Source: Chloroflexota bacterium
GTDB taxonomy: Bacteria; Chloroflexota; Dehalococcoidia; Lucifugimonadales; UBA1127
NCBI GenBank assembly: GCA_026713825.1
Contig: JAPONS010000049.1
Span: 1-64,000 of the forward strand
DNA length: 64,000 nucleotides
Direction: 5' to 3'
A program made the translations under genes and the position numbers. A model generated the notes under the pieces. The model worked only from the letters and a program-made list of their open reading frames with translations. It did not search any database and was not told where the DNA came from. Below, piece after piece: positions 1 through 64,000 of the stretch (its first letter is position 1; each line of letters begins with the position of its first letter).

Positions 1-90
1 CCCACCCGGCCCCGGTGGCGTGTTTTGGTGGTTTGTTTCCCCCCGTGTTGCCGCCCCCCGTTGTTGTTGGCCCGCCACCCCCCCGCAGGG

Positions 91-107
91 CCCCCCCCCC
101 CCCCCCC
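91..107. repeat. 17-nt poly-C tract
   Basis: An uninterrupted run of 17 cytosines lies inside a C/G-only low-complexity stretch (about 45-107). It holds no convincing gene. Such tracts are prone to length errors in sequencing and assembly, so the exact length is uncertain. Confidence 0.8.
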
Positions 108-109
108 GT

Positions 110-132
110 AGGGCAACCCTCGTGGTTGCCCT
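110..132. terminator. Perfect hairpin upstream of the RDD gene
   Basis: AGGGCAACC and GGTTGCCCT form a perfect 9-bp stem around the loop CTCGT. No T run follows on either strand, so it could be a terminator of an upstream gene outside the window or another copy of an intergenic hairpin repeat. It lies about 75 bases before the first gene. Confidence 0.45.
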
Positions 133-205
133 CGGAGGAACGCCCCCTTAGGCTTTCGGCGCCGTGCGTTCATGAATACAATGGACTCACAAGGAGGTGA
201 CGCCA

Positions 206-892
206 ATGCGATGCCCGTCTTGCGGCCACGAAAACCCGGAGGTTGCCAGGCTGTGCCTGGACTGCGGCACGTCGCTCTACATCAACTGCCCCTCCTGCGG
301 GCAGGAGAACTTCGCCGACCGCAGCCTGTGCACAAACTGCTGGACCCAACTTCGGGAGGAGGAACCCGTCGGCTTCGGCGAGGGGCGCGTGTTCCCCGCC
401 TTCGAGATGGGCCGTCCCGCCGGGTTCTGGGTCCGCTTCCTGGCATCGTTCATTGACGGCATACCCCTGTTCCTGGTCTCCGCTCTGTTCTCCTGGTTGC
501 TCTTGGGCGAGAACCTGTTTGACTCACTGATGCCTTCAACGGAGACTGCTCCGGACGGAACGGTGACCGCCACCGGCGGCGGGTTCACCGCGGGGCAGGG
601 ACTGAACCTCGTCCTTAGCGCCATCTACGCGACGGCGCTCGTGTCGATGTTGGGCGGAACGGTCGGCGTGTTGCTCTTCCGTATGCGCATCCTCCGGCCG
701 GACGGGACGATGCTCGGCCCCGGCCGAGCCTTTGCCCGCTATGTGGTCCTGACCGCCACCTTCGCGCTCTTCCTCATCCCCGCCATCGTCAGCGCCTTCA
801 TGGTCGGCCTCCGCAGCGACAGGCGCGGCATCCACGACCTCATCTGTGACACCGTCGTCATCATCCGCGGAGACGCACCGCCGGGCAGGTAG
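206..892 (+). CDS. Zinc-ribbon RDD-family membrane protein
   Basis: The N-terminus carries two zinc-ribbon-like knuckles, CPSCGHEN..CLDCG and CPSCGQEN..CTNC. An RDD-type membrane domain follows, starting near GRPAGFWVRFLASFIDG (the A.F.DG signature) with about three hydrophobic helices and a C-terminal R.GIHDLICDTVV motif typical of RDD proteins. A GTG at 197 is possible, but the strong Shine-Dalgarno AAGGAGG at 191-197 is correctly spaced only for the ATG at 206. RDD proteins are integral membrane proteins of mostly unknown function, sometimes linked to ion exchange. The substrate cannot be told from sequence. The gene is convergent with miaA across a repeat island. Confidence 0.8.
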   Translation: MRCPSCGHENPEVARLCLDCGTSLYINCPSCGQENFADRSLCTNCWTQLREEEPVGFGEGRVFPAFEMGRPAGFWVRFLASFIDGIPLFLVSALFSWLLLGENLFDSLMPSTETAPDGTVTATGGGFTAGQGLNLVLSAIYATALVSMLGGTVGVLLFRMRILRPDGTMLGPGRAFARYVVLTATFALFLIPAIVSAFMVGLRSDRRGIHDLICDTVVIIRGDAPPGR

Positions 893-896
893 GGGC

Positions 897-1022
897 TATC
901 CGCTCCCTTTCGTCGTTCCTGCGCAGGCAGGAACCCCATCGGACGGAGCGGCGCTAATGCCCCTTCCTCCGCGAGCGGGGGAAGGCTGGAGTCTGCCCTG
1001 CGCTCGATACGGGTTGGGGGAG
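897..1022. repeat. Mosaic intergenic hairpin repeat island 1
   Basis: It contains the type B hairpin GTTCCTGC-gcag-GCAGGAAC (915-934), a CCTTCC..GGAAGG hairpin (962-985), and a type A-like segment CTCGATACGGG (about 1002-1012) that runs into a perfect 11-bp inverted repeat with the end of miaA (1012-1022 with 1029-1039). Related segments recur near 2.4, 9.6, 15.1, 19.7, 34.8 and 47.4 kb. It lies between two convergent genes. Confidence 0.7.
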
Positions 1023-1961
1023 TCACCCCTCCCCCAACCAAGCCCCCACCACGCCCGCCGCCTCTTCCTCGACGCCCTCGCCCTTGACGAGCCACCGGAT
1101 GCGCGCGTCCGTCGGCTTGAACCACGTGTACTGCTGCCTCGCGAGCCGGTGGTGCGCCGCCTTGATGCGCCGCACGGCCTCATCGAGCGACATCTCGCCG
1201 AGCAGGTGTTGCGCCAGCTCCCGGTACCCCATGCTCGACAGCGCCGGCAGGTCCGCCGCGTACCCCGAGTCCAGCAGCGCCCGCACCTCGTCGAGCCAAC
1301 CGCCCGCGAGCATCGCGTCCACGCGGTCGTCGATGCGCCGGTACAGCTCCTCGCGATTGGACATTGTCAGCCCGAGCAGCAGCATCCGGTACGTTGGCGC
1401 CGACTGCCCGCCGTGCGCGCCCGGCCCGAGCGCCGCGACAACCTCCAGTGCCCGAACCACGCGTCGCGGGTTGCGCAGGTCGATACGCGCCGCGGCCTCC
1501 GGGTCCGCCTCCAGCAACTCCTCCGCGGCAGCCTCGACGCCCTCCTGCGCGATGATCGCCTCCAGCCGCTCCCGCAGCTCCGCGTTCGGCGCCACGCGCG
1601 GCGCTTGCCAGCCGCCCACCAGCGCGTTTACGTACTGCCCCGTCCCGCCAACGACCACCGGCAGCCCGCCGCGCTCGGTTATGTCCTCGATGGCCGCCGT
1701 CGCCAGCGGCAGCCATCGCGCGAGGCTGAATGCCTCGTCCGGGGTGATGATGCCGTAGAGGTGGTGTGGGATTGCGGCGCGGTCGGCCTGCGAGGGCGCC
1801 GCCGTGCCCACCTCCATGCCCCGGTACACCTGCCGGCTGTCTGCGTTGACGATCTCGCCACCGAAGCGACGGGCGAGGTGCATCGCGAGCGCGCTCTTTC
1901 CAACGGCCGTAGGCCCTACGATGGCGAGAAGTGGGATTGATGTAGCGGGTGGCGTGGTCAC
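1023..1961 (-). CDS. miaA: tRNA dimethylallyltransferase MiaA
   Basis: MiaA transfers the dimethylallyl group from DMAPP to N6 of A37 in tRNAs that read U-starting codons. The N-terminal P-loop GPTAVGKS, the NADSRQVYRGM motif and the YRMLLLGL / R..DAMLAGGW..E motifs are all present. At 312 residues the length is normal. The start is GTG, 18 bases after the stop of the preceding small gene, so this is the last gene of the tsaC-pgk operon. Two tRNA modification genes (tsaC and miaA) therefore bracket the operon. The last codons and TGA stop sit inside a perfect 11-bp inverted repeat formed with the adjacent repeat island, which may act as terminator. Confidence 0.95.
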   Translation of the reverse strand: MTTPPATSIPLLAIVGPTAVGKSALAMHLARRFGGEIVNADSRQVYRGMEVGTAAPSQADRAAIPHHLYGIITPDEAFSLARWLPLATAAIEDITERGGLPVVVGGTGQYVNALVGGWQAPRVAPNAELRERLEAIIAQEGVEAAAEELLEADPEAAARIDLRNPRRVVRALEVVAALGPGAHGGQSAPTYRMLLLGLTMSNREELYRRIDDRVDAMLAGGWLDEVRALLDSGYAADLPALSSMGYRELAQHLLGEMSLDEAVRRIKAAHHRLARQQYTWFKPTDARIRWLVKGEGVEEEAAGVVGAWLGEG

Positions 1962-1979
1962 GAGAGGGTGCCTCGTGGG

Positions 1980-2357
1980 TTAAGCGGTGGCCTGGTCGTC
2001 GGGTGAGTCCTCAGCCGCCTCGGCATCAGCGTCAGCAACCTCCACCGCGTCGACCTCGGCCTCATCAGCCACGAGCTCCCACGTCGAACGGTCAATCTCC
2101 TGCAGGAAGGCGTAGTACTTCGCGTTGGCGACGGCTCGCGCCTCCACCGCCCCGAGCTCCACCACCTTCTGCAGCGCGATGTCCAAGTACGACGTGTCTA
2201 TGTAGCTGCCCGGCGCGTTGGCGGTGAAGAGCTGGTACAGCTCCTCCTCGGAGTAGGCGGTGTCGGGGTTTGCCTCCAGCAGGTCGTAGACGGACACCAT
2301 CAGCGCCTCAATGCCGGCGTCAATGCCCATCTCGAACTGCAACCTCGTTATCGGCAT
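1980..2357 (-). CDS. Small hypothetical protein, possible winged-helix fold
   Basis: This 125-residue protein is not assigned to a family I recognise. The first 95 residues are ordered and helix-rich, with ANPDTAYSEEELYQLF and SYLDIALQKVVELGAVE resembling the helices of a winged-helix DNA-binding fold. The last 30 residues are an acidic Ala/Asp/Glu tail that looks disordered. It sits between tpiA and miaA on the same strand and is probably co-transcribed with them. A repeat island separates it from tpiA. The reading frame is supported by position in the operon and codon use, not by homology. Confidence 0.6.
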   Translation of the reverse strand: MPITRLQFEMGIDAGIEALMVSVYDLLEANPDTAYSEEELYQLFTANAPGSYIDTSYLDIALQKVVELGAVEARAVANAKYYAFLQEIDRSTWELVADEAEVDAVEVADADAEAAEDSPDDQATA

Positions 2358-2383
2358 GTGTCGTCCCCGTCCCCCAACCCCTC

Positions 2384-2427
2384 ATACCAGCGAATAGCCT
2401 GCCCCGTACTCGATACGGGGCCGAACG
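2384..2427. repeat. Type A hairpin repeat
   Basis: The core is CCCCGTA-ctcga-TACGGGG (2402-2420), identical base for base to the core at 15066-15084, with AGCCTG before it in both places. It fills most of the 75-base gap between tpiA and the small gene downstream. Confidence 0.75.
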
Positions 2428-2432
2428 CCGCG

Positions 2433-3194
2433 TTACCCCTTGACCTCCGCCGTAATCCTCACGATTTCCGCAAACTCCTCCGCCCGCAGGCTCGCCCCGC
2501 CGACGAGTCCGCCGTGGATGCACTCCTGCTCGACGAAGCCGCGCACCGACTCCGCGGTCACGCTGCCGCCGTACAGCAGCGGCGTCGCCGAGGCCGCCGA
2601 GGCCCCGTACGTGTCGTCGAGCACACGTTGGATGACGCCGCCCATGATGTCGGCCGCCAGGTCCGGCGTCGCGGGCACCCCCGTGCCGATGGCCCACACC
2701 GGCTCGTACGCCACGATGAGCGCCCCCGGAGTCTCAACGCCGTCCAGCGCCTTCACGAGCTGCCGCTCGACGACGGCCTCAGCCGCGCCGGCCTCGCGCT
2801 GCGCCAGCGTCTCCCCGACGCAGATGATGGGCGTTAGTCCCGCCTTGAGTGCCGCTTCCACCTTCAGGTTCACGCTCTCGTCCGTCTCGCCGTACAGCGC
2901 GCGCCGCTCCGAGTGGCCGATGATGACGTGCGTGCACAGCTCCGCGACCATGCCCGGCGAAACCTCGCCCGTGAACGCGCCCTTCTCATGCTGGCTCACG
3001 TTCTGCGCCCCAACGGCGATGCTCGACCCGGTCACCACGTCGCGCACCAGCGCAAGGTACGGGAAGGGCGGGCACAGCACCCGGTCAACGCCCTCCATGT
3101 GCCCAATGCTCTCGCGCAACTCGGACGCAAGCGCCTTGGCCTCCGCCACGGAGGTATTCATCTTCCAGTTGCCCGCAACAACGGCCCGCGCCAT
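2433..3194 (-). CDS. tpiA: Triosephosphate isomerase
   Basis: It interconverts dihydroxyacetone phosphate and glyceraldehyde-3-phosphate. The active-site segments are present: NWKMN near the N-terminus (Lys), IIGHSERR (His) and the YEPVWAIGTG loop (Glu), followed by the phosphate-binding YGGSV. The start is the ATG at 3194 because an AAAGGAGC Shine-Dalgarno lies just upstream and the protein then begins MARAVVAGNWKMN as in the family. The frame is open further upstream but lacks homology there. It follows apgM by 14 bases and pgk before that, forming a triose-phosphate glycolysis operon. Confidence 0.96.
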   Translation of the reverse strand: MARAVVAGNWKMNTSVAEAKALASELRESIGHMEGVDRVLCPPFPYLALVRDVVTGSSIAVGAQNVSQHEKGAFTGEVSPGMVAELCTHVIIGHSERRALYGETDESVNLKVEAALKAGLTPIICVGETLAQREAGAAEAVVERQLVKALDGVETPGALIVAYEPVWAIGTGVPATPDLAADIMGGVIQRVLDDTYGASAASATPLLYGGSVTAESVRGFVEQECIHGGLVGGASLRAEEFAEIVRITAEVKG

Positions 3195-3208
3195 GTTGCT
3201 CCTTTCCC

Positions 3209-4414
3209 CTACGGCCCGAACTTCACCAGCTTGTCCGCGTGCGCCAGCGCCTGCATCATGATGTGCTCCGCCGGGAACCGCCCCAGCGAGCCGCCACCGA
3301 ACGCGCGCTCGTCGAAGCTGCTCACTCCCTCGCCCAGCGTCCACTTGGAGTGCAACAGGAACGGCACCGGGTGCCACGAGTGCGCCGCCATGATCGCGGG
3401 CGTGGCGTGGTCTCCGGCCACCATGAAGACGTTCGGCTCCATGTCCAACAGCTCCGGGATAAACCGGTCAAGCGCCTCCAGCGTCTCCACCTTCGCGTCG
3501 AAGTCGCCGTCCTCGCCCGCGGCGTCGGCGGGCTTGTAGTGCAGGTAGAAGAAATCGTGCTCGTCCCAGCGCTCCCGCAGCGTCGCCACCTCGTCGGCAA
3601 AAGTCCCGCCCGTCGGAATGACCTTCATGCCGAGCAGGCTCGCGAGCCCCCGGTACATCGGGTACGCGGCGATGGCCGCCGGGTCGAGCAGGTAGCGGTC
3701 CACCATCGACGGCAGGTGCGGCAGCAGCGAGAACCCTCGCAGCGTGAGCATGTTCGCCTTGGGCTGCTCCGCCAGCATGCTGCGCGCCTCGCGGATGAAG
3801 TGGTTGACGGCGTTGGCCGTCGCCGCAGCCTCCGCGATGATCGCCTCCGCGTCCAGCGGCCTGGCGCCTACGCGCTGCGGGTCAGTCTCCGCCACCTGGT
3901 CGCTCAGCCCCTCGCCCGCGAGCTTAAGCACGAAGCGGTAGTCCTTCACCGGGTACACCGACGCCTGCACCCCCGGCACGTCGATGCTGTCGAGCATCTC
4001 GACGAGAGGCGCGCTCTCCTCGGACGAGATGCGTCCCGCGCGCCGGTCGACGATCGTGCCGTCCTCGCCGACGGTGCAGAAGTTGCCGCGCGCCGCGACC
4101 TCGCCCGGCGCGACGGGCACGCCGATGCCCAGCGCCTCCAGCACGCCCCGGCCAATGAGGTACTTCACCGGGTCGTAGCCGAAGAGCCCCAGGTGGCCCG
4201 GCCCGCTGCCCGGCGCGACGCCCGGCAGCACCGGCGTCGTCAGCCCGCACGCGCTCACGCCCGCCAGCTTGTCGAGGTTAGGCGTCGAGGCCGTCTCAAG
4301 CTCGGACTTGCGCGTGTCCGGGTGCGGCAGCCCGCCCAGGCCGTCCGCCACCAGCATGACGATCTTGGACGGCGACTTGCTGACTATCTCCGCCAGCGCG
4401 GGAAAGTCGATCAT
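3209..4414 (-). CDS. apgM: Cofactor-independent phosphoglycerate mutase, ApgM type
   Basis: It interconverts 3- and 2-phosphoglycerate without 2,3-bisphosphoglycerate. The alkaline-phosphatase-superfamily start is clear (IVMLVADGLGG, with the metal-binding Asp), followed by TASTPNLDKLA and GSGPGHLGLFGYDP, as in archaeal-type iPGM. Further metal-site segments (DEHDFFYLHYK and VAGDHATP) appear towards the C-terminus. The 401-residue length fits ApgM rather than the longer GpmI. It starts 10 bases after the pgk stop, which suggests one transcript and matched expression of the two enzymes. Confidence 0.93.
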   Translation of the reverse strand: MIDFPALAEIVSKSPSKIVMLVADGLGGLPHPDTRKSELETASTPNLDKLAGVSACGLTTPVLPGVAPGSGPGHLGLFGYDPVKYLIGRGVLEALGIGVPVAPGEVAARGNFCTVGEDGTIVDRRAGRISSEESAPLVEMLDSIDVPGVQASVYPVKDYRFVLKLAGEGLSDQVAETDPQRVGARPLDAEAIIAEAAATANAVNHFIREARSMLAEQPKANMLTLRGFSLLPHLPSMVDRYLLDPAAIAAYPMYRGLASLLGMKVIPTGGTFADEVATLRERWDEHDFFYLHYKPADAAGEDGDFDAKVETLEALDRFIPELLDMEPNVFMVAGDHATPAIMAAHSWHPVPFLLHSKWTLGEGVSSFDERAFGGGSLGRFPAEHIMMQALAHADKLVKFGP

Positions 4415-4424
4415 GGCGGCTCCT

Positions 4425-5615
4425 TTACGCTTCCTTGTCGCGGAGGGCCGCGACGCCGGGCAACACCTTGCCCTCGAAGAACTCCAGCGACGCGCCCCCG
4501 CCGGTCGATACGTGGGTCATGTCCTCCGCGAGTCCAAGCTCGCCTACGGCCTCTGCGGTGGACCCTCCGCCGACAATGGTAACAGCATTCTCCAGCGAAG
4601 CCACAGCCTGACCGACGGCCCGCGTGCCGTGCGAGAACGCCTGCCACTCGAAGACGCCCATCGGCCCGTTCCACAGCACGGTGCCGCACGGCCGTAGCGC
4701 CTCCGTGAATTCCCAAACCGCGCTCGGGCCGACGTCCATGATGCGCCAGCCGTCCGGGATCGCTTCGGCCGCCACCACCAGCGTCGCCGCGTCCGCGCTG
4801 AAGGCGTCGGCCACCACAAGGTCCGGCGGCAGGACGAGCTTGACGCCCTGCTTCCCGCACCGCTCGATGGTCTCCCGCGCAAAGTCGACGCGCTCCTCCT
4901 CCAGCAGCGAGTCGCCGACGCCATGGCCCATCGCCTTGATGAACGTCGCCGCCATGCCCCCTCCGATGACCAGCACGTCGACGCTGTCCAGCAGCGTCTC
5001 CAGCACCGCGATCTTGTCCGATACCTTCGCCCCGCCCATAACGGCGGCCAGCGGGCGCCTCGGATTCTCCAGCACGCTGCCGAGCATCGTGATCTCGCGC
5101 TCCATGAGAAAGCCGCTCACGGCGGGCAGGTAGTCGGCCACGCCCGCCGTCGACGCGTGCGCCCGGTGCGCCGTGCCGAAGGCGTCGTTCACGTACAAAT
5201 CAGCCAGTCGAGCAAGCTGCTGCGCGAACTCCGGGTCGTTCTTCTCCTCGCCTGGGTGGAAGCGCAGGTTCTCCAGCAGCAGCACCTCGCCCGGCTCCAT
5301 CGCCGCGACGGCAGCCTCCACCTCGATGCCCACGCACTCCGTCACGTAGTTGACGGGCGCGTCCAGCACAGCCTCCAGCCCCACCGCGATGGGCTCCAAC
5401 CGCGAGCCCTCGTCAACCTTCCCGTTCGGGCGTCCCAGGTGCGAGCACAGGATGACGCGTGCGTCGCGCTTGCGGAGGTAGTTGATCGTCGGCAGAGCCG
5501 CGCGGATGCGGTTGTCGTCGCTGATGCGCCCGTCCTCCATCGGCACGTTGAAGTCCACGCGCACCAGGACGCGGAGCCCGCGCACGTCGACGTCTTGCAC
5601 AGTTTGCTTTGGCAT
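4425..5615 (-). CDS. pgk: Phosphoglycerate kinase
   Basis: It transfers phosphate between 1,3-bisphosphoglycerate and ADP. Family motifs run in order: VRVDFNVPMEDGRI, HLGRPNG, the LLENLRF/HPGEE block, GGAKVSDK and the C-terminal GGGSTAEAV nucleotide/phosphate loop. The start at 5615 (MPKQTVQDVDV) gives a 396-residue protein of normal length; the longer upstream frame is out-of-family sequence. It begins 8 bases after the polyprenyl synthetase-like gene and is followed by apgM and tpiA. Confidence 0.96.
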   Translation of the reverse strand: MPKQTVQDVDVRGLRVLVRVDFNVPMEDGRISDDNRIRAALPTINYLRKRDARVILCSHLGRPNGKVDEGSRLEPIAVGLEAVLDAPVNYVTECVGIEVEAAVAAMEPGEVLLLENLRFHPGEEKNDPEFAQQLARLADLYVNDAFGTAHRAHASTAGVADYLPAVSGFLMEREITMLGSVLENPRRPLAAVMGGAKVSDKIAVLETLLDSVDVLVIGGGMAATFIKAMGHGVGDSLLEEERVDFARETIERCGKQGVKLVLPPDLVVADAFSADAATLVVAAEAIPDGWRIMDVGPSAVWEFTEALRPCGTVLWNGPMGVFEWQAFSHGTRAVGQAVASLENAVTIVGGGSTAEAVGELGLAEDMTHVSTGGGASLEFFEGKVLPGVAALRDKEA

Positions 5616-5623
5616 GGCTTTCC

Positions 5624-6631
5624 TCAGGATGCGGGATTCAGGTCTGCTGTCAGGTACTCGGCCAGTGCGATAAGGTCGGCCTGCCGCTCCGGTGCGATGC
5701 CCGCACGGCCAAGGCCATCCGCGAACGCGGTCCGCGCCGCCAGCGCGGCGTCGAGGGCGCCTTGCCGTGCCCCCGCCTCGTCGAGCAGCTCGGCGAGCCG
5801 CGCCGCGTCCTGCGGCCCGTGCGTCCGCGCCATCAAAAGCGTGCCGATCTCGCGCTTTACAGCAACCGGCGCGCTCTCGATTGCCAGCACGACGGGAAAG
5901 CTCTTGCGCACGACGGGGTTCGGAGCCCCCTCGCCGCCGCTCCATAGCTGCCGGATGTCCTCCTGCAGTCGCAGCGCGACGCCGAGGCTGCGTCCCGCCT
6001 CACGGCACGCCTCCTGCGCCACCGCATCCGCTCCCGCCGCCAGCGCGCCAAGCTGTGCCGCGCAGCCGAGCACCGCCCCCGTCTGCCGCTCGGCCATCGC
6101 GAGATACGCTTGCTTCGTGGCTGTAGGTTGTAGTTGCAGCGACAGGTCCTGCTGCTGCCCCTCGAACAGGTCCAGCGCGGCGTCGTCCATGACCATCGCC
6201 GATTCCAGCACCCGCTCCGGTTCCACGCCCTCCGCGTGCAGCAGCGTGAGCCGCGCGACCATGTGCAGCGCGTCGCCGACGTTGATGGCCTGCGCCGGCC
6301 CCCAGATCCACCAGCCGCTCGGCCGGTTGCCCTGCTCCGGCGCCCCCGATTGGATGTCCTCGTGGACGCGCGTAAATTCGTGCAGCAGTTCGACGGCAGT
6401 AGCGGACGCCAACGCGGCCGACGCATCGCCGGCAAGGGCCTCGCAGACGCCGAGGCACAGCGCGGCGCGCGGCCGCTCCGGCGCGAGCGACTGCACCATC
6501 CCCTGCTCGTCCACCCAGCCGAGCTGGTACTCCATCATGCGGTAGATCTGGTCCGCGCGGCTCTCGACCGCGTTCCGAAGCGCGGCTTCCACTGCTGCGG
6601 CGTGTCTGGTGATCAGGTCGGGCGTGGTCAT
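5624..6631 (-). CDS. Polyprenyl synthetase family protein with degenerate Asp-rich motifs
   Basis: The fold is that of trans-isoprenyl diphosphate synthases. WGPAQAINVGDAL (about 109-122), the EGQQQDL segment (157-163) and the T.K..YL......TGAV helix are conserved. However, the first Asp-rich motif, normally DDxxD followed by RRG.PT, reads HEDIQSGAPEQGNRPS (90-105). The second, normally QxxDDxxD, reads LQEDIRQLW (222-230). Both metal-binding motifs are thus eroded, and the Arg pair that binds diphosphate is gone. It may be a non-catalytic subunit, an altered terpene enzyme or a regulator. Its start overlaps the tsaC stop in an ATGA, so it is translationally coupled within the operon. Confidence 0.8.
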   Translation of the reverse strand: MTTPDLITRHAAAVEAALRNAVESRADQIYRMMEYQLGWVDEQGMVQSLAPERPRAALCLGVCEALAGDASAALASATAVELLHEFTRVHEDIQSGAPEQGNRPSGWWIWGPAQAINVGDALHMVARLTLLHAEGVEPERVLESAMVMDDAALDLFEGQQQDLSLQLQPTATKQAYLAMAERQTGAVLGCAAQLGALAAGADAVAQEACREAGRSLGVALRLQEDIRQLWSGGEGAPNPVVRKSFPVVLAIESAPVAVKREIGTLLMARTHGPQDAARLAELLDEAGARQGALDAALAARTAFADGLGRAGIAPERQADLIALAEYLTADLNPAS

Positions 6632-7278
6632 GCGCTCGCCTCCGCCGGCCGTTCCCTAGCCACAGGCGCGCCCAAGACTCGCTCGATTTCCTCCTGCGAC
6701 ACTGCGCCCAGCCGCAGGATGCGAGGCTGCTCCGTAGTTACGTCCAGCACGGTTGACGACCTCCCCGCAGGCGAGGGCCCCGAGTCCAGCACGATGTCCA
6801 CCGCCTCGCCGAGCGCCTCGCGGACGCCTGCTGCCGTGCGCGGCTCCGGTCCGCCGCTCCGGTTGGCGCTCGTGCCCGTGATTGGGCGGCCCAAGCCCTC
6901 TGCAAGCGCGCGTGGCACAGGGTGGTCGGGCAGCCGAACGGCCACCTTCCATCCTCGCGCCGTCACCAGCGGCGGCACCGCCTCAGACACGGGCAATACC
7001 AGCGTCAGCCCGCCCGGCCAGAATGCCTCGGCCAGCCGCAGCGCCGCGTCCGGCACGTCGGCGGCCACCATCGAGATCTGCTCCGCGTCCGAGATGAGCA
7101 GCGGCAGCGGCATGCCCTGCGGCCGCCCCTTCGCTTCGAACACGCGCTCGACGGCGGCCTCGTTCAGCGCGTCCGCGCCGAGCCCGTACAGTGTGTCCGT
7201 CGGGTACGCGACCAGCCCGCCGCCCCGCAGCGTCTCCACGGCGGCGGCTATGTCGGTTGTAGTTGAGCGTGACGTCAT
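6628..7278 (-). CDS. tsaC: Threonylcarbamoyl-AMP synthase (TsaC/Sua5/YrdC)
   Basis: It makes threonylcarbamoyl-AMP from Thr, bicarbonate and ATP for the t6A37 modification of tRNA. YPTDTLYGLGADA, the KGRP..MPL motif and the TSANRSGGPEP loop (S-x-N) are hallmarks. The length (216 residues) fits TsaC rather than the longer Sua5. I chose the ATG at 7278. A TTG at 7332 is in frame, but a TATACT -10 box lies between the two, so the shorter start fits transcription. It is the first gene of the operon leading to miaA. Confidence 0.92.
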   Translation of the reverse strand: MTSRSTTTDIAAAVETLRGGGLVAYPTDTLYGLGADALNEAAVERVFEAKGRPQGMPLPLLISDAEQISMVAADVPDAALRLAEAFWPGGLTLVLPVSEAVPPLVTARGWKVAVRLPDHPVPRALAEGLGRPITGTSANRSGGPEPRTAAGVREALGEAVDIVLDSGPSPAGRSSTVLDVTTEQPRILRLGAVSQEEIERVLGAPVARERPAEASA

Positions 7279-7312
7279 GAAGCCTGCTTCCGTATCTGAT
7301 TCCGGCCCTCCG

Positions 7313-7318
7313 AGTATA
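7313..7318 (-). promoter_or_regulatory. -10 box (TATACT) of the tsaC-miaA operon
   Basis: TATACT on the minus strand lies about 35 bases upstream of the tsaC ATG. A weak -35 (TGGCAT) sits about 18 bases further upstream. Similar TATACT boxes precede other genes here (for example at 29472, 52739, 57299 and 58613). Confidence 0.5.
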
Positions 7319-7814
7319 GCATTTCCATCCAACTAAAATGCCAGCGCCGCCGCCCTCTTCCCTTACCCTGCCACAATTCCTCGCGCACAAGCCCCGCCCA
7401 CGCTACGCTAAGACCATGTTCTTTGGGTCAAGCACAGCATGGGACATCACATGATGAGTGAAAATTGCACAAATATGGGCTCGACTTCAGCCGAAGGAGC
7501 CCCGTTCTCACCAAAAGGACGCCCGCATGTACCAATCGAGTCATATCTGAAATCGCCATTTTCGTATCTGACTCATCCCGCAAAGGTAAATAGGCAACGA
7601 CTCGAATCGAATCCAATGGTGGAGTCACGGGCCCGCTCAAGGGTGACTTGGCGTTGAACATCGATGGTGCGCAAGCCGCTCCAAACTCGCCGCAAACGCG
7701 CTTCCACACAGCGCCCCTTATCGCGGAAAATGGTGGGGTAGCGCGTAGACGGAGAAAGGCGGGCGGTGCTACGCTTGCCCCACACTCCGCTACGATTTCC
7801 GCTAAGGGGGTTGT
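7319..7814. other. Intergenic region between divergent tsaC and guaA
   Basis: About 500 bases without a convincing gene; open frames of 72 and 88 codons on the two strands have no recognisable family and no good start. It holds an imperfect 37-base palindrome (7538-7574), with GAGTCA and TGACTC at the ends and GAAA/TTTC inside. A possible extended -10 for guaA (TGCTACGCT, 7767-7775) follows a TAGACG at 18-base spacing. I see no purine riboswitch fold. Confidence 0.5.
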
Positions 7815-9482
7815 GTGAGCACGAGGCCCGAGCCCACAAGCCGCAGGGTCGCCACCACCGGCGACGTCGAGGTCTCCACCTACCTGGAAATCGCAGAGGA
7901 GAAGCTGGGGCAGACGACGGTCCCCGGCGAGACGGCCAGGGGCGATGACGAAGCCGTCGTGGTGCTCGACTTCGGCTCCCAGTTCAGCCGCCTCATCGCC
8001 CGCCGCGTCCGTGAGGCCCACGTCTACTGTGAGATCTTCCCTCACAACGCCCCGCGAGAGGCGCTGGAGCGGCTCAACGTCAAGGGATTCATCCTCTCCG
8101 GCGGCCCGGCCAGCGTCTTTGAGGACGGCGCACCGCAGCTACCGGCCTACGTGCTCGACAGCGGGCTGCCCGTGCTCGGCATCTGCTACGGCATGCAGCT
8201 TCTGGCGCACTCGCTCGGCGGCTCGGTAGAGGGGAGCGCCCAGCGCGAGTACGGCCACGCCGTCGTCCACCAGAACTCCGCCGGCCACCCGCTCTTCGAC
8301 GGCCTGCCGTCGTCGATGCCCGTATGGATGAGTCACGGCGACAAGGTGACGGCGATGCCTCCCGGCTTCAACTGCCTCGGCTACACGGAGAACTCGCCCG
8401 TAGCCATGATGGGCAATGACGCCGGCGTCATCGGCCTGCAGTTCCACCCGGAGGTGGTACACACGCCCTCCGGCGCCCAGCTCATACGGAACTTCCTGTA
8501 CGACGTCTGCGGCTTCGGGGGACTCTGGACGCCCGGCAACTTCATTGAGGAGAGCGTGTCCCGCATACGGGAGCAGGTCGGCGACGGCCGCGTCATCTGC
8601 GCCCTCTCCGGCGGCGTCGACTCCGCTATCACGGCCGCGCTCATCAACCGCGCAATCGGCGACCAGCTCACGTGCATCTTCGTCGATAACGGCCTGCTGC
8701 GCCGCGAGGAGGCCGAGCGGGTCGTCGGCACCTTCAAGCGCGCCATGTCCATCAACCTCATCCACGTGGACGCCACAGACCAGTTCCTCGACGCCCTGGA
8801 CAGCGTCGTTGACCCGGAGCAGAAGCGCAAGAACATCGGCGAGACGTTCATCCGCGTATTTGAGGACGTGGCCGAGGAGATAGAGGACGTCGGCTTCCTC
8901 GCTCAGGGCACCCTCTACCCGGCCGTCATTGAGAGCACGTCCCACGAGACGGGCGCGGCTGCCAAGATCAAGACGCACCACAACGTCGGCGGACTTCCTG
9001 CCCACATGCGGCTGTCGCTTGTGGAGCCCCTGCGCTACCTCTTCAAGGACGAGGTCCGTGACGTCGGCCTCGCGCTAGGCATGCCGGAGGAGATCGTGTT
9101 GCGGCAGCCCTTCCCGGGCCCGGGCCTGGCCATCCGCATCATCGGCGAGGTGACCCGCGAGAAGCTCGAGGTGCTGCGCTCCTGCGACTGGATCGTCATG
9201 GACGAGATCAAGGGCGCGAACCTGTACCGCCAGCTCTGGCAGAGCTTCGCCGTGCTGACCGACACCCGCAGCGTCGGCGTCATGGGCGACCACCGCACCT
9301 ACGGCTATCTCGCAGCCATCCGCGCCGTCACATCGGATGACGCCATGACCGCCGACTGGGCGCGTCTTCCGTACGAGGTCCTCGCCAAGATTTCCAGCCG
9401 CATTGTCAACGAGGTGCCGGAGGTCAACCGCGTGGTGTACGACATCACCTCCAAGCCCCCCGGCACGATCGAGTGGGAGTAG
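7815..9482 (+). CDS. guaA: GMP synthase (glutamine-hydrolysing)
   Basis: It converts XMP to GMP. The N-terminal class I amidotransferase domain has [10 protein letters not shown] (nucleophile Cys) and QFHPEV (His). The ATP pyrophosphatase domain has ALSGGVDS. The C-terminal dimerisation domain ends in the characteristic TIEWE. The protein carries about 45 extra N-terminal residues before [10 protein letters not shown], where family members normally start. No ATG exists there, and the GTG at 7815 follows a purine-rich AAGGGGG at short spacing; a GTG nearer the conserved start is an alternative. It opens a long purine cluster. Its last codons are part of the 58-bp duplication at the purD junction. 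Confidence 0.95.
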
Positions 9483-9533
9483 CCGCCGCATGCGCGTGAT
9501 GGTCATCGGCAACGGCTCGCGTGAGCACGCCAT
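9476..9533. repeat. Copy 1 of the 58-bp guaA/purD junction duplication
   Basis: This stretch (end of guaA plus the first 44 bases of a purD-like start) is repeated at 9682-9739 with 53 of 58 positions identical. Three mismatches are in the spacer before ATG; the other two are synonymous (ATC/ATT, GAG/GAA). The two copies are separated by a 148-bp repeat island. Confidence 0.95.
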
Positions 9534-9705
9534 CAATCCCCACCGTCATCCCCGCGAAAGCGGGGATCCAGGGTTCTGCATGGACAATGACGGCTGTCAT
9601 CAAGTCTCCGTTCGTCTTGAGGGGAATCGAAGAGCCCGCCCCGCACTTGATACGGGGGCGAACCGAGACCTGGGCCAAAGAGGAGTAGCCGCACAATGCG
9701 CGTGA
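9490..9705 (+). pseudogene. Truncated duplicate of the purD start, read on into repeat DNA
   Basis: The first codons spell MRVMVIGNGSREHAI, identical to the true PurD N-terminus. After 15 residues the frame enters repeat sequence (NPHRHPRESGDPG and so on) and stops at a TGA that overlaps the first codons of the real purD (9703-9705). It is a decapitated purD start left by duplication. Because its stop overlaps the purD ATG, a ribosome translating it could feed into purD. No stable product is expected. Confidence 0.8.
9534..9681. repeat. Mosaic hairpin repeat island 3 between duplicated purD starts
   Basis: It contains the type B hairpin ATCCCCGC-gaaa-GCGGGGAT (9548-9567), a type C segment CCGTTCGTCTTGAGGGGAAT (9609-9628), and a type A segment with one mismatch, CCCCGCA-cttga-TACGGGG (about 9639-9657). 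The order B-C-A and the flanking duplication suggest arrival as a unit. Confidence 0.85.
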
Positions 9706-9739
9706 TGGTCATTGGCAACGGCTCGCGTGAACACGCCAT
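9682..9739. repeat. Copy 2 of the 58-bp guaA/purD junction duplication
   Basis: This is the partner of 9476-9533, containing a second GAG TAG identical to the guaA end and the functional purD start. The repeat unit length is 206 bp. Confidence 0.95.
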
Positions 9740-10973
9740 AGCGTGGAAGCTCCAGGCGAGCCCCCGCGTCACCGAGGTCTTCACCGCGCCCGGCAACGCG
9801 GGTACCACTCAACTGGGCGTCAACCTGGACGTGCAGCCCACAGACGTCGAGGGCCTGTTGGCCGCAGCGCGCGAACATGCTATTGACCTCACCGTCGTCG
9901 GGCCGGAGATGTCGCTGGAGGCGGGCGTTGTTGACCGTTTCGAGGCCGCGGGCATGCGCATCGTGGGCCCCACGCAGGCCGCGGCCCGCATCGAGTCATC
10001 CAAGGCCTTCGCCAAGCGGCTGATGGAGCGCCACGGCATCCCCACAAGCCGCGCGGAGGTGTTCTCCAGCTACGGCGAGGCTCGCGAGTACGTCTCCCTG
10101 GCGTCAGCCCCCATCGTCGTCAAGGCCGACGGCCTGGCCGCCGGCAAGGGCGTACGGGTGTGCGAGTCGACCGGGGAGGCCCTCGACGCGCTTCGGGAGG
10201 CCATGGAGGACCGCATATTCGGCGACGCTGGTCGGCAGGTGCTGGTCGAGGAATGCCTGATTGGGCAGGAAATCAGCGTCTTCACCTTCACCGACGGCGT
10301 CCATCTCAGCCCGCTCATGGCCGCGTGTGACTACAAGCGCATCGGAGACGGTGACATCGGCCTGAATACGGGCGGCATGGGCAGCTACAGCCCGCCGCTC
10401 GTGTGGAACGCGGAACTTGAGGCGCAGGTGATGTCGGAAGTCATGGCGCCCATCGTCCGTGCCCTGGCCGACGAGGGTTGTCCGTTCCGGGGCATCCTGT
10501 ACGGCGGGCTCATGCTGACGGCAGACGGCCCCAAGGTTATCGAGTTCAACGCGCGGCTTGGCGACCCCGAGTCGCAGGCCGTCCTCCCTCGCATGGAGAC
10601 GGACCTCTTGGACGTGCTGGAGGCCATAGTCGAGGGCACGGTGGACCGCGTGCCCATTGAGTGGTCGCCGAAGGCCGGCGTTGGCGTTGTGGTGGCGTCC
10701 GGCGGCTACCCGGAGGCCTACACGACCGGCTACCCGGTTTCGGGCTTGGATGACGTTGACGAAGAGGTTGCCGTATTCCATGCGGGCACGTCGACGTCCA
10801 ACGATGGGAGCGTCGTGACCGCAGGCGGGCGCGTCCTTACGGTCTCGGCCATAGGCGAAACGCTGGAAGATGCCCGGTTGCGGGCGTACGAGAACGCGGC
10901 GCGAATCAGTTTCGAGGGCGCGTATTACCGCCGGGACATCGCGGCGCTCGCGCCGGCGGCGAGCGGGAGGTAG
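9696..10973 (+). CDS. purD: Phosphoribosylamine-glycine ligase (GARS)
   Basis: It joins phosphoribosylamine and glycine using ATP, step 2 of purine synthesis. The N-terminal Rossmann start is MRVMVIGNGSREHAIAWKL. ATP-grasp segments follow: PIVVKADGLAAGKGV, VEECLIGQEISVF, and the C-terminal EFNARLGDPESQAVLPR metal/ATP site. Its 425 residues make it a stand-alone GARS, not a fusion. The start codon overlaps the TGA of the truncated purD duplicate just upstream. The following gene begins 3 bases after the stop. Confidence 0.96.
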   Translation: MRVMVIGNGSREHAIAWKLQASPRVTEVFTAPGNAGTTQLGVNLDVQPTDVEGLLAAAREHAIDLTVVGPEMSLEAGVVDRFEAAGMRIVGPTQAAARIESSKAFAKRLMERHGIPTSRAEVFSSYGEAREYVSLASAPIVVKADGLAAGKGVRVCESTGEALDALREAMEDRIFGDAGRQVLVEECLIGQEISVFTFTDGVHLSPLMAACDYKRIGDGDIGLNTGGMGSYSPPLVWNAELEAQVMSEVMAPIVRALADEGCPFRGILYGGLMLTADGPKVIEFNARLGDPESQAVLPRMETDLLDVLEAIVEGTVDRVPIEWSPKAGVGVVVASGGYPEAYTTGYPVSGLDDVDEEVAVFHAGTSTSNDGSVVTAGGRVLTVSAIGETLEDARLRAYENAARISFEGAYYRRDIAALAPAASGR

Positions 10974-10976
10974 ACC

Positions 10977-11648
10977 TTGCAGCAACCGGGGGAGCAGCCG
11001 GTACAGCAGATACCGACGGTGAATGATCTCATAGAGGAGCAGAGCGCCCGCAGGGCCTTTCTGGACCAGGTTGGCGTCTACTTCGTCCGCGACATCAATG
11101 ACGTTGAGGCGGAGCGCTTCGCTAAGTCACTCTTGGTCATTGCGTCACACCTCAAGCGGTTGGGCGGCCAGCAACGTATCACCGTGTACATCAACTCGGG
11201 CGGCGGCTCAATGGGCGCCGGCTTCGCCATGATGGAGATGATGTACAAGATCAAACGGGACTTCGTGATCCCCGTCGATACGGTCGTTCTCGGCTACGCG
11301 TACTCCATGGGCGCAATCATGGCGCAGGCGGGCGACAGGCGGTCGATGGGCTTCTTTTCCACCATGATGCTGCACAGCGGCCAGTGGACGGTCGTAGGTG
11401 AGGACCAGAAAATCTTCGCCGACTACCAGAAGCTCGCCACGACGTACCAGCAGAAGATTGGCGAGCTGTTCCACAGGCGGACCGGTACGCACACGCCGCG
11501 TTGGTGGACGAACTTCGTATACTCGGGCCGCGACCGCTTCCTGTCCGCGACCGAGTGCCTGAAGCTGCGCCTCGTGGATGAGGTGTGCGAGTTCGACAAG
11601 TGCTACATCCTGCCGCCCGACGAAGGCGACAAGAGGAAGGCTATGTGA
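10977..11648 (+). CDS. ClpP-like serine protease
   Basis: The ClpP/crotonase fold is recognisable: ITVYINSGGGSMGAGFAMMEMM, then GYAYSMGAIMAQAG with the nucleophile Ser, the His in TMMLHSGQW, and an Asp candidate in GRDRFLSATECLKLRLVDEV. The triad appears intact, but the surrounding residues depart from housekeeping ClpP (GQAASMGA, MIHQP). There is also a C-terminal tail. The start is TTG at 10977, preceded by GGGAGG at 6 bases. It lies 3 bases after purD, so it is probably co-transcribed with purine genes. The partner ATPase and substrate are unknown; it is more likely an accessory ClpP paralogue than the main ClpP. Confidence 0.8.
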   Translation: MQQPGEQPVQQIPTVNDLIEEQSARRAFLDQVGVYFVRDINDVEAERFAKSLLVIASHLKRLGGQQRITVYINSGGGSMGAGFAMMEMMYKIKRDFVIPVDTVVLGYAYSMGAIMAQAGDRRSMGFFSTMMLHSGQWTVVGEDQKIFADYQKLATTYQQKIGELFHRRTGTHTPRWWTNFVYSGRDRFLSATECLKLRLVDEVCEFDKCYILPPDEGDKRKAM

Positions 11649-11713
11649 AGCCTACCTGGAGAGATCCTCTTCAAGCGAGTTTGTGCGAGTGGTAATCCGA
11701 GGGGTATGGAGTG

Positions 11714-12241
11714 ATGGAGAGCCGCACAACTGACAATGACATCATTCACCTGCTCCGAGTCAGGAGCAACTCAGCGCCTTCTAGTATTGATCCACTTTAC
11801 GCAATGTGCGGTAAAGGTGGGAAATTGGACCGCGCCGAAACGATTGAAGGAGGAATAGTTGAGAGCAAGCTCAGTTGGCCATTCAAGCCACTTTTCCTCA
11901 CTGGAGACTTGGCGCAAGTCACTTGCGAACGTTGTATCACATTGAAGGATGAGTACCAAGCTGAATTCAGGAAGCATGAGATTGCTCAAGGCTTGCGATG
12001 TGCCAGTTGCGACCACAGCAACAGCCTGCATATTGAACAAGAGGGGCCAAAACACTATGGTCAGAAGTCTAGGTTTTCATGCCGAATACCCAATTGCTCT
12101 TGCCAAGACTTCGCCGATGCACGTCCCGGGCTGTACAAGGAGAGTTGGATTGACGGTGCCGAGATGATTGTTGGTGGTTTCGTGAAGGCTGTAGTAGTTG
12201 TTTGGGTTGCGACAGACATCATTGGGAGGATTGTTGACTAG
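11714..12241 (+). CDS. AT-rich orphan protein with Cys pairs and a C-terminal hydrophobic helix
   Basis: I do not recognise a family. The 175-residue product has a CERC pair, a CASC pair and a CRIPNCSC cluster that could form one or two zinc sites. It ends in a hydrophobic segment (IVGGFVKAVVVVWVATDIIG) that could anchor it in the membrane. ATG at 11714 is favoured over the adjacent GTG. Base composition and codon choice are visibly more AT-rich than the purine genes on both sides, as is the intergenic DNA around it (about 11650-12398). It is probably a recent insertion between purD and purE. Confidence 0.6.
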   Translation: MESRTTDNDIIHLLRVRSNSAPSSIDPLYAMCGKGGKLDRAETIEGGIVESKLSWPFKPLFLTGDLAQVTCERCITLKDEYQAEFRKHEIAQGLRCASCDHSNSLHIEQEGPKHYGQKSRFSCRIPNCSCQDFADARPGLYKESWIDGAEMIVGGFVKAVVVVWVATDIIGRIVD

Positions 12242-12398
12242 CAGTACCATAAGTCCCGTATGCCCTACCTATTCATCAACTTTGAGACGCCAGTTGGATT
12301 CGATAGGTAGAAATCGCATTTGTATGGCCCATATCTCCAAGTTCGTATCTTCACCGGAACCACGTTACCGAGGCTCTGATTTACACGGATGGAGGTAG

Positions 12399-12878
12399 AT
12401 GAAGCAAGCCATGGAACAGAAACCGCTAGTAGGAGTCCTCGTCGGCAGCCGCACCGACGAGCCGCGTATTGAGGACGCGTTCAAGGTGCTGAACGACATG
12501 GGCATCCCGTACGAATACAACGCAATGTCTGCGCACCGGTCGCCGGGACGCGTGATGGAGTACGTCACAACGGCGGAGGAACGCGGCATCGAGGTGATCA
12601 TCGCGGCGGCGGGCGGATCCGCGGCGCTGCCGGGCGTGGTGGCGTCGTGGACGACGCTTCCCGTCATCGGCGTGCCGTTGCCCAGCAGTGACATGCAGGG
12701 CATCGACGCGCTGTACACGATTGCGCAGATGCCGCCAGGCGTCCCCGTAGCGTGCGTAGCTATCGGCGCTTGGGGAGCGCGCAACGCTGCGTATCTGGCC
12801 GCGAGCATCCTCGGGCTCAAGCACGAGACGATTCGAAACGCCTACGCCAAGTACCGCGAGGGGCTGCGCAACGGATGA
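12399..12878 (+). CDS. purE: PurE-type 5-(carboxyamino)imidazole ribonucleotide mutase or AIR carboxylase
   Basis: PurE makes CAIR in purine synthesis. The conserved SAHRSP loop, the VIIAAAGG segment and the LPVIGVPLPSS..G.D.L stretch are present, at the usual length (159 residues). Two positions deviate from classic class I PurE: GSxSD reads GSRTD, and the AAHLPG loop reads SAALPG, losing the histidine. No purK is in the window, so it may use CO2 and AIR directly. A good GGAGG precedes ATG 12399; M5 is a possible alternative. The stop overlaps the next start (ATGA). Confidence 0.9.
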   Translation: MKQAMEQKPLVGVLVGSRTDEPRIEDAFKVLNDMGIPYEYNAMSAHRSPGRVMEYVTTAEERGIEVIIAAAGGSAALPGVVASWTTLPVIGVPLPSSDMQGIDALYTIAQMPPGVPVACVAIGAWGARNAAYLAASILGLKHETIRNAYAKYREGLRNG

Positions 12879-13588
12879 GCAACCCCCGCGTGGTGGTGTT
12901 GGTGGACTTCGACGGCACGGCCGCCGCGCAGAACGTGGCGGAGTCGCTGCTCGAGCGCTATGGCGGTGAGACAATTTCTGACGGCGAGACGTGGAAGGCG
13001 CACCGCGAGGCCTTTCGCAAGGGCGAAATGACCCTGCGTGAGTACCAGGAGCGCGCCTTCAACGGCGTTGATGTCACATTGACGGAGATGAGCGAGGGCC
13101 TAAAGGGGTTATGCTGGCCCCGTGAAGGCTTTGAAGAGTTCGTATTCTTTTGCGATACAAACGATATTCAAATGATTATCGTTACCAATGGCCTGCACTT
13201 TTATGTTGACTCCGTATTGGATCACGCCGGCCTGGACCGCCTTGAGGTGTGCGCGGTGGGCTGCGCCGGCCCGCCTGGCCGCCTCCGCTACTGGTACCCC
13301 TACGAGACGGCGGAGTGCTGGGAGTGGGGCAACTGCAAGTGCCGCGTCCTGGAAGAGTCACGTAGCCGAGGTGACGTCAAGACCGTCATGATCGGCGATG
13401 GCTACTCCGACTACTGCGCGGCGCGGCTCGCCGACGTCTCCTTCGCCCGCGCCACGATGCGCACCCACTGTGACGCCAACGGCGTCCCCTGCATCCCGTT
13501 CGAGGACTTCCATGACGTGCTCGCCGCCTTCAAGGCGGGCATTCCCGGCGTCTGGCAGCCGCCGTCAACAGAGCGGCCGCCCCCCTAG
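12875..13588 (+). CDS. HAD-superfamily phosphatase, MtnX-like
   Basis: HAD motifs are clear: VDFDGTA at the N-terminus (nucleophile and acid Asp), IVTNGL (motif II) and MIGDGYSDYCAA (motif IV). The C1/C2 region holds GNCKC with further cysteines, a feature seen in MtnX-type 2-hydroxy-3-keto-5-methylthiopentenyl phosphatases. The overall layout is also like phosphoserine phosphatase. The substrate is uncertain. ATG 12875 overlaps the purE stop by 4 bases and is chosen over longer open frame upstream. The C-terminal PP-rich tail is probably disordered. Confidence 0.8.
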   Translation: MSNPRVVVLVDFDGTAAAQNVAESLLERYGGETISDGETWKAHREAFRKGEMTLREYQERAFNGVDVTLTEMSEGLKGLCWPREGFEEFVFFCDTNDIQMIIVTNGLHFYVDSVLDHAGLDRLEVCAVGCAGPPGRLRYWYPYETAECWEWGNCKCRVLEESRSRGDVKTVMIGDGYSDYCAARLADVSFARATMRTHCDANGVPCIPFEDFHDVLAAFKAGIPGVWQPPSTERPPP

Positions 13589-13686
13589 TCCCTCGCGCCC
13601 AACGGACTTAGCCCACCCCCATCCTCACCCCCCAAACCGCCCCCTTCACCCCCTTGAATCCCCTCGCTAGGCGCAATGTGCCATGC

Positions 13687-13692
13687 TATCCT
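13687..13692 (+). promoter_or_regulatory. Extended -10 promoter of purB
   Basis: TGC-TATCCT (13684-13692) is an extended -10, with TCGCTA at 13664-13669 in the -35 position at 17-base spacing. It lies about 35 bases upstream of the purB start. Confidence 0.45.
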
Positions 13693-13726
13693 AGATGTGG
13701 CCGACTTCTCCCCCAGAGGTTATGTC

Positions 13727-15142
<1,416 letters not shown>

Positions 15143-15160
<18 letters not shown>

Positions 15161-15193
15161 TCCTTGGAAACACAGGGGGAAACTGTGGAAGCC
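15143..15193. repeat. 12-bp direct repeat around the purC start
   Basis: ACTGTGGAAGCC occurs at 15143-15154 (end of purB tail) and again at 15182-15193, where it contains the GTG GAA GCC start of purC. The first copy abuts the repeat island, echoing the purD arrangement on a smaller scale. Confidence 0.8.
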
Positions 15194-16078
15194 ATAGCTG
15201 AGACCAGCCTTCCTAACCAGATACACCGCGGAAAGGTGCGCGACACCTATGACCTCGGCGGCGGCCTGCTGCTGATGGTCGCCACGGACCGCATTTCGGC
15301 CTTCGACGTCGTGTTGCCCACGGCCATTCCGGAGAAGGGCGTCGTTCTCTCCAACATCTCCGCCTTCTGGTTCGCCATGACGGCGGGCAGCATGCCCAAT
15401 CACTTCATCTGCATGGCCAACGACGCGGCGAGCGTCCCTGGCGTCTCGCTGCCGGACATCCCCGCCGAGGTCGCTCGCCGCGCGATGGTCGTCAAGCGCG
15501 CCCAACGCCTCGACGTCGAGTGCATCGCCCGCGGCTACATCACCGGCTCTGCGTGGGGCGAGTACCGCAAGAGCGGCACGGTGCACGGCATGGCGATGCC
15601 GGCGGGCCTCGTCGAGGGCGACAAGTTCCCCGAGCCCCTTTTCACCCCGACGACCAAGGCGGAAGAGGGCCACGATATGCCCATGTCGCTGCAGGAGCTC
15701 GGCAACCTGGTGGGCGGGGAGACCGCGCGGCTGCTCGGCGAGAAGACTGTCGAGCTCTACGCCGCTGCCGACGCCTTCGCCCGCGATAAGGGCATCATCA
15801 TTGCGGACACCAAGCTGGAGTTCGGGCTGCTGGATGGTCGGGTCATCGTCATCGATGAGATGCTGACGCCGGACTCCAGCCGCTTCTGGGACGCCGAGGG
15901 CTACGCCCCCGGCAAGAGCCAGCCCAACTACGACAAACAGTACGTGCGGGATGCGCTGACCGACATGGGGTGGGACCGGGAACCCCCGGCGCCGGAGCTT
16001 CCGGACGACGTCGTCGATAAGACCCGCACCCGCTACTTGGAGGCATACCAGCGCCTCACCGGGCAACCCCTTCCCTAG
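15185..16078 (+). CDS. purC: SAICAR synthase
   Basis: It condenses CAIR with aspartate using ATP. GKVRDTYDL, the VATDRISAFD motif, ARGYITGSAWGEY and a KLEFG..DG....IDE block are present. The 297-residue length suits the yeast-like longer PurC. The GTG at 15185 is chosen because AGGGGGA lies 5 bases upstream; a TTG at 15164 is in frame but has no ribosome site. The downstream gene starts 9 bases after the stop. Confidence 0.95.
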   Translation: MEAIAETSLPNQIHRGKVRDTYDLGGGLLLMVATDRISAFDVVLPTAIPEKGVVLSNISAFWFAMTAGSMPNHFICMANDAASVPGVSLPDIPAEVARRAMVVKRAQRLDVECIARGYITGSAWGEYRKSGTVHGMAMPAGLVEGDKFPEPLFTPTTKAEEGHDMPMSLQELGNLVGGETARLLGEKTVELYAAADAFARDKGIIIADTKLEFGLLDGRVIVIDEMLTPDSSRFWDAEGYAPGKSQPNYDKQYVRDALTDMGWDREPPAPELPDDVVDKTRTRYLEAYQRLTGQPLP

Positions 16079-16087
16079 AGGAGCGAC

Positions 16088-16873
16088 GTGGCAAGAGAGC
16101 GATCAAATCGGAGAATATCGGAGACTGAGCGGCGGAAGGCCAGGCAGTCCCGGAACAAGCAGAAGAACAAGATAATGCGCATCCTCGCCGGTGTGGGCAT
16201 GGGTGTGCTCGCCGTGCTCATCATCGCCGGGCTGGCGCTGCCTTCATTTGGCACAGGGGGGTCGACGGGACCCGACGACTTCCTCGAACGCGGCGGCTTC
16301 CTCGCGCGGCCGGCGCCCGGGCCCGGCGTCGAGGTCGAGGACCAGGGCCGCTTGCATCTTGCCGGCCTCAGCGACAGGGTGGACCCCGGCTACTACATCA
16401 CCTATCCCCCCACGTCGGGCACACACTCGCCTACATGGGAACGGTGCGGCCTCTTCACGGAGCCGGTCCTCGATGAGATTCAGGTGCACAATCTTGAACA
16501 TGGCTTCGTCAACATCCTCTACAACTCGGACGACCCTGTCTTTGTTGGACAGCTCGAAGCGGCGGCGCGCGGCCTGCCTGACTGGCCCAACTACTATATG
16601 TTCGCGCCGTACCCGAACATGGACTCCCCCATCGCGCTGACGGCGTGGAACCGCCTGCTCTTGCTGGACTCCGTGGATGAGGACGCCATGCGGGAGTTTG
16701 CGGACGCCTACCAGGCGCGCGGCCCGGAGGTTGCCCGCGGCTGCGACGCGCCCGGGCTCATGGCCCAGGGCGTCCCCGACCCGACGGCGACCCCGCAGGG
16801 AGGGACCCCCACCCCGGAGCCCGCTGGGACCCTCACCCCGCAGGATGGGACCCCCGCGGCGAGCGGCGGGTAG
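16088..16873 (+). CDS. DUF3105 membrane-anchored protein
   Basis: A basic, disordered N-terminus (about 28 residues) precedes one transmembrane helix (about 30-52). The extracytoplasmic DUF3105 domain follows, with YPPTSGTHSP, VHNLEHGFVNILY and a paired Cys/His-rich look. The C-terminal 45 residues are Pro/Thr/Gly repeats (TPQGGTPTPEP) that look like a disordered wall-spanning tail. The family has no agreed function; it is common in Gram-positive and Chloroflexota genomes. GTG start, with AGAGGAG 4 bases upstream. It sits between purC and purS, an odd place for a surface protein. Confidence 0.85.
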   Translation: MARERSNRRISETERRKARQSRNKQKNKIMRILAGVGMGVLAVLIIAGLALPSFGTGGSTGPDDFLERGGFLARPAPGPGVEVEDQGRLHLAGLSDRVDPGYYITYPPTSGTHSPTWERCGLFTEPVLDEIQVHNLEHGFVNILYNSDDPVFVGQLEAAARGLPDWPNYYMFAPYPNMDSPIALTAWNRLLLLDSVDEDAMREFADAYQARGPEVARGCDAPGLMAQGVPDPTATPQGGTPTPEPAGTLTPQDGTPAASGG

Positions 16874-16878
16874 CTGCC

Positions 16879-17136
16879 ATGCGCTACCTCGCCAGGGTCT
16901 ATGTGACGCTCAAGCCCACGGTGAACGACCCCCAGGGCATAACGGTGTTGGGCGCGCTCAAGAACCTGGGGTTCGAGTCGCCCTTGAGCATGCGTGTCGG
17001 CAAATACCTGGAGGTCGGGCTGGAAGCGGCGTCGCAGGACGAGGCGCGTGAGCAGGTCGACAGCATGTGCAAGACCCTCCTCGCCAATACCGTCATTGAG
17101 CAGTACCGCTTTGACCTGGAGGGGACAGGGGCGTAG
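16879..17136 (+). CDS. purS: FGAM synthase subunit PurS
   Basis: PurS is the small bridging subunit of the three-part PurSQL formylglycinamidine ribonucleotide synthase. The 85-residue length, the start YLARVYVTLKPTVNDPQG and the VGKYLEV core match the family. It starts 5 bases after the DUF3105 stop, with a poor ribosome site. purQ and purL do not follow: about 500 bases of gene-free DNA and the groESL operon come next. The other subunits must lie elsewhere. Confidence 0.9.
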   Translation: MRYLARVYVTLKPTVNDPQGITVLGALKNLGFESPLSMRVGKYLEVGLEAASQDEAREQVDSMCKTLLANTVIEQYRFDLEGTGA

Positions 17137-17548
17137 GGGCTGCGCTTGTGGTTGACCCCTATGCAGGTGGGATGGGGAACGCCCCAACCCTGCCACCGTC
17201 CTCTTGCCCTGACGCCGATGATCCCGATACCCTCTTCCCATGTGCAGTGCAATCAAGGGCATCAAGTGGGGGAGCGCCGAACTCGCTTCCGCTATCGCCA
17301 ACCGGCGCACCTTTCGGGCCATTGCAGATATGAGTTGTTTTCCAGATAAGGCGCATCTTTTCGTAGTTGAGAAGGTCCTAAACAGCTATGAATTGACTTC
17401 CGGGAACAATTCACCGCCCACAAACCCCTCGCCCTGAGCATGGAGGCATGGGCGCACCCTGCCGCGACGGCGAGGGCTCCCACCTTGCCCGTCGTGACAC
17501 CCCGCAACATGGGACCGTCGCGCCGCCACTCCAAAGTGGGGCCGCCAC
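17137..17548. other. Gene-free stretch between purS and the groES promoter
   Basis: About 410 bases. I see no gene, tRNA or strong terminator. Open frames of 60-90 codons have no family resemblance. A short CCACT..AGTGG inverted repeat lies just before the groES promoter. Confidence 0.5.
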
Positions 17549-17578
17549 TTGACAGCCCCAAAACCGCATCTGTACCAT
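17549..17578 (+). promoter_or_regulatory. Sigma-A type promoter of groESL
   Basis: TTGACA (17549-17554), an 18-base spacer and TACCAT (17573-17578). The expected transcription start is near 17585, just before the CIRCE operator. Confidence 0.75.
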
Positions 17579-17588
17579 CATTGAGGAA

Positions 17589-17615
17589 TTAGCAAACCAT
17601 CCCTGAGAGTGCTAA
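17589..17615. promoter_or_regulatory. CIRCE operator for HrcA
   Basis: TTAGCAAAC - 9 bases - GAGTGCTAA. The right arm matches the CIRCE consensus fully, and the left arm (consensus TTAGCACTC) differs at two positions. Its position at the transcription start of groES implies repression by HrcA and induction by heat shock. Confidence 0.92.
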
Positions 17616-17654
17616 CTCCGTTCTATGTTCAAAAATATCATCAAAGGAGTGGGT

Positions 17655-17948
17655 ATGGGCCGGACATTTGCACCGCTGAGCGACAGGGTTCTTGTGAAGC
17701 CCGTGGAGCGGGAGGAACAGACCAGGAGCGGCATCTTCCTGCCGGACACCGCGCAGGAGAAGCCGCAGGAAGGGCGCGTTGTTGCCGTGGGACCCGGCAG
17801 GCGCAACGATGAGGGCAACCGCATTGAGTTGGACGTGCAGGTTGACGACATCGTCCTCTACGCCAAGTACGGCGGCACGGAGATCAAGGAAGAGGGCGAG
17901 GAGTACCTGCTCCTGGCGGAGCGGGACATTCTGGCAAAGGTCTCCTAG
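17655..17948 (+). CDS. groES: Co-chaperonin GroES
   Basis: GroES forms the heptameric lid of the GroEL chamber. [26 protein letters not shown] is the N-terminal strand and mobile loop, and [21 protein letters not shown] the C-terminal part. The ATG at 17655 is preceded by AAAGGAG (17643-17649). The frame extends to 17625, but those residues are outside the family. It is transcribed with groEL, 45 bases downstream, under a CIRCE operator. Confidence 0.96.
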
Positions 17949-17969
17949 CCACGTCCGCAACCGGAATAA

Positions 17970-19607
<1,638 letters not shown>

Positions 19608-19628
19608 GTCCCCACTCGTGTCCATCAC

Positions 19629-19659
19629 GGAGGGGCCCCTTGCCGCAAGGGGCCCCTCC
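19629..19659 (+). terminator. Strong hairpin after groEL
   Basis: GGAGGGGCCCCTTG and CAAGGGGCCCCTCC form a perfect 14-bp stem with loop CCG, 22 bases after the groEL stop. It lacks a T run (CTCACAT follows), so termination may be inefficient or Rho-assisted. The hairpin would also protect the mRNA 3' end. Confidence 0.7.
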
Positions 19660-19667
19660 TCACATGC

Positions 19668-19740
19668 ACCCCCATACCGGCGAATGCCGGTATCCAGACG
19701 CCCGGGGAGCGAGGATGGTCGTTCGCCCTGAGCCTGTCGA
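19668..19740. repeat. Hairpin repeat island 5
   Basis: Type B hairpin ATACCGGC-gaat-GCCGGTAT (19674-19693) followed by CCAGA, then a type C segment CGTTCGCCCTGAGCCTGTCG (19711-19730). It lies between groEL and the MaoC-like gene. No flanking duplication is evident here. Confidence 0.75.
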
Positions 19741-19779
19741 GGGGCGGCCTCCAACGGATTCCACCACAAGGAGCGGCAG

Positions 19780-20199
19780 ATGACGGAAGACAAGTCCCTC
19801 ACTGCAGAGGCCCGCAGGTCGCTCATGGGGCGCGACATCCCCCCCGCCGTCATGGACGTCGAGCGCGGCCACGTCCGTCGCTTCGCCGAGGCCATCGGCG
19901 ACGACAGCGATCGGTGGGCGGACACCGCGCCGCCGACGTTTCTGCGAGTGATGCTGTCGGAGTTGCCGTCGGCGCCGGAGCTGGAGGCGTTCCCGCAGAT
20001 GCTGGACGGCGGCAGCGATTGGGAGTACGGCGCGCCGGTGAATGTCGGCGACACCATCACGGCCGCCACGCGCTTTGCCGGCGTGAACCAGCGCAATATC
20101 GGCGTCGGCCCCGCTGTCTTCCTGCAGATAGAGACGCGATACACAAACCAGCGCGGCGAGTGGGTGGCGACGCAGAGGAATACCCTCATTCGGTACTAG
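19780..20199 (+). CDS. MaoC-like dehydratase, FAS1-type N-terminal half
   Basis: A hot-dog-fold protein of the N-terminal MaoC-like dehydratase (FAS1-like) type. V.RGHVRRFAEAIGD is the first helix, with PPTF and the GGSDWEYGAPVNVGDTI segment. In fused enzymes this half pairs with a C-terminal MaoC hydratase; here the two halves are separate adjacent genes. Good AAGGAG before the ATG. Likely works on enoyl-CoA or hydroxyacyl-CoA thioesters; the exact substrate is unknown. Confidence 0.8.
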   Translation: MTEDKSLTAEARRSLMGRDIPPAVMDVERGHVRRFAEAIGDDSDRWADTAPPTFLRVMLSELPSAPELEAFPQMLDGGSDWEYGAPVNVGDTITAATRFAGVNQRNIGVGPAVFLQIETRYTNQRGEWVATQRNTLIRY

Positions 20200-20209
20200 G
20201 GGGCAGGGC

Positions 20210-20644
20210 ATGGCCGACACACCGTTCTGGGACGACGTAAAGGTGGGGCTGGAGCTGCCCGCCCTTGTGAAGCGACCCTCCACCCGGCAGCTCGTCAAGT
20301 ACGCGGGGGCGTCCGGGGACTTCTATGAAGTGCATTATGACAAGGACTTTGCGGTGGACATTGGGTTGCCCGGGATCATCGTGCACGGGGCGCTCAAGAA
20401 CGCCTGCCTCGCCCAGGTGGTGACTGATTGGATGGGCCCCGTTGGCGTCCTGCGCAAACTCTCGGTCCGCTACCGCGGCACCGACGTGCCTGACGACGAC
20501 CTAACCTGCTCCGGCCGCGTGACCAAGATGTACGAACAGGATGGGGCGTACCTCGTCGATTGCGCGCTGGCGTTGGAGAACAGCCAGGGCGAGCAGACCA
20601 CTACGGGCACAGCGACGGTACAGCTACCCTCGCGCGGTGGCTAA
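20210..20644 (+). CDS. MaoC family dehydratase/hydratase
   Basis: A hot-dog domain with the catalytic-style YAGASGDFYEVHYDKDFA and LPGIIVHGALKNACLAQVVTDW, matching the hydratase-2 motif (Asp/His). It probably forms a heterodimer with the product of the gene 10 bases upstream. Its TAA stop overlaps, on the opposite strand, the stop codon of the convergent GNAT gene. Confidence 0.85.
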   Translation: MADTPFWDDVKVGLELPALVKRPSTRQLVKYAGASGDFYEVHYDKDFAVDIGLPGIIVHGALKNACLAQVVTDWMGPVGVLRKLSVRYRGTDVPDDDLTCSGRVTKMYEQDGAYLVDCALALENSQGEQTTTGTATVQLPSRGG

Positions 20645-21237
20645 GGGGCCGCTTCCTTCGCCTGCTCCCTTGCCTCGCGCTCCTGCTGTTCCTGCTGCAA
20701 CTCCGCCCAGCGGTCGCGCTTGAGCTCCATGTAGAAGAACTCCCAACCGCTCCGCTTTACGGGCCGGATGATCTGGAAGCCGCACTTCTCAAAGGAACGC
20801 TGGGCCCGGTGGTTCCAGTCCAGTGTGTGGAGATAGACACGCTTGACGGGCATATGTGTGAACATGTAGTAGAGCAGCAGTTGGACGGCCTCGGTGCCGT
20901 AGCCGCCGCCCCAGTAGTCGCGGTTCCCCAGCAGGATGCCGAGCTCGGCCGTCCCGCGGAAATAGTCCATGTCGTAGTACATGCAGTTGCCGATGTGGAC
21001 GCCGTCATGCGTGTCAACACCGAAGCGGCGCGAGAAGGCGCTGGGGTACTCCAGCTCCCGCTTGTACTGGCGAAGGAACTCCTGAAAGTCTATGCGCAGC
21101 GGCGCGGCCGCGTCCAGGCGGGCCAGTTCCGGGTCCTGCCGCCAGGAATGGTCCTCCTCAGCGTCAGAGAGGCGCTTTTCCCGGATGCACACCTTCTCCC
21201 CGGCCATGAGAAACTCTTCAGGTTCCTGCCTCCTCAT
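20641..21237 (-). CDS. GNAT-family N-acetyltransferase
   Basis: An RimJ/RimL-like acetyltransferase with the acetyl-CoA motif GILLGNRDYWGGGYGTEAV and a later HRAQRSFEKCGF. The C-terminal 25 residues are Glu/Gln/Arg-rich, probably coiled or disordered. ATG 21237 overlaps the NUDIX stop (ATGA); a second ATG at 21207 gives the core start MAGEKVCIRE and is possible. The acceptor substrate is unknown. It overlaps the MaoC gene at its 3' end by 4 bases. Confidence 0.85.
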   Translation of the reverse strand: MRRQEPEEFLMAGEKVCIREKRLSDAEEDHSWRQDPELARLDAAAPLRIDFQEFLRQYKRELEYPSAFSRRFGVDTHDGVHIGNCMYYDMDYFRGTAELGILLGNRDYWGGGYGTEAVQLLLYYMFTHMPVKRVYLHTLDWNHRAQRSFEKCGFQIIRPVKRSGWEFFYMELKRDRWAELQQEQQEREAREQAKEAAP

Positions 21238-21698
21238 CGCCGCGTGCGGGCCTCCGCCCCAATCCCACCCAGCTTTGCCAGCGCCTTCTCCAGTGTGCGC
21301 GCCTCGTTGGGATATTGCAGGATGGCGAGGGCCTCCTCGCCGGAGAACCAGCGCACCTCGTCGAACTCGGCGTCATGCTGCTCGGTGCCGCCGCCGATGG
21401 CTCGCATGAGGAAGTAGTGGACGACCTTGCGGCAGCGGACGCCGGCGGGGGGGCGCATGAACCAGTAGGTGATTGAGCCGATGGGGGCTTCAATCTCCAC
21501 CTGGAGACCGGTCTCCTCGGCTACCTCGCGGAGCGCAGTCGACTCCGTGGACTCGCCCTCTTCAGGCGTGCCCTTGGGAAGGCTCCACTTGCGGGGGGTA
21601 TCCCTGCCGCAGAGCACGGCTTCAACAACGCCATCCCGGACCCGGCAGACCACGCCGCCGGCGGAGGTGTGGTGCTCTACTCTTCCGCGCATCGTCAT
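21234..21698 (-). CDS. NUDIX hydrolase
   Basis: The NUDIX box is complete: G5xE (GTPEEGE), then REVAEETG with the metal-binding Glu pair. The N-terminus HHTSAGGVVCR and the WFSGEEAL..L segment resemble bis(5'-nucleosyl)-tetraphosphatase or MutT-like family members. The exact substrate is not deducible. The gene leads a two-gene unit with the GNAT gene and is divergent from the ROK kinase. Confidence 0.85.
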   Translation of the reverse strand: MTMRGRVEHHTSAGGVVCRVRDGVVEAVLCGRDTPRKWSLPKGTPEEGESTESTALREVAEETGLQVEIEAPIGSITYWFMRPPAGVRCRKVVHYFLMRAIGGGTEQHDAEFDEVRWFSGEEALAILQYPNEARTLEKALAKLGGIGAEARTRR

Positions 21699-21814
21699 AG
21701 TTCACACCATATGAGGATAAGGGACGTGTGACCAAGCTGCTGCGCCATTATCGCCCATAGGTTCCCCGCACTTCAACCCAAGGGAGCGCGGTAGCTACTC
21801 GCCCGGTTTGTGCG

Positions 21815-21820
21815 TATAGT
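21815..21820 (+). promoter_or_regulatory. -10 box of the ROK gene
   Basis: TATAGT, with TAGCTA at 21792-21797 exactly 17 bases upstream. It is about 28 bases before the TTG start. Confidence 0.45.
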
Positions 21821-21847
21821 GGAGCGGCTGACTGGAAGGAGGTTGGC

Positions 21848-22834
21848 TTGGCTGACCAACGGGCAGTGTTTGCGGTGGACCTGGGCGGCACCCGGATGCG
21901 CGGGGCGCTGATCTCGCCGGAGGGCGGCGTCCTCGTGCGCGATGTCGTGCCGACGCAGGCGTCTCGGGGCGAGCCGGCGGCGATGCGGCGGCTTGCCGGG
22001 CTGCTGGAGCGGATGACGGCGGATGCGCCCGGCGTTGAGGTTGCCGGCATAGGCATGGCGCTGGCGGGCCCCGTCGATCCGGTGGCCGCCACGGTGCACA
22101 ATCCGCCCAACCTGCCGACTTGGGACGGGACGTCGCCCACGGCCGATCTTTCGTCCAACGTCGGCGTGCCAGCTTGGGTGCACAACGACGCCTCCCTCGC
22201 CGCGCTGGGCGAGTACGTCTACGGCATTGGCCAGGGGATGAGCAATCTGGTCATGGTGACGCTCGGCACGGGTGTCGGCGGGGGGCTGGTGCTTGACGGG
22301 AAGGTGTACGGCGGCCTGCGCGGGTTCGCGGGGGAGATCGGCCACCTCGTCGTCGAGCCGGCGGGCCCGCTGTGTCCCTGCGGCGGCTGCGGCTGCCTGG
22401 AGGTGATGGCATCGGGAACGGCGCTGGCGCGCATGGCTCAGGAGCGGCTGGAGGCCGGCGAGTCCAGCATCGTGCTGTCGATGGCGCGGGGGGAGATTTC
22501 GCGGGTGCGCGCTGAAACGCTGGTGCGGGCGGAAGCGCGGGCTGACCGTCTCGCAAGCGAGGTGCTTCGCGCGGGGGGGCGCTACCTGGGCATAGGCATT
22601 GCTACGCTGCGAAGCGTGCTGGACCCGGAGATGATCGTCATCGGCGGCGGCGTGGCGAGCAACTCGCATATTTTCTGGCCGGCGATGGCAGCCTCGGCGA
22701 GGTCGCACGGCATGCGCGGCGACAAGGGGGCGTTGCCAGTGACGCCGACAGTGTTGGGCGACGACGCGGGGCTGCTGGGCGCGGCGGCGATGGCTTGGGG
22801 CGAACTTGGGGTGGGGCCAAGCTACTTGAAGTGA
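21848..22834 (+). CDS. ROK-family sugar kinase (glucokinase-like)
   Basis: The ATP-binding start FAVDLGGTRMRGA, the central GTGVGGG and the ROK zinc motif CPCGGCGCLEVMASG are intact. EIGHLVVEP contains the catalytic region (E.GH). The TTG start is supported by AAGGAGG 7 bases upstream. It is probably a glucokinase or N-acetyl-sugar kinase. The last 13 bases overlap the end of the convergent HEAT-repeat gene. Confidence 0.9.
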   Translation: MADQRAVFAVDLGGTRMRGALISPEGGVLVRDVVPTQASRGEPAAMRRLAGLLERMTADAPGVEVAGIGMALAGPVDPVAATVHNPPNLPTWDGTSPTADLSSNVGVPAWVHNDASLAALGEYVYGIGQGMSNLVMVTLGTGVGGGLVLDGKVYGGLRGFAGEIGHLVVEPAGPLCPCGGCGCLEVMASGTALARMAQERLEAGESSIVLSMARGEISRVRAETLVRAEARADRLASEVLRAGGRYLGIGIATLRSVLDPEMIVIGGGVASNSHIFWPAMAASARSHGMRGDKGALPVTPTVLGDDAGLLGAAAMAWGELGVGPSYLK

Positions 22835-23736
22835 AGCGGGTCCTCTTCCAATTCCAGGGACTTCAGGGCCTCACTGGCTGTCTGCGACATGGTCTCGTCT
22901 TCCGAGCGGGCGCACATCCTGAGGGCCTTCTTGGCGACGCTCCCGCCGATGGCACCAAGCGCGTTGATGGATGACAGGCGCACTTGCATGTCCTCGTCCT
23001 TCAGCAGGGGCAGCAAGTGCGGGATCATCTCCTCTGAGCCGAGCTCGCCGCATGCCTGCGCGGCCTCGTAACGCATGGCCGGCTCCTCCCGCTCCAGGGC
23101 GCTCTGGATGACTGATACCCACTCGGGGTTGGCGTTGCGGCCCATGGCGTAGATGGCGCTCTGCTGCATGCGCGGGTCGGGGTGCCGGTAGGCCCAATGG
23201 ATGAGCTGCAGAATCTTGGCGTCGCTGAAGACGCCGGCGGCTTCGAGCGCCCGGCGCCGCAACTCCACGGGTCGGCCCTCGTCCTCAACGAGGGGCAGCA
23301 ACGCCGACTGGATGCGGATACGGTCGTTGGGGAGCAGCTTGCCGTCCTCGGCCTGCTCCGCGTACTTGCCCATTGCCTGAGCAGCGGCGGTGCGGACCTC
23401 TACCGATGGGTCGTATTGGAGGAGCCGAAGGAGGGTTGTCATCAGGGGCCGCTCGTCGCACTCCCAGAGGCCGTAGACGGCCTTGGCGCGAACCTGTTCA
23501 CCGTCGTCCTTCAGGGCCAGCTTGAAGATCTGGCTGAAGTCGAGATCGACGTTGTCTTCGCTGGTCTCGACGAGGCGGGACACGAGCAGGAGGCGGCGGT
23601 CCGGCGCGATGCGCGGCCAGGCGCCGCGGACCAACTCTATCTCCTCAGGGGCGAGGCTGGACAACTCCACCAGTTCGGCGTACCGAATAGATCCGCCGTC
23701 CTGCACCAGCTCTTCAAGATAGGTTGTCAGCGTCAC
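22822..23736 (-). CDS. HEAT-repeat protein
   Basis: An all-helical solenoid with several HEAT-like repeats, for example PSVEVRTAAAQAMGKYA, DPRMQQSAIYAMGRNA, EPAMRYEAAQACGELG and DMQVRLSSINALGAIG. Such repeats make protein-binding scaffolds. No enzymatic motif is seen. GTG start with AGGAGG 5 bases upstream. It follows tldE by 9 bases on the same strand and so may act with TldD/TldE, which is inference. Its 3' end overlaps the ROK gene. Confidence 0.85.
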   Translation of the reverse strand: MTLTTYLEELVQDGGSIRYAELVELSSLAPEEIELVRGAWPRIAPDRRLLLVSRLVETSEDNVDLDFSQIFKLALKDDGEQVRAKAVYGLWECDERPLMTTLLRLLQYDPSVEVRTAAAQAMGKYAEQAEDGKLLPNDRIRIQSALLPLVEDEGRPVELRRRALEAAGVFSDAKILQLIHWAYRHPDPRMQQSAIYAMGRNANPEWVSVIQSALEREEPAMRYEAAQACGELGSEEMIPHLLPLLKDEDMQVRLSSINALGAIGGSVAKKALRMCARSEDETMSQTASEALKSLELEEDPLHFK

Positions 23737-23745
23737 GCCTGCCTC

Positions 23746-25056
23746 CTATCCCCTAGAGGATACGGAAACGCCGTTGCAGCAGAGGGCGGGGGTCTGCAGC
23801 GACCCGCCGACCCACTCCGGCTCCGACCCCAACGCGCTCAGCGCCTCCAGAATAGCGTAGACGTTGCCGGCGACCATTGTGTCCTTGACCCTGCCGGTCA
23901 CCTCGCCGTTCTCCACGGCATAGCCCAGGAGGACATTTGCGGAGAAGTCGCCGCCAAGGATGTTGCCCTGACCGGCGCCCAGGAAGGATTCTACCACCAA
24001 CGCCTTCCCGTGCCCGGCAATCATCCCGGCGAAGGTGGTGTCACCCGGCTCTATGATGATGACGCTGGCGCCCGGGCCCGGCTGGCTCGCGAGCCCCCGG
24101 TGCGCGCTGCCCGTTGTTGTGGCGCCCGCTTGCCCGGCGGTCTGCAGGTCATACAGGAAGTTGGCGATGACACCCTGCTGCACCAGCGGGAAGCGAGTTG
24201 CCGGCACGCCTTCATCGTCAAAGGTGCGGCTGCCGGGGACAAAGGGGTTTGTGGGGTCGTCCCAGACGGTGATGCGCGGGTCGAGGATGCGGCTGCCCAG
24301 CTTCTCTATGAGCGGCGACGACTTCTGCACGATGTTGCGGCCGTTGAACCCCGCGAGCAGCGGCCCGAGCAGCAGCCCGGCGACAGCCTGCGGGGTGAAG
24401 ATGACGGGCACCTGCCCTGTCGGCGCGGACGCTACGCGCTCGGCCCACTGGAGCTTGCGCGTCAGTGCGGCGATGACGCCGTCCGTGTCCAGGTCCGGCT
24501 TGCATGAGCTTGTGCGCCCGTAGACGAAGAGCATGTCCGTGTCCCGCACAAGGGTGCCCTCAACGCCGAGGCCCACGCTGCTGGAGGTCTCCTCCGCCAC
24601 GAGGCCCTTGCTGTTGAGCAACCGCGTGGTCGAGACGCCCTGGGAAACGCGGCCCTCCCAGACAACATCCGGAAAATCCGAGTGCATCTTCTCAATGAGC
24701 GCGCCGCCAACCTCAACGAGGGACGCGGACTGCAGGGCGGCAGCGCCCTCGTCGTACGTGGGCACATGGGTGTACTCGCTCGCGTCAGGGAAGTCCATGT
24801 GGGCGCGCGCGCCGAAGGGCAGCATCTCCACCGCGCGGGCGACCAGCCCATCCTGATCGTCCATGTCCGTGGTTGACGAGAAGCCGATGCGGCCATCCTT
24901 GATGATGCGCAAGGCCATGCCGCTCGAATCCCGTGTGTCGACGCTCTTCAGCCGGTTGGCCTCATAGGACACTGGGATGCTGCGGCTGCTGACGGAGAAA
25001 ACCTCCGCCTGGTCCGCGTGCCGACGCGCGAGGGCCAGTACCTCTTCTTCCCGCAT
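23746..25056 (-). CDS. tldE: TldE/PmbA subunit of the TldD/E protease
   Basis: The regulatory, HExxxH-lacking partner of TldD. The N-terminal half resembles TldD (VSYEANRLKSVDTRDSSGMALRII.DGRIGFSSTT). The C-terminal part carries family blocks such as FTPQAVAGLL, RTFDDEGVPATRFPLVQQGV and a GDFSANVLLGYAVENGEVTGRVKDTM end. TldD/E degrade unfolded peptides and mature some peptide natural products (microcin B17) in other bacteria. It begins 1 base after the tldD stop, so the pair is coupled. Confidence 0.93.
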   Translation of the reverse strand: MREEEVLALARRHADQAEVFSVSSRSIPVSYEANRLKSVDTRDSSGMALRIIKDGRIGFSSTTDMDDQDGLVARAVEMLPFGARAHMDFPDASEYTHVPTYDEGAAALQSASLVEVGGALIEKMHSDFPDVVWEGRVSQGVSTTRLLNSKGLVAEETSSSVGLGVEGTLVRDTDMLFVYGRTSSCKPDLDTDGVIAALTRKLQWAERVASAPTGQVPVIFTPQAVAGLLLGPLLAGFNGRNIVQKSSPLIEKLGSRILDPRITVWDDPTNPFVPGSRTFDDEGVPATRFPLVQQGVIANFLYDLQTAGQAGATTTGSAHRGLASQPGPGASVIIIEPGDTTFAGMIAGHGKALVVESFLGAGQGNILGGDFSANVLLGYAVENGEVTGRVKDTMVAGNVYAILEALSALGSEPEWVGGSLQTPALCCNGVSVSSRG

Positions 25057-25057
25057 C

Positions 25058-26416
25058 CTATCGCCCTCCCACGAGGCAGTTGCGCAGCCGGATGTGGGGG
25101 CTGCCGTTGGACACGGGCAGCGGAGACTGTCCGCCCTTGCCGCAGCCGCCGCCTTCGTTCATCTCCAAGTCGTTGGCGACGCCGTCCAGGTTCTCCAGCG
25201 TGGAGAAGACGTTGCCGGAGAGCATGACGGGCCGGACAGCCTCCTCAATGCGGCCATCGCGGATCATGTACGACTCGCCAGCGGAGAAGGTGAACTGCTC
25301 CATGCTGGTCATGCCGCCGTACCAGTTGCTGCAGTACACACCCTCCTTGACGCCCTGTAGCAGGTCTTCAAGGGTGGCCTCTCCCGGCTCGATGATGGTG
25401 TTGGTCATGCGGACGATGGGCGGGAACTGATGACCGATGGCGCGGGCATTGCCCGAGGGGGTCTCGCCCATCCTGGCGGCGGTCTCCCGGGAGTGGAGAC
25501 GCCCGACGAGCACGCCCTCGCGGATGAGGTCCGTGCGGTTGGACTCCACGCCTTCCTCATCGTACTGGAAGCTGCCGCGGAGGGCAGGGATCTTGGCGCC
25601 GTCGACGATGTTCAGGTGATCGCCACCGAAGCGACGGCCGAGCACCATGACCTCGCGCAACTTGGGGTTCTCGTAGACGTGGTCGGCCTCGGACAGATGG
25701 CCAAAGGCCTCGTGGACGAAGACGCCGGCGAGGATGGGGTCCAGGATAACGGTGTACTCACCGCCTTTGACCTGAGGCGCCTTAAGGAAATCGACGGCCT
25801 TCTGCGGCAACTCGGCGACGGTCTCGTGCATGCGGTGCACAAGGCCAAAGTCGCCAAGGCTGCCCATGCTGATGCTGGCCTGCTGCACCTCGCCGCCGGC
25901 CCGCGCGACGGCGCTGGCCCAGAAGTTCACGTCGATGCGGGCCTGCTCGGTGTAGGTGCCCTGCGTGTTGCCGTAGTACATGGTCCGGTGACCGTCTGCA
26001 TACCGCAGCGACGAGGTCTGGATCTCCGGCCCGCCCCACAGCAGGTCAAGGTACTCTTCCAGGATGCGGTGCTTGTCGGCAAGGGAGACCTGCGCGGGGT
26101 CGTGGACGACGTGGGGAGGGACGATGGCAACCACCGGTGGGGCGTCAGCCAGCCCGGTCTTCTCATTGCCCACCATGCGCGCCTGCTCAACGGCCTGCAC
26201 CGCCTTGGCCCGCAGGTCGTCGAGACTGTTGAAGGATGCGAAGCCCCAGCCGCCCTTGACGCAGGCGCGGACGTTCCCGCCCTTACCCGTGCTGTGGCCG
26301 ATCTCGTCCAGTTCACGGCCGCGGAAGGCGATGTTGGTGGATTCCCGCTCCTCTATGCGAATCTCCACGTAGTCAGCGTTGAGTCCCTTCAACGCGCTCT
26401 CTATGAGGTCCCGCAT
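25058..26416 (-). CDS. tldD: Metalloprotease TldD
   Basis: The catalytic subunit. The zinc motif HEAFGH (HExxxH, His235, Glu236, His240) is followed by LSEADHVYE, and a C-terminal GGCGKGGQSPLPVSNGSP block supplies the further metal ligand region. The start at 26416 has AGGGGAG upstream; 5 more residues would be added by the earlier ATG. It is transcribed from a near-consensus extended -10 promoter and followed by tldE and the HEAT gene. Confidence 0.95.
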   Translation of the reverse strand: MRDLIESALKGLNADYVEIRIEERESTNIAFRGRELDEIGHSTGKGGNVRACVKGGWGFASFNSLDDLRAKAVQAVEQARMVGNEKTGLADAPPVVAIVPPHVVHDPAQVSLADKHRILEEYLDLLWGGPEIQTSSLRYADGHRTMYYGNTQGTYTEQARIDVNFWASAVARAGGEVQQASISMGSLGDFGLVHRMHETVAELPQKAVDFLKAPQVKGGEYTVILDPILAGVFVHEAFGHLSEADHVYENPKLREVMVLGRRFGGDHLNIVDGAKIPALRGSFQYDEEGVESNRTDLIREGVLVGRLHSRETAARMGETPSGNARAIGHQFPPIVRMTNTIIEPGEATLEDLLQGVKEGVYCSNWYGGMTSMEQFTFSAGESYMIRDGRIEEAVRPVMLSGNVFSTLENLDGVANDLEMNEGGGCGKGGQSPLPVSNGSPHIRLRNCLVGGR

Positions 26417-26443
26417 GGCACTCCCCTTCATGTAATGCGCGCC

Positions 26444-26452
26444 ATTATAGCA
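26444..26452 (-). promoter_or_regulatory. Extended -10 promoter of tldD
   Basis: TGCTATAAT on the minus strand is a perfect extended -10 (TGnTATAAT). The -35 region (TACCCA) is poor, as expected for extended -10 promoters. It lies about 28 bases upstream of the chosen ATG. Confidence 0.75.
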
Positions 26453-26505
26453 ACGCGCCTCTACGCTGGGTAGGCGCGGACGCGCCTCCGCTAGATACAG
26501 TTATG

Positions 26506-26853
26506 TCATTCCTGCAAGTCGGGCGGCAATGCGAAGGAGCCGCCGTCGGACGGAGGAAAGTCGATGACGGCCTTGACGGCGTCGTGGTTGAGCGGGCCGT
26601 AGATGTGCGGGAAGGTCTCGTCAGAGCCGGGCGCCTTGTCGTACTGGATGACGGACATGACGTCGCTGGTGTCGATGCTCAGCAGCACCAGATCGTCCTG
26701 CCCGGTGAACCTGGTGTTCGCAACGCCCAACACCTGCTCTTTGATCGAGCAGTGGATGAAGCCCTCGGCCCGCAAGCTCTCGTGGGTGTACTGGCCGCGA
26801 GGGATGGACCGCCGCCAGAGCTCACGGGTGGTGATGTGAAAGATAGTCGCCAT
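26506..26853 (-). CDS. DUF952 protein
   Basis: About 115 residues matching the DUF952 layout: IFHITTRELWRRS, YTHESLRAEGFIHCS, DDLVLLSIDTSDV and FPHIYGPLNHDAV. This family is of unknown function, with a fold related to ADP-ribosyltransferase-like proteins, and conserved H..T and FIHCS residues may bind a nucleotide. The ATG at 26853 is preceded by GGGAG; longer open frame upstream is out of family. Confidence 0.85.
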   Translation of the reverse strand: MATIFHITTRELWRRSIPRGQYTHESLRAEGFIHCSIKEQVLGVANTRFTGQDDLVLLSIDTSDVMSVIQYDKAPGSDETFPHIYGPLNHDAVKAVIDFPPSDGGSFALPPDLQE

Positions 26854-26986
26854 GGTGTTTGCTCCCAGAGTGGGTGATTGGCGCGCCGGGGCGGTCCTGC
26901 CCCTTGCGCCCATAGCCTGCTCAGAGAATGAGACGCTGGCGCAGGGGCAGTATATGCCCCGTTTACGGCCCCGGCAACCGCCGCGG

Positions 26987-27382
26987 CTACTGATCGACGG
27001 CTTCTCGCTCACGGCCGCGCCACGCGGCGAGTCCGAAGAGGCGGACGGCCACCCAGATGACGGGCCACAGCCTAGAACCCGTCACCTTCAGCGCCTCACG
27101 GAAGATGGCATCGGCCTGCGACCGCGTGAAGCCATGCCGCCGCCCCACGACGGAGTAGAGGAAGTCATGAATGACGGCGGCGCGGGCCGTGCCTCTCCAG
27201 CTCAACACGAGCCAGCGCCCAAACCAAGGAACGCTGGCGAGGTCCGTCTCAAAGCCTGCCGGAACCTCAACGATGTTGTCGCTGTTCGCCGCGCCGACGT
27301 GGTACTCGAGTGGTTCCGCCAGGCTCCAAGTTGATCCGTTTTTGTTCAACCGGATGGTCAAGTCTCCGAGTATTCGCGCCAT
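26987..27382 (-). CDS. DUF1353 protein, phage-like
   Basis: A 131-residue protein. The DUF1353 core IVEVPAGFETDLASVPWF, then AAVIHDFLYSVV, SQADAIFREALKVTG and a C-terminal hydrophobic stretch are clear. DUF1353 proteins occur in phages and scattered bacterial genomes and are thought to be related to lysis or peptidoglycan hydrolysis, without firm proof. ATG 27382 is preceded by AAAGGAG. It is divergent from nth. Confidence 0.85.
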   Translation of the reverse strand: MARILGDLTIRLNKNGSTWSLAEPLEYHVGAANSDNIVEVPAGFETDLASVPWFGRWLVLSWRGTARAAVIHDFLYSVVGRRHGFTRSQADAIFREALKVTGSRLWPVIWVAVRLFGLAAWRGREREAVDQ

Positions 27383-27478
27383 AACCTGCTCCTTTCGCCC
27401 AAGCGTTTTGTGTACCATGATGCTGCCACGCCGGTTGCGTTTCGCGCAGCATCCCCATGTCAGGGTCAGAGGAAGCAA

Positions 27479-28168
27479 ATGCCCGTCAAAGAACGCCGCC
27501 CACGCCGACCGCGCTCGCCGAGGAAGCGCGCCGCCGAGGTGCAGGCGCTGCTGGAGGCGCAGCAGGGGCGGGCCGAGTGGTCGCCGCGCTATGACCCGGT
27601 GACGGAACTGGTCTTCACAATTCTGTCGCAGCACACGTCTGACGTGAACTCGGAGCGGGCAGGGCACCGGCTCAAGGCGGCCTACCCATCGTGGGACGCG
27701 ATAGCAGACGCTGAACCGGAGGAGATCACGCCGTACGTGCTGTCGGCTGGGCTCGCAAAGCAAAAGGTGCCGCGGATCCAGGAGACGCTGAAGCAGGTGC
27801 GCGACATGACGGGGGGCTTCGATCTTTCCTTCCTGGCGGAAATGCCGATGGAAGAGGCGAAGGCGTGGCTGAGGGCGCTGCCGGGCGTTGGGCCGAAGAC
27901 AACAGCCATCGTCCTTTGCTTCGCGCTTGGGATGCCGGCCATGGCGGTCGACACGCACGTCCACCGTGTCTCGAAGCGGCTGGGGCTCATCGGGCCAAAG
28001 GTGTCCGCGGAAAAGGCGCACGACGTGCTGGAGGCACTGGTGGCGCCGGAGGACGTCTATGCCTTCCACGTCGCGCTGATATCGCATGGGCGGCAGGTGT
28101 GCAGGGCGCTGCGGCCGCTGTGCGCCGGCTGCGTTCTTCGCGACGGCTGCCCGGCGAGGCGAGAGTAA
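27479..28168 (+). CDS. nth: Endonuclease III-like DNA glycosylase
   Basis: It removes oxidised pyrimidines. The HhH motif LPGVGPKTTA contains the catalytic Lys, and AVDTHVHRVSKRLGL contains the catalytic Asp. The [4Fe-4S] ligands are spaced C-x6-C-x2-C-x5-C (CRALRPLCAGCVLRDGC). The N-terminus is basic. ATG 27479 has AGAGGAAG upstream; the open frame before it is not conserved. Fully equipped for base-excision repair. Confidence 0.94.
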   Translation: MPVKERRPRRPRSPRKRAAEVQALLEAQQGRAEWSPRYDPVTELVFTILSQHTSDVNSERAGHRLKAAYPSWDAIADAEPEEITPYVLSAGLAKQKVPRIQETLKQVRDMTGGFDLSFLAEMPMEEAKAWLRALPGVGPKTTAIVLCFALGMPAMAVDTHVHRVSKRLGLIGPKVSAEKAHDVLEALVAPEDVYAFHVALISHGRQVCRALRPLCAGCVLRDGCPARRE

Positions 28169-28222
28169 TCGGAAGCAACGCGGTCCGGCAATTCAGACCG
28201 CGTCCTGATACGGGAGTCAGGT
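28169..28222. repeat. Short hairpin and repeat-like segment after nth
   Basis: GCGGTC and GACCGC form a short stem, and CCTGATACGGGAG resembles part of the type A repeat. It separates nth from the next gene, and GGGAG at its end serves as ribosome site. Confidence 0.45.
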
Positions 28223-29398
28223 TTGAGAAGAAGGCTAGTTGGCCGCTGGCAGCGAGTCTTCTACAGATTCCTCTCCATTTCCCTGAAGTACGCAGCACTC
28301 CCCCTCATTGTGCTGGCCGTGATCATCATGGTCGTACCTCAGGCGCGAGCCGCCTTCCATACCGCGCTATTTGTCACGCAGACACTGGACTTGCCTGTGC
28401 AGCCGCAATCATGGTTAACCCGTGAGCCCGTGCGCTACGAGGCCGTCTATGGTTCGGAAGAGGGGAGCGAGGTAGCGGACGTGTACCGGCTCCCTGACGG
28501 GAAACCCCGCGCTGCGGTGTTGCTATCGATCGGAGCCAGTCCGACGGGGCTCAGCGACGCGACCACGGTCAACCTGGGGAAGGCGCTGGCGCGGGCCGGT
28601 TTCGTGACGATGCTGCACTGGCCGCCGGACCTGGGGCGCGACGCCGACATGCAGCGGGACGACCCGGAGAAGCTGGTGCGCGCGTTCGAGTTCCTCACGG
28701 CGCAGGACTACGTGGACCCGGAGCGCACGGGCATCGGCGGGTTCAGCGTTGGCGGCTCCTTCGCGATGGTGGCCGCGGCGGACCCGCGAATCCGCGATGA
28801 GGTGCATTTCATCAATGTCTTCGGCCCGTACTACGATCTTGAATCGCTTATACGTCAGGCGGTGTCCCGGAGCGTTGTCCATGCAGGCGAGCGCAGGCCT
28901 TGGGAGCCGCATTCGCTGACGATGCGCATTCTCTCGCACGAGCTGATCGAGACGGTGGATGACGCTGAGGACGCGGCCGTCCTCACAGCCCATTTCCTGG
29001 ACGGCATGCCCGTCGACGCTGCGGAGTTGAAGGCGCTTTCGCTACAGGGCAGCACGGTTGCCCGCCTCATCGACGGGGTGTCGCCGCGGGAGGCAGAGAC
29101 GCTTTACTTCACATTGCCACAGGACTTTCGCGACGGGCTGGCTGATATCTCGCCGTCCAACCACATCGAGGGGTTGCGTGCCCGCCTGCTCGTGATGCAC
29201 GACCGGTACGACCGGCACGTGCCCGTTGCGGAGTCGCGGCGGCTGGTGGAGGCGGTCGGGGACCGGGATGACGTTCGCTACACGGAGTTCCTGTCCTTCA
29301 ACCACACGATCCCCGGTGAAGGGGGCCTGCTCGACCGCATCGGGCAGGCGTTTCGCCTCTCACGCCATATGTACGATCTCATCCGCATCGCCCGTTGA
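28223..29398 (+). CDS. Membrane-anchored alpha/beta hydrolase
   Basis: A single N-terminal hydrophobic helix (about 21-39) should anchor the protein, with the hydrolase domain outside. The nucleophile elbow is GGFSVGGS (Ser175). A late LLVMHDRYDRHVP gives the acid Asp and FLSFNHTIPGE the His, so the triad looks complete. It resembles dienelactone-hydrolase-like and peptidase S9-like family members; the substrate is unknown. TTG start with GGGAG at good spacing. No cofactor motif. Confidence 0.8.
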   Translation: MRRRLVGRWQRVFYRFLSISLKYAALPLIVLAVIIMVVPQARAAFHTALFVTQTLDLPVQPQSWLTREPVRYEAVYGSEEGSEVADVYRLPDGKPRAAVLLSIGASPTGLSDATTVNLGKALARAGFVTMLHWPPDLGRDADMQRDDPEKLVRAFEFLTAQDYVDPERTGIGGFSVGGSFAMVAAADPRIRDEVHFINVFGPYYDLESLIRQAVSRSVVHAGERRPWEPHSLTMRILSHELIETVDDAEDAAVLTAHFLDGMPVDAAELKALSLQGSTVARLIDGVSPREAETLYFTLPQDFRDGLADISPSNHIEGLRARLLVMHDRYDRHVPVAESRRLVEAVGDRDDVRYTEFLSFNHTIPGEGGLLDRIGQAFRLSRHMYDLIRIAR

Positions 29399-29471
29399 CG
29401 CGCGCTGTCGCCGGGCAGCGGCATCAAGAGGCAACCGGCGGACATTTCTATTACTGGGGCTTCATACGGCG

Positions 29472-29477
29472 TATACT
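29472..29477 (+). promoter_or_regulatory. -10 box (TATACT) of the selenoprotein gene
   Basis: TATACT about 50 bases upstream of the GTG start. No good -35 is seen. It indicates that this gene has its own promoter. Confidence 0.5.
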
Positions 29478-29528
29478 GGAGTTACTACATTTTAGCATTG
29501 AGCAATATTCGGGAAAGGAGGAGTGTCT

Positions 29529-30740
29529 GTGAAACGCCGGACCGGAATCATCATCGCCCTTGCGGTGGCGGTGGCGGCGCTGGGCCTCGCGGGCTGCTCC
29601 GGCGGCGATAGCGACGAGACCGCGGCGTCGGCATCCGCCGCGGCAGTGGGCGTCGCGCCGGCGGCAACCGTCGCGCCGGAGGCGCCGAGGATCAGCGCGC
29701 TCGAAGATGCGCTGCAGCGCGGCGTCGAGATCACGGCGGCCACGGGGAGCGATGAGGACCAGGCGCCGGAGTTCACCGGGCTTACCAAGTGGCTCAACAG
29801 CCCGCCCCTGACCATGACGGGGCTGCAGGGCGAGGTTGTCCTGGTGGACTTCTGGACATACACCTGAATTAACTGTCTGAGAACGCTTCCGTACCTGCGC
29901 GACTGGAACGAGAAGTACGCCGCCAACGGGCTCACAATCGTTGGCGTCCACGCACCGGAGTTCGAGTTTGAAAAGGACGAGGGGAACGTCCGAGAAGCAA
30001 TGGTCCGGGAGCGGATAACGTGGCCGGTGGCCATGGACAACGATTTCAACACCTGGAGGGCCTACAAGAACCGGTACTGGCCCCACAAGTTCCTGATGGA
30101 CCAGAGCGGAGAGGCGCGCTTCCACCACATTGGCGAGGGCGCGTACCTTGAGACTGAGCTCTGGATCCGCGCGCTGCTGGAAGAGGCCGGCAACGACATC
30201 TCCCACATCCCCGTCGGCGGCGTGGTCCCTGAGGAGGGCGACGCGCCTCCCTCCGGCGAGCCACGGACCCACGAGATCTACGCGGGCAGCGCGTGGGGCA
30301 CCCGGAAATACCTGGGCAACGACGTGTCCGTGAGAGACAGCACTCCAATCCAGTTCAGCGACCCGGGTGACTACGAGGACGGCAGGTTCTACCTGCACGG
30401 CCTCTGGGGCATCGACAGCGAGAGCGTGACTCACGGCAGGGCCTCGAACGACTTCGAGGGCTACGTGGCCATCAACTACAATGCTCGGAGCGTCAATGTC
30501 GTCGTGCGGCCCACGGGCGGCGACCCATTCCCGGTAATCGTGACGCTGAACGGCGAGCCGGTGCCCGCCGAGCACCGCGGCAAGGACGTCATGGAGGATG
30601 GCGAGGGCAACACGGTGCTCAGCATCGACGGCCCGCGCATGTACAACGTGATCCAGAGCCCGATGCAGGGCCGCGCCGAGCTTCGGTTGAGCACAAACTC
30701 GCCGGACTTCAGTTTGTTCACATATACCTTTAGCAGGTAA
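29529..30740 (+). CDS. Thioredoxin-fold lipoprotein, DipZ/TlpA type, with in-frame UGA (putative selenocysteine)
   Basis: A thiol-disulfide oxidoreductase predicted to sit outside the membrane. The signal peptide ends in the lipobox LAGC (Cys23). A Ser/Ala-rich linker (about 25-80) leads to the thioredoxin domain at GEVVLVDFWTYT. Codon 113 (29865-29867) is TGA, then Ile-Asn-Cys116, so the redox motif is U-x-x-C where homologues have CINC. The frame continues without another stop through LRTLPYLRDW, GLTIVGVHAPEFEFEKD and RYWPHKFLMD to a DipZ-type C-terminal beta-rich domain, 403 residues in all. GTG 29529 has AAAGGAGG 7 bases upstream. A standard gene caller would split it at 29867. A nonsense mutation is the alternative, but the exact position and the intact remainder favour recoding. 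Confidence 0.85.
29887..29908 (+). promoter_or_regulatory. Candidate bacterial SECIS stem-loop
   Basis: TTCCGT pairs with AC-(T)-GGAA, leaving a bulged T and a 9-base loop (29893-29901) that contains G residues. The loop begins 26 bases after the TGA, within the usual 16-37 base range for bacterial SECIS elements. The stem is short and I could not compute its energy. Confidence 0.4.
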
Positions 30741-30763
30741 GGCGAGACTGTTAACGTGCACTT

Positions 30764-30795
30764 GAGGGGCGGCTGACGAGCCGCCCCTCCTTTTA
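30764..30795 (+). terminator. Rho-independent terminator after the selenoprotein gene
   Basis: GAGGGGCGGCT-gacg-AGCCGCCCCTC is a perfect 11-bp stem with a CTTTT tail. It also lies 4 bases from the end of the convergent surface-protein gene, so it may serve both. Confidence 0.9.
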
Positions 30796-30799
30796 GTTA

Positions 30800-31756
30800 T
30801 CACGGCGAGGGCAAGATCTTGCCGTCCGTGCTGGCGTACACCCAATAACCCTTACCCAGCATGAGGGGCGCCCGAAGTGTGACCCTGTCGCGGCCGTCGA
30901 ATTCACCATGTACATCACTGTCGGTCGCTGAACCGCCCGGAGACTGCTCGATATATTCCCCCGCTTGGCAGGGCTCCGCGCCCTGCTCCACGTCTGCTTT
31001 GGTGACCGGCGAGCCGGTGCACGGGTTGGTCTCGCCTGCCGCAACAGTAATGGTGTCACCGGGTGAAATAGGGGTCCATGTCTCGGAATGCGGCACGTAA
31101 CCAAATGCCTTTGCCCAGCCCGCGTCGTCTCCACTGCGCAGTTTGCTGAAGTAATCGTCCGCTGCAACGGCGCACGATATATCAAACCCGTAATGAAAGC
31201 GCCAACTCACCACGGGCACAAGGTTCCACCCTATGACTACGGGTATTTCTGGTGGTGGAAGGGGAGGCTGGGAGCCTGTGCCCACCAGCCGAGTCCGCAA
31301 TATGGCTAATGGCTGAAAACTGTCAGTACGGATAAAATAAGCCTGCCAAGACCTCATCCCTTTAAGGTCACCCGCAAGAACCCCCGTCTCAGGGTCCCGG
31401 CGAGACACCAGCCATGTCTTGTTGGTGTTGTCAAAGGTCATCACCACATCCGCCGGATGCCGCCACATCACGCTGTTAATTGAGGGGTTTGGGGGCATGA
31501 AGGGTAGGGATATGAGATTCCAACCTGGAACCATGGAAATCCGAGTGAGTTGAGATCCTCCTCGACTGTTTATTATGGTAAGTTCTCCACATGATACGAT
31601 TTCATTCTCGTCGTCTGACTGAGGATCGCCCGCTTGGTTCTCCGCCGCGATTGCTAGGGGATACTCGCGTGACTCAGGGAGCGGTGCGCTGAAGCTTACC
31701 CAGATAAGTAAGACTGACAGCGGTAGAGCTGCCATGGTCCGCATCGCGCGTTTCAT
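30800..31756 (-). CDS. Secreted protein with two GWNL half-repeats
   Basis: A signal peptide (MKRAMRTMAALPLSVLLIW...) starts at ATG 31756, with GAGGG at good spacing; the longer frame adds 16 unlikely residues. The mature part has two similar halves: PGWNLISLPFMP (about residue 78) with a later LKGMRSWQAYFIRTD, and IGWNLVPV (about 176) with MLGKGYWVYASTD. Each half reads as a small beta domain beginning GWNL and ending in a [YA]-[WY]-V strand. This architecture occurs in surface proteins of Chloroflexota, to my knowledge without known function. Base composition is more AT-rich than the average here. Confidence 0.75.
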   Translation of the reverse strand: MKRAMRTMAALPLSVLLIWVSFSAPLPESREYPLAIAAENQAGDPQSDDENEIVSCGELTIINSRGGSQLTRISMVPGWNLISLPFMPPNPSINSVMWRHPADVVMTFDNTNKTWLVSRRDPETGVLAGDLKGMRSWQAYFIRTDSFQPLAILRTRLVGTGSQPPLPPPEIPVVIGWNLVPVVSWRFHYGFDISCAVAADDYFSKLRSGDDAGWAKAFGYVPHSETWTPISPGDTITVAAGETNPCTGSPVTKADVEQGAEPCQAGEYIEQSPGGSATDSDVHGEFDGRDRVTLRAPLMLGKGYWVYASTDGKILPSP

Positions 31757-32075
31757 CTTGCTAGCCCTCAATAGGCTTAGACGTACCTTGACGCCATTGC
31801 TCAAGCACTCCTCAGACGTGTTGCGAGCGTATCCAGGTCAGGATGAGCCAACCTTGTAGCGCTATGCTGGTGCCATGTGCCACTAAACCAAGATGCTATC
31901 TGTACAACGGCGGGCGTTGTAGGGTAGTTCCACTTCCATAGGGGAGTGGACCACGCGCTGCTGAAACAAGCCGAAATCCAGAGGGCGTGGCATGAGAAGC
32001 AACGCGCGGTCAAGGCAGATGGATCATTCTGAATGATGCTCTTGGGCCTGGACACGCCGCTCCCCCTCCACTCCC
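31757..32075. other. Gene-free, AT-richer intergenic region
   Basis: About 320 bases without a convincing gene. It contains a perfect hairpin TACAACG-gcggg-CGTTGTA (31903-31921) and ATCATT-ctg-AATGAT (32023-32037). An open frame of 120 codons on the minus strand has no family resemblance. Confidence 0.5.
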
Positions 32076-33029
32076 TCACGGCGTGGGCGGGAGCCACTCC
32101 GGGCGGCCGGAGCGGATGGCTGCGAACAGGTAGGTGGTCACGTAGGTGCGGTACGGCGACCACCGCAACGAGTACTCCAGCGCTTCCTCCGCGGTCATGC
32201 GGACGCCGTTGTTGACCAACTCGCCGAGGGTGCGCTGGATGGCGAGGTCTCCGTGGGGGAAGCCGTCAGTGCGGCCGAGGGTGCGGACGAGGAGCCAGTG
32301 CACCGTCCACACGCCCACGCCGCGCAACGGTGTTAGCGCGTCGAGAACTTCGTCATCTGTGCAGTGGAAGAGGCCTTCCAGGTCAATTTCGCCGGAGGCC
32401 TCCTTGGCCGCGATGTCCGCGACGTACTCCGCCTTGCGCCAACTGAGCTTCTGCCCTCGCAGCCCCTCGACGCCGGCGGCGGCCAGCGCCTGCGGCGTGG
32501 GGAAGGCGCGGTATTCCACGCCGTCGACGGTGATGGTCTCGCCGTATGCTTCCATGACGGCCGTGCGCACAGCGCGAGCCACCTGCCCGCTGATCTGCTG
32601 GCCAAGGATGGCGTTCACGAGTCCCTCAAGGACGGATGTGCCCTGGGGCACGCGGAAGCCCCGGTGCATGGCAGTGAGGGGGGCGAGGAACGGGTCCCCC
32701 TGTGCCAATTCGTAAAAGGGGACGAGGTCGACGTTTGTCTGGAAGACCCACTCGACTTGGCGGCGGGCCGCCTCGACGGCGTTGTCGTCCAGGGACGGGG
32801 CGACTACCTCGACATCGAGGAGCGGGGCGTGGACATCGCCCAGGGAGCGCACCCTGGCGACGCCGAGGCCGTTCGGGAGGTCGACAACGCGGCTGTAGAC
32901 GTCGTCCTCGTAAAACTCCCACAGGTTGTGGCCGCGAAAGTGGGTCGCGTAGTCGGCGGTCATCGAGAAATCGAAGGGCGGCAGTGGCCGGATTGTGAAC
33001 GTCGCGCGTTGCAGGGGGGCGGCGGTCAT
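32076..33029 (-). CDS. AlkA-like DNA-3-methyladenine glycosylase
   Basis: A base-excision repair glycosylase of the HhH-GPD superfamily. The N-terminal AlkA-like domain (FDFSMTADYATHF) precedes EGLVNAILGQQISGQVARA. The HhH loop LRGVGVWTVHWLLVRTLGR leads to the catalytic Asp in FPHGDLAIQ. No iron-sulfur cluster cysteines, as expected for AlkA. ATG 33029 overlaps the MFS stop (ATGA) and has AGGAG upstream, so the two are coupled despite unrelated roles. Confidence 0.88.
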   Translation of the reverse strand: MTAAPLQRATFTIRPLPPFDFSMTADYATHFRGHNLWEFYEDDVYSRVVDLPNGLGVARVRSLGDVHAPLLDVEVVAPSLDDNAVEAARRQVEWVFQTNVDLVPFYELAQGDPFLAPLTAMHRGFRVPQGTSVLEGLVNAILGQQISGQVARAVRTAVMEAYGETITVDGVEYRAFPTPQALAAAGVEGLRGQKLSWRKAEYVADIAAKEASGEIDLEGLFHCTDDEVLDALTPLRGVGVWTVHWLLVRTLGRTDGFPHGDLAIQRTLGELVNNGVRMTAEEALEYSLRWSPYRTYVTTYLFAAIRSGRPEWLPPTP

Positions 33030-34360
33030 GCGGAGCTCCTCGGAATAGGGCTGCGGACGGCGATGAGCATGAAGACCACGCTCAGGAACGCCGCCGCGCT
33101 CATGGCGACCAGCGACAGGCTGTAGCTGCCGGTAGAGTCGAAGATCAGGGGCATGAAGAGGACGCCGCCGGCGCTCATGAACACCGGGAAGGGCCTGCTT
33201 ACGCCGACGATGGCGCCCAGGTGCCGCCTGCCGAAGAAGGAGGGCCACACCAGGCTTTGCACCACCACGAGCCCGGAAACGCCAACACCCACCATGGCCG
33301 CGAACACGTACGCGCTGTCGCCATTGAGCACGATGAGGAGCGGGAAGGTCAGGGCGTTGAACAGGCCGACGCCAACCGCGAGCGCGGCTATGTGGACCTT
33401 GTCGGCGACCCAACCCCAGAGGAAGCGGCTGGTCATGCTGAACAGGCCGTAGATGGTGGCGCCCAACGCCGCCGCCGCCGGGTCAAAACCCTTCCACTCA
33501 TACATTGGCGCCATTATGGCGGGCACGCTCATTGACGACGTGGTGGCGAAGCAGAGGGTTATGACGAGCAACCAGAAGAGCCTGGACCGAACCGCGGTGT
33601 GCGCATCGACGGCCGGCTCCTCCCGCATAGGGCGGGACGATTGAGACGGCGCGTCCGGGGAGAGGCCATCCGGATGCATGCCAAGGTCCTCCGGCTGCCG
33701 AACGATAAGCAGCGACGGCAGAACGGACATGGTCAGGGACAGGCACGCGAGCAGGACCCATGCCGCCTGCCAGCCGAGCTCACCGACGAGCAAGGCGATG
33801 GGGGCGGGCAAGACAAACGCAGCGGTGCTCGACCCCATTGTGGCGGCGGCGACGGCGCGGCCACGGTACTTGCGGAACCAGCGGGGCACCACGGCTTGGG
33901 TGAACAGCATGGCGTGCCCGCCGGACATGAAGCCGGTCACCACGCCCACCAACAACCAGAACTGCCACACCTCGGTCACACGGCTGGTGAGGGCCAGGCT
34001 GCTCGCGATGACGAGTCCGGTGAGGAAGACCGCGCGCCGCGCGCCGTTCCGGGTGTCAGCGAAGCGGGTGAGGGCGAATGCGCCGAGCGCGCCCATGAGG
34101 ATGCGGAGGAAGAGACCGGCGAAAACGTCTGTGATGGTCCAGTCGAGGTCCTCACGCATGGGGTTGGCGATGACGCCGAGGGACCAGTTAATGCCGTTGG
34201 ACACGAACATCATGGAGAACCCGATGGCGACCATGACGTAGCCGTGGAAGAACGGCAGCCGGTGCCGCCACGTGCGGGGGATGGCGGCCTCAGGGGCGGG
34301 CGTGGTTTCCAATGCGCTCCTTGGTCCGGTGCAGGGCACTATGAGAATGGCCGGGGCCAT
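33026..34360 (-). CDS. Major facilitator superfamily transporter
   Basis: About 12 hydrophobic helices over 444 residues. The start HGYVMVAIGFSMMF, the FADTRNGARR loop after helix 2-3 (motif A position) and the central charged loop before AVRSRLFWLLVITLCFA match MFS carriers of the monocarboxylate/oxalate-formate type. The substrate is unknown. The ATG at 34360 is preceded by GGAAGGG; the open frame extending to 34648 is unconserved. Confidence 0.85.
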   Translation of the reverse strand: MAPAILIVPCTGPRSALETTPAPEAAIPRTWRHRLPFFHGYVMVAIGFSMMFVSNGINWSLGVIANPMREDLDWTITDVFAGLFLRILMGALGAFALTRFADTRNGARRAVFLTGLVIASSLALTSRVTEVWQFWLLVGVVTGFMSGGHAMLFTQAVVPRWFRKYRGRAVAAATMGSSTAAFVLPAPIALLVGELGWQAAWVLLACLSLTMSVLPSLLIVRQPEDLGMHPDGLSPDAPSQSSRPMREEPAVDAHTAVRSRLFWLLVITLCFATTSSMSVPAIMAPMYEWKGFDPAAAALGATIYGLFSMTSRFLWGWVADKVHIAALAVGVGLFNALTFPLLIVLNGDSAYVFAAMVGVGVSGLVVVQSLVWPSFFGRRHLGAIVGVSRPFPVFMSAGGVLFMPLIFDSTGSYSLSLVAMSAAAFLSVVFMLIAVRSPIPRSSA

Positions 34361-34769
34361 GATACACCCTTCCGGCCCGGGCCGGTGTGCGGCCTGCTCC
34401 CGCGTGGATGTTGGGGGGCGAAGGCTGTTGGGGGCGGCGGCGCACACCATTGGTTTGGATTGGTCGCGGATTCTTCCGTAGCTGCGGCCGAGGTTGTTTC
34501 GCCTTTGTTTTATAGGGAAAGTGTCGCATTTCAGACACAAGTTAAATGAAAAAGTTTTTTTGCCCGTCCGCCTATCCAACCCCTGACAGGGACGCAGGGC
34601 GCCAGGGAACAGCCCGTCGTCCTGACGGGGTGGGAATTTGGGATGCACCGGTTGCGTCGAACGCTTGCGTCATTCATGGAGTACAGCGTAGCGAGTGGGG
34701 GCGCTTACGCGCGAGGGGGTTGTGTCAGGGTTTTGGCTTTGCGGCAGCCGATGGGCGCGGGGTTTCTGG

Positions 34770-34789
34770 ATACCGGCATGCGCCGGTAT
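34770..34789. repeat. Type B hairpin repeat, inverted orientation
   Basis: ATACCGGC-atgc-GCCGGTAT. Read on the minus strand it continues into CCAGA, as do the copies at 9548 and 19674 (CCAG). Confidence 0.75.
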
Positions 34790-34837
34790 GAGGGAGGATT
34801 TTGCGGTCTTAGGGTGAACGGGGACGTCTGACGTCAA

Positions 34838-34868
34838 GAGGCCCGGCGGTGTCTGGCCGCCGGGCCTC
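34838..34868. terminator. Hairpin terminator downstream of the VWA gene
   Basis: GAGGCCCGGCGG and CCGCCGGGCCTC form a perfect 12-bp stem with a 7-base loop, 23 bases beyond the VWA stop. The minus-strand tail (TTGACG) is not T-rich; the plus-strand tail is TCTTTCC. Confidence 0.65.
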
Positions 34869-34891
34869 TCTTTCCGCTCGGTCTGTGGGAG

Positions 34892-37800
34892 CTAGACCGT
34901 GAGGCGCTTGTAGAGCTCCGGGAGGCGCTGGGGGAGCATGCTGATGTCCGAGAGCACCTCGTAGCCCATGTCGCCCATCATGGTCTTCAGGTAGTCGTGG
35001 CCCGCCTTGTCGACGGTGAGACAGAAGGGCATGATGCCCTTCTGCTTGCCTTCCAGGAGCGCCTTGCGGGTGTCGTGGACGGCGTACTCCTTCTCCACGC
35101 CCTCGCGGCTGTAGCCTCGGTCCTGGGGGCGCCCGTCTGAGATGAGGAAGAGCACCTTGGTCTTGGCGTCGATGTCGTCGAGCTTCTTGACGCTGTGCCG
35201 GATGGCGGGGCCCATGCGCGTGGCGTGCAGGGGCGTGATCTTGTCGATGCGCTTGTGGACCTTGTCGGTCAGGCCCTCGTTCAGGTCCTTGATGGTGTAG
35301 TACTCGACGTTCTCGCGGCCATAGCCGGAGAAGCCGTAGATGCCGTACTTGTCGCCGAGGGTTTCCAGCGCCTGGATGAGGAGGATGGCGCTCTCCTTCT
35401 CCAGGTCAATGATGCGCTTGTAGGTGCGGCGAGGCGGGCCGTCTCCGGCGCGGCGGTTGCGGAGCCAGAGCATGTAGTCGACAGGGTTGCCGGGGGCGTC
35501 CCATTCGTCGGGGCCGCCGCGGGACTCGTCGATGGCCTCGCCGGTGGAGGCGCTCATATCGAGGAGGAAGAGCACGGCAACGTCACGGTCGGTCTTGTTG
35601 CGGCGCCAGTAGACGCGGTCGGGCAGGCTGATGCCGAGGCGCTGGTCGACGATGGCCTCGACGAGGGCGTCCAAGTCGAACTCCTCGCCGTCCTGGAGGC
35701 GGCGAATCTTGCGGAATGTCTCCGGGCGCACCTGCTCAAACTGGCGGCGGATCTCCTGAATCATGTTGGAGTTGGCCTGGAGGATGGTCTGCCAGAAGCC
35801 GACGTCGCCCTCCGACATGGTCTTCTCCCGGACGACGCACCACCTGGGGCGGTAGTCGCCGGCGCGGAAGTCCCACTCGTCGTAGACGCTGGTGTGGGGT
35901 TCCTTGGCCTCCAGCGGGCCGCCCTCGTCCTCGATGTGGATGAACGGGCCCTGACCCTGCGCGGCCTCCTTGGGAGGCAGCTTCATGCCGACCTCACGCA
36001 TGAGGTTCTTGGCCGTCGCGCTGGTGTCGAGGTCGTAGTCGCCGCCCTGCTCGAGCTCGGCGCTCTGGGCGAGCAACTCCTCCAGCATCTCTCGGGTGAG
36101 CTGCGGGGCCTCGCCCTCGTTGGCCTGGCGCTGGGCCTCCTTCATTTCCTCAAGAAGCTGTACGAGCTCGGGCTTGAACTCTCCGCGATACTCGACGTCC
36201 TGGGGCGACTGGTAGGGCTGCTCGCCCTGACCCTCGCCCTCCTCCTGCTCCTGCTCCTCGGGCTCCGGCTTGTCCAGCCGCGACAGGAGGTCCTCGATGT
36301 TGTCCGGGTCCTCGTAGTCGTCCTCGTCCGGGACGTCGACCATGACCCACTGGTTTCCGGGGATGAAGTGGTTGGGGATGCCCGCGATGAAGAGGTAGAT
36401 GCGCAGCGTGGCCTCCGCGGCGTCCTCCACCGTTGCGCCGACGCGCATGACGCGCAGGGCGAGCTTGGCCATGAGCATCGCGTCCTCGCGCAGGTACGAC
36501 GCCACGGGAAGCTGGGTGCGCTGGCCGAGGCTCACGCGGATGAGGAACTCGACGAGGCCCTGCTGGGCGGGCATCTCTATGATGTGCGGGCGCTCTTCAA
36601 GCGACTCCGCCTGCAGGCGGCGGTAGGCGGGGCGAATGCCGCGGTACTCGCGGAGGACGCGGGCGTCGAGGCGGCTGTCCTCGACGACGGTGAAGATGTC
36701 GAGGGCCATCTTGCGCTCCGGGAAGACGTCGAAGAAGCCCTGCATGTCCGTGACCCAGCCGGTCTCGGCGGAGACGGGGCCGGACTCGACGGCTTCTTCA
36801 ACCGACTCAGGCTCCGCTTCCGGCTCCTCGTGCGACTTGTTGCGGATGTGGTGGCGGGAGCGCTGCACCAGTTCCCGGAGATCGCGGAACAGGGTGGACG
36901 GCTTCTCGTATTCGAAGCCGAAGCTGCCGAACTCCTGGTGCACCACCTGGTGCGTCGCGATGACCTTGAGCTTGGCGAAGTTCTCGGACTTGGTGGGCGC
37001 ACCGTCGATGAGGGCCGGGAGGTAAAGGGTGGTGCCCTCGATGGTCGCGTGGTTGCCGGACACCCAGCCTATGCCCTTGTCGACGAGCTCCTGGGACGGC
37101 GCGATCTCCATGTCGTTGCCGGCGAGCGCGCGGGAGTAGAGGCCCACGACGTCACGGACGCGGCTCAGCTCGACGCCGGCGGAGAGCTTGTCCAGCAGCT
37201 CCTCGGCGTAGGCGGACTCCATGCGGAAGAAGGCGAGGCCACTCTCCAGGTTCTCGCCCAGCAGGCGCGCGCCCTCACCGAACCAGGTCTCAAGCTGCGG
37301 CGTTGACACGCGGCCCAGCACGGAGGGCACGACGGCAAAGAAGGGCGGCACGGCCGGCGGCGCGACAGTGATGAGCCGCTCGCCGAGGCTGATGACGATC
37401 GGGTGCGTAGCGTAGTCGAGCTGGCCGAGGCCCTGGGAGCCATCGCGGAGGAAGGAGATGACGCCGCCCTGGCCGCTGCGCGAGAGGCGCTCGGCGAGGC
37501 TGAGGAAGCGGCCGCGCTGGGTGCGCTCGACGCGGCCGACGGCGCGGCTCCCCACCGCGAAGCAGTCCTTGACCTCGCGCCAGTTGCCGTTGGCGTCGGC
37601 GAGGGTGGTCACCAGGGAGATGAAGTTGTCGCGGCTTTCGCCGAGCTGCGCGAAGACCTGCTGGCTCAGGTCCAGGCACTCTGTTGCGAGGTCGTAGGAG
37701 CGCTGGGAGAGGATGTCAATGAAGCGGATGAAGCGCTCCATCTCCGGGAAGGTCATGGTCGGCACCATCTGGGGGCTGACCTCAAAGAACTTGCAGGCCA

Positions 37801-38215
37801 GCGCGGTGGACTTCCAGGTGCCTTTGGAGAGCGACTTGCCCAGCTCGCTCCAGCCGGCGACCTGCCGGGGCCGCAGGTGCGGGAGGGTGCCGGAGCTGGC
37901 GCGGAAGTAGGCCGCAGCGATGGTCGGCGACGACTGGCACAGGTCCGAGCCGTAGTTTGACCACGGGACGAAGTTGGCGAACGAAAGGAAAGGCAGGACA
38001 TCCATGCTGGCGGCATAGTAGTCAGTCGCCGCCTCCCATGCCCGAACGGACTGCCTGGCGATGGCCGCGCCCTGCTCCGCCCAGGTGACGAGGTCCTCAG
38101 CGGACAGCAGCGTGCTGGCCTTGTCGTGCGCCGACTCGTATTGCTGAAGCACTGCGACGGGGAACTGCGACAGCTCCCGGGCTATGCTCTCCAGGCGGGG
38201 GTCCTGCTCTGCCAT
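34892..38215 (-). CDS. Very large VWA-domain protein (NorD/CbbO-like) with zincin-like motif
   Basis: 1107 residues, well beyond typical NorD/CbbO. Residues 1-350 form a helical solenoid with recurring W/F-E-L-G type units. HQVVHQEFGSF (His422, His426) followed by VEDSRLD (512-518) resembles the HxxxH ... E layout of zinc metallopeptidase-like domains. An acidic Glu/Gln hinge (about 650-680) precedes a C-terminal VWA domain with the MIDAS DMSAS (886-890), a Thr in TPLHATRMG and an ISDGRP segment. The CbbQ/NorQ-type AAA ATPase two genes upstream is the expected partner, so this is likely a MoxR-type chaperone pair that loads or activates a client enzyme. AAAAGGAGG precedes the ATG; the gene overlaps the NUDIX gene. 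Confidence 0.85.
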   Translation of the reverse strand: MAEQDPRLESIARELSQFPVAVLQQYESAHDKASTLLSAEDLVTWAEQGAAIARQSVRAWEAATDYYAASMDVLPFLSFANFVPWSNYGSDLCQSSPTIAAAYFRASSGTLPHLRPRQVAGWSELGKSLSKGTWKSTALACKFFEVSPQMVPTMTFPEMERFIRFIDILSQRSYDLATECLDLSQQVFAQLGESRDNFISLVTTLADANGNWREVKDCFAVGSRAVGRVERTQRGRFLSLAERLSRSGQGGVISFLRDGSQGLGQLDYATHPIVISLGERLITVAPPAVPPFFAVVPSVLGRVSTPQLETWFGEGARLLGENLESGLAFFRMESAYAEELLDKLSAGVELSRVRDVVGLYSRALAGNDMEIAPSQELVDKGIGWVSGNHATIEGTTLYLPALIDGAPTKSENFAKLKVIATHQVVHQEFGSFGFEYEKPSTLFRDLRELVQRSRHHIRNKSHEEPEAEPESVEEAVESGPVSAETGWVTDMQGFFDVFPERKMALDIFTVVEDSRLDARVLREYRGIRPAYRRLQAESLEERPHIIEMPAQQGLVEFLIRVSLGQRTQLPVASYLREDAMLMAKLALRVMRVGATVEDAAEATLRIYLFIAGIPNHFIPGNQWVMVDVPDEDDYEDPDNIEDLLSRLDKPEPEEQEQEEGEGQGEQPYQSPQDVEYRGEFKPELVQLLEEMKEAQRQANEGEAPQLTREMLEELLAQSAELEQGGDYDLDTSATAKNLMREVGMKLPPKEAAQGQGPFIHIEDEGGPLEAKEPHTSVYDEWDFRAGDYRPRWCVVREKTMSEGDVGFWQTILQANSNMIQEIRRQFEQVRPETFRKIRRLQDGEEFDLDALVEAIVDQRLGISLPDRVYWRRNKTDRDVAVLFLLDMSASTGEAIDESRGGPDEWDAPGNPVDYMLWLRNRRAGDGPPRRTYKRIIDLEKESAILLIQALETLGDKYGIYGFSGYGRENVEYYTIKDLNEGLTDKVHKRIDKITPLHATRMGPAIRHSVKKLDDIDAKTKVLFLISDGRPQDRGYSREGVEKEYAVHDTRKALLEGKQKGIMPFCLTVDKAGHDYLKTMMGDMGYEVLSDISMLPQRLPELYKRLTV

Positions 38216-38796
38216 GGGACCTCCTTTTCCATGCCTTCCGCTATGAGTTCCAACATACGGGAAAGCATCTGGGCCGTAACGCCGAAAATGATACGGCCTT
38301 CATAGACGTACGTAAACCTTTTCACAAGCCCCTCAGGCCGCAGCAGACTCTCGTGACGGAGGTTGGCAGGGTCGTAGAGGGCGCCAAGGGGAGGCTCGAT
38401 GATCTCGTCAACCTCATACTCGCTGAGGGTGTAGGGGTAGTCCGCGGGGATCAGCCCGACAACGGGGTGGATGGCGAAGCCGTAGCGGGTGAAGTAGGGC
38501 TCTATAGCGCCGAGCACGCGCACGTCCTCCGGCGCAACGCCGATCTCTTCGTGCGCTTCCCGGAGGGCGGTGGACGTCAGGTCGGGGTCGGAGGACTCGA
38601 AGCCGCCGCCGGGGAAGCAGATCACGCCAGCATCAGGGATGTTCCGGCTGCGGCGCGTGAGCACGACATGGTAGCCGCCATCGCGCTCAAACAGCGGGAG
38701 GAGCACTGCGGCGTGCATAAGGTCATCCGGGAGAGCCGTAGCGGGCTCGGCCTTCCCCAAGAGGGCCTGTAAAACCTCCGGGGTGGGGATGTTCAT
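38182..38796 (-). CDS. NUDIX hydrolase, CoA pyrophosphatase type
   Basis: The NUDIX box CFPGGGFESSD....ALREAHEEIGV matches the CoA pyrophosphatase subgroup, with the upstream HVVLTRRS and the later PVVGLIPADYPY. It would cleave CoA to 4'-phosphopantetheine and 3',5'-ADP. It neighbours coaE, the last enzyme of CoA synthesis, which supports the call. The 3' end overlaps the VWA gene by 34 bases. Start ATG 38796 has GGAG close upstream. Confidence 0.88.
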   Translation of the reverse strand: MNIPTPEVLQALLGKAEPATALPDDLMHAAVLLPLFERDGGYHVVLTRRSRNIPDAGVICFPGGGFESSDPDLTSTALREAHEEIGVAPEDVRVLGAIEPYFTRYGFAIHPVVGLIPADYPYTLSEYEVDEIIEPPLGALYDPANLRHESLLRPEGLVKRFTYVYEGRIIFGVTAQMLSRMLELIAEGMEKEVPWQSRTPAWRA

Positions 38797-38807
38797 GCGC
38801 TCCAAAT

Positions 38808-39692
38808 CTACTCGAATATCGAGGAGATCACTTCTTCCATGCTCCGTTGCACCTGAATGTCGTCGGACAGGGCCCAGACGATGGATACCTGGCAAGCCTC
38901 GCGAGCCGGGACGCCCTGGCTGATGAGCTTGCCGGCGTAAATGAGCAGCCGGGTGCTGGAGCCTTCCTGTAGACCGTGGTCCTTCAGGTTGCGGACCTTC
39001 TCGCCCAGCTTGGCGAGGCTCATTGCGGTCTCGGCATCGACGCCGGCCTCGTGCTCCAGTATCTTCGCTTCGATCTCGGAGGGCGGGTAGTCGAACTCGA
39101 TGGAGACGAATCGCTGCCGGGTGGAGTGCTTCAGGTCCTTGAGGGCGCTCTGGTAGCCGGGGTTGTAGGAGATGACGAGCAGGAAGCCCTCATTGGCCTC
39201 CATGAGCAAGCCCTGCTTCTCCACGGGCAGGATGCGCCGGTGGTCGGTCAGGGGGTGGATGAGCACGGTGGTGTCCTTGCGGGTCTCGACGATCTCGTCG
39301 AGGTAGCAGATGGCGCCGACCTTGACGGCACGGGTCAGGGGGCCGTCGATCCAGCGGGTGCCCTCGGCGTCGATGAGGTAGCGGCCGACAAGGTCGCTGG
39401 CCGTGAGGTCCTCGTGGCAGGCCACGGTGACCAGCGGCACAGGGCGGACCTCCGAGCCGTTCTGCTGGCGAACCGAGGTTGGCTGGCTAAGCCGGTGGGC
39501 CATGTGCTCCACGAAGCGGGTCTTGCCGCAGCCGGTGGGGCCCTTCAGCAAGACGGGGATCTTCTGCAGGTAGGCGGCCTCAAAGAGCTCAATCTCGTTG
39601 CCCAACGGCATGTAGAACGGCTCATCCTCAACCACGTACTCTTCAATCTGAAGCGTCTGGAACCCTGTCCCTCTTGGCCTAGGCTGCTCCAT
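38808..39692 (-). CDS. MoxR-type AAA+ ATPase (CbbQ/NorQ/GvpN family)
   Basis: Walker A GPTGCGKT (51-58), Walker B ICYLDEI (128-134) and the sensor-region VISYNPGYQ are clear. The short 294-residue form with [14 protein letters not shown] and the [17 protein letters not shown] block is CbbQ/NorQ-like. These ATPases remodel a client together with a VWA partner; that partner is encoded two genes downstream. No RuBisCO, nitric-oxide reductase or gas-vesicle gene is in the window, so the client is unknown. The start overlaps the coaE stop by 14 bases. Confidence 0.92.
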
Positions 39693-40299
39693 GGTTACCC
39701 ACCTTTGCTTGAATTCGCTCTGCCCACAGCGATTCGACCTTGCTCCGGAGGTCGGTCAGACTGCCGTCATTGGCGATGACTACGTCCGCGTGGGCCTTCC
39801 GTTCCTCATCCGAGATCTGGGACTCCATCCGCTCAGCTATGGCCTGGATGGAGAGGCCGCTGCGCAGCCGCAACCGCCGGTAAATCTCATCCTGGGGCGC
39901 GGTCGCCAGCCAGACCTCGTCGACCAGCTCCGTCCACCCCGCCTCGACCAGCGTGGCCGAGTCTATCACAGTCACTCGCCTTCCCTGACGCTCGGCGGCG
40001 CGCAAGCGTTCCCGAATCATGTCAGCGATGGCGGGGCGCATGATGGCGTTGAGGCGGTCGAGCTCCTCAGGGTCCGAGAAGACGATGTCTCCCAGTATCT
40101 TCCTGTCAATCTGCGCGTCCGGGAGGAGGATATCTCGACCGAAGGCTTTGATGATCGCCCTCCAGGGCATAGTTCCCGGCGCATAGGCCTCGTGTCCAAG
40201 GAGCGCGGTGTCGATGATGACGGCGCCGTGTCCGGCCAGAATTCGGGAAACCTCGCTCTTGCCGGCGCCGATGCCTCCCGTGAGCCCAATGACTACCAT
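39679..40299 (-). CDS. coaE: Dephospho-CoA kinase
   Basis: It phosphorylates the 3'-hydroxyl of dephospho-CoA. P-loop [11 protein letters not shown] at the N-terminus, with [11 protein letters not shown], the lid segment and the C-terminal ERM.SQI.DEER motif. ATG 40299 is chosen over the longer frame because it places the P-loop at the usual position and has GGAG at 5-base spacing. Confidence 0.94.
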
Positions 40300-40412
40300 G
40301 CCTTCTCCATTAGCCCCTGCCAAGGAACCCACCAAGTGTATCAGCGCAAATATAGGGGGTCAACCGCAATTTGGGGCCATATTCACGTTATGGCAATGAG
40401 GCGAGGGCCGGT

Positions 40413-41048
40413 CTACGCCACCCAGAGCAGCCATATGACGGCAGCGCTCACAAGGGGGACGGTCACGTTGTCCTCCACGGGGATGGGCAGGAACTCAACG
40501 AGGGCCGCGACGGCTGCGCCGACGAGCACGGGCCAGAGCGTTCCGTAGACGCCCGCCGCCCACAATCCGAGCGCGACGGCTGCCGCCACCGCGAGGAACG
40601 CCAGTGCACCCTCAAGGCTCTTGCCGCCTAGACGCCGACCAAGGATCCGGAGGCGCAGGCGACCGTAGCGCGTGCCGACAATGCCGGCCGCGGGGTCGCC
40701 CAGCGCGGTGAAGAGCAGGGCGAGCGCCGCAATCTCCCGGCCAAAGAGGAGCAGCACGGCCAGAGACGCCAAGGCGAGGTACGTCGCGGCCGTGGGCGTT
40801 CGCCTTTCTCTCGCCTTAAAGAACGGGCCCAGCAACGCGAGGAGCCGCACGTTGACGGCCGGCACAATTAGCCGCACCGCCTCGCCGGCGGCGAGTGTCG
40901 CTGCGGCGACGGCCGCAAAGTAGACCGCCGGCTTGTAGCCAATCGCGAGCGCGACGATGGGTATCGCGAGGGCTGCGCAGAGGTGAAAGGCGCGGCGCTT
41001 CCACGTGTGCTCGGAAGCTGCGGCTTGCGGTTGGGCGGGACCGGTCAT
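40413..41048 (-). CDS. Dolichol/phytol kinase-like membrane protein
   Basis: About six hydrophobic helices over 211 residues. The signature GDPAAGIVGTRYGR followed by GGKSLEGALAFL is typical of CTP-dependent dolichol kinases, phytol kinases and related polyprenol kinases. It would phosphorylate a long-chain isoprenoid alcohol. ATG 41048 directly follows a TATACT -10 box (about 41053-41058), so the mRNA may be leaderless. The gene is separate from coaE by 113 bases. Confidence 0.8.
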   Translation of the reverse strand: MTGPAQPQAAASEHTWKRRAFHLCAALAIPIVALAIGYKPAVYFAAVAAATLAAGEAVRLIVPAVNVRLLALLGPFFKARERRTPTAATYLALASLAVLLLFGREIAALALLFTALGDPAAGIVGTRYGRLRLRILGRRLGGKSLEGALAFLAVAAAVALGLWAAGVYGTLWPVLVGAAVAALVEFLPIPVEDNVTVPLVSAAVIWLLWVA

Positions 41049-41228
41049 GGGTGGAGTATACATTCCGGGAGGACCGGGCACGGGGGAGCGAAAACTGATT
41101 CGCACGTGAGATCTACTTGGGTTGCGCCCTATATTGCCGATAGGTAAACTTAGGCTAACCAATGCCGAATAATGCTTCGTAAAGGCGGCGCAGGAACGGC
41201 GGACGGAAACAGAGGGAGGACTCTTACA

Positions 41229-41555
41229 ATGGCAAAGCCGGAAGCGGTTACGGACTCGACGTTTGAGGCAGAGGTGGTCAACAGCGACCTGCCGGTGCTG
41301 GTGGACTTCTGGGCGGACTGGTGCCAGCCCTGCAAGATGATCGCACCCATCGTCGACGAGCTCTCAGACGAGTACGACGGCAAGGTCAAGTTCACCAAGG
41401 TGGATGTCGACTCCAACCCGAACACCCCCATGAGCCTGGGCATCCGCAGCATTCCCACGCTCATTGTCTTCCGCAACGGGCAGCCCGTGGAACAGATTGT
41501 GGGCGCCATGCCCAAGGCGCAACTCAAGCGGCGGCTGGACAGCGCCCTGGAGTAG
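41229..41555 (+). CDS. trxA: Thioredoxin
   Basis: The classic 108-residue thioredoxin. [15 protein letters not shown] has the redox pair as WCQPC (variant of WCGPC), followed by [15 protein letters not shown] and the cis-Pro [11 protein letters not shown] 41229 with GGGAGGA upstream. A 284-base spacer with terminator follows. Cytosolic, unlike the UGA-containing lipoprotein at 29.5 kb. Confidence 0.96.
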
Positions 41556-41691
41556 GCCCCGGAAGCATCGTCAGCGGCTATGGGAGTGGATGGGGCCCGG
41601 TGGCCCTTGCGGACTTCAAATCCGTTGCGCCTCGTGTCGGGGCGGGTGGGGTCGACTCCCTCGCACTCCCGCCACACAGAGAAGACCGCTT

Positions 41692-41729
41692 CCTGACGTT
41701 AAGGTGTCCGCGAGCGCGTCACCGTCAGG
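41692..41729. other. Inverted repeat in the trxA-downstream leader
   Basis: CCTGACG (41692-41698) and CGTCAGG (41723-41729) pair over a 24-base loop. It lies upstream of a terminator hairpin and could form part of a leader structure or an operator. Confidence 0.4.
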
Positions 41730-41785
41730 ATGTAAATGTTTCGCACTTCTGCCGGGCTGGTGCAGCCCTGCAGGCCAGTGGACGG

Positions 41786-41813
41786 GCCTCATGCCTTGCG
41801 CATGAGGCTTTTT
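41786..41813 (+). terminator. Rho-independent terminator just upstream of the next gene
   Basis: GCCTCATGC-cttgc-GCATGAGGC, a perfect 9-bp stem followed by TTTTT. It ends about 26 bases before the start at 41840, so either it terminates trxA, with the next promoter squeezed around it, or it is an attenuator in that gene's leader. Confidence 0.85.
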
Positions 41814-41839
41814 GCAACAGTTCAGGCAGGATGCCAGCC

Positions 41840-42469
41840 ATGGCGCAGGACGCCGTCACACGGGCTACATACAACGTAAACCCCGACGACCTGGAACGCA
41901 TGCTTCTCACCAAGGAGCAGTTGCCGCCGGGATCGGAGGGCTTCGAGGTGGTGCGCGAGGGGGAGCTCAGCAACGAGGCCATGGCGGACCTGCCCCTCGC
42001 CGGACACACGGCGCAGGGACTGCGGCAACTCGGCCGCGTCACGGGGTTTCAGCGCGAGTGGCTCACGACCGCTCCGGACGACAACCTGCCGGAAGGCGCG
42101 GACCTTGCGCTTGCGACCGTCGTGCACTTCATGGAGAGCCCGGAGGCCGTATCCAACTGGATGGAAAAGGTCTTCCTTGAGGAGTTCAGGGAGAAGGTTG
42201 GGCAGGAGCTGGGCCCCGGCCACCGGCTCGTCTCCGTGGACCGGCTCTCCCTGAGCACGCAGTTCCACCACGATGCCATCGGCGTCCGCGCTGTGCAGGA
42301 GGGACCCAAGGGCCTCGTCTCCTCAGCCGTTCTCGACTTCCGGCTTGGGCGGCTGCTGGGCGTCGTCTACGTGGTCACCTTCGGCGCCCAGAACCGGCAG
42401 GGGGGTACGGAGAACCTGGGCAAGACACTTGAACGCCACATGATCTCGGTGGCGCTGGGGGCGGCGTAG
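41840..42469 (+). CDS. Hypothetical protein, 209 residues
   Basis: No family recognised. The product is soluble, without signal peptide or membrane segment. It starts MAQDAVTRATYNVNPDDLERMLLTKEQLP, and a C-terminal half with alternating beta-like segments (AVLDFRLGRLLGVVYVVTFG) suggests an alpha/beta fold. In Chloroflexota similar proteins often begin with a signal; this one does not. ATG 41831 is a close alternative. A rho-independent terminator lies just upstream, so expression may depend on readthrough. Confidence 0.65.
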   Translation: MAQDAVTRATYNVNPDDLERMLLTKEQLPPGSEGFEVVREGELSNEAMADLPLAGHTAQGLRQLGRVTGFQREWLTTAPDDNLPEGADLALATVVHFMESPEAVSNWMEKVFLEEFREKVGQELGPGHRLVSVDRLSLSTQFHHDAIGVRAVQEGPKGLVSSAVLDFRLGRLLGVVYVVTFGAQNRQGGTENLGKTLERHMISVALGAA

Positions 42470-42475
42470 GCGCTT

Positions 42476-43372
42476 CTAGGTCAACTGCCGCCACTCGCCG
42501 CCCAACTCCGCAAAGCGCCGCACGAGCGCGTCCATCGTCCCCTCGGACACCGATAGCCCCTCGTCGAGCATGGCGGCGTTGGACTGCAGGTGCCGCAGGT
42601 TGGTGGTGCCGACGATGGCGGTGTCCACTTCCGAGTGCGAGAAGGTAAAGCCCATCGCCATGCGGATAGGGTCGTCCTCGCCTTCCAGAGCGCCCTGTGC
42701 CGACATGGCCTGATGACGCTCAAAGTACTGCTGCGCGTAGGGGTTCGCCACCTCAGCGCGTCCCCAGACGCCGTTGCCGATGGGCCGCTTGATGATGACG
42801 CCCATGCCCTGGGCCTCGGCGGCGGCGAAAAGCCCGTCGCGCGCCTTTTGATCGACCAAGCTGAAGCTGGTCTGCAGCGTCTGGAAGATGCCGCTCTCCA
42901 CCGCCCACATGGCGGCGTCATTGTCGCCACTGTAGCCGACGAAGCGCGTCTTGCCGGCGTCTCGGGCTTTCAGCAGCGCCTCAATGACGTCGCCCTGCTC
43001 GAGGATCTCGACGGTGCAGGAGTGGAGCTGCATGAGGTCCACGTAGTCGGTCTGGAGCAATCGCAGGCTGCGGTCGATGCTGTCGGCGACCGTTTGCGCA
43101 GTCCACGGCTCGCCCTGGTAGCCGCCCGCGACGTGGCCGCACTTGGAGGCGAGGGCGTACTCGCTGCGGCGGTGCGCGACGGTCTTGCCCACCAACTCCT
43201 CACTGTTGCCGTAGCAGGCGGCCGTGTCCAGGAAGTTGATGCCGATGTCCAGGCCGCCGTTCAACAGCGCCTCGACGGCGGACAGCTCCATTGGCGTGGA
43301 GCCGATCTCCGAGAGGCCGATGCCCAGCCGGCTGACCTGAATGCCCGTGGACCCCAGCGGGACAGTCTGCAT
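42476..43372 (-). CDS. Aldo/keto reductase
   Basis: A TIM-barrel NADPH-dependent reductase. It begins TVPLGSTGIQVSRLGIGLSEIG, with NFLDTAACYGNSEELVG (catalytic Asp and Tyr region), ASKCG and LMQLHSC (Lys and His). The C-terminal AIVGTTNLRHLQSNAAML holds the cofactor-binding Gly/Ser. GGAGGAACG precedes the ATG. The substrate cannot be predicted. Confidence 0.9.
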   Translation of the reverse strand: MQTVPLGSTGIQVSRLGIGLSEIGSTPMELSAVEALLNGGLDIGINFLDTAACYGNSEELVGKTVAHRRSEYALASKCGHVAGGYQGEPWTAQTVADSIDRSLRLLQTDYVDLMQLHSCTVEILEQGDVIEALLKARDAGKTRFVGYSGDNDAAMWAVESGIFQTLQTSFSLVDQKARDGLFAAAEAQGMGVIIKRPIGNGVWGRAEVANPYAQQYFERHQAMSAQGALEGEDDPIRMAMGFTFSHSEVDTAIVGTTNLRHLQSNAAMLDEGLSVSEGTMDALVRRFAELGGEWRQLT

Positions 43373-43558
43373 AGCTCGTTCCTCCGCTTGTTGGTGTGGT
43401 GTTGACGTTATGTACAGTCACTTGAGCCGTTTGGCCCGCCAAGAAGCCGCACAGAACGACCAGTCCGATTGGGTCTGCTCCATTGAGCATGGTACTATAC
43501 AAAACGGCCTGGCGTGAAAACGCGCGGCGTGAATCGCCGTGTCTCAGATAGGACAACC

Positions 43559-44239
43559 ATGGAAATAGATACTCTCCGATCAGAGATGGCCGAGTGGCCC
43601 GTTCAATGGCGATGGGAAGGCACGTCCGGCCATCCCCGAAGAATCACGGACAACTTTATGCAGGCACTGGAGGACGAGGGATTCACCGTCGACCTGGCGG
43701 ACGTGCCGATCACGCAGGGCCCGGTTGGCAACGTCGGCGAGTTCGAGGGCGCCCTCGTCGCGCGGTGGAAGCAGCCAAGCCTCTCGGCGCTCAAGCGGAA
43801 GTGGTTTGCCGCGGCGGTGGGGCTTGTACTTGTCCCGATCATAGTCGGCATCTTCATGATCAAGTACGCGCTGGAGGGGCGACGGCACGTCGTAGGCCTC
43901 GACTGGCGCGGCGAGGCCTACTCAACGACGGCCCGGGCGGGGCAGGTCAACTTCGGCGCGGAGCGCACGGGCATCGTGACCGACGTCCGCGTGACCATGC
44001 GCGGCGCGGTGCTGGACGCCGGCCGCAGAGTGAACGACCTGACGAACCTGCAACCAAAGCTGGACCGCATGCAATTCAAGCTCTCACACTCGCTGACCAA
44101 TCTTACTATGCCTACGCCGATGGCGCCGGGAGCGGGGCCCGACGGCGGCACAGTGGACGGCGCGTTCACGCCCGCGCCGCCGCAGCTTGAGGACGCAGCG
44201 CCGCCGCCCGCACTGGATGAAGGAAGGACGAACGGATGA
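43559..44239 (+). CDS. Single-pass membrane protein of unknown function
   Basis: I do not recognise a family. About 80 cytosolic residues precede one transmembrane helix (AAAVGLVLVPIIVGIFMI), and a C-terminal part with a Pro-rich end (MPTPMAPGAGPDGG, PAPPQLED) follows. An in-frame GTG at 43514 directly follows a TACTATACA box (43493-43501), so a longer leaderless form is possible. The stop overlaps the start of the next aldo/keto reductase (ATGA). Confidence 0.65.
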   Translation: MEIDTLRSEMAEWPVQWRWEGTSGHPRRITDNFMQALEDEGFTVDLADVPITQGPVGNVGEFEGALVARWKQPSLSALKRKWFAAAVGLVLVPIIVGIFMIKYALEGRRHVVGLDWRGEAYSTTARAGQVNFGAERTGIVTDVRVTMRGAVLDAGRRVNDLTNLQPKLDRMQFKLSHSLTNLTMPTPMAPGAGPDGGTVDGAFTPAPPQLEDAAPPPALDEGRTNG

Positions 44240-45057
44240 ACCTGCAGGAGCTGGGCGCCAGCGGCGTGCAAATTCCCGACGTCGGTTTGGGCACGTGGGC
44301 GTACACGGGCGGCAGCGCGCCTTTGCGGCGAGGCGTCGAGCTGGGCGCGTTCCTCATCGACACGGCGGAGGCGTACCACACGGAGGACGCCGTCGGAGCG
44401 GCGATCGAGGACATTCGCGGCGACGTGTTCGTCGCAACCAAGGTCTCGCCGTCGCACTTCCGCCGCAGGGACGTGCACCGCGCCGCCGACGAGAGCCTTA
44501 GGCTCCTCAAGTGCGACGTCATCGACCTGTACCAGCTCCACTGGCCGAACTCACAGATCCCTATCGCGGAGACGATGGGCGCAATGGAGGAGCTGGTGGA
44601 CGCGGGCAAGGTGCGCTACATCGGGGTCAGCAACTTCTCGGTGCGCGAGATGGAGGATGCGCAGGCGGCGCTCTCGAAATCGCGCATCGTGTCGAACCAG
44701 GTGGAGTACAGCCTGACCGACCGCTCCATCGAGCGCGAGGTGCTGCCGTACTGCCAGGCGAACGGCATCACGGTCATCGCGTACAGCCCGCTGGCGCGGG
44801 GACTCGGCAACTTCGGGAAGGGTTCAGCGGCGCTGGACGACGCGGCGGCGTGGAACGGGCGCACGGCGGCGCAGACGGCGCTGAACTGGTGCTTGAGCCA
44901 CGACCGGGTCATGGTCATCCCCAAGACTAATTCGGCCGCGCGCGTCGAGGAGAACTGCGGCGCGTCCGGCTGGCGGCTCCCGGACGAGGACATCGCGGCG
45001 CTGGAGGCGGCGTTTCCCGCGCAGGGGGAGCGACGGCGGTGGTTTGGGGGCCTTTAG
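44236..45057 (+). CDS. Aldo/keto reductase
   Basis: TIM-barrel AKR. DTAEAYHTE holds the catalytic Asp and Tyr, VATKVSP the Lys and YQLHWP the His; SNFSVREME and VIPKTNSAARVEEN form the cofactor site. It is distinct from the AKR at 42.5 kb. It is translationally coupled to the membrane protein just upstream (4-base overlap), which suggests a shared role. Confidence 0.9.
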   Translation: MNLQELGASGVQIPDVGLGTWAYTGGSAPLRRGVELGAFLIDTAEAYHTEDAVGAAIEDIRGDVFVATKVSPSHFRRRDVHRAADESLRLLKCDVIDLYQLHWPNSQIPIAETMGAMEELVDAGKVRYIGVSNFSVREMEDAQAALSKSRIVSNQVEYSLTDRSIEREVLPYCQANGITVIAYSPLARGLGNFGKGSAALDDAAAWNGRTAAQTALNWCLSHDRVMVIPKTNSAARVEENCGASGWRLPDEDIAALEAAFPAQGERRRWFGGL

Positions 45058-45199
45058 CCGCAAGCAGGCTGCGCCCTCGCCACTTGCCCGCATGTCGCAC
45101 CGTTCCTCGTGCCGCCGGGCAATACTTCCAACTTGCTTCCGAGGGCTTCCGCGAGTTGACGACTGGGTCTAGAATATGGCGTGCGCGGCATACTCTTGG

Positions 45200-47370
<2,171 letters not shown>

Positions 47371-47383
47371 CCGGGGGCAACTC

Positions 47384-47423
47384 CCCCCGTTCGTGCTGAG
47401 GGAAATCGAAGCGCGAACGGGGG
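47384..47423. repeat. Type C hairpin repeat after katG
   Basis: CCCCCGTTCG and CGAACGGGGG form a 10-bp stem with a 20-base loop containing CTGAGGGAAATCGAAG, related to segments near 9609, 15105 and 19711. It could double as the katG terminator, but no T run follows directly. Confidence 0.7.
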
Positions 47424-47608
47424 CTGGAAACACGAACGGCCCCCGCCCCCTTTTGCAGGCAAAGCAGCGTATATTCTGGCCCGTCCACCCCGCCGAACTT
47501 GGGACGGTGCTGCACCTTGGCCAGGAGTCGCCGTCCTTGGCACTGTGGGCTCTGTCATACGTAGCGTGTCAAACGTGATAGGATGCGTTCGATGCAATAG
47601 GGGCAAGC

Positions 47609-47983
47609 ATGATGAAGGTGACTATCGCTCTGGTGTTGGTCATGTGCATCATAGCCTGCGACAGTGACCGGGCCGCGCAAAGTAAGTTGGACGTGCAAGC
47701 GGAGCGGCGTGTGAGGATCGGTGTCGAATACCCGCATATACTCTACACCCACTGCGGCATCGACGACACCCGCTTTAACCGCAGAAATTGGGAAGCGCAT
47801 CCACCGCCGGGGTTGCGCGGCCCCAATCCGCCTCCGGGCTGGGATAACCACACAGTTAATACCGCCGAGGGCACAATGGTGTTGATTAATCCGAACTTGG
47901 CGCGGTTTACCAACACCGCTACCGGCGAGCAGGTCGATTTCACCCCAATGCCGAGAGGCAAAGAACTGTCCCTTTGCTGGTAG
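47609..47983 (+). CDS. Small putative lipoprotein
   Basis: A signal peptide with lipobox-like VMCIIAC lies at the N-terminus. The mature part carries a conserved-looking layout: THCGIDDTRFNRRNWEA, PPPGW, TMVLINPNLARF, VDFTPMP and a terminal CW. This pattern (two cysteines, many aromatic residues) resembles small secreted proteins of Actinobacteria and Chloroflexota whose function is unknown. Its start has no good ribosome site. It precedes the tRNA-His promoter. Confidence 0.65.
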   Translation: MMKVTIALVLVMCIIACDSDRAAQSKLDVQAERRVRIGVEYPHILYTHCGIDDTRFNRRNWEAHPPPGLRGPNPPPGWDNHTVNTAEGTMVLINPNLARFTNTATGEQVDFTPMPRGKELSLCW

Positions 47984-48025
47984 CCTTTCCAAAGATTGCC
48001 ATAACGAACCTGATATTGCGCTTTC

Positions 48026-48054
48026 TTGACCACCATTTCTACGTGTTCTAGACT
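48026..48054 (+). promoter_or_regulatory. Promoter of tRNA-His
   Basis: TTGACC (48026-48031), a 17-base spacer and TAGACT (48049-48054). The predicted start is near 48061, about 8 bases before the mature tRNA. Confidence 0.75.
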
Positions 48055-48068
48055 GTAGCCGTACCTGT

Positions 48069-48144
48069 GGTGAGCGTGGCCAAGCGGTAAGGCACCTGAC
48101 TGTGGCTCAGGAAATCGAGGGTTCGAATCCCTTCGCTCACCCCA
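48069..48144 (+). tRNA. tRNA-His (GTG)
   Basis: Acceptor GTGAGCG pairs CGCTCAC. The D stem GCC/GGC and the anticodon stem CCTGA/TCAGG enclose the loop CTGTGGC (anticodon GTG). T stem GAGGG/CCCTT with TTCGAAT. Position 73 is C, CCA is encoded, and a G at -1 faces C73, the tRNA-His identity pair. Confidence 0.97.
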
Positions 48145-48341
48145 CGCTTTGGCAATGAATTGCGCCACGACGGTTGAAAAGGCTGTTCGTGGCGTCGAGT
48201 TTCGTGACGGTTTGATTGGCGCGGCACTTGGTGGTAGGCTACTGCGCTGTCGCGCCTGATTTCCGATAGATAGCGTTGAATACGTGAGCTATGCCCATCG
48301 GTGGTGAGCCGATGCAATATTAAGGCTGGAGGACTCGTCCC

Positions 48342-48755
48342 ATGCACCTGGTTATCGACGGCTACACCGGCAACCACTCCCTGCTGCAGAACCAGGAGCA
48401 TGTGCGAGAGTTTCTGGACTCGTTCCCGGACCGCATCGGCATGACCAAGATCATCACCCCCCAGGTGCTCACCTACAATGGCCCGGTGCCCGAGGACTGG
48501 GGCGTCTCCGGCTTCGTCATCATCGCCGAGAGCCACATCAGCGTGCACACCTTCCCGGACCGCAGTTTTGTGCAGGTGGACGTCTTTTCCTGCAAGGACT
48601 TCGACATCGAACTCGCGCTTGAGGACGTGAAGGGGTGCTTTGCCCTGCACGAGGCGAACACGTGGGTGCTGGAGCGGGGGCTGGACCACTACAGCCCGGA
48701 GCAGGCGCGCCGCGCCCTCGACGCCGACCGGGCACAGCTGAGCACGCCGGCGTAG
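48342..48755 (+). CDS. speH: S-adenosylmethionine decarboxylase, prokaryotic class 1B
   Basis: A pyruvoyl enzyme that makes decarboxylated AdoMet for spermidine. The cleavage site is in AESHISVHTFP (Glu63-Ser64, Ser64 giving the pyruvoyl group; His69 nearby). VDVFSCKDFD has the catalytic Cys84. The 137-residue length matches the small class. GGAGGA precedes the ATG. speB follows at 3 bases, but no spermidine synthase is present in the window. Confidence 0.92.
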   Translation: MHLVIDGYTGNHSLLQNQEHVREFLDSFPDRIGMTKIITPQVLTYNGPVPEDWGVSGFVIIAESHISVHTFPDRSFVQVDVFSCKDFDIELALEDVKGCFALHEANTWVLERGLDHYSPEQARRALDADRAQLSTPA

Positions 48756-48758
48756 GCG

Positions 48759-49649
48759 ATGCCGACGGGTCCGTCCCACGACGACGCCAGCCTCCCCTGG
48801 AACTTCCTTGCCCTGCCGCCAGAGCAGTCCGGCTACGGCTCTTCACGCTTCCTGGTTCTGCCTGTGCCGTATGACGGCACTGTGTCGTACCGCACCGGCG
48901 CCCGCCAGGGCCCCAGCGCCATCATCGACGCCTCCCGGCAGATGGAGGACTACGACATCGAGCTGGGACGAGAGACCTGCGCGCTCGGAATTCACACGCT
49001 CCCGGAGGTGCAGCCGCATCCCGCTGGACCGGAGGCGACGGTAGAGCGTGTGCATGACGCCGTCGGACGCGCATACCGGCCCGGCGCCGTAATGGTGACC
49101 CTGGGCGGCGAGCACTCGATTACAGCCGGCGCCGTCCGCGCGCTCAAGGAGCAGCACCCGGACCTCTCCGTGCTCATGCTGGACGCCCACGCCGACTTCC
49201 GCGACAGCTATCAAGGCTCGGCGTACAGCCACGCCACTGTGGGCCGCCGCATCACTGAGTCGTGCCCGCTGGCAATCGTCGGGGTGCGCAGCCTCAGCTC
49301 CGAGGAGCGGGAGGCCATTCAGGAGGACGGGCAGCCAATGTACACGTGGCCGCAGGACTGCTCCGTTGAGGAGCTGGCTGAGGCGGCGCTGACGCACCTG
49401 ACCGGCACGGTCTACATCAGCATCGACCTGGACGCGCTGGACCCGTCAATCATGTCAGCGGTTGGCACGCCGGAGCCGGGCGGCATGCTGTGGGCCGAGA
49501 CCCTCACGCTGCTGCGCACCGTGGCGAGCCGACGGCGTATCGTGGGCTTCGACCTGATGGAGCTGGCGCCGCCGGAAGGCCCCGTGAGTTGCGCGTATAC
49601 GGCGGCCAAACTCGCCTACAAGCTCATGGGGTATGCTACGCTAAACTAG
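48759..49649 (+). CDS. speB: Agmatinase / ureohydrolase
   Basis: Arginase-superfamily di-manganese enzyme. Metal motifs GGEHS, DAHADFRDSY and SIDLDALDPS are complete. Combined with the AdoMet decarboxylase just upstream, agmatinase (agmatine to putrescine) is the best call; proclavaminate or guanidinobutyrase specificity cannot be excluded. ATG 48759 lacks a ribosome site and probably relies on coupling. Confidence 0.92.
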   Translation: MPTGPSHDDASLPWNFLALPPEQSGYGSSRFLVLPVPYDGTVSYRTGARQGPSAIIDASRQMEDYDIELGRETCALGIHTLPEVQPHPAGPEATVERVHDAVGRAYRPGAVMVTLGGEHSITAGAVRALKEQHPDLSVLMLDAHADFRDSYQGSAYSHATVGRRITESCPLAIVGVRSLSSEEREAIQEDGQPMYTWPQDCSVEELAEAALTHLTGTVYISIDLDALDPSIMSAVGTPEPGGMLWAETLTLLRTVASRRRIVGFDLMELAPPEGPVSCAYTAAKLAYKLMGYATLN

Positions 49650-49685
49650 ACCGTACGGAAGTTTCGGGCGGTCTGGGAGTGGCGC

Positions 49686-50816
49686 ATGCACAGCACTTTC
49701 TCACTTGGCAGGATCTTTGGCATTCCCGTGGGCGTGAGCTACACCTGGTTTGCCATCTTCATCCTCGTCAGCTTTCTGGTCTTCGACCAATTGTCCTTTC
49801 ATCTGCCGCGGTGGGGCCCAGTGGCAATCGCGGGCATGGCCGGCGCGACAGGCCTCCTCTTCTTCGGCTCAATCCTCGTCCATGAACTGGCGCACAGCCT
49901 CATGGCGACGCGACACAGCCTGCCCGTGCGAGGCATCACGCTGTTCCTGCTGGGTGGCGTTTCACACATCTCCCGCGAGGCGCGGCGGCCCTGGATCGAG
50001 TTTATGGTCGCGGTCGTGGGACCGCTGATGAGCCTTGGACTGGCGGCTGCGTTGCTGGCCGTCGCATTCTTCGTCGCGCCCGTGTTCCTGACTGGACGCC
50101 TTCGCGAAGCCGTTACTGTGGTCGCGTTCCTGTTGGGATGGACAAACCTCGCGCTGGGGGTGTTCAACCTGCTGCCCGGCTTCCCCCTCGATGGCGGCCG
50201 CGTCCTGCGGGCCGGCATTTGGGGGCTGACCGGCAACTACTGGCTCGCGACCAACGTGGCCGTCATATCCGGCCAAGCCTTCGCGGTGGCGCTGGCGGTG
50301 GGCAGCGTCTTCATCTTTCTCCAGACGAACTCCTTCCTCAATCTCTGGCCCGTCATGGTAAGCGTGTTCATCTTCATAGCCGCCACCAGCGCGAGGTCCG
50401 CGGCCCGCGACCGCAGACGGCTGGCGAGCGTCACCCTCGGCGAAGTCGTCGCGCCGGACCTCGTGCCGGCGGAGGCGACGATAGCGGAGGCCGTCAGCCT
50501 GCACCTCATGCGCACCGGGCGCTCCGCGGCACTCGTCGGCGTCGACGGCGTGCCCGCGGGTGTGCTGCACCTGGGGGAGCTTCGCCGTCTCCCTCGCGAC
50601 GTGTGGGGGATTGCCAGCACGATACAGGTGATGACTCCCCTCTCCTCATTCTCCGCCCTGGAATCGTCACAGCCGGCGTCAGAGGCGATTGAGTTGCTGG
50701 AGGAGGAAGACCGTCCGCCGGGAGTGCTGGTGGTCGAAAATGGGCGGCTGGTGGGCGTTGTCACACGGGGCGACCTCTACGGCTACATGCGCCTTCGGCG
50801 TGCGCTCAAGCTGTAG
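49686..50816 (+). CDS. Site-2 protease (M50) with CBS domains
   Basis: An intramembrane zinc metalloprotease. HELAH (His66, Glu67, His70) lies in a membrane helix, and [11 protein letters not shown] supplies the third ligand. About six membrane helices precede two CBS-like domains ([18 protein letters not shown] and the C-terminal [19 protein letters not shown]), which probably sense adenine nucleotides. The family cleaves membrane-bound transcription regulators. GGGAGTGG precedes the ATG. Confidence 0.92.
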
Positions 50817-50830
50817 GGGCAAGGCGCCCG

Positions 50831-50839
50831 TGCTACAAT
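50831..50839 (+). promoter_or_regulatory. Extended -10 promoter of the cysteine desulfurase gene
   Basis: TGC-TACAAT, an extended -10, about 58 bases upstream of the GTG start. The next gene's promoter is therefore separate from the protease gene. Confidence 0.55.
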
Positions 50840-50896
50840 AATTTATTCTTTCGGCGGCTTTTGCAAGAGCCGCAACACCACACAGGAGTCGACTCG

Positions 50897-52093
50897 GTGG
50901 AGACCGGCGAGCGGGAAATCTATCTGGACCACGCAGCCACGACTCCCCTGCGGGCGGAGGCGCTGGAGGCGATGTTGCCGTACCTGCAGGAGGCCTACGG
51001 CAACCCGTCCAGCATTCACGCCGTGGGGCAGCGCGCCCGGATGGCGCTGGAGGACGCGCGGGACACCATCGCCAAGGCGCTGGAGTGCCGCGCCAACGAG
51101 GTCGTCTTCACGAGCGGCGGCACGGAGTCCGACAACGCCGCCATCAAGGGCGGCGCAATGGCGCTGCGTCCCACCGGCAACCACATCGTCACAACGGTCA
51201 TCGAGCATCACGCGGTGCTTCATACGTGCCACCAGCTTGAAAGCCTTGGATTTGATGTAACTTACGTCCCCGTCGACAGCGAGGGCCTCGTTAACCCAGT
51301 CGATGTGCTAGACGCGGTGACGGACCAGACGGCGCTTGTCAGCGTCATGTACGCCAACAACGAGATAGGCACTGTGCAACCGGTGGCCGAGATAGCGCGG
51401 CTGGTTAAGGAGCGGGCGAAGGAGCAAGGCCGCACGATCCTCGTGCACACGGACGCGGTGCAGGCCGCCGGATACCTGGATCTGTCAGTGAAGCGGCTTG
51501 GCGTCGATTTGCTCAGCCTGTCGGCGCACAAGTTTCACGGGCCAAAGGGGGCCGGGGTGCTGTTTGTCCGACGTGGCACGCCATTTTCGCCGCTGTTGAT
51601 GGGAGGCGGGCAGGAGCGGGAGCGCCGGTCGGGGACGGAGAATGTGCCGGCCATCGCCGGCATGGCGGAGGCGCTTCGATTGGCCGAGCAGGAGCGGGAG
51701 GCCGCGTGCGCGCACAGCGCCGCCCTGCGTGACCGGCTGGCGGCGGGCATCCTCGAACGCGTTCCCGGCTCCATTCTGAACGGCCACGCGACGCGGCGGC
51801 TGCCCAACAACGTCAACGTCTGCTTTCCGGGGCTGGAGGCGGAGCCGGTGTTGCTGGGCCTCGACCTGAAGGGGATCTATGCCTCCAGCGGAAGCGCATG
51901 TTCCACCGCGTCGCTGGAGCCGTCGCATGTGCTTACTGCCATCGGCCGGCCGGCGGACATCGCGCGGGGCAGCCTCCGGGTGACCGTGGGCAGAGGGACG
52001 ACCGAGGATGATGTACACTATTTTTTGGAGACGCTGCCTCCGCTGGTGAAGCGCCTCCGCGATATGCCATCGTTCAGCGCGGGACGGGTGTGA
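50897..52093 (+). CDS. Cysteine desulfurase (IscS/NifS family)
   Basis: A PLP enzyme that removes sulfur from cysteine. [11 protein letters not shown] at the start, IEHHAVL, the PLP lysine in [11 protein letters not shown], the RSGTENVP segment and the sulfur-accepting Cys in [17 protein letters not shown] all fit. The GTG at 50897 has AGGAG 8 bases upstream; the earlier in-frame TTG has none. No iscU or other Fe-S gene follows. NifS-type enzymes can also release selenium from selenocysteine. Confidence 0.93.
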
Positions 52094-52151
52094 AATCCCA
52101 GAGGGAACCCAATCGCGCGGGGCAACGTTAATTTCCTTCAAGAGAGTCTAC

Positions 52152-52697
52152 TTGTATGGACGTGTGCACGTGAGGTTCATTCGACACATAGCGTTGCTGA
52201 CGGCTCTGGCCGCAGCGCTGACTACAGCCTGCGGCGACGACTCTTTGACGAGCATCACTCTGGCTGGACGAGGCCTGACGATGAACGTCTCCGAACTCCA
52301 GGTGGTCGACGGCCTCATTTACCAGGATGTTGACTCAGAGTTCTACAGTGTCGGGCCCGCGATGGAAGGGCACGACTTGATGGTGACGCGGGTGACCATC
52401 TGGAACACCCGCTCGGGTCTGCTCTCGCTCAACATCGACGAGGATTCCGGACGGCTGGACGGCACCGACGGTGAGCGGAGCTTCCCCGTCGACCCCTACG
52501 AGCGCCGCGTGAAACTCGACGCGCCACCGGCGGCGCTGAGCCCTCACCTGCCGTTCCTCTGGGGCCCGTCGGAACTGCCGCAGGACTTCAATATAAGCGG
52601 GTGGATGGTCTTTGAATTGCCTGTTGGCACGGAGATAGCGCAGCTGCGGTGGGAACAGGTGGACGCTCTGCGCTTTCCCATAGAGATTTCAGAGTGA
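52152..52697 (+). CDS. Putative lipoprotein
   Basis: Signal peptide RFIRHIALLTALAAALTTAC ends in a lipobox-like TTAC. The mature domain of about 150 residues is beta-rich (LMVTRVTIWNTRSGLLSLNIDEDSG), similar to extracellular DUF4352-like immunoglobulin folds, though I cannot assign it. Start codon is uncertain: TTG 52152 or GTG 52164/52170. Confidence 0.65.
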   Translation: MYGRVHVRFIRHIALLTALAAALTTACGDDSLTSITLAGRGLTMNVSELQVVDGLIYQDVDSEFYSVGPAMEGHDLMVTRVTIWNTRSGLLSLNIDEDSGRLDGTDGERSFPVDPYERRVKLDAPPAALSPHLPFLWGPSELPQDFNISGWMVFELPVGTEIAQLRWEQVDALRFPIEISE

Positions 52698-52738
52698 GGC
52701 GCCGCATTGCAGCCCTAGCTAGCGACGCGATGAATCGG

Positions 52739-52744
52739 TATACT
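52739..52744 (+). promoter_or_regulatory. -10 box of the gldA-like operon
   Basis: TATACT, with TAGCTA at 52716-52721 in the -35 position (17-base spacing), about 63 bases upstream of the gldA-like start. Confidence 0.45.
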
Positions 52745-52806
52745 CAAGAGTTGTGCGCTGAGCCAAGGACACGCTCCGGCGCTACAGATTGAATGCAGGG
52801 AAGGTC

Positions 52807-53769
52807 ATGCCGGACACGATGATTGAGGTCAAGGACCTCACGAAATATTACGGGGACAACCTCGCCGTGGACAACATTTCCTTCCACGTCGAGAAGGGCG
52901 AGGTTGTCGGCTTCCTTGGGCCCAACGGGTCCGGCAAGACGACGACCATGCGCATTCTCACCGGCTACCTGCCGCCTTCCACCGGGGCGGCGAGCATTGC
53001 AGGACACGACACGATGACGGGATCGCTGGAGGCGCGGCGGCACATCGGCTACCTGCCGGAGACGGTGCCGCTCTACACCGACATGACCGTCGAGGACTAC
53101 CTGTCCTTCCTCGGCACCATCCGCGGGATGCGCGGCGACTACCTGAACAAGCGAATCGACATTGCGATTGAGCGCGTGAAGCTGGGCGACTACCGCAAGT
53201 CGCTCATTCACAAACTCTCGAAGGGCTACAGGCAGCGCACGGGTCTGGCCCAGGCCATCCTGCACGAGCCGGAGGTGCTCATCCTGGACGAGCCCACCGT
53301 CGGAATCGACCCGATCCAGGTGGTGGAGACCCGTGAGCTCATCAAGGAGCTCGGCAGGGAGCAGACGCTGCTGCTGAGCACGCACATCCTGCCGGAGGTG
53401 AGCGCAGTCTGCGAACGGGTGCTCATCATCAATGAGGGCATACTTGTGGCCGAGGACACGCCGGACAACCTTGCAGTCCGTCTGCGGGGAACCGAGCAGG
53501 TGCAGGCGGAGATTCGCGGCCCCAGCGCGGACGTCATTCGCGAGCTTCGCGCCCTGGAGGGCGTCACGAGCGCCCGGTACATCGACACCGCCACGGGCCC
53601 GCGCTACACGATCGAGTCGCCTTCCGGCAACGACCTGAGGGAGAAGATAGCGGAGATGGTGGTGATGCACGGCTGGGGGCTGCTGCAGCTCAGCATTGTC
53701 CCGATGAGCCTGGAGGAGATCTTTCTGGAGCTTACCACCGCCGACGATGAGGAGGGCGCGGCCCGTTGA
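52807..53769 (+). CDS. gldA: ABC transporter ATPase, GldA-like
   Basis: Nucleotide-binding protein of a DrrA/GldA-type exporter. Walker A GPNGSGKTTT, signature LSKGYRQRTGLAQA, Walker B VLILDEPTVGIDP and H-loop LLLSTHILPEV. A C-terminal extension (about 80 residues) is typical of this group. The ATG at 52807 is chosen; ATG 52819 is possible. The next gene overlaps its stop as TTGA. GldA with GldF and GldG is needed for gliding in Bacteroidota; in other phyla the same set has unknown cargo. Confidence 0.9.
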   Translation: MPDTMIEVKDLTKYYGDNLAVDNISFHVEKGEVVGFLGPNGSGKTTTMRILTGYLPPSTGAASIAGHDTMTGSLEARRHIGYLPETVPLYTDMTVEDYLSFLGTIRGMRGDYLNKRIDIAIERVKLGDYRKSLIHKLSKGYRQRTGLAQAILHEPEVLILDEPTVGIDPIQVVETRELIKELGREQTLLLSTHILPEVSAVCERVLIINEGILVAEDTPDNLAVRLRGTEQVQAEIRGPSADVIRELRALEGVTSARYIDTATGPRYTIESPSGNDLREKIAEMVVMHGWGLLQLSIVPMSLEEIFLELTTADDEEGAAR

Positions 53770-54548
53770 ACCGACCGACACTTTCAATGCCAAACGTTTC
53801 TACCGGCGGCATTATGGCGTACATGTTGTCCACATGGCGCAACACGTTCGCCATTTTCTGGAAGGAGACCAAGACCTACTTCACGTCACCGATGGCTTAC
53901 ATCATCGGCGGCGTGTTCCTGGCCATCACCGGCTACCTCTTCGTCTCCAGCATCAGCGTGGCTTTCCCGGAGGCGAGCATCCGCGGCTGGCTGGACCCCA
54001 GCACGACCGTCTTTGTGCTGTGGGCGCCCGCCATCACGATGAGGCTATTGGCGGAGGAGCAGAAGCTGGGCACGCTGGAACTGCTGATGACCTCTCCCAT
54101 CCGCGACTACGAGATCGTGCTGGGCAAGTTCGCGGCGGTGATGGCCATTCTCCTCGCGACGCTGGTCCTGACCCTGTTCTACACGCTGTTGCTCGTGCTC
54201 TACGGCGACCCGGACCTGGGGCCGATTCTCACCGGCTACCTCGGCATCATCTTGTTTGGCGGCGCAAGCCTGTCCATCGGGCTGCTGGCGTCGTCGCTTA
54301 CGAGCAACCAGGTGGTGGCGGCCATCGTGAGCTTCGGAACGCTGTTGCTCATGGTGCTCACGAACCAGGCTGCGGACATCACCTCGGGCGTTGCCGCGCA
54401 GGTGCTCGAGGGGGTCTCCCTCAGCGGGCACTTCGACGACTTCTCCCGGGGCATCCTCGACACCAACAACGTGGTCTATTACCTGAGCGTGATGGCCTTC
54501 TTCCTCTTCCTTACCATCCGAAACATTGAGTCAAGGCGGTGGAGATAA
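53766..54548 (+). CDS. gldF: ABC-2 permease, GldF-like
   Basis: Six hydrophobic segments in 260 residues. IFWKETKTYFTSPMAYIIGGVFLAITGY is the typical start of GldF/NosY-like permeases; LAEEQKLGTLELLMTSPI and the EIVLGKF motif follow. The TTG start overlaps the gldA stop and has GAGGAGGG upstream. It would form the channel with the ATPase. Confidence 0.88.
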   Translation: MNRPTLSMPNVSTGGIMAYMLSTWRNTFAIFWKETKTYFTSPMAYIIGGVFLAITGYLFVSSISVAFPEASIRGWLDPSTTVFVLWAPAITMRLLAEEQKLGTLELLMTSPIRDYEIVLGKFAAVMAILLATLVLTLFYTLLLVLYGDPDLGPILTGYLGIILFGGASLSIGLLASSLTSNQVVAAIVSFGTLLLMVLTNQAADITSGVAAQVLEGVSLSGHFDDFSRGILDTNNVVYYLSVMAFFLFLTIRNIESRRWR

Positions 54549-54549
54549 G

Positions 54550-56226
54550 ATGGCGGAACAGGATCTCCAACGCGTGAGCCTTTGGGAACGGATCAAGGGC
54601 ATCCTTTCCGCGGCGGCGCTCTTGCTCGCCATCGTCGGCGGGGTGGCGCTGCTGGGCGGCTTTGCTCTCTGGCTCTGGGCAGACGACCTCAGGACAACCG
54701 GCACCTACATGATGATTGCCGGCGCCGTCGTCCTTCTGATTGCCGCGGTCTTCTCCTCGGTGAACATCCGGGAAGCGCTCGCAGGGCAGCGGGGCCGGTT
54801 TGCTATCAATGCCATCCTCATGGTCGTGGCCTTCACCGGCATCGTGGTTTTCTTCAATTTCATCAGCTACCACAATGTTGCCCGAGCCGACCTGACCGCG
54901 TCCAAGCAGTTCTCGCTGGCCCAGCAGACGACACAGGTGCTGGACGACCTGACAGAAAATGTCCATGCGACCGCATTCTTCATCCCTGACAGGCCAACCG
55001 ATGAAGCCAATCGTCAGCTGGCCGACGACTTGATGTTCGAGTTTCAGCGGCGGTCCAACCGGACGTTCACGTATGAGTTTGTCGACCCAGAGGGCGATCC
55101 GGGACGTGCAGAGGTGTACGGCCTTTCCCAGTTCCCCTCCATCGTCTTCCAGGCACAGGATTCCGGCCAGGCCGTTGTGCTGTCAGTCCCGCCGCTGTCC
55201 GAACAGGACCTCACCAGCATGCTGCTCATCGTCACAGGCGAGCAACAGAAGCGGGTCTACTTCGTGACGGGCCACGGCGAGAAGGACGCCATCAACCAGG
55301 ACCCGGAGGACCCCCAGGGCTTCGCCTTCGCGGGTAGGGGTGTACTCGCAGACAGCTACTCGGTGGACACGCTGAACCTGGCTCAGGTGGGTACGATTCC
55401 CGAGGATGCGGCGGTGCTGGTATTCCCGGGACCATCGCGAAACATGTCCATCCAGGAGTTTGACTCCTTTGACGCGTGGCTCAGGAACGGCGGACGTGCG
55501 ATATTCCTCGTAGACCCGCCGGTGCCGAACAGCGTACGCACGCTGCTGGAGCCGTGGGGAATCGCGCTCGGCGGCGACACGATTGTGGACCCGGGCAGCT
55601 CCCTGCATCAGGCGCTGCGGACCCCGCTGCTCCAGAGCGGCCAGTTCAACCGGCAGACCAGCATCACCCGCGATCTGGATACGGTGCTCATGCCGCTCTC
55701 CACGCCCATCGAAATCAGCGTCGAGCCGGAGAAGGTGCCGCCATGGGTGGAGTACGTTCCGCTGGCGCGGTCGACGCTGCTGAGCTGGAAGACCTCCGAC
55801 CCGGAGAGCGAGGACTTCAACCCGGAGAGAGGCGACACCATCGGCCCGTTCGACGTTGGAATGGTCGTACACGCGTGCGGCATCGTCGGCGAGGAGATCG
55901 ACACGGTGATCGCGGTGGCGGGCCGCAGCCGCGAGTGCATCTCCGCGGAGGGCACGCGGAAGCCGACGACCATCGCGATCTTCGGCGACTCGGACTTTGC
56001 GGCGAACCGCTATTCGCCGTACTCCACCAACCTCGACTTCTTCCTGAACGCGGTCAATTACGTGGCGGAGGACTACAACCTCATCTCCATCCGGCCAAAG
56101 CCCTTCGCCTTCCGTGAGCTGGTTGTGACCAGCCAGGAGTTCGACTTCATCCGCTTCTCCAGCTGGTTCCTGCTGCCCGCCGCCGTTGGCCTTGCCAGCA
56201 TTGCGGTCTGGTGGCGCCGGCGGTGA
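54550..56226 (+). CDS. gldG: GldG-like auxiliary subunit of the ABC system
   Basis: 559 residues. Three N-terminal membrane helices precede a large extracytoplasmic GldG/ABC_transp_aux domain, starting with LTASKQFSLAQQTTQVLDDL (family-typical). It contains YEFVDPEGDPGRAEVYGL and VYFVTGHGEKD, and ends with a C-terminal membrane helix followed by WRRR. It begins 1 base after the gldF stop. It is thought to couple the transporter to surface partners, and is found beyond gliding bacteria. Confidence 0.88.
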   Translation: MAEQDLQRVSLWERIKGILSAAALLLAIVGGVALLGGFALWLWADDLRTTGTYMMIAGAVVLLIAAVFSSVNIREALAGQRGRFAINAILMVVAFTGIVVFFNFISYHNVARADLTASKQFSLAQQTTQVLDDLTENVHATAFFIPDRPTDEANRQLADDLMFEFQRRSNRTFTYEFVDPEGDPGRAEVYGLSQFPSIVFQAQDSGQAVVLSVPPLSEQDLTSMLLIVTGEQQKRVYFVTGHGEKDAINQDPEDPQGFAFAGRGVLADSYSVDTLNLAQVGTIPEDAAVLVFPGPSRNMSIQEFDSFDAWLRNGGRAIFLVDPPVPNSVRTLLEPWGIALGGDTIVDPGSSLHQALRTPLLQSGQFNRQTSITRDLDTVLMPLSTPIEISVEPEKVPPWVEYVPLARSTLLSWKTSDPESEDFNPERGDTIGPFDVGMVVHACGIVGEEIDTVIAVAGRSRECISAEGTRKPTTIAIFGDSDFAANRYSPYSTNLDFFLNAVNYVAEDYNLISIRPKPFAFRELVVTSQEFDFIRFSSWFLLPAAVGLASIAVWWRRR

Positions 56227-56265
56227 TGCGGGAGACCAAGACGACATGACGGAGCCCCGCCGAGC

Positions 56266-57258
56266 ATGAACACTACCGCAACGGCTGTATTGGTGGCCAT
56301 CCTGGTGATTGTTGCCGGGCTGTGGTTCTTTGTCCTGGGCGAAACAGAGGAAGCGCCGGAACCCTCAGATAACTTCTGGTTCTACAAGATTGAGGAAGAC
56401 GACATCGAGTTCATTGGCATCACGACGGAGGACACCGCAGGCGCCTTCTCCTATCGCGACGGCGAGGGCTGGTTCTTCGACGGCGAGAAGCAACCCCCCG
56501 TGGAACTTGCCCGCTGGGGCGGCGTCACGCTGGTGCTCAGCGGCCCGCGGGCGCGCCGCGTGCTGGCGGAGGAGATTGAAGACTACAAGACGTACGGCCT
56601 CGACCCGCCGTCGACGGTGCTCGACCTCGGCCTGACCAACGGCCGCTCATTGCAGCTGTACCTGGGCAAGCAGACACCCGACGGGACCGGTTACTATGCC
56701 TACCAGCGCGATGACGACAATCTTTACGTCATTGAGTCCGTTTGGGGAGAGGTGCTGCGCCGGCTGGCCTTTGAGCCTCCCTACCCGCAATGGTATTACC
56801 GGCTGGACCCGGCGCGCGTGCTCTATCTCGGCGTGACAAAGGGCGAAGTCACCTCTGATTTCGTGACCGAATCGACGGGCTGGCGCTTCGCCAATCCGGA
56901 GCGCACGGCCATTGACGAGAACCGCTGGGCCGAAATCCTGCCGCTGCTGGACGGCCCCGACTTCCTCGGCATTGAGGCGGAACACATCAACGACCTGGCA
57001 AAGTACGGCCTGCTGGAGCCGAGGGCAGTCATCGTCATCGAATACCTGCCTCCCCAGGGCATTGAATCCTCCAACTGGGAGAGCATCCTGGAGATAGGCG
57101 ACCCGACTCCAGAGGGTGACAGGTACTATGCCCGCGCGCAGGGACAGCCATTCCTTCTCGTCCTGGACGCCCCCTGGTTCGAGACTATGGAGCGCCTTGT
57201 GGACGAGCCGCCAATCCCCGAGGAGACTGCGGCTGAGGCCACACCCGCGGCCCAGTAG
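56266..57258 (+). CDS. DUF4340 membrane-anchored protein
   Basis: One N-terminal helix (about 7-25) and an extracytoplasmic domain with DUF4340 features: EEDDIEFIGITTED, GWFFDGEK...., YGLDPPSTVLDLGLTNGRSLQLYLGKQTPDGTGYYA in shortened form, then repeat-like YYRLDPARVLYLGV. DUF4340 proteins are encoded right after gldG in many genomes and probably form part of the same complex. The C-terminal tail is Glu/Pro/Ala-rich. Confidence 0.85.
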   Translation: MNTTATAVLVAILVIVAGLWFFVLGETEEAPEPSDNFWFYKIEEDDIEFIGITTEDTAGAFSYRDGEGWFFDGEKQPPVELARWGGVTLVLSGPRARRVLAEEIEDYKTYGLDPPSTVLDLGLTNGRSLQLYLGKQTPDGTGYYAYQRDDDNLYVIESVWGEVLRRLAFEPPYPQWYYRLDPARVLYLGVTKGEVTSDFVTESTGWRFANPERTAIDENRWAEILPLLDGPDFLGIEAEHINDLAKYGLLEPRAVIVIEYLPPQGIESSNWESILEIGDPTPEGDRYYARAQGQPFLLVLDAPWFETMERLVDEPPIPEETAAEATPAAQ

Positions 57259-57275
57259 CGTCCCTGCCCGCTCCC

Positions 57276-57304
57276 TTGGCTAGCTCAAGACGCTCCCCTA
57301 TACT
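57276..57304 (+). promoter_or_regulatory. Promoter of cinA
   Basis: TTGGCT (57276-57281), a 17-base spacer and TATACT (57299-57304), about 39 bases before the cinA ATG. This is one of the best-spaced promoters in the window. Confidence 0.7.
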
Positions 57305-57342
57305 CACCGTGTCCATTACCTGCACTTGAGGGGGATTCCCGC

Positions 57343-58578
57343 ATGCGCGCTGAGATACTCGCCTTTGGCACCGAGCTCCTCATGGGGGAGACCCTTGACA
57401 CCAACTCCGCCCACATCGCCGCCCGCCTGCCCGCCCTTGGCATCGACCTGCACACCGTCACCATCATGGGCGACGAGATGGGCGAGATGGTGGAGATGTT
57501 CCACAGGTGCATGGAGCGCTCAGACCTGATCATCTGCACGGGCGGACTTGGCCCCACGAAGGACGACCTCACCCGAGAGGCCATTGCCGAGACGTTTGGC
57601 GAGACCATCACCTTCGACCCTGACCTCATCACTGCCATGGAGCGGAACTTCCGCAACCGCGGACAGGAGATGCCTGAAACCAACAAGAAGCAGGCAGGCG
57701 TCATCCCCTCCGTCACCGTGCTGCCCAATCCCCGAGGCACGGCGCCGGGCTGGTGGGCGGAGAAGGGCGGCAAGATCATCATCGCGATGCCGGGCGTACC
57801 CGGAGAGATGGTGCTGATGTGGGAGCATCAGGCCGCGCCGAGGCTCAAGGAGCGAGCGCAGGGCACTGTCATTATGTCCCGCACTTTCAAGACCATCGGG
57901 CTGGGCGAGGCGGCCGTCGGGGAGTACGTCGGCTCGCTATTCGGGCGTGATAACCCGTACCTCGGCATCTATGCGCGGCAGGATGGCATTCATCTGCGCA
58001 TTATCGCGCGGGCCGCGAACCAGGAGGAGGCGCTTGAGCTCATCGAGCCGATGGAGGCGGAGATACGCCAAGCGCTGGACTTCGCCATCTGGGGCGTCGA
58101 CGGCGAGACGCCGGAGGAGCGCGTCGGCGCGCTGCTGAGCGACCGCGGACTAACGCTGGCAGCTATGGAATCGTGCACGGGCGGCCTGCTGGCGAGCACC
58201 GTCACTGACGTTCCCGGGGCGTCGGGCTACTTCAAGGGCAGCCTTGTCACCTACGCAACCGAGGTCAAGTCAATTGCGGGCGTCGACCCCGCGCTCATAG
58301 AGGAGCACGGGGTAGTGAGCGCCGAAGTTGCCGGGGCCATGGCCAAGGCTGTGAGGGAGGCGCTCGACGCCGACGTGGGCATTGGCATCACGGGCGTCGC
58401 CGGGCCGGGCCCGCAGGACGGTATACCGGCGGGCACCGTGTATGCGGGAGTCGCCATGGACGGCGCGGTCGAGAGCACGGTCATGCGCTTCCCGCCGGAC
58501 CGGCCGCTCGTCAAGCGTCGAGCCGTCGTCATGGCGCTGCTGCAGGTGTACCGCATGCTCCTGGAGCGAAACGGATAG
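57343..58578 (+). CDS. cinA: CinA-like nicotinamide-nucleotide amidase
   Basis: Two-domain CinA. The N-terminal MoCF-like domain (ILAFGTELLMGETLDTNS, ICTGGLGPTKDD) is an ADP-ribose pyrophosphatase in characterised members. The C-terminal PncC amidase has AAMESCTGGLLAS and GITGVAGPGP. It salvages NMN/NAD by-products. The ATG at 57343 has GGGGG spaced well. Length is normal (411). Confidence 0.93.
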   Translation: MRAEILAFGTELLMGETLDTNSAHIAARLPALGIDLHTVTIMGDEMGEMVEMFHRCMERSDLIICTGGLGPTKDDLTREAIAETFGETITFDPDLITAMERNFRNRGQEMPETNKKQAGVIPSVTVLPNPRGTAPGWWAEKGGKIIIAMPGVPGEMVLMWEHQAAPRLKERAQGTVIMSRTFKTIGLGEAAVGEYVGSLFGRDNPYLGIYARQDGIHLRIIARAANQEEALELIEPMEAEIRQALDFAIWGVDGETPEERVGALLSDRGLTLAAMESCTGGLLASTVTDVPGASGYFKGSLVTYATEVKSIAGVDPALIEEHGVVSAEVAGAMAKAVREALDADVGIGITGVAGPGPQDGIPAGTVYAGVAMDGAVESTVMRFPPDRPLVKRRAVVMALLQVYRMLLERNG

Positions 58579-58612
58579 ACGATTTTCGTTGCGGGCGCCA
58601 CGCCTTACGCAA

Positions 58613-58618
58613 TATACT
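58613..58618 (+). promoter_or_regulatory. -10 box of argC
   Basis: TATACT with TTGCGG 18 bases upstream, about 57 bases before the argC ATG. No ArgR box was recognised by eye. Confidence 0.5.
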
Positions 58619-58674
58619 CGTAATGCACGAAACAACGCTGATTGCTTTGTCCGGCGAGCTGCCTGGGAGGACCC

Positions 58675-59706
58675 ATGAAGGTTGGCATTCTGAACGTCAC
58701 CGGCTATGCGGGCAGTGAGCTCGCACGCATTCTTGCGCACCACCCGGAGGCCGAGATGGTCGCCGTGACGGGGCGCAGCGCTGCGGGCCAGCGACTGGCA
58801 GAGGTGTTCCCGCACCTGGCGGCAACCGACCTCCCCATTATGGAAGAGATTGAGGAGAGCGTTGACATCGTCTTTTCCGCGCTGCCGCACAAGGCCAGCG
58901 CCGAGGCGTGCGGGCCCTTCTACAAGCAGGGGATCAAGGTCGTCGACATCAGCGCGGACTTTCGCCTGAAGAGCCTGCCGGAGTACGAGTCGTGGTACAA
59001 CGTGCAGCACCCGTTCCCCGAGCTGATTGAGGAGGCGGTCTACGGCCTCACGGAGCTCCACCGGCAGGAGGTAGCGGCGGCGGGACTCGTGGCGAACCCG
59101 GGATGCTACCCCACCGGCGCAATCCTCGCGCTGGCGCCCGCCGTCAAGGCAGGCATCATCGAGCCCAACGTCGTCGTCGACGGCAAGTCGGGCGTGTCCG
59201 GCGCGGGGCGGGGCCTCGCCCTGAGCACCCACTACTCGGAGGTCAACGAGAGCGTGCGGGCCTACTCGATGGATGGCCACCGCCATCTGCCGGAGATCAC
59301 CCAGGAGCTGCGCCCCGACAACGGCACGGAGCCGCGCGTCACCTTCCTCCCGCACCTGATACCCATGACGCGGGGCATCCTGAGCAGCTGCTACGCCGAC
59401 CTGAATCCCGGCGCGCTGCCCAATGGCGGGGAGGCGGCCGCAGCTCTCTTCGAGGTCTACCGCGACTTCTACCGCGACGAGCCGTTCGTGAAGGTCGTCG
59501 ACCAGCCGCCGCACACCAAGCACCCCCTCGGCAACAACGACTGCCTCGTCTACCCGGCCATCGACCCGCGCACGGACCGGCTCACGGTAGTCAGCGCGAT
59601 CGACAACCTCGTGAAGGGCGCCGCGGGCCAGGCCGTGCAGAACATGAACCTCATGTTCGGGCTGCCGGAGGCCATGGGCCTGGAAACCCTTGCCCTGTAC
59701 CCGTAA
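58675..59706 (+). CDS. argC: N-acetyl-gamma-glutamyl-phosphate reductase
   Basis: The third step of arginine synthesis. Rossmann start KVGILNVTGYAGSELARIL, catalytic Cys in ANPGCYPTGAIL, His in PPHTKHPLGNN and GKSGVSGAGR. The ATG at 58675 follows GGGAGG; the frame open to 58642 is unlikely. The rest of the arg operon does not follow: a tRNA-Glu and an ABC system come next. The Met-Asp in the name-site IPMTRGIL is normal. Confidence 0.95.
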   Translation: MKVGILNVTGYAGSELARILAHHPEAEMVAVTGRSAAGQRLAEVFPHLAATDLPIMEEIEESVDIVFSALPHKASAEACGPFYKQGIKVVDISADFRLKSLPEYESWYNVQHPFPELIEEAVYGLTELHRQEVAAAGLVANPGCYPTGAILALAPAVKAGIIEPNVVVDGKSGVSGAGRGLALSTHYSEVNESVRAYSMDGHRHLPEITQELRPDNGTEPRVTFLPHLIPMTRGILSSCYADLNPGALPNGGEAAAALFEVYRDFYRDEPFVKVVDQPPHTKHPLGNNDCLVYPAIDPRTDRLTVVSAIDNLVKGAAGQAVQNMNLMFGLPEAMGLETLALYP

Positions 59707-59778
59707 CCAAGCCGACAATTGAATGAGTGACGTTGGCTGCAAGTCTCCCTTACAGGACCAGCCCCAACGTATTAGAAT

Positions 59779-59855
59779 GCCCCCATGGTCTAGCGGCCGA
59801 GGACGCCACCCTTTCAAGGTGGAGATCGCGGGTTCGAATCCCGCTGGGGGCACCA
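59779..59855 (+). tRNA. tRNA-Glu (TTC)
   Basis: Acceptor GCCCCCA pairs TGGGGGC. Anticodon stem CCACC/GGTGG around CTTTCAA (anticodon TTC). T stem GCGGG/CCCGC with TTCGAAT. A at position 73 and encoded CCA. A hexamer TAGAAT abuts the 5' end but is too close to serve as its promoter. Confidence 0.96.
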
Positions 59856-59904
59856 CTTTCAGCCCTTCAATCCGGGCGACTCACTGTGGTACGGGGGATG
59901 TGGT

Positions 59905-60612
59905 ATGGCATCGGATGCGATTCCAGTTGTTGCCGCCAGGGACGTGCACAAGACCTATGGGACCGGTGAGGTGCAGGTGCATGTGCTGAAGGGCGTCAGC
60001 CTGAGCATTCAGCGGGGCGAGATGGTCGCCATCATGGGTCCAAGCGGCGGCGGCAAGACTACCCTCCTCAACTGCCTCTCAGGTCTGGACGACATCGATT
60101 CCGGCATAATCTCCATCGGCGGGTCCGACCTTGCCAAGATGAACGACACAGAGAAAACCCGCTTTCGCGCGACCAAGATGGGCTACATCTTCCAGTCCTT
60201 CAACCTTCTTCCCGTGCTCACTGCCCTTGAAAACGTGGAGATGCCCTTGTTGATATCGGGCTTTCCGGAGAAGGAGTCGCGGGAAAAGGCGCGGACCGCA
60301 CTCGACCTTGTAGGCCTGGCGCAGCGTTCGGGCCACTATCCGGCGGAGATGTCCGGCGGGCAGCAACAGCGTGTGACCATCGCCCGCGCGCTGGTGAACC
60401 AGCCGGAGATCGTGTGGGCGGACGAGCCGACGGGCAACCTGGACAGCGAGAACGCGCAAGAGGTGATGGACCTGCTCATCCGGCTGAACCGTGAGCTGAA
60501 CAACACGTTCGTCATCATCACGCACTCGGACTCCGTGGCGGAGCAGTCTCACCGCACAATCCGGATGCGCGACGGCCTTGTCGTGGACGACGGACTGGGC
60601 GGGAGCGCGTAG
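59905..60612 (+). CDS. ABC transporter ATPase, MacB/LolD type
   Basis: The ATPase of a mechanotransmission-type ABC system. Walker A GPSGGGKTTL, Q-loop FQSFNLLPVLTALENVEMPL, signature MSGGQQQRVTIARAL, Walker B VWADEPTGNLD and H-loop ITHSD. 235 residues as usual. The paired FtsX-like permease starts 6 bases after the stop. Such systems move lipoproteins, peptides or toxins, and this one has no MacA-like partner here. Confidence 0.93.
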   Translation: MASDAIPVVAARDVHKTYGTGEVQVHVLKGVSLSIQRGEMVAIMGPSGGGKTTLLNCLSGLDDIDSGIISIGGSDLAKMNDTEKTRFRATKMGYIFQSFNLLPVLTALENVEMPLLISGFPEKESREKARTALDLVGLAQRSGHYPAEMSGGQQQRVTIARALVNQPEIVWADEPTGNLDSENAQEVMDLLIRLNRELNNTFVIITHSDSVAEQSHRTIRMRDGLVVDDGLGGSA

Positions 60613-60618
60613 TCCGCC

Positions 60619-63600
60619 ATGGACGAGCTGTTTGGCGCGCCGGTCACGAGCATTGCGGCCGCGTTGGCTGTTCTCTTTACCATCGCGGTCCTCTTCCTTG
60701 TCTATATTCGAGTGCGAAGTCCCATCCTTGTCCGCATGGCCTTTCGCAATGTGCTCCGCAGGCCTGGCCAGAGCCTGCTCATCATTATGGGCCTGATGCT
60801 TGCGACGGCCATCATCTCAATCGCGTTTACCATTGGCGATTCCGTGTCCTACAGCATCAAGAACGCAGCAACGGAATCGCTCCGCAACGTCGACGAATTG
60901 ATAACGGTGGACCCGGAGTCGGAGTTGTGGAAGGGCCGCACGCTTCCCGATGGCTTCGGCGAGGCGAGCGTTGAGGGACTGCTGGCGGACCTGCAGGCGG
61001 ACCAGGACGTCGACGGCGTGCTGCCGGCGCTGTCCGTGAGCGTCGCCGTCACTAACCCGGCAACGCGCCAGTTCGAATCAAGGGTGGAGTTGTCCGGGAT
61101 TGATCCCGATTTGGCGAATGACTTCGAGCAACTCCACGACACTGCAGGAGCCCCCGTCAACCTGAATGGGCTGGGCGCCGACGAGGTCTATCTCACCCGG
61201 CAGGCCGCGGAATCGCTGCAAGCCGGGGCGGGAGACACCGTACAAGTGGTGCTCGGGCCGGGGCAGTACGTCCCTGTATCCGTCGTGGGCGTCATTGATG
61301 AATACTTCGCGCGGCCCAACGGCACTGACGTTACCCTGGTGATGCCGCTCGCCGCGGCGCAGTCCTTACTGGGACGACCGGGAGAGGTGAACGCTGTCCT
61401 CATCTCCAACGACGGCGACGTCAACTCCGGCGTCGAGCTTACTTCCACGATTGTCGAACGCTATGAGCAGCGTGACGACCTGGCGGGCCAAGGTCTCCAT
61501 CTGGTGACTCTGAAGCAAGAAGTTGTGGACAGGGCCAATGAGGTTGGCGGCCTGTTTGTCTCACTCTTCACCACATTCGGGCTCTTTTCCATCGGCGTTG
61601 GACTGTTGCTGATATTCCTGATCTTCTCCATGCTTGCGGCGGAGCGTAAGAGCGAAATGGGAATGGCCCGCGCGGTGGGGATGCAGCGCGGGCACCTGAT
61701 ACGCATGTTCACTTTCGAGGGATCCATTTACGGCATCGGGTCCGCAATGGTTGGCGCGGTCATCGGCGTCGGACTCGGGTACTTGCTTGTGCTGGTCGTC
61801 GATGCCATTTTTGGCGGGACTGAGACTGGTGGGGGCTACTTCTACAACTTCCATTTCGAACCGCTGGGGCTTGTGATTGCATTCCTGGCGGGCAGCGTGC
61901 TCACCTTTACGACGGTCGTGGCGGCATCGCGGGGAATCAGCAGGCTCAACATCGTCCGCGCCATCCGGGACCTGCCGGAGCCGGAGGTGTCCGGTTCACG
62001 GAACCGGCTCCTCATTCAGGGCGTCATCATCGCCGTCTTGGGTGTGCTGATTGCGGTGGGAGCGCTGCAGGACCTGCAGATTGTCAATCTGGGTCTTGGG
62101 ATATCCTTCTTCATCATAGGCATTGCCATGGCGGTCCGTTCGCGGGGCGCGTCCGCGCGATGGACCTACACGGCCACCGGTCTGATCCTGGTTGTTTACT
62201 GGTTGATCCCACACGAACTGTTCAGTTTCATCAGTGAAGAATGGAATGAGGACATTTCCGGCTTCTTTGTCACCGGAGTGTTCATTGTCACCGGCGCAGT
62301 TTTGGCGACCGTCAACAACTCGACCTTCGTGCTGGTTTTGATGACCGGCACCTTTGGCCGCATCCGCAGGCTCTCTCCTATCATCAAGTCCGCCGTGTCC
62401 TATCCGATGCGGTATGGCTACAGGACCGGCATGTCGCTCGCTATGTTTGCCATCGTCATCTTCTCCGTTACGGCAATGGCTACCCTGGTGGCTGTGATGG
62501 ACAATCTGTACGGGGACCAGGACCGACTCGCCGGCGGCTACGAGGTTACCGCAGTGGTCCGCTCCCACCTGAACCTGATTGAAGACCTGGGGGCGGCGGT
62601 AGACGCCAGCACGGCGCGGGACGTCATCGAGTACGCAAATGGAGAGCCCTCCGTGGGCACCATACGCTCGGCCAGCGGCGCCGAGGCCCGGCTGGCGTCC
62701 AGCGTCGACGGCGAGACTGAGCATACGTTCATCACCGGTCTCGACGACGATTTCATCGCAAGCAACGGCTTCGACATCGCCCTGACTACGGCAGAGTATA
62801 CGGCGGACGGCGAAGTTGACTCTGCGGCGGTATGGCAAGCCCTGCGAGACAACCCGGGGACGGCCGTCGTCAACGCCCTCCTGGTGCCGGCCCGCAATCA
62901 GGTCGCGTTTCAACTTGTTGAGGAGCAGTTCACGCTGCACGAGGTAGAGGGCCTCTTTCTTGAGAACGAGGTCATGGACCCCATCCCCATCGTCATTCAG
63001 GATGAGGACACCGGAGAGATTCTGGAGCTCACGGTAATAGCGGTCCTGGACAACTTTGCGTCTTCTGACGGTCCGCTGCCCAGCGGATTTCTCACGTCCA
63101 CTCAGTCCTTCGTGGATATGCCGGACGCCAGCCAGTATTTCTTCAATGTGAAAGGCGATACAGCGGAGGCTGCACAGACCATTGAAGCGGCCTTCTTTGA
63201 GAATGGGATTGAGTCGATTGACCTTCAGGCGTTGATTGCCGAGTTGCAGGCGGTGCGCAAGGCCCTGTTCAACATGATGGTGGGCTTCATGCTTCTGGGC
63301 CTGGTAGTGGGCATCGTGGCTCTGGGCTTCATCAGCGCCCGCACCGTCGTTGAGCGCCGCCAGGCGATTGGCGTCCTTCGGGCCATCGGTTTCTCCAGGG
63401 GCATGGTGCAACTGAGCTTCCTGATTGAGTCCTCTTTCGTTGCCCTGCTGGGCATAGGGCTTGGCGTAGGGCTCGGGCTCTTGGCCTCAGTGAATTTGGT
63501 CAACGAGATTCGGTCAGAGGAGCCTTCGCTTGAGTTCGTCATACCGTGGGTGAATATAGCGCTCATCGCGCTGACTGCCTACTTCTTCACGCTGTTGACC

Positions 63601-63663
63601 ACCGTGTTGCCGGCGAGACAGGCGGCGGCAGTCGCACCCGCAGAAGCGCTGCGGTACGAGTAA
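60619..63663 (+). CDS. Large FtsX-like ABC permease
   Basis: 1014 residues, two FtsX modules. The first N-terminal helices (ITSIAAALAVLFTIAVLFLVYIRV shortened, then RNVLRRPGQSLLIIMGLMLA) frame a large periplasmic loop, and FIGRL-like segments carry LIFSMLAAERKSEMGMARAVGMQRGHLI and FTVVAASRGISRLNIVRAIR. A second set lies in the C-terminal part ([43 protein letters not shown]). The long loops differ from MacB. A cargo lipoprotein or antimicrobial peptide is possible. Confidence 0.9.
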   Translation: MDELFGAPVTSIAAALAVLFTIAVLFLVYIRVRSPILVRMAFRNVLRRPGQSLLIIMGLMLATAIISIAFTIGDSVSYSIKNAATESLRNVDELITVDPESELWKGRTLPDGFGEASVEGLLADLQADQDVDGVLPALSVSVAVTNPATRQFESRVELSGIDPDLANDFEQLHDTAGAPVNLNGLGADEVYLTRQAAESLQAGAGDTVQVVLGPGQYVPVSVVGVIDEYFARPNGTDVTLVMPLAAAQSLLGRPGEVNAVLISNDGDVNSGVELTSTIVERYEQRDDLAGQGLHLVTLKQEVVDRANEVGGLFVSLFTTFGLFSIGVGLLLIFLIFSMLAAERKSEMGMARAVGMQRGHLIRMFTFEGSIYGIGSAMVGAVIGVGLGYLLVLVVDAIFGGTETGGGYFYNFHFEPLGLVIAFLAGSVLTFTTVVAASRGISRLNIVRAIRDLPEPEVSGSRNRLLIQGVIIAVLGVLIAVGALQDLQIVNLGLGISFFIIGIAMAVRSRGASARWTYTATGLILVVYWLIPHELFSFISEEWNEDISGFFVTGVFIVTGAVLATVNNSTFVLVLMTGTFGRIRRLSPIIKSAVSYPMRYGYRTGMSLAMFAIVIFSVTAMATLVAVMDNLYGDQDRLAGGYEVTAVVRSHLNLIEDLGAAVDASTARDVIEYANGEPSVGTIRSASGAEARLASSVDGETEHTFITGLDDDFIASNGFDIALTTAEYTADGEVDSAAVWQALRDNPGTAVVNALLVPARNQVAFQLVEEQFTLHEVEGLFLENEVMDPIPIVIQDEDTGEILELTVIAVLDNFASSDGPLPSGFLTSTQSFVDMPDASQYFFNVKGDTAEAAQTIEAAFFENGIESIDLQALIAELQAVRKALFNMMVGFMLLGLVVGIVALGFISARTVVERRQAIGVLRAIGFSRGMVQLSFLIESSFVALLGIGLGVGLGLLASVNLVNEIRSEEPSLEFVIPWVNIALIALTAYFFTLLTTVLPARQAAAVAPAEALRYE

Positions 63664-63726
63664 GGCGAATGCCTCGGAAGCGCCCCTCCGCAGACTCAGG
63701 GCGAACGGCTGTCGTTTTCTATTGCG

Positions 63727-64000
63727 CTAGTCCCGCTCCAGCAGCTCGATGCGCACGTTGCCCGGCGCCTTCACGAAGGCGATCTTTACTCCGGGCCGTA
63801 GCTGGAACGGCTCTGTCGAGAACTCCGCGCCCTTGGCCTTCAGTTCCTCAGCGGCGGTGAATATGTCGTCCACGCGCAGGCCGAAGTGATCGAGGCCGGT
63901 GTAGGGCTCGCTGGGGCCCTCAGGCACGTTATCGCCGGCCCGGGCGATGAAGATGGTCAGGCCGTTGAGGTCCAGGTCCACACGGGGCTGGCCGTCGGAC
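63727..64000 (-). CDS. VOC-family protein (glyoxalase/bleomycin-resistance fold), partial
   Basis: Only the C-terminal 91 codons lie in the window; the gene continues beyond base 64000, and a GTG at 63981 is inside the frame, not the start. Visible VOC features are LDHFGLRVDDIFTAAEELKAKG and the metal-binding Glu in NVRIELLERD. The function (glyoxalase, dioxygenase or epimerase) cannot be told. Confidence 0.8.
   Translation of the reverse strand, partial: SDGQPRVDLDLNGLTIFIARAGDNVPEGPSEPYTGLDHFGLRVDDIFTAAEELKAKGAEFSTEPFQLRPGVKIAFVKAPGNVRIELLERD

Follow-up and report, generated by a model that had tools for sequence, protein, structure and literature searches.

The 64,000-nucleotide stretch of Chloroflexota DNA analysed here (the window) contains a gene whose product resembles a polyprenyl synthetase and from which, according to an earlier note on the sequence, both aspartate-rich motifs have been lost. 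This raises the question of whether such a protein can still elongate prenyl chains and, if it cannot, what the gene is kept for. The features of the gene and of the operon-like run in which it lies are collected in Table 1; after pgk, the run consists of apgM, tpiA, an open reading frame (ORF) of 125 aa and miaA. That ORF (1980-2357) and one of 176 aa located elsewhere in the window (11711-12241) gave no NCBIfam match at E ≤ 0.001, and the former, which lies between tpiA and miaA in the window, has similar counterparts in the same-genus loci L035, L049 and L050.

Table 1. Position of the degenerate polyprenyl synthase gene, of its sequence motifs and of the neighbouring genes in the window.
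Feature	Position	Strand	Description
Degenerate polyprenyl synthase gene	5624..6631	(-)	335 aa, ATG start, ORF intact
Motif 1, EDIQS	6347..6361	(-)	Residues 91-95, replaces DDxxD
Subfamily signature, SGWWIWGPAQAINVGD	6272..6319	(-)	Residues 105-120; W107, W108, G111, P112, Q114, I116, N117 and G119 (near-)invariant in the order members read
Motif 2, EDIRQ	5948..5962	(-)	Residues 224-228, replaces canonical DDxLG
VRK	5903..5911	(-)	Residues 241-243, at the position of the subfamily (LN)KKK; K243 in 98%; residue 241 is K in 93%, V here
R260-G263-R269 stretch	5822..5854	(-)	Conserved in the degenerate subfamily, without conservation in canonical homologues
sua5/tsaC-type L-threonylcarbamoyladenylate synthase	6628..7332	(-)	Overlap of 4 nt between its stop and the start of the degenerate gene
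pgk, phosphoglycerate kinase	4425..5615	(-)	8 nt downstream of the degenerate gene
apgM, phosphoglycerate mutase	3209..4414	(-)	
tpiA, triosephosphate isomerase	2433..3197	(-)	Start inferred
miaA	1023..1961	(-)	Final gene of the operon-like run

The window protein belongs to the polyprenyl synthetase family both by profile and by its all-alpha fold. It matches PF00348 (polyprenyl_synt) with 83.4 bits against a cut-off of 27 (E = 1.9e-23), and no other Pfam family is matched at E ≤ 1. An AlphaFold2 model built on four sequences (pLDDT 70.3, pTM 0.77) was compared with the polyprenyl synthetase of Streptomyces coelicolor (PDB ID: 3nf2), giving a TM score of 0.82 (Foldseek) and a Z score of 31.3 with an rmsd of 3.2 over 313 residues (VIA-align); the model is of low confidence (pLDDT below 50) at residues 21-51 and 92-119, and hence over the greater part of motif 1 and its following loop, so that it serves for the fold and not for the geometry of the pocket. 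This is the closest solved structure by sequence as well as by fold, and the stretch GPAQAI.VGDAL is common to both proteins, but 3nf2 has DDLMD, RR and the second DD. Judging from the NCBIfam scores, the window protein is of the GGPPS type, with 157.1 bits for GGPPsyn_IdsB (curated cut-off 475) and 37.6 bits for the octaprenyl synthase model. Its best NCBIfam match is f2_encap_cargo4, with 186.8 bits. An encapsulin cargo was nevertheless rejected: this score is far below the cut-off of 450, canonical paralogues match the same model (L001, discussed below, likewise scores below both cut-offs, with 250.3 bits for GGPPsyn_IdsB and 331.1 for f2_encap_cargo4), and no family 2B shell was found, as NF041163 gave no match in G000 (96% complete) and nine weak matches, none above cut-off, in 14 control genomes, which provide no positive control. 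A subunit of the HexA/HepS type is unsupported as well, PF00348 being the only match, while HexA and HepS belong to another sequence family.

The loss of both aspartate-rich motifs on a preserved fold was confirmed, with the refinement that the second Asp of each motif (D92 and D225) is retained. Missing are the first Asp of both motifs and the Asp in the fifth position of motif 1. Of the RRG arginines, also reported as missing, the first is indeed absent, Q100 occupying its site in canonical relatives (RR). At the IPP site, Lys 52 is gone (E52), and R55 and H84 are retained. Of what marks a catalytic trans-prenyl diphosphate synthase, the window protein thus has neither DDxxD, nor the first Asp of the second motif, nor the complete IPP-binding set GK..R/H/RR. 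Since ligands of both Mg and IPP are lost, ordinary chain-elongation catalysis has very likely been lost too, a conclusion which is well supported at the level of the sequence.

Homologue matches were found in all 147 genomes of the window's order (Chloroflexota, Dehalococcoidia), its own included. Six canonical residues were scored, which we take to be three Mg-binding Asp and the Lys, Arg and His that bind IPP (the role of RR is assumed in the same way). Among 91 order members, which include a few near-identical pairs, 84 keep only zero to two of the six and 31 keep none, whereas all six are found in 72 of the 72 canonical homologues, a set comprising 27 order paralogues chosen by profile together with 17 class and 28 phylum loci chosen by origin, partly assigned by hand after reading of the motifs, and with class loci from the top of the listed matches rather than taken at random. 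The degeneracy is therefore real and no chance effect. One degenerate sequence from another order (L139) was placed in neither set, and four partial or divergent sequences (L194, L195, L198 and L201) and three duplicates (L209, L216 and L217) were dropped. The three Asp are kept in 35, 21 and 11 of the 91 members, and the Lys, Arg and His in 4 of 88, 10 of 91 and 15 of 91, respectively. All three Mg ligands are retained in L086, L097 and L088 only, and L076 keeps three of the six residues. Close relatives with a canonical DDxxD, which would refute the reading according to the earlier note, are encountered only in part: the same-genus L008 (55% identical to the window protein) does have DDIQD, but there the first Asp of motif 2 is gone, as are the Lys, Arg and His, and a single one of the 91 order members read, L088, keeps all six residues. 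Outside the order, 35 of 40 further class loci keep all six, whereas in the other five the first Asp of motif 2 is replaced by N. In these (L238, L239, L241, L248 and L262) the erosion is milder, motif 1 being intact; L238 also has N at residue 84.

Among the degenerate members, no single residue has taken over from the first Asp of each motif; A, N, K, G, H, E, T, S and still others are found in its place. This is unlike a re-tuned metal site, and argues against the possibility that the scaffold has acquired a new catalytic activity, as a prenyltransferase or cyclase which would use other ligands or another acceptor without the classical DDxxD pairs. The strong constraint on subfamily-specific residues, including the new acidic D149 (96%), would agree with such an activity, and the prenyltransferase Ord1, which presumably uses an acceptor other than IPP, is among the structural matches (judged by title only); overall, we consider a new activity quite improbable.

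In an alignment of 31 members, the subfamily signature reads WWVWGPAQAINAGDG, LNKKK and KRELG..YFKRV. Conservation across the order is 95% for W108, 100% for P112, Q114, I116, N117 and G119, 96% for R127, 91% for R260, 95% for G263 and 98% for R269. Parts of this signature are also found in canonical enzymes: L129 has WWIWGPAQGIN and NKKK, and since GPAQAI is present in the canonical 3nf2, it is no proof of a new surface. The intact paralogues of the order differ at positions 114 (K in 51%), 117 (V or I in 74%) and 120 (N in 77%), while the degenerate copies keep QAIN.GD, which we assume to be the start of the dimer-interface helix. These changes in the paralogue fit a specialised hetero-interface, without being proof of one. 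The conserved positions could also belong to a stand-alone protein whose retained pocket binds a prenyl diphosphate, or a different phosphate ligand, but does not turn it over; such a protein would act as a sensor, carrier or regulator, perhaps of the co-transcribed enzymes. In its favour, the subfamily retains Lys at the canonical RKK site (K243 in 98%, K241 in 93%), D92 (91%) and D225 (87%), it has newly conserved aromatic and arginine positions, and the gene is tightly spaced in the window, with its 4-nt overlap with sua5 and 8-nt gap to pgk. Position 241 is however V in the window protein itself, and the spacing to sua5, pgk and miaA is no evidence of a new regulatory link, given that the neighbourhood is older than the loss of catalysis (see below). 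We regard a binding protein of this kind as rather unlikely.

The intact reading frame had been taken in the earlier note as a sign of selection, and the window gene is indeed under purifying selection: dN/dS is 0.17 against a 94%-identical orthologue (simple pairwise count) and 0.10 for the G003/G004 pair, whose dS of 1.7 is near saturation. A pseudogene was rejected on these values. In the tree described below, the minimum number of changes at the three Asp columns is 9, 15 and 8, so that erosion must have occurred repeatedly. Such lineage-dependent erosion of the metal ligands would be expected of a relaxed, decaying gene without function, as would the twelve genomes which have no full window-type gene, but it is hard to reconcile decay with dN/dS values of 0.10-0.17, with a locus position kept across the order, with near-invariant residues outside the motifs, and with the full-length L196 being kept in the 1.3-Mb genome G055 despite the loss of both motifs. 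Decay therefore appears scarcely credible.

Four PF00348 matches are present in the window's assembly (2.64 Mb in 114 contigs): the window gene, L001, L002 and L004. The catalytically complete paralogue which the earlier note suggested looking for is L001, which keeps all six residues (DDIQD, the second DD and the remaining canonical residues) and shares 33% identity with the window protein over 262 alignment columns. L002 carries DDTVD and is of the long-chain type; L002 (contig C37) and L004 (contig C55) are contig-end pieces, and probably derive from a single long-chain polyprenyl synthase gene, each carrying one end of it on its side of a contig break. The presence of such a synthase raises the possibility that the window protein is a non-catalytic partner of it instead of the GGPPS-type paralogue, and heteromeric long-chain synthases have been described from bacteria (HexA/HexB and HepS/HepT; PMC7839719). 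The window protein is however of the GGPPS type by the scores given above (157.1 bits for IdsB against 37.6 for the octaprenyl synthase), and the alignment of its family with the intact paralogues extends over 338 columns, so a long-chain partnership is very doubtful.

In the stretch L221:6389-9170, L001 is next but one to a gene of the squalene/phytoene synthase family. The two are separated by a UPF0047 gene, and a flavin amine-oxidase family gene is nearby. Among ten additional long-flanked loci of intact paralogues, seven (L223, L224, L226-L229 and L232) have a homologue of this squalene/phytoene synthase within approximately 7 kb; none was found near the other three (L225, L231 and L233), nor in any of 11 intact-paralogue loci with shorter flanks. 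L230, which is part of the same comparison, is a window-type locus and not an intact paralogue.

A catalytically complete paralogue is present elsewhere in most genomes of the order. With the degenerate profile (E ≤ 1e-40), 120 of the 147 genomes have at least two matches, 22 have one and five have none, counts for which, as for those with the canonical profile, not every match was read individually, and in which the two matches of G043 are pieces aligned to separate stretches of the profile, perhaps from a single gene. Two matches are seen in all fourteen genomes assembled into one or two contigs (G002, G008, G010, G014, G018, G037, G044, G069, G070, G087, G105, G127, G129 and G141). When the canonical profile is used, 129 of the 147 genomes (manual count) have as their best match, at E ≤ 1e-95, a gene that is not of the window type, and the intact copy was read in three further genomes (G016, G021 and G055). 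Both copies are found in the small genomes G021 (1.5 Mb) and G055: the window-type gene of the latter, L196, has kept LWWKWGPAQAINAGD and LNKKK, and that of the former, L198, is a partial match with DE..G at motif 1. The 22 genomes with one match comprise twelve with the intact type only, nine with the window type only, and G085 with a fragment; among the twelve, G135 has a window-type fragment, and G001 (same genus as the window, 91% complete) has the intact copy without a full window-type gene. Because these genomes are incomplete (15 of the 22 are below 90% and none is above 93%), many of the misses may be assembly gaps, though not necessarily all of them.

A telling case is G052 (90% complete), where no intact paralogue was detected and the window-type gene is L088, with all six residues (G052:C5:11766-12767; its translation holds X from ambiguous or masked bases). 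Its family-mate G017, in which the canonical profile gives a second match, has no intact copy by the degenerate profile, and a window-type gene which keeps three residues. In G024 and G015 (both 91% complete), by contrast, the degenerate copy is present and the intact one was not detected. The families searched contain two genomes for G052 and one for G024, too few to correlate the absence of the intact paralogue with a catalytic window-type gene. As the Mg ligands are fully retained in three of the 91 members, and the whole set of six residues in L088, part of the degenerate clade may still be catalytic.

A tree built without the motif columns groups the degenerate proteins in a single clade (70 rows, SH-aLRT 99), which answers the call in the earlier note for a phylogeny of similarly degenerate homologues. 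The clade takes in L139 from another order, as well as L086, L097 and L088, in which the three metal Asp are kept, and its sister is L129 (another order), which is catalytically complete (SH-aLRT 94). The outgroup consisted of sequences from other Chloroflexota classes (28 of 28 canonical, 18 used after removal of near-duplicates); this is a quick tree with SH-aLRT support only, in which the outgroup does not lie on one side of any branch and four rows are misplaced. L139/L219 (G173) is a degenerate synthase with EDMQE at a sua5-X-pgk locus, for which transfer and a deeper loss are both possible origins.

The position of the gene is conserved as well. Of the 70 distinct flanked loci of the order (73 rows minus three duplicates), 69 have pgk downstream, at a distance of 3.5 kb in L077, and 66 have sua5 upstream. 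Where one of these neighbours is missing, five times in all, the locus is at a contig end in three cases, the others being L074 and L085. The neighbours of the window gene that were searched for, tpiA aside, are absent from all ten loci around intact order paralogues. Outside the order, 9 of 17 canonical class loci have pgk within their short flanks, and in three long-flanked loci (L218, L220 and L222) the relative order is sua5-X-pgk-apgM-miaA, with a catalytically complete enzyme as X. The arrangement is tight in L218, while L220 and L222 have other DNA between X and its neighbours. The canonical GGPPS of these loci (L129, L132 and L130, respectively) share both gene order and family with the window protein and, unlike it, have kept the six catalytic residues. 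Because other orders hold a complete synthase in the same gene order, the window gene descends, without change of place, from a regular gene of the GGPPS type, and the gene neighbourhood is older than the loss of catalysis. The earlier note had also proposed a link to DMAPP through miaA, which ends the run. This was not upheld: the neighbourhood is inherited, and the proximity of miaA therefore says nothing about DMAPP.

The suggestion of a non-catalytic partner, made in the earlier note as one of two options, has become the leading reading in light of the selection on the gene, of L001 and of the single clade, although the pairing itself is only inferred. Under this proposal, for which our confidence is evenly balanced, the window protein would act as a subunit with no catalysis of its own, dimerising with the intact paralogue and stabilising or tuning the L001-type enzyme. 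It is favoured because the scaffold is retained and the intact paralogue is co-retained; a homologue without the Asp motifs and an intact homologous candidate partner are found in the same genome. The retained dimer scaffold would allow the window protein to pair with the intact paralogue (less likely with the long-chain synthase), and pairing would stabilise the intact enzyme and set product length or activity, as in plant GPPS small subunits. Against this, the window-type gene and the intact paralogue are not co-localised (none of the ten paralogue loci), co-occurrence is expected of two core genes even without any interaction, and the intact copy occurs without a full window-type gene in twelve genomes, the reverse being the case in nine.

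Prenyl-synthase subunits without catalysis have precedents in plants and among the two-component long-chain synthases. In eukaryotic CoQ synthesis, PDSS2 is a paralogue with degenerate aspartate motifs that is paired to the catalytic PDSS1; this is a eukaryotic long-chain enzyme, and we liken it to the window protein by its general description only. The mint GPPS small subunit has no DDXXD and is non-catalytic (PMC7839719). Plant small subunits share with the window protein the trans-prenyl-synthase fold, the absence of DDxxD and, beside them, an intact homologous large subunit, but the same article gives them approximately 15% identity to other enzymes, compared with 33% between the window protein and its paralogue, for which the partnership is a candidate one. 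The two are presumably of separate origin. HexA/HexB and HepS/HepT are bacterial two-component synthases, like the window protein in the domain of their hosts; HexB is the component with both Asp motifs, and control of chain length may fall to HexA (PMC7839719). The window protein differs from HexA and HepS in being a PF00348 match.

Tentatively, a broader reading can be put forward, which we see as possible at best: at the base of this Chloroflexota order, a housekeeping GGPPS would have turned, without leaving its locus, into a non-enzymatic protein serving isoprenoid supply as a regulator or ligand sensor, with a conserved surface of its own (WW.WGPAQAIN, NKKK, KR.LG.....R), kept even in streamlined members, and distinct from all known small subunits. 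No description of this Chloroflexota subfamily was found in the open-licence literature searched. The step from enzyme to non-enzyme can be traced residue by residue through the intermediates L129, L088 and L076, L129 being catalytically complete yet carrying part of the new signature, and L088 being a six-residue member inside the degenerate clade. This makes it a bacterial case in which the catalytic counterpart is still found in the same neighbourhood in sister orders, and labelling this core gene of the whole order a polyprenyl synthetase is probably misleading.
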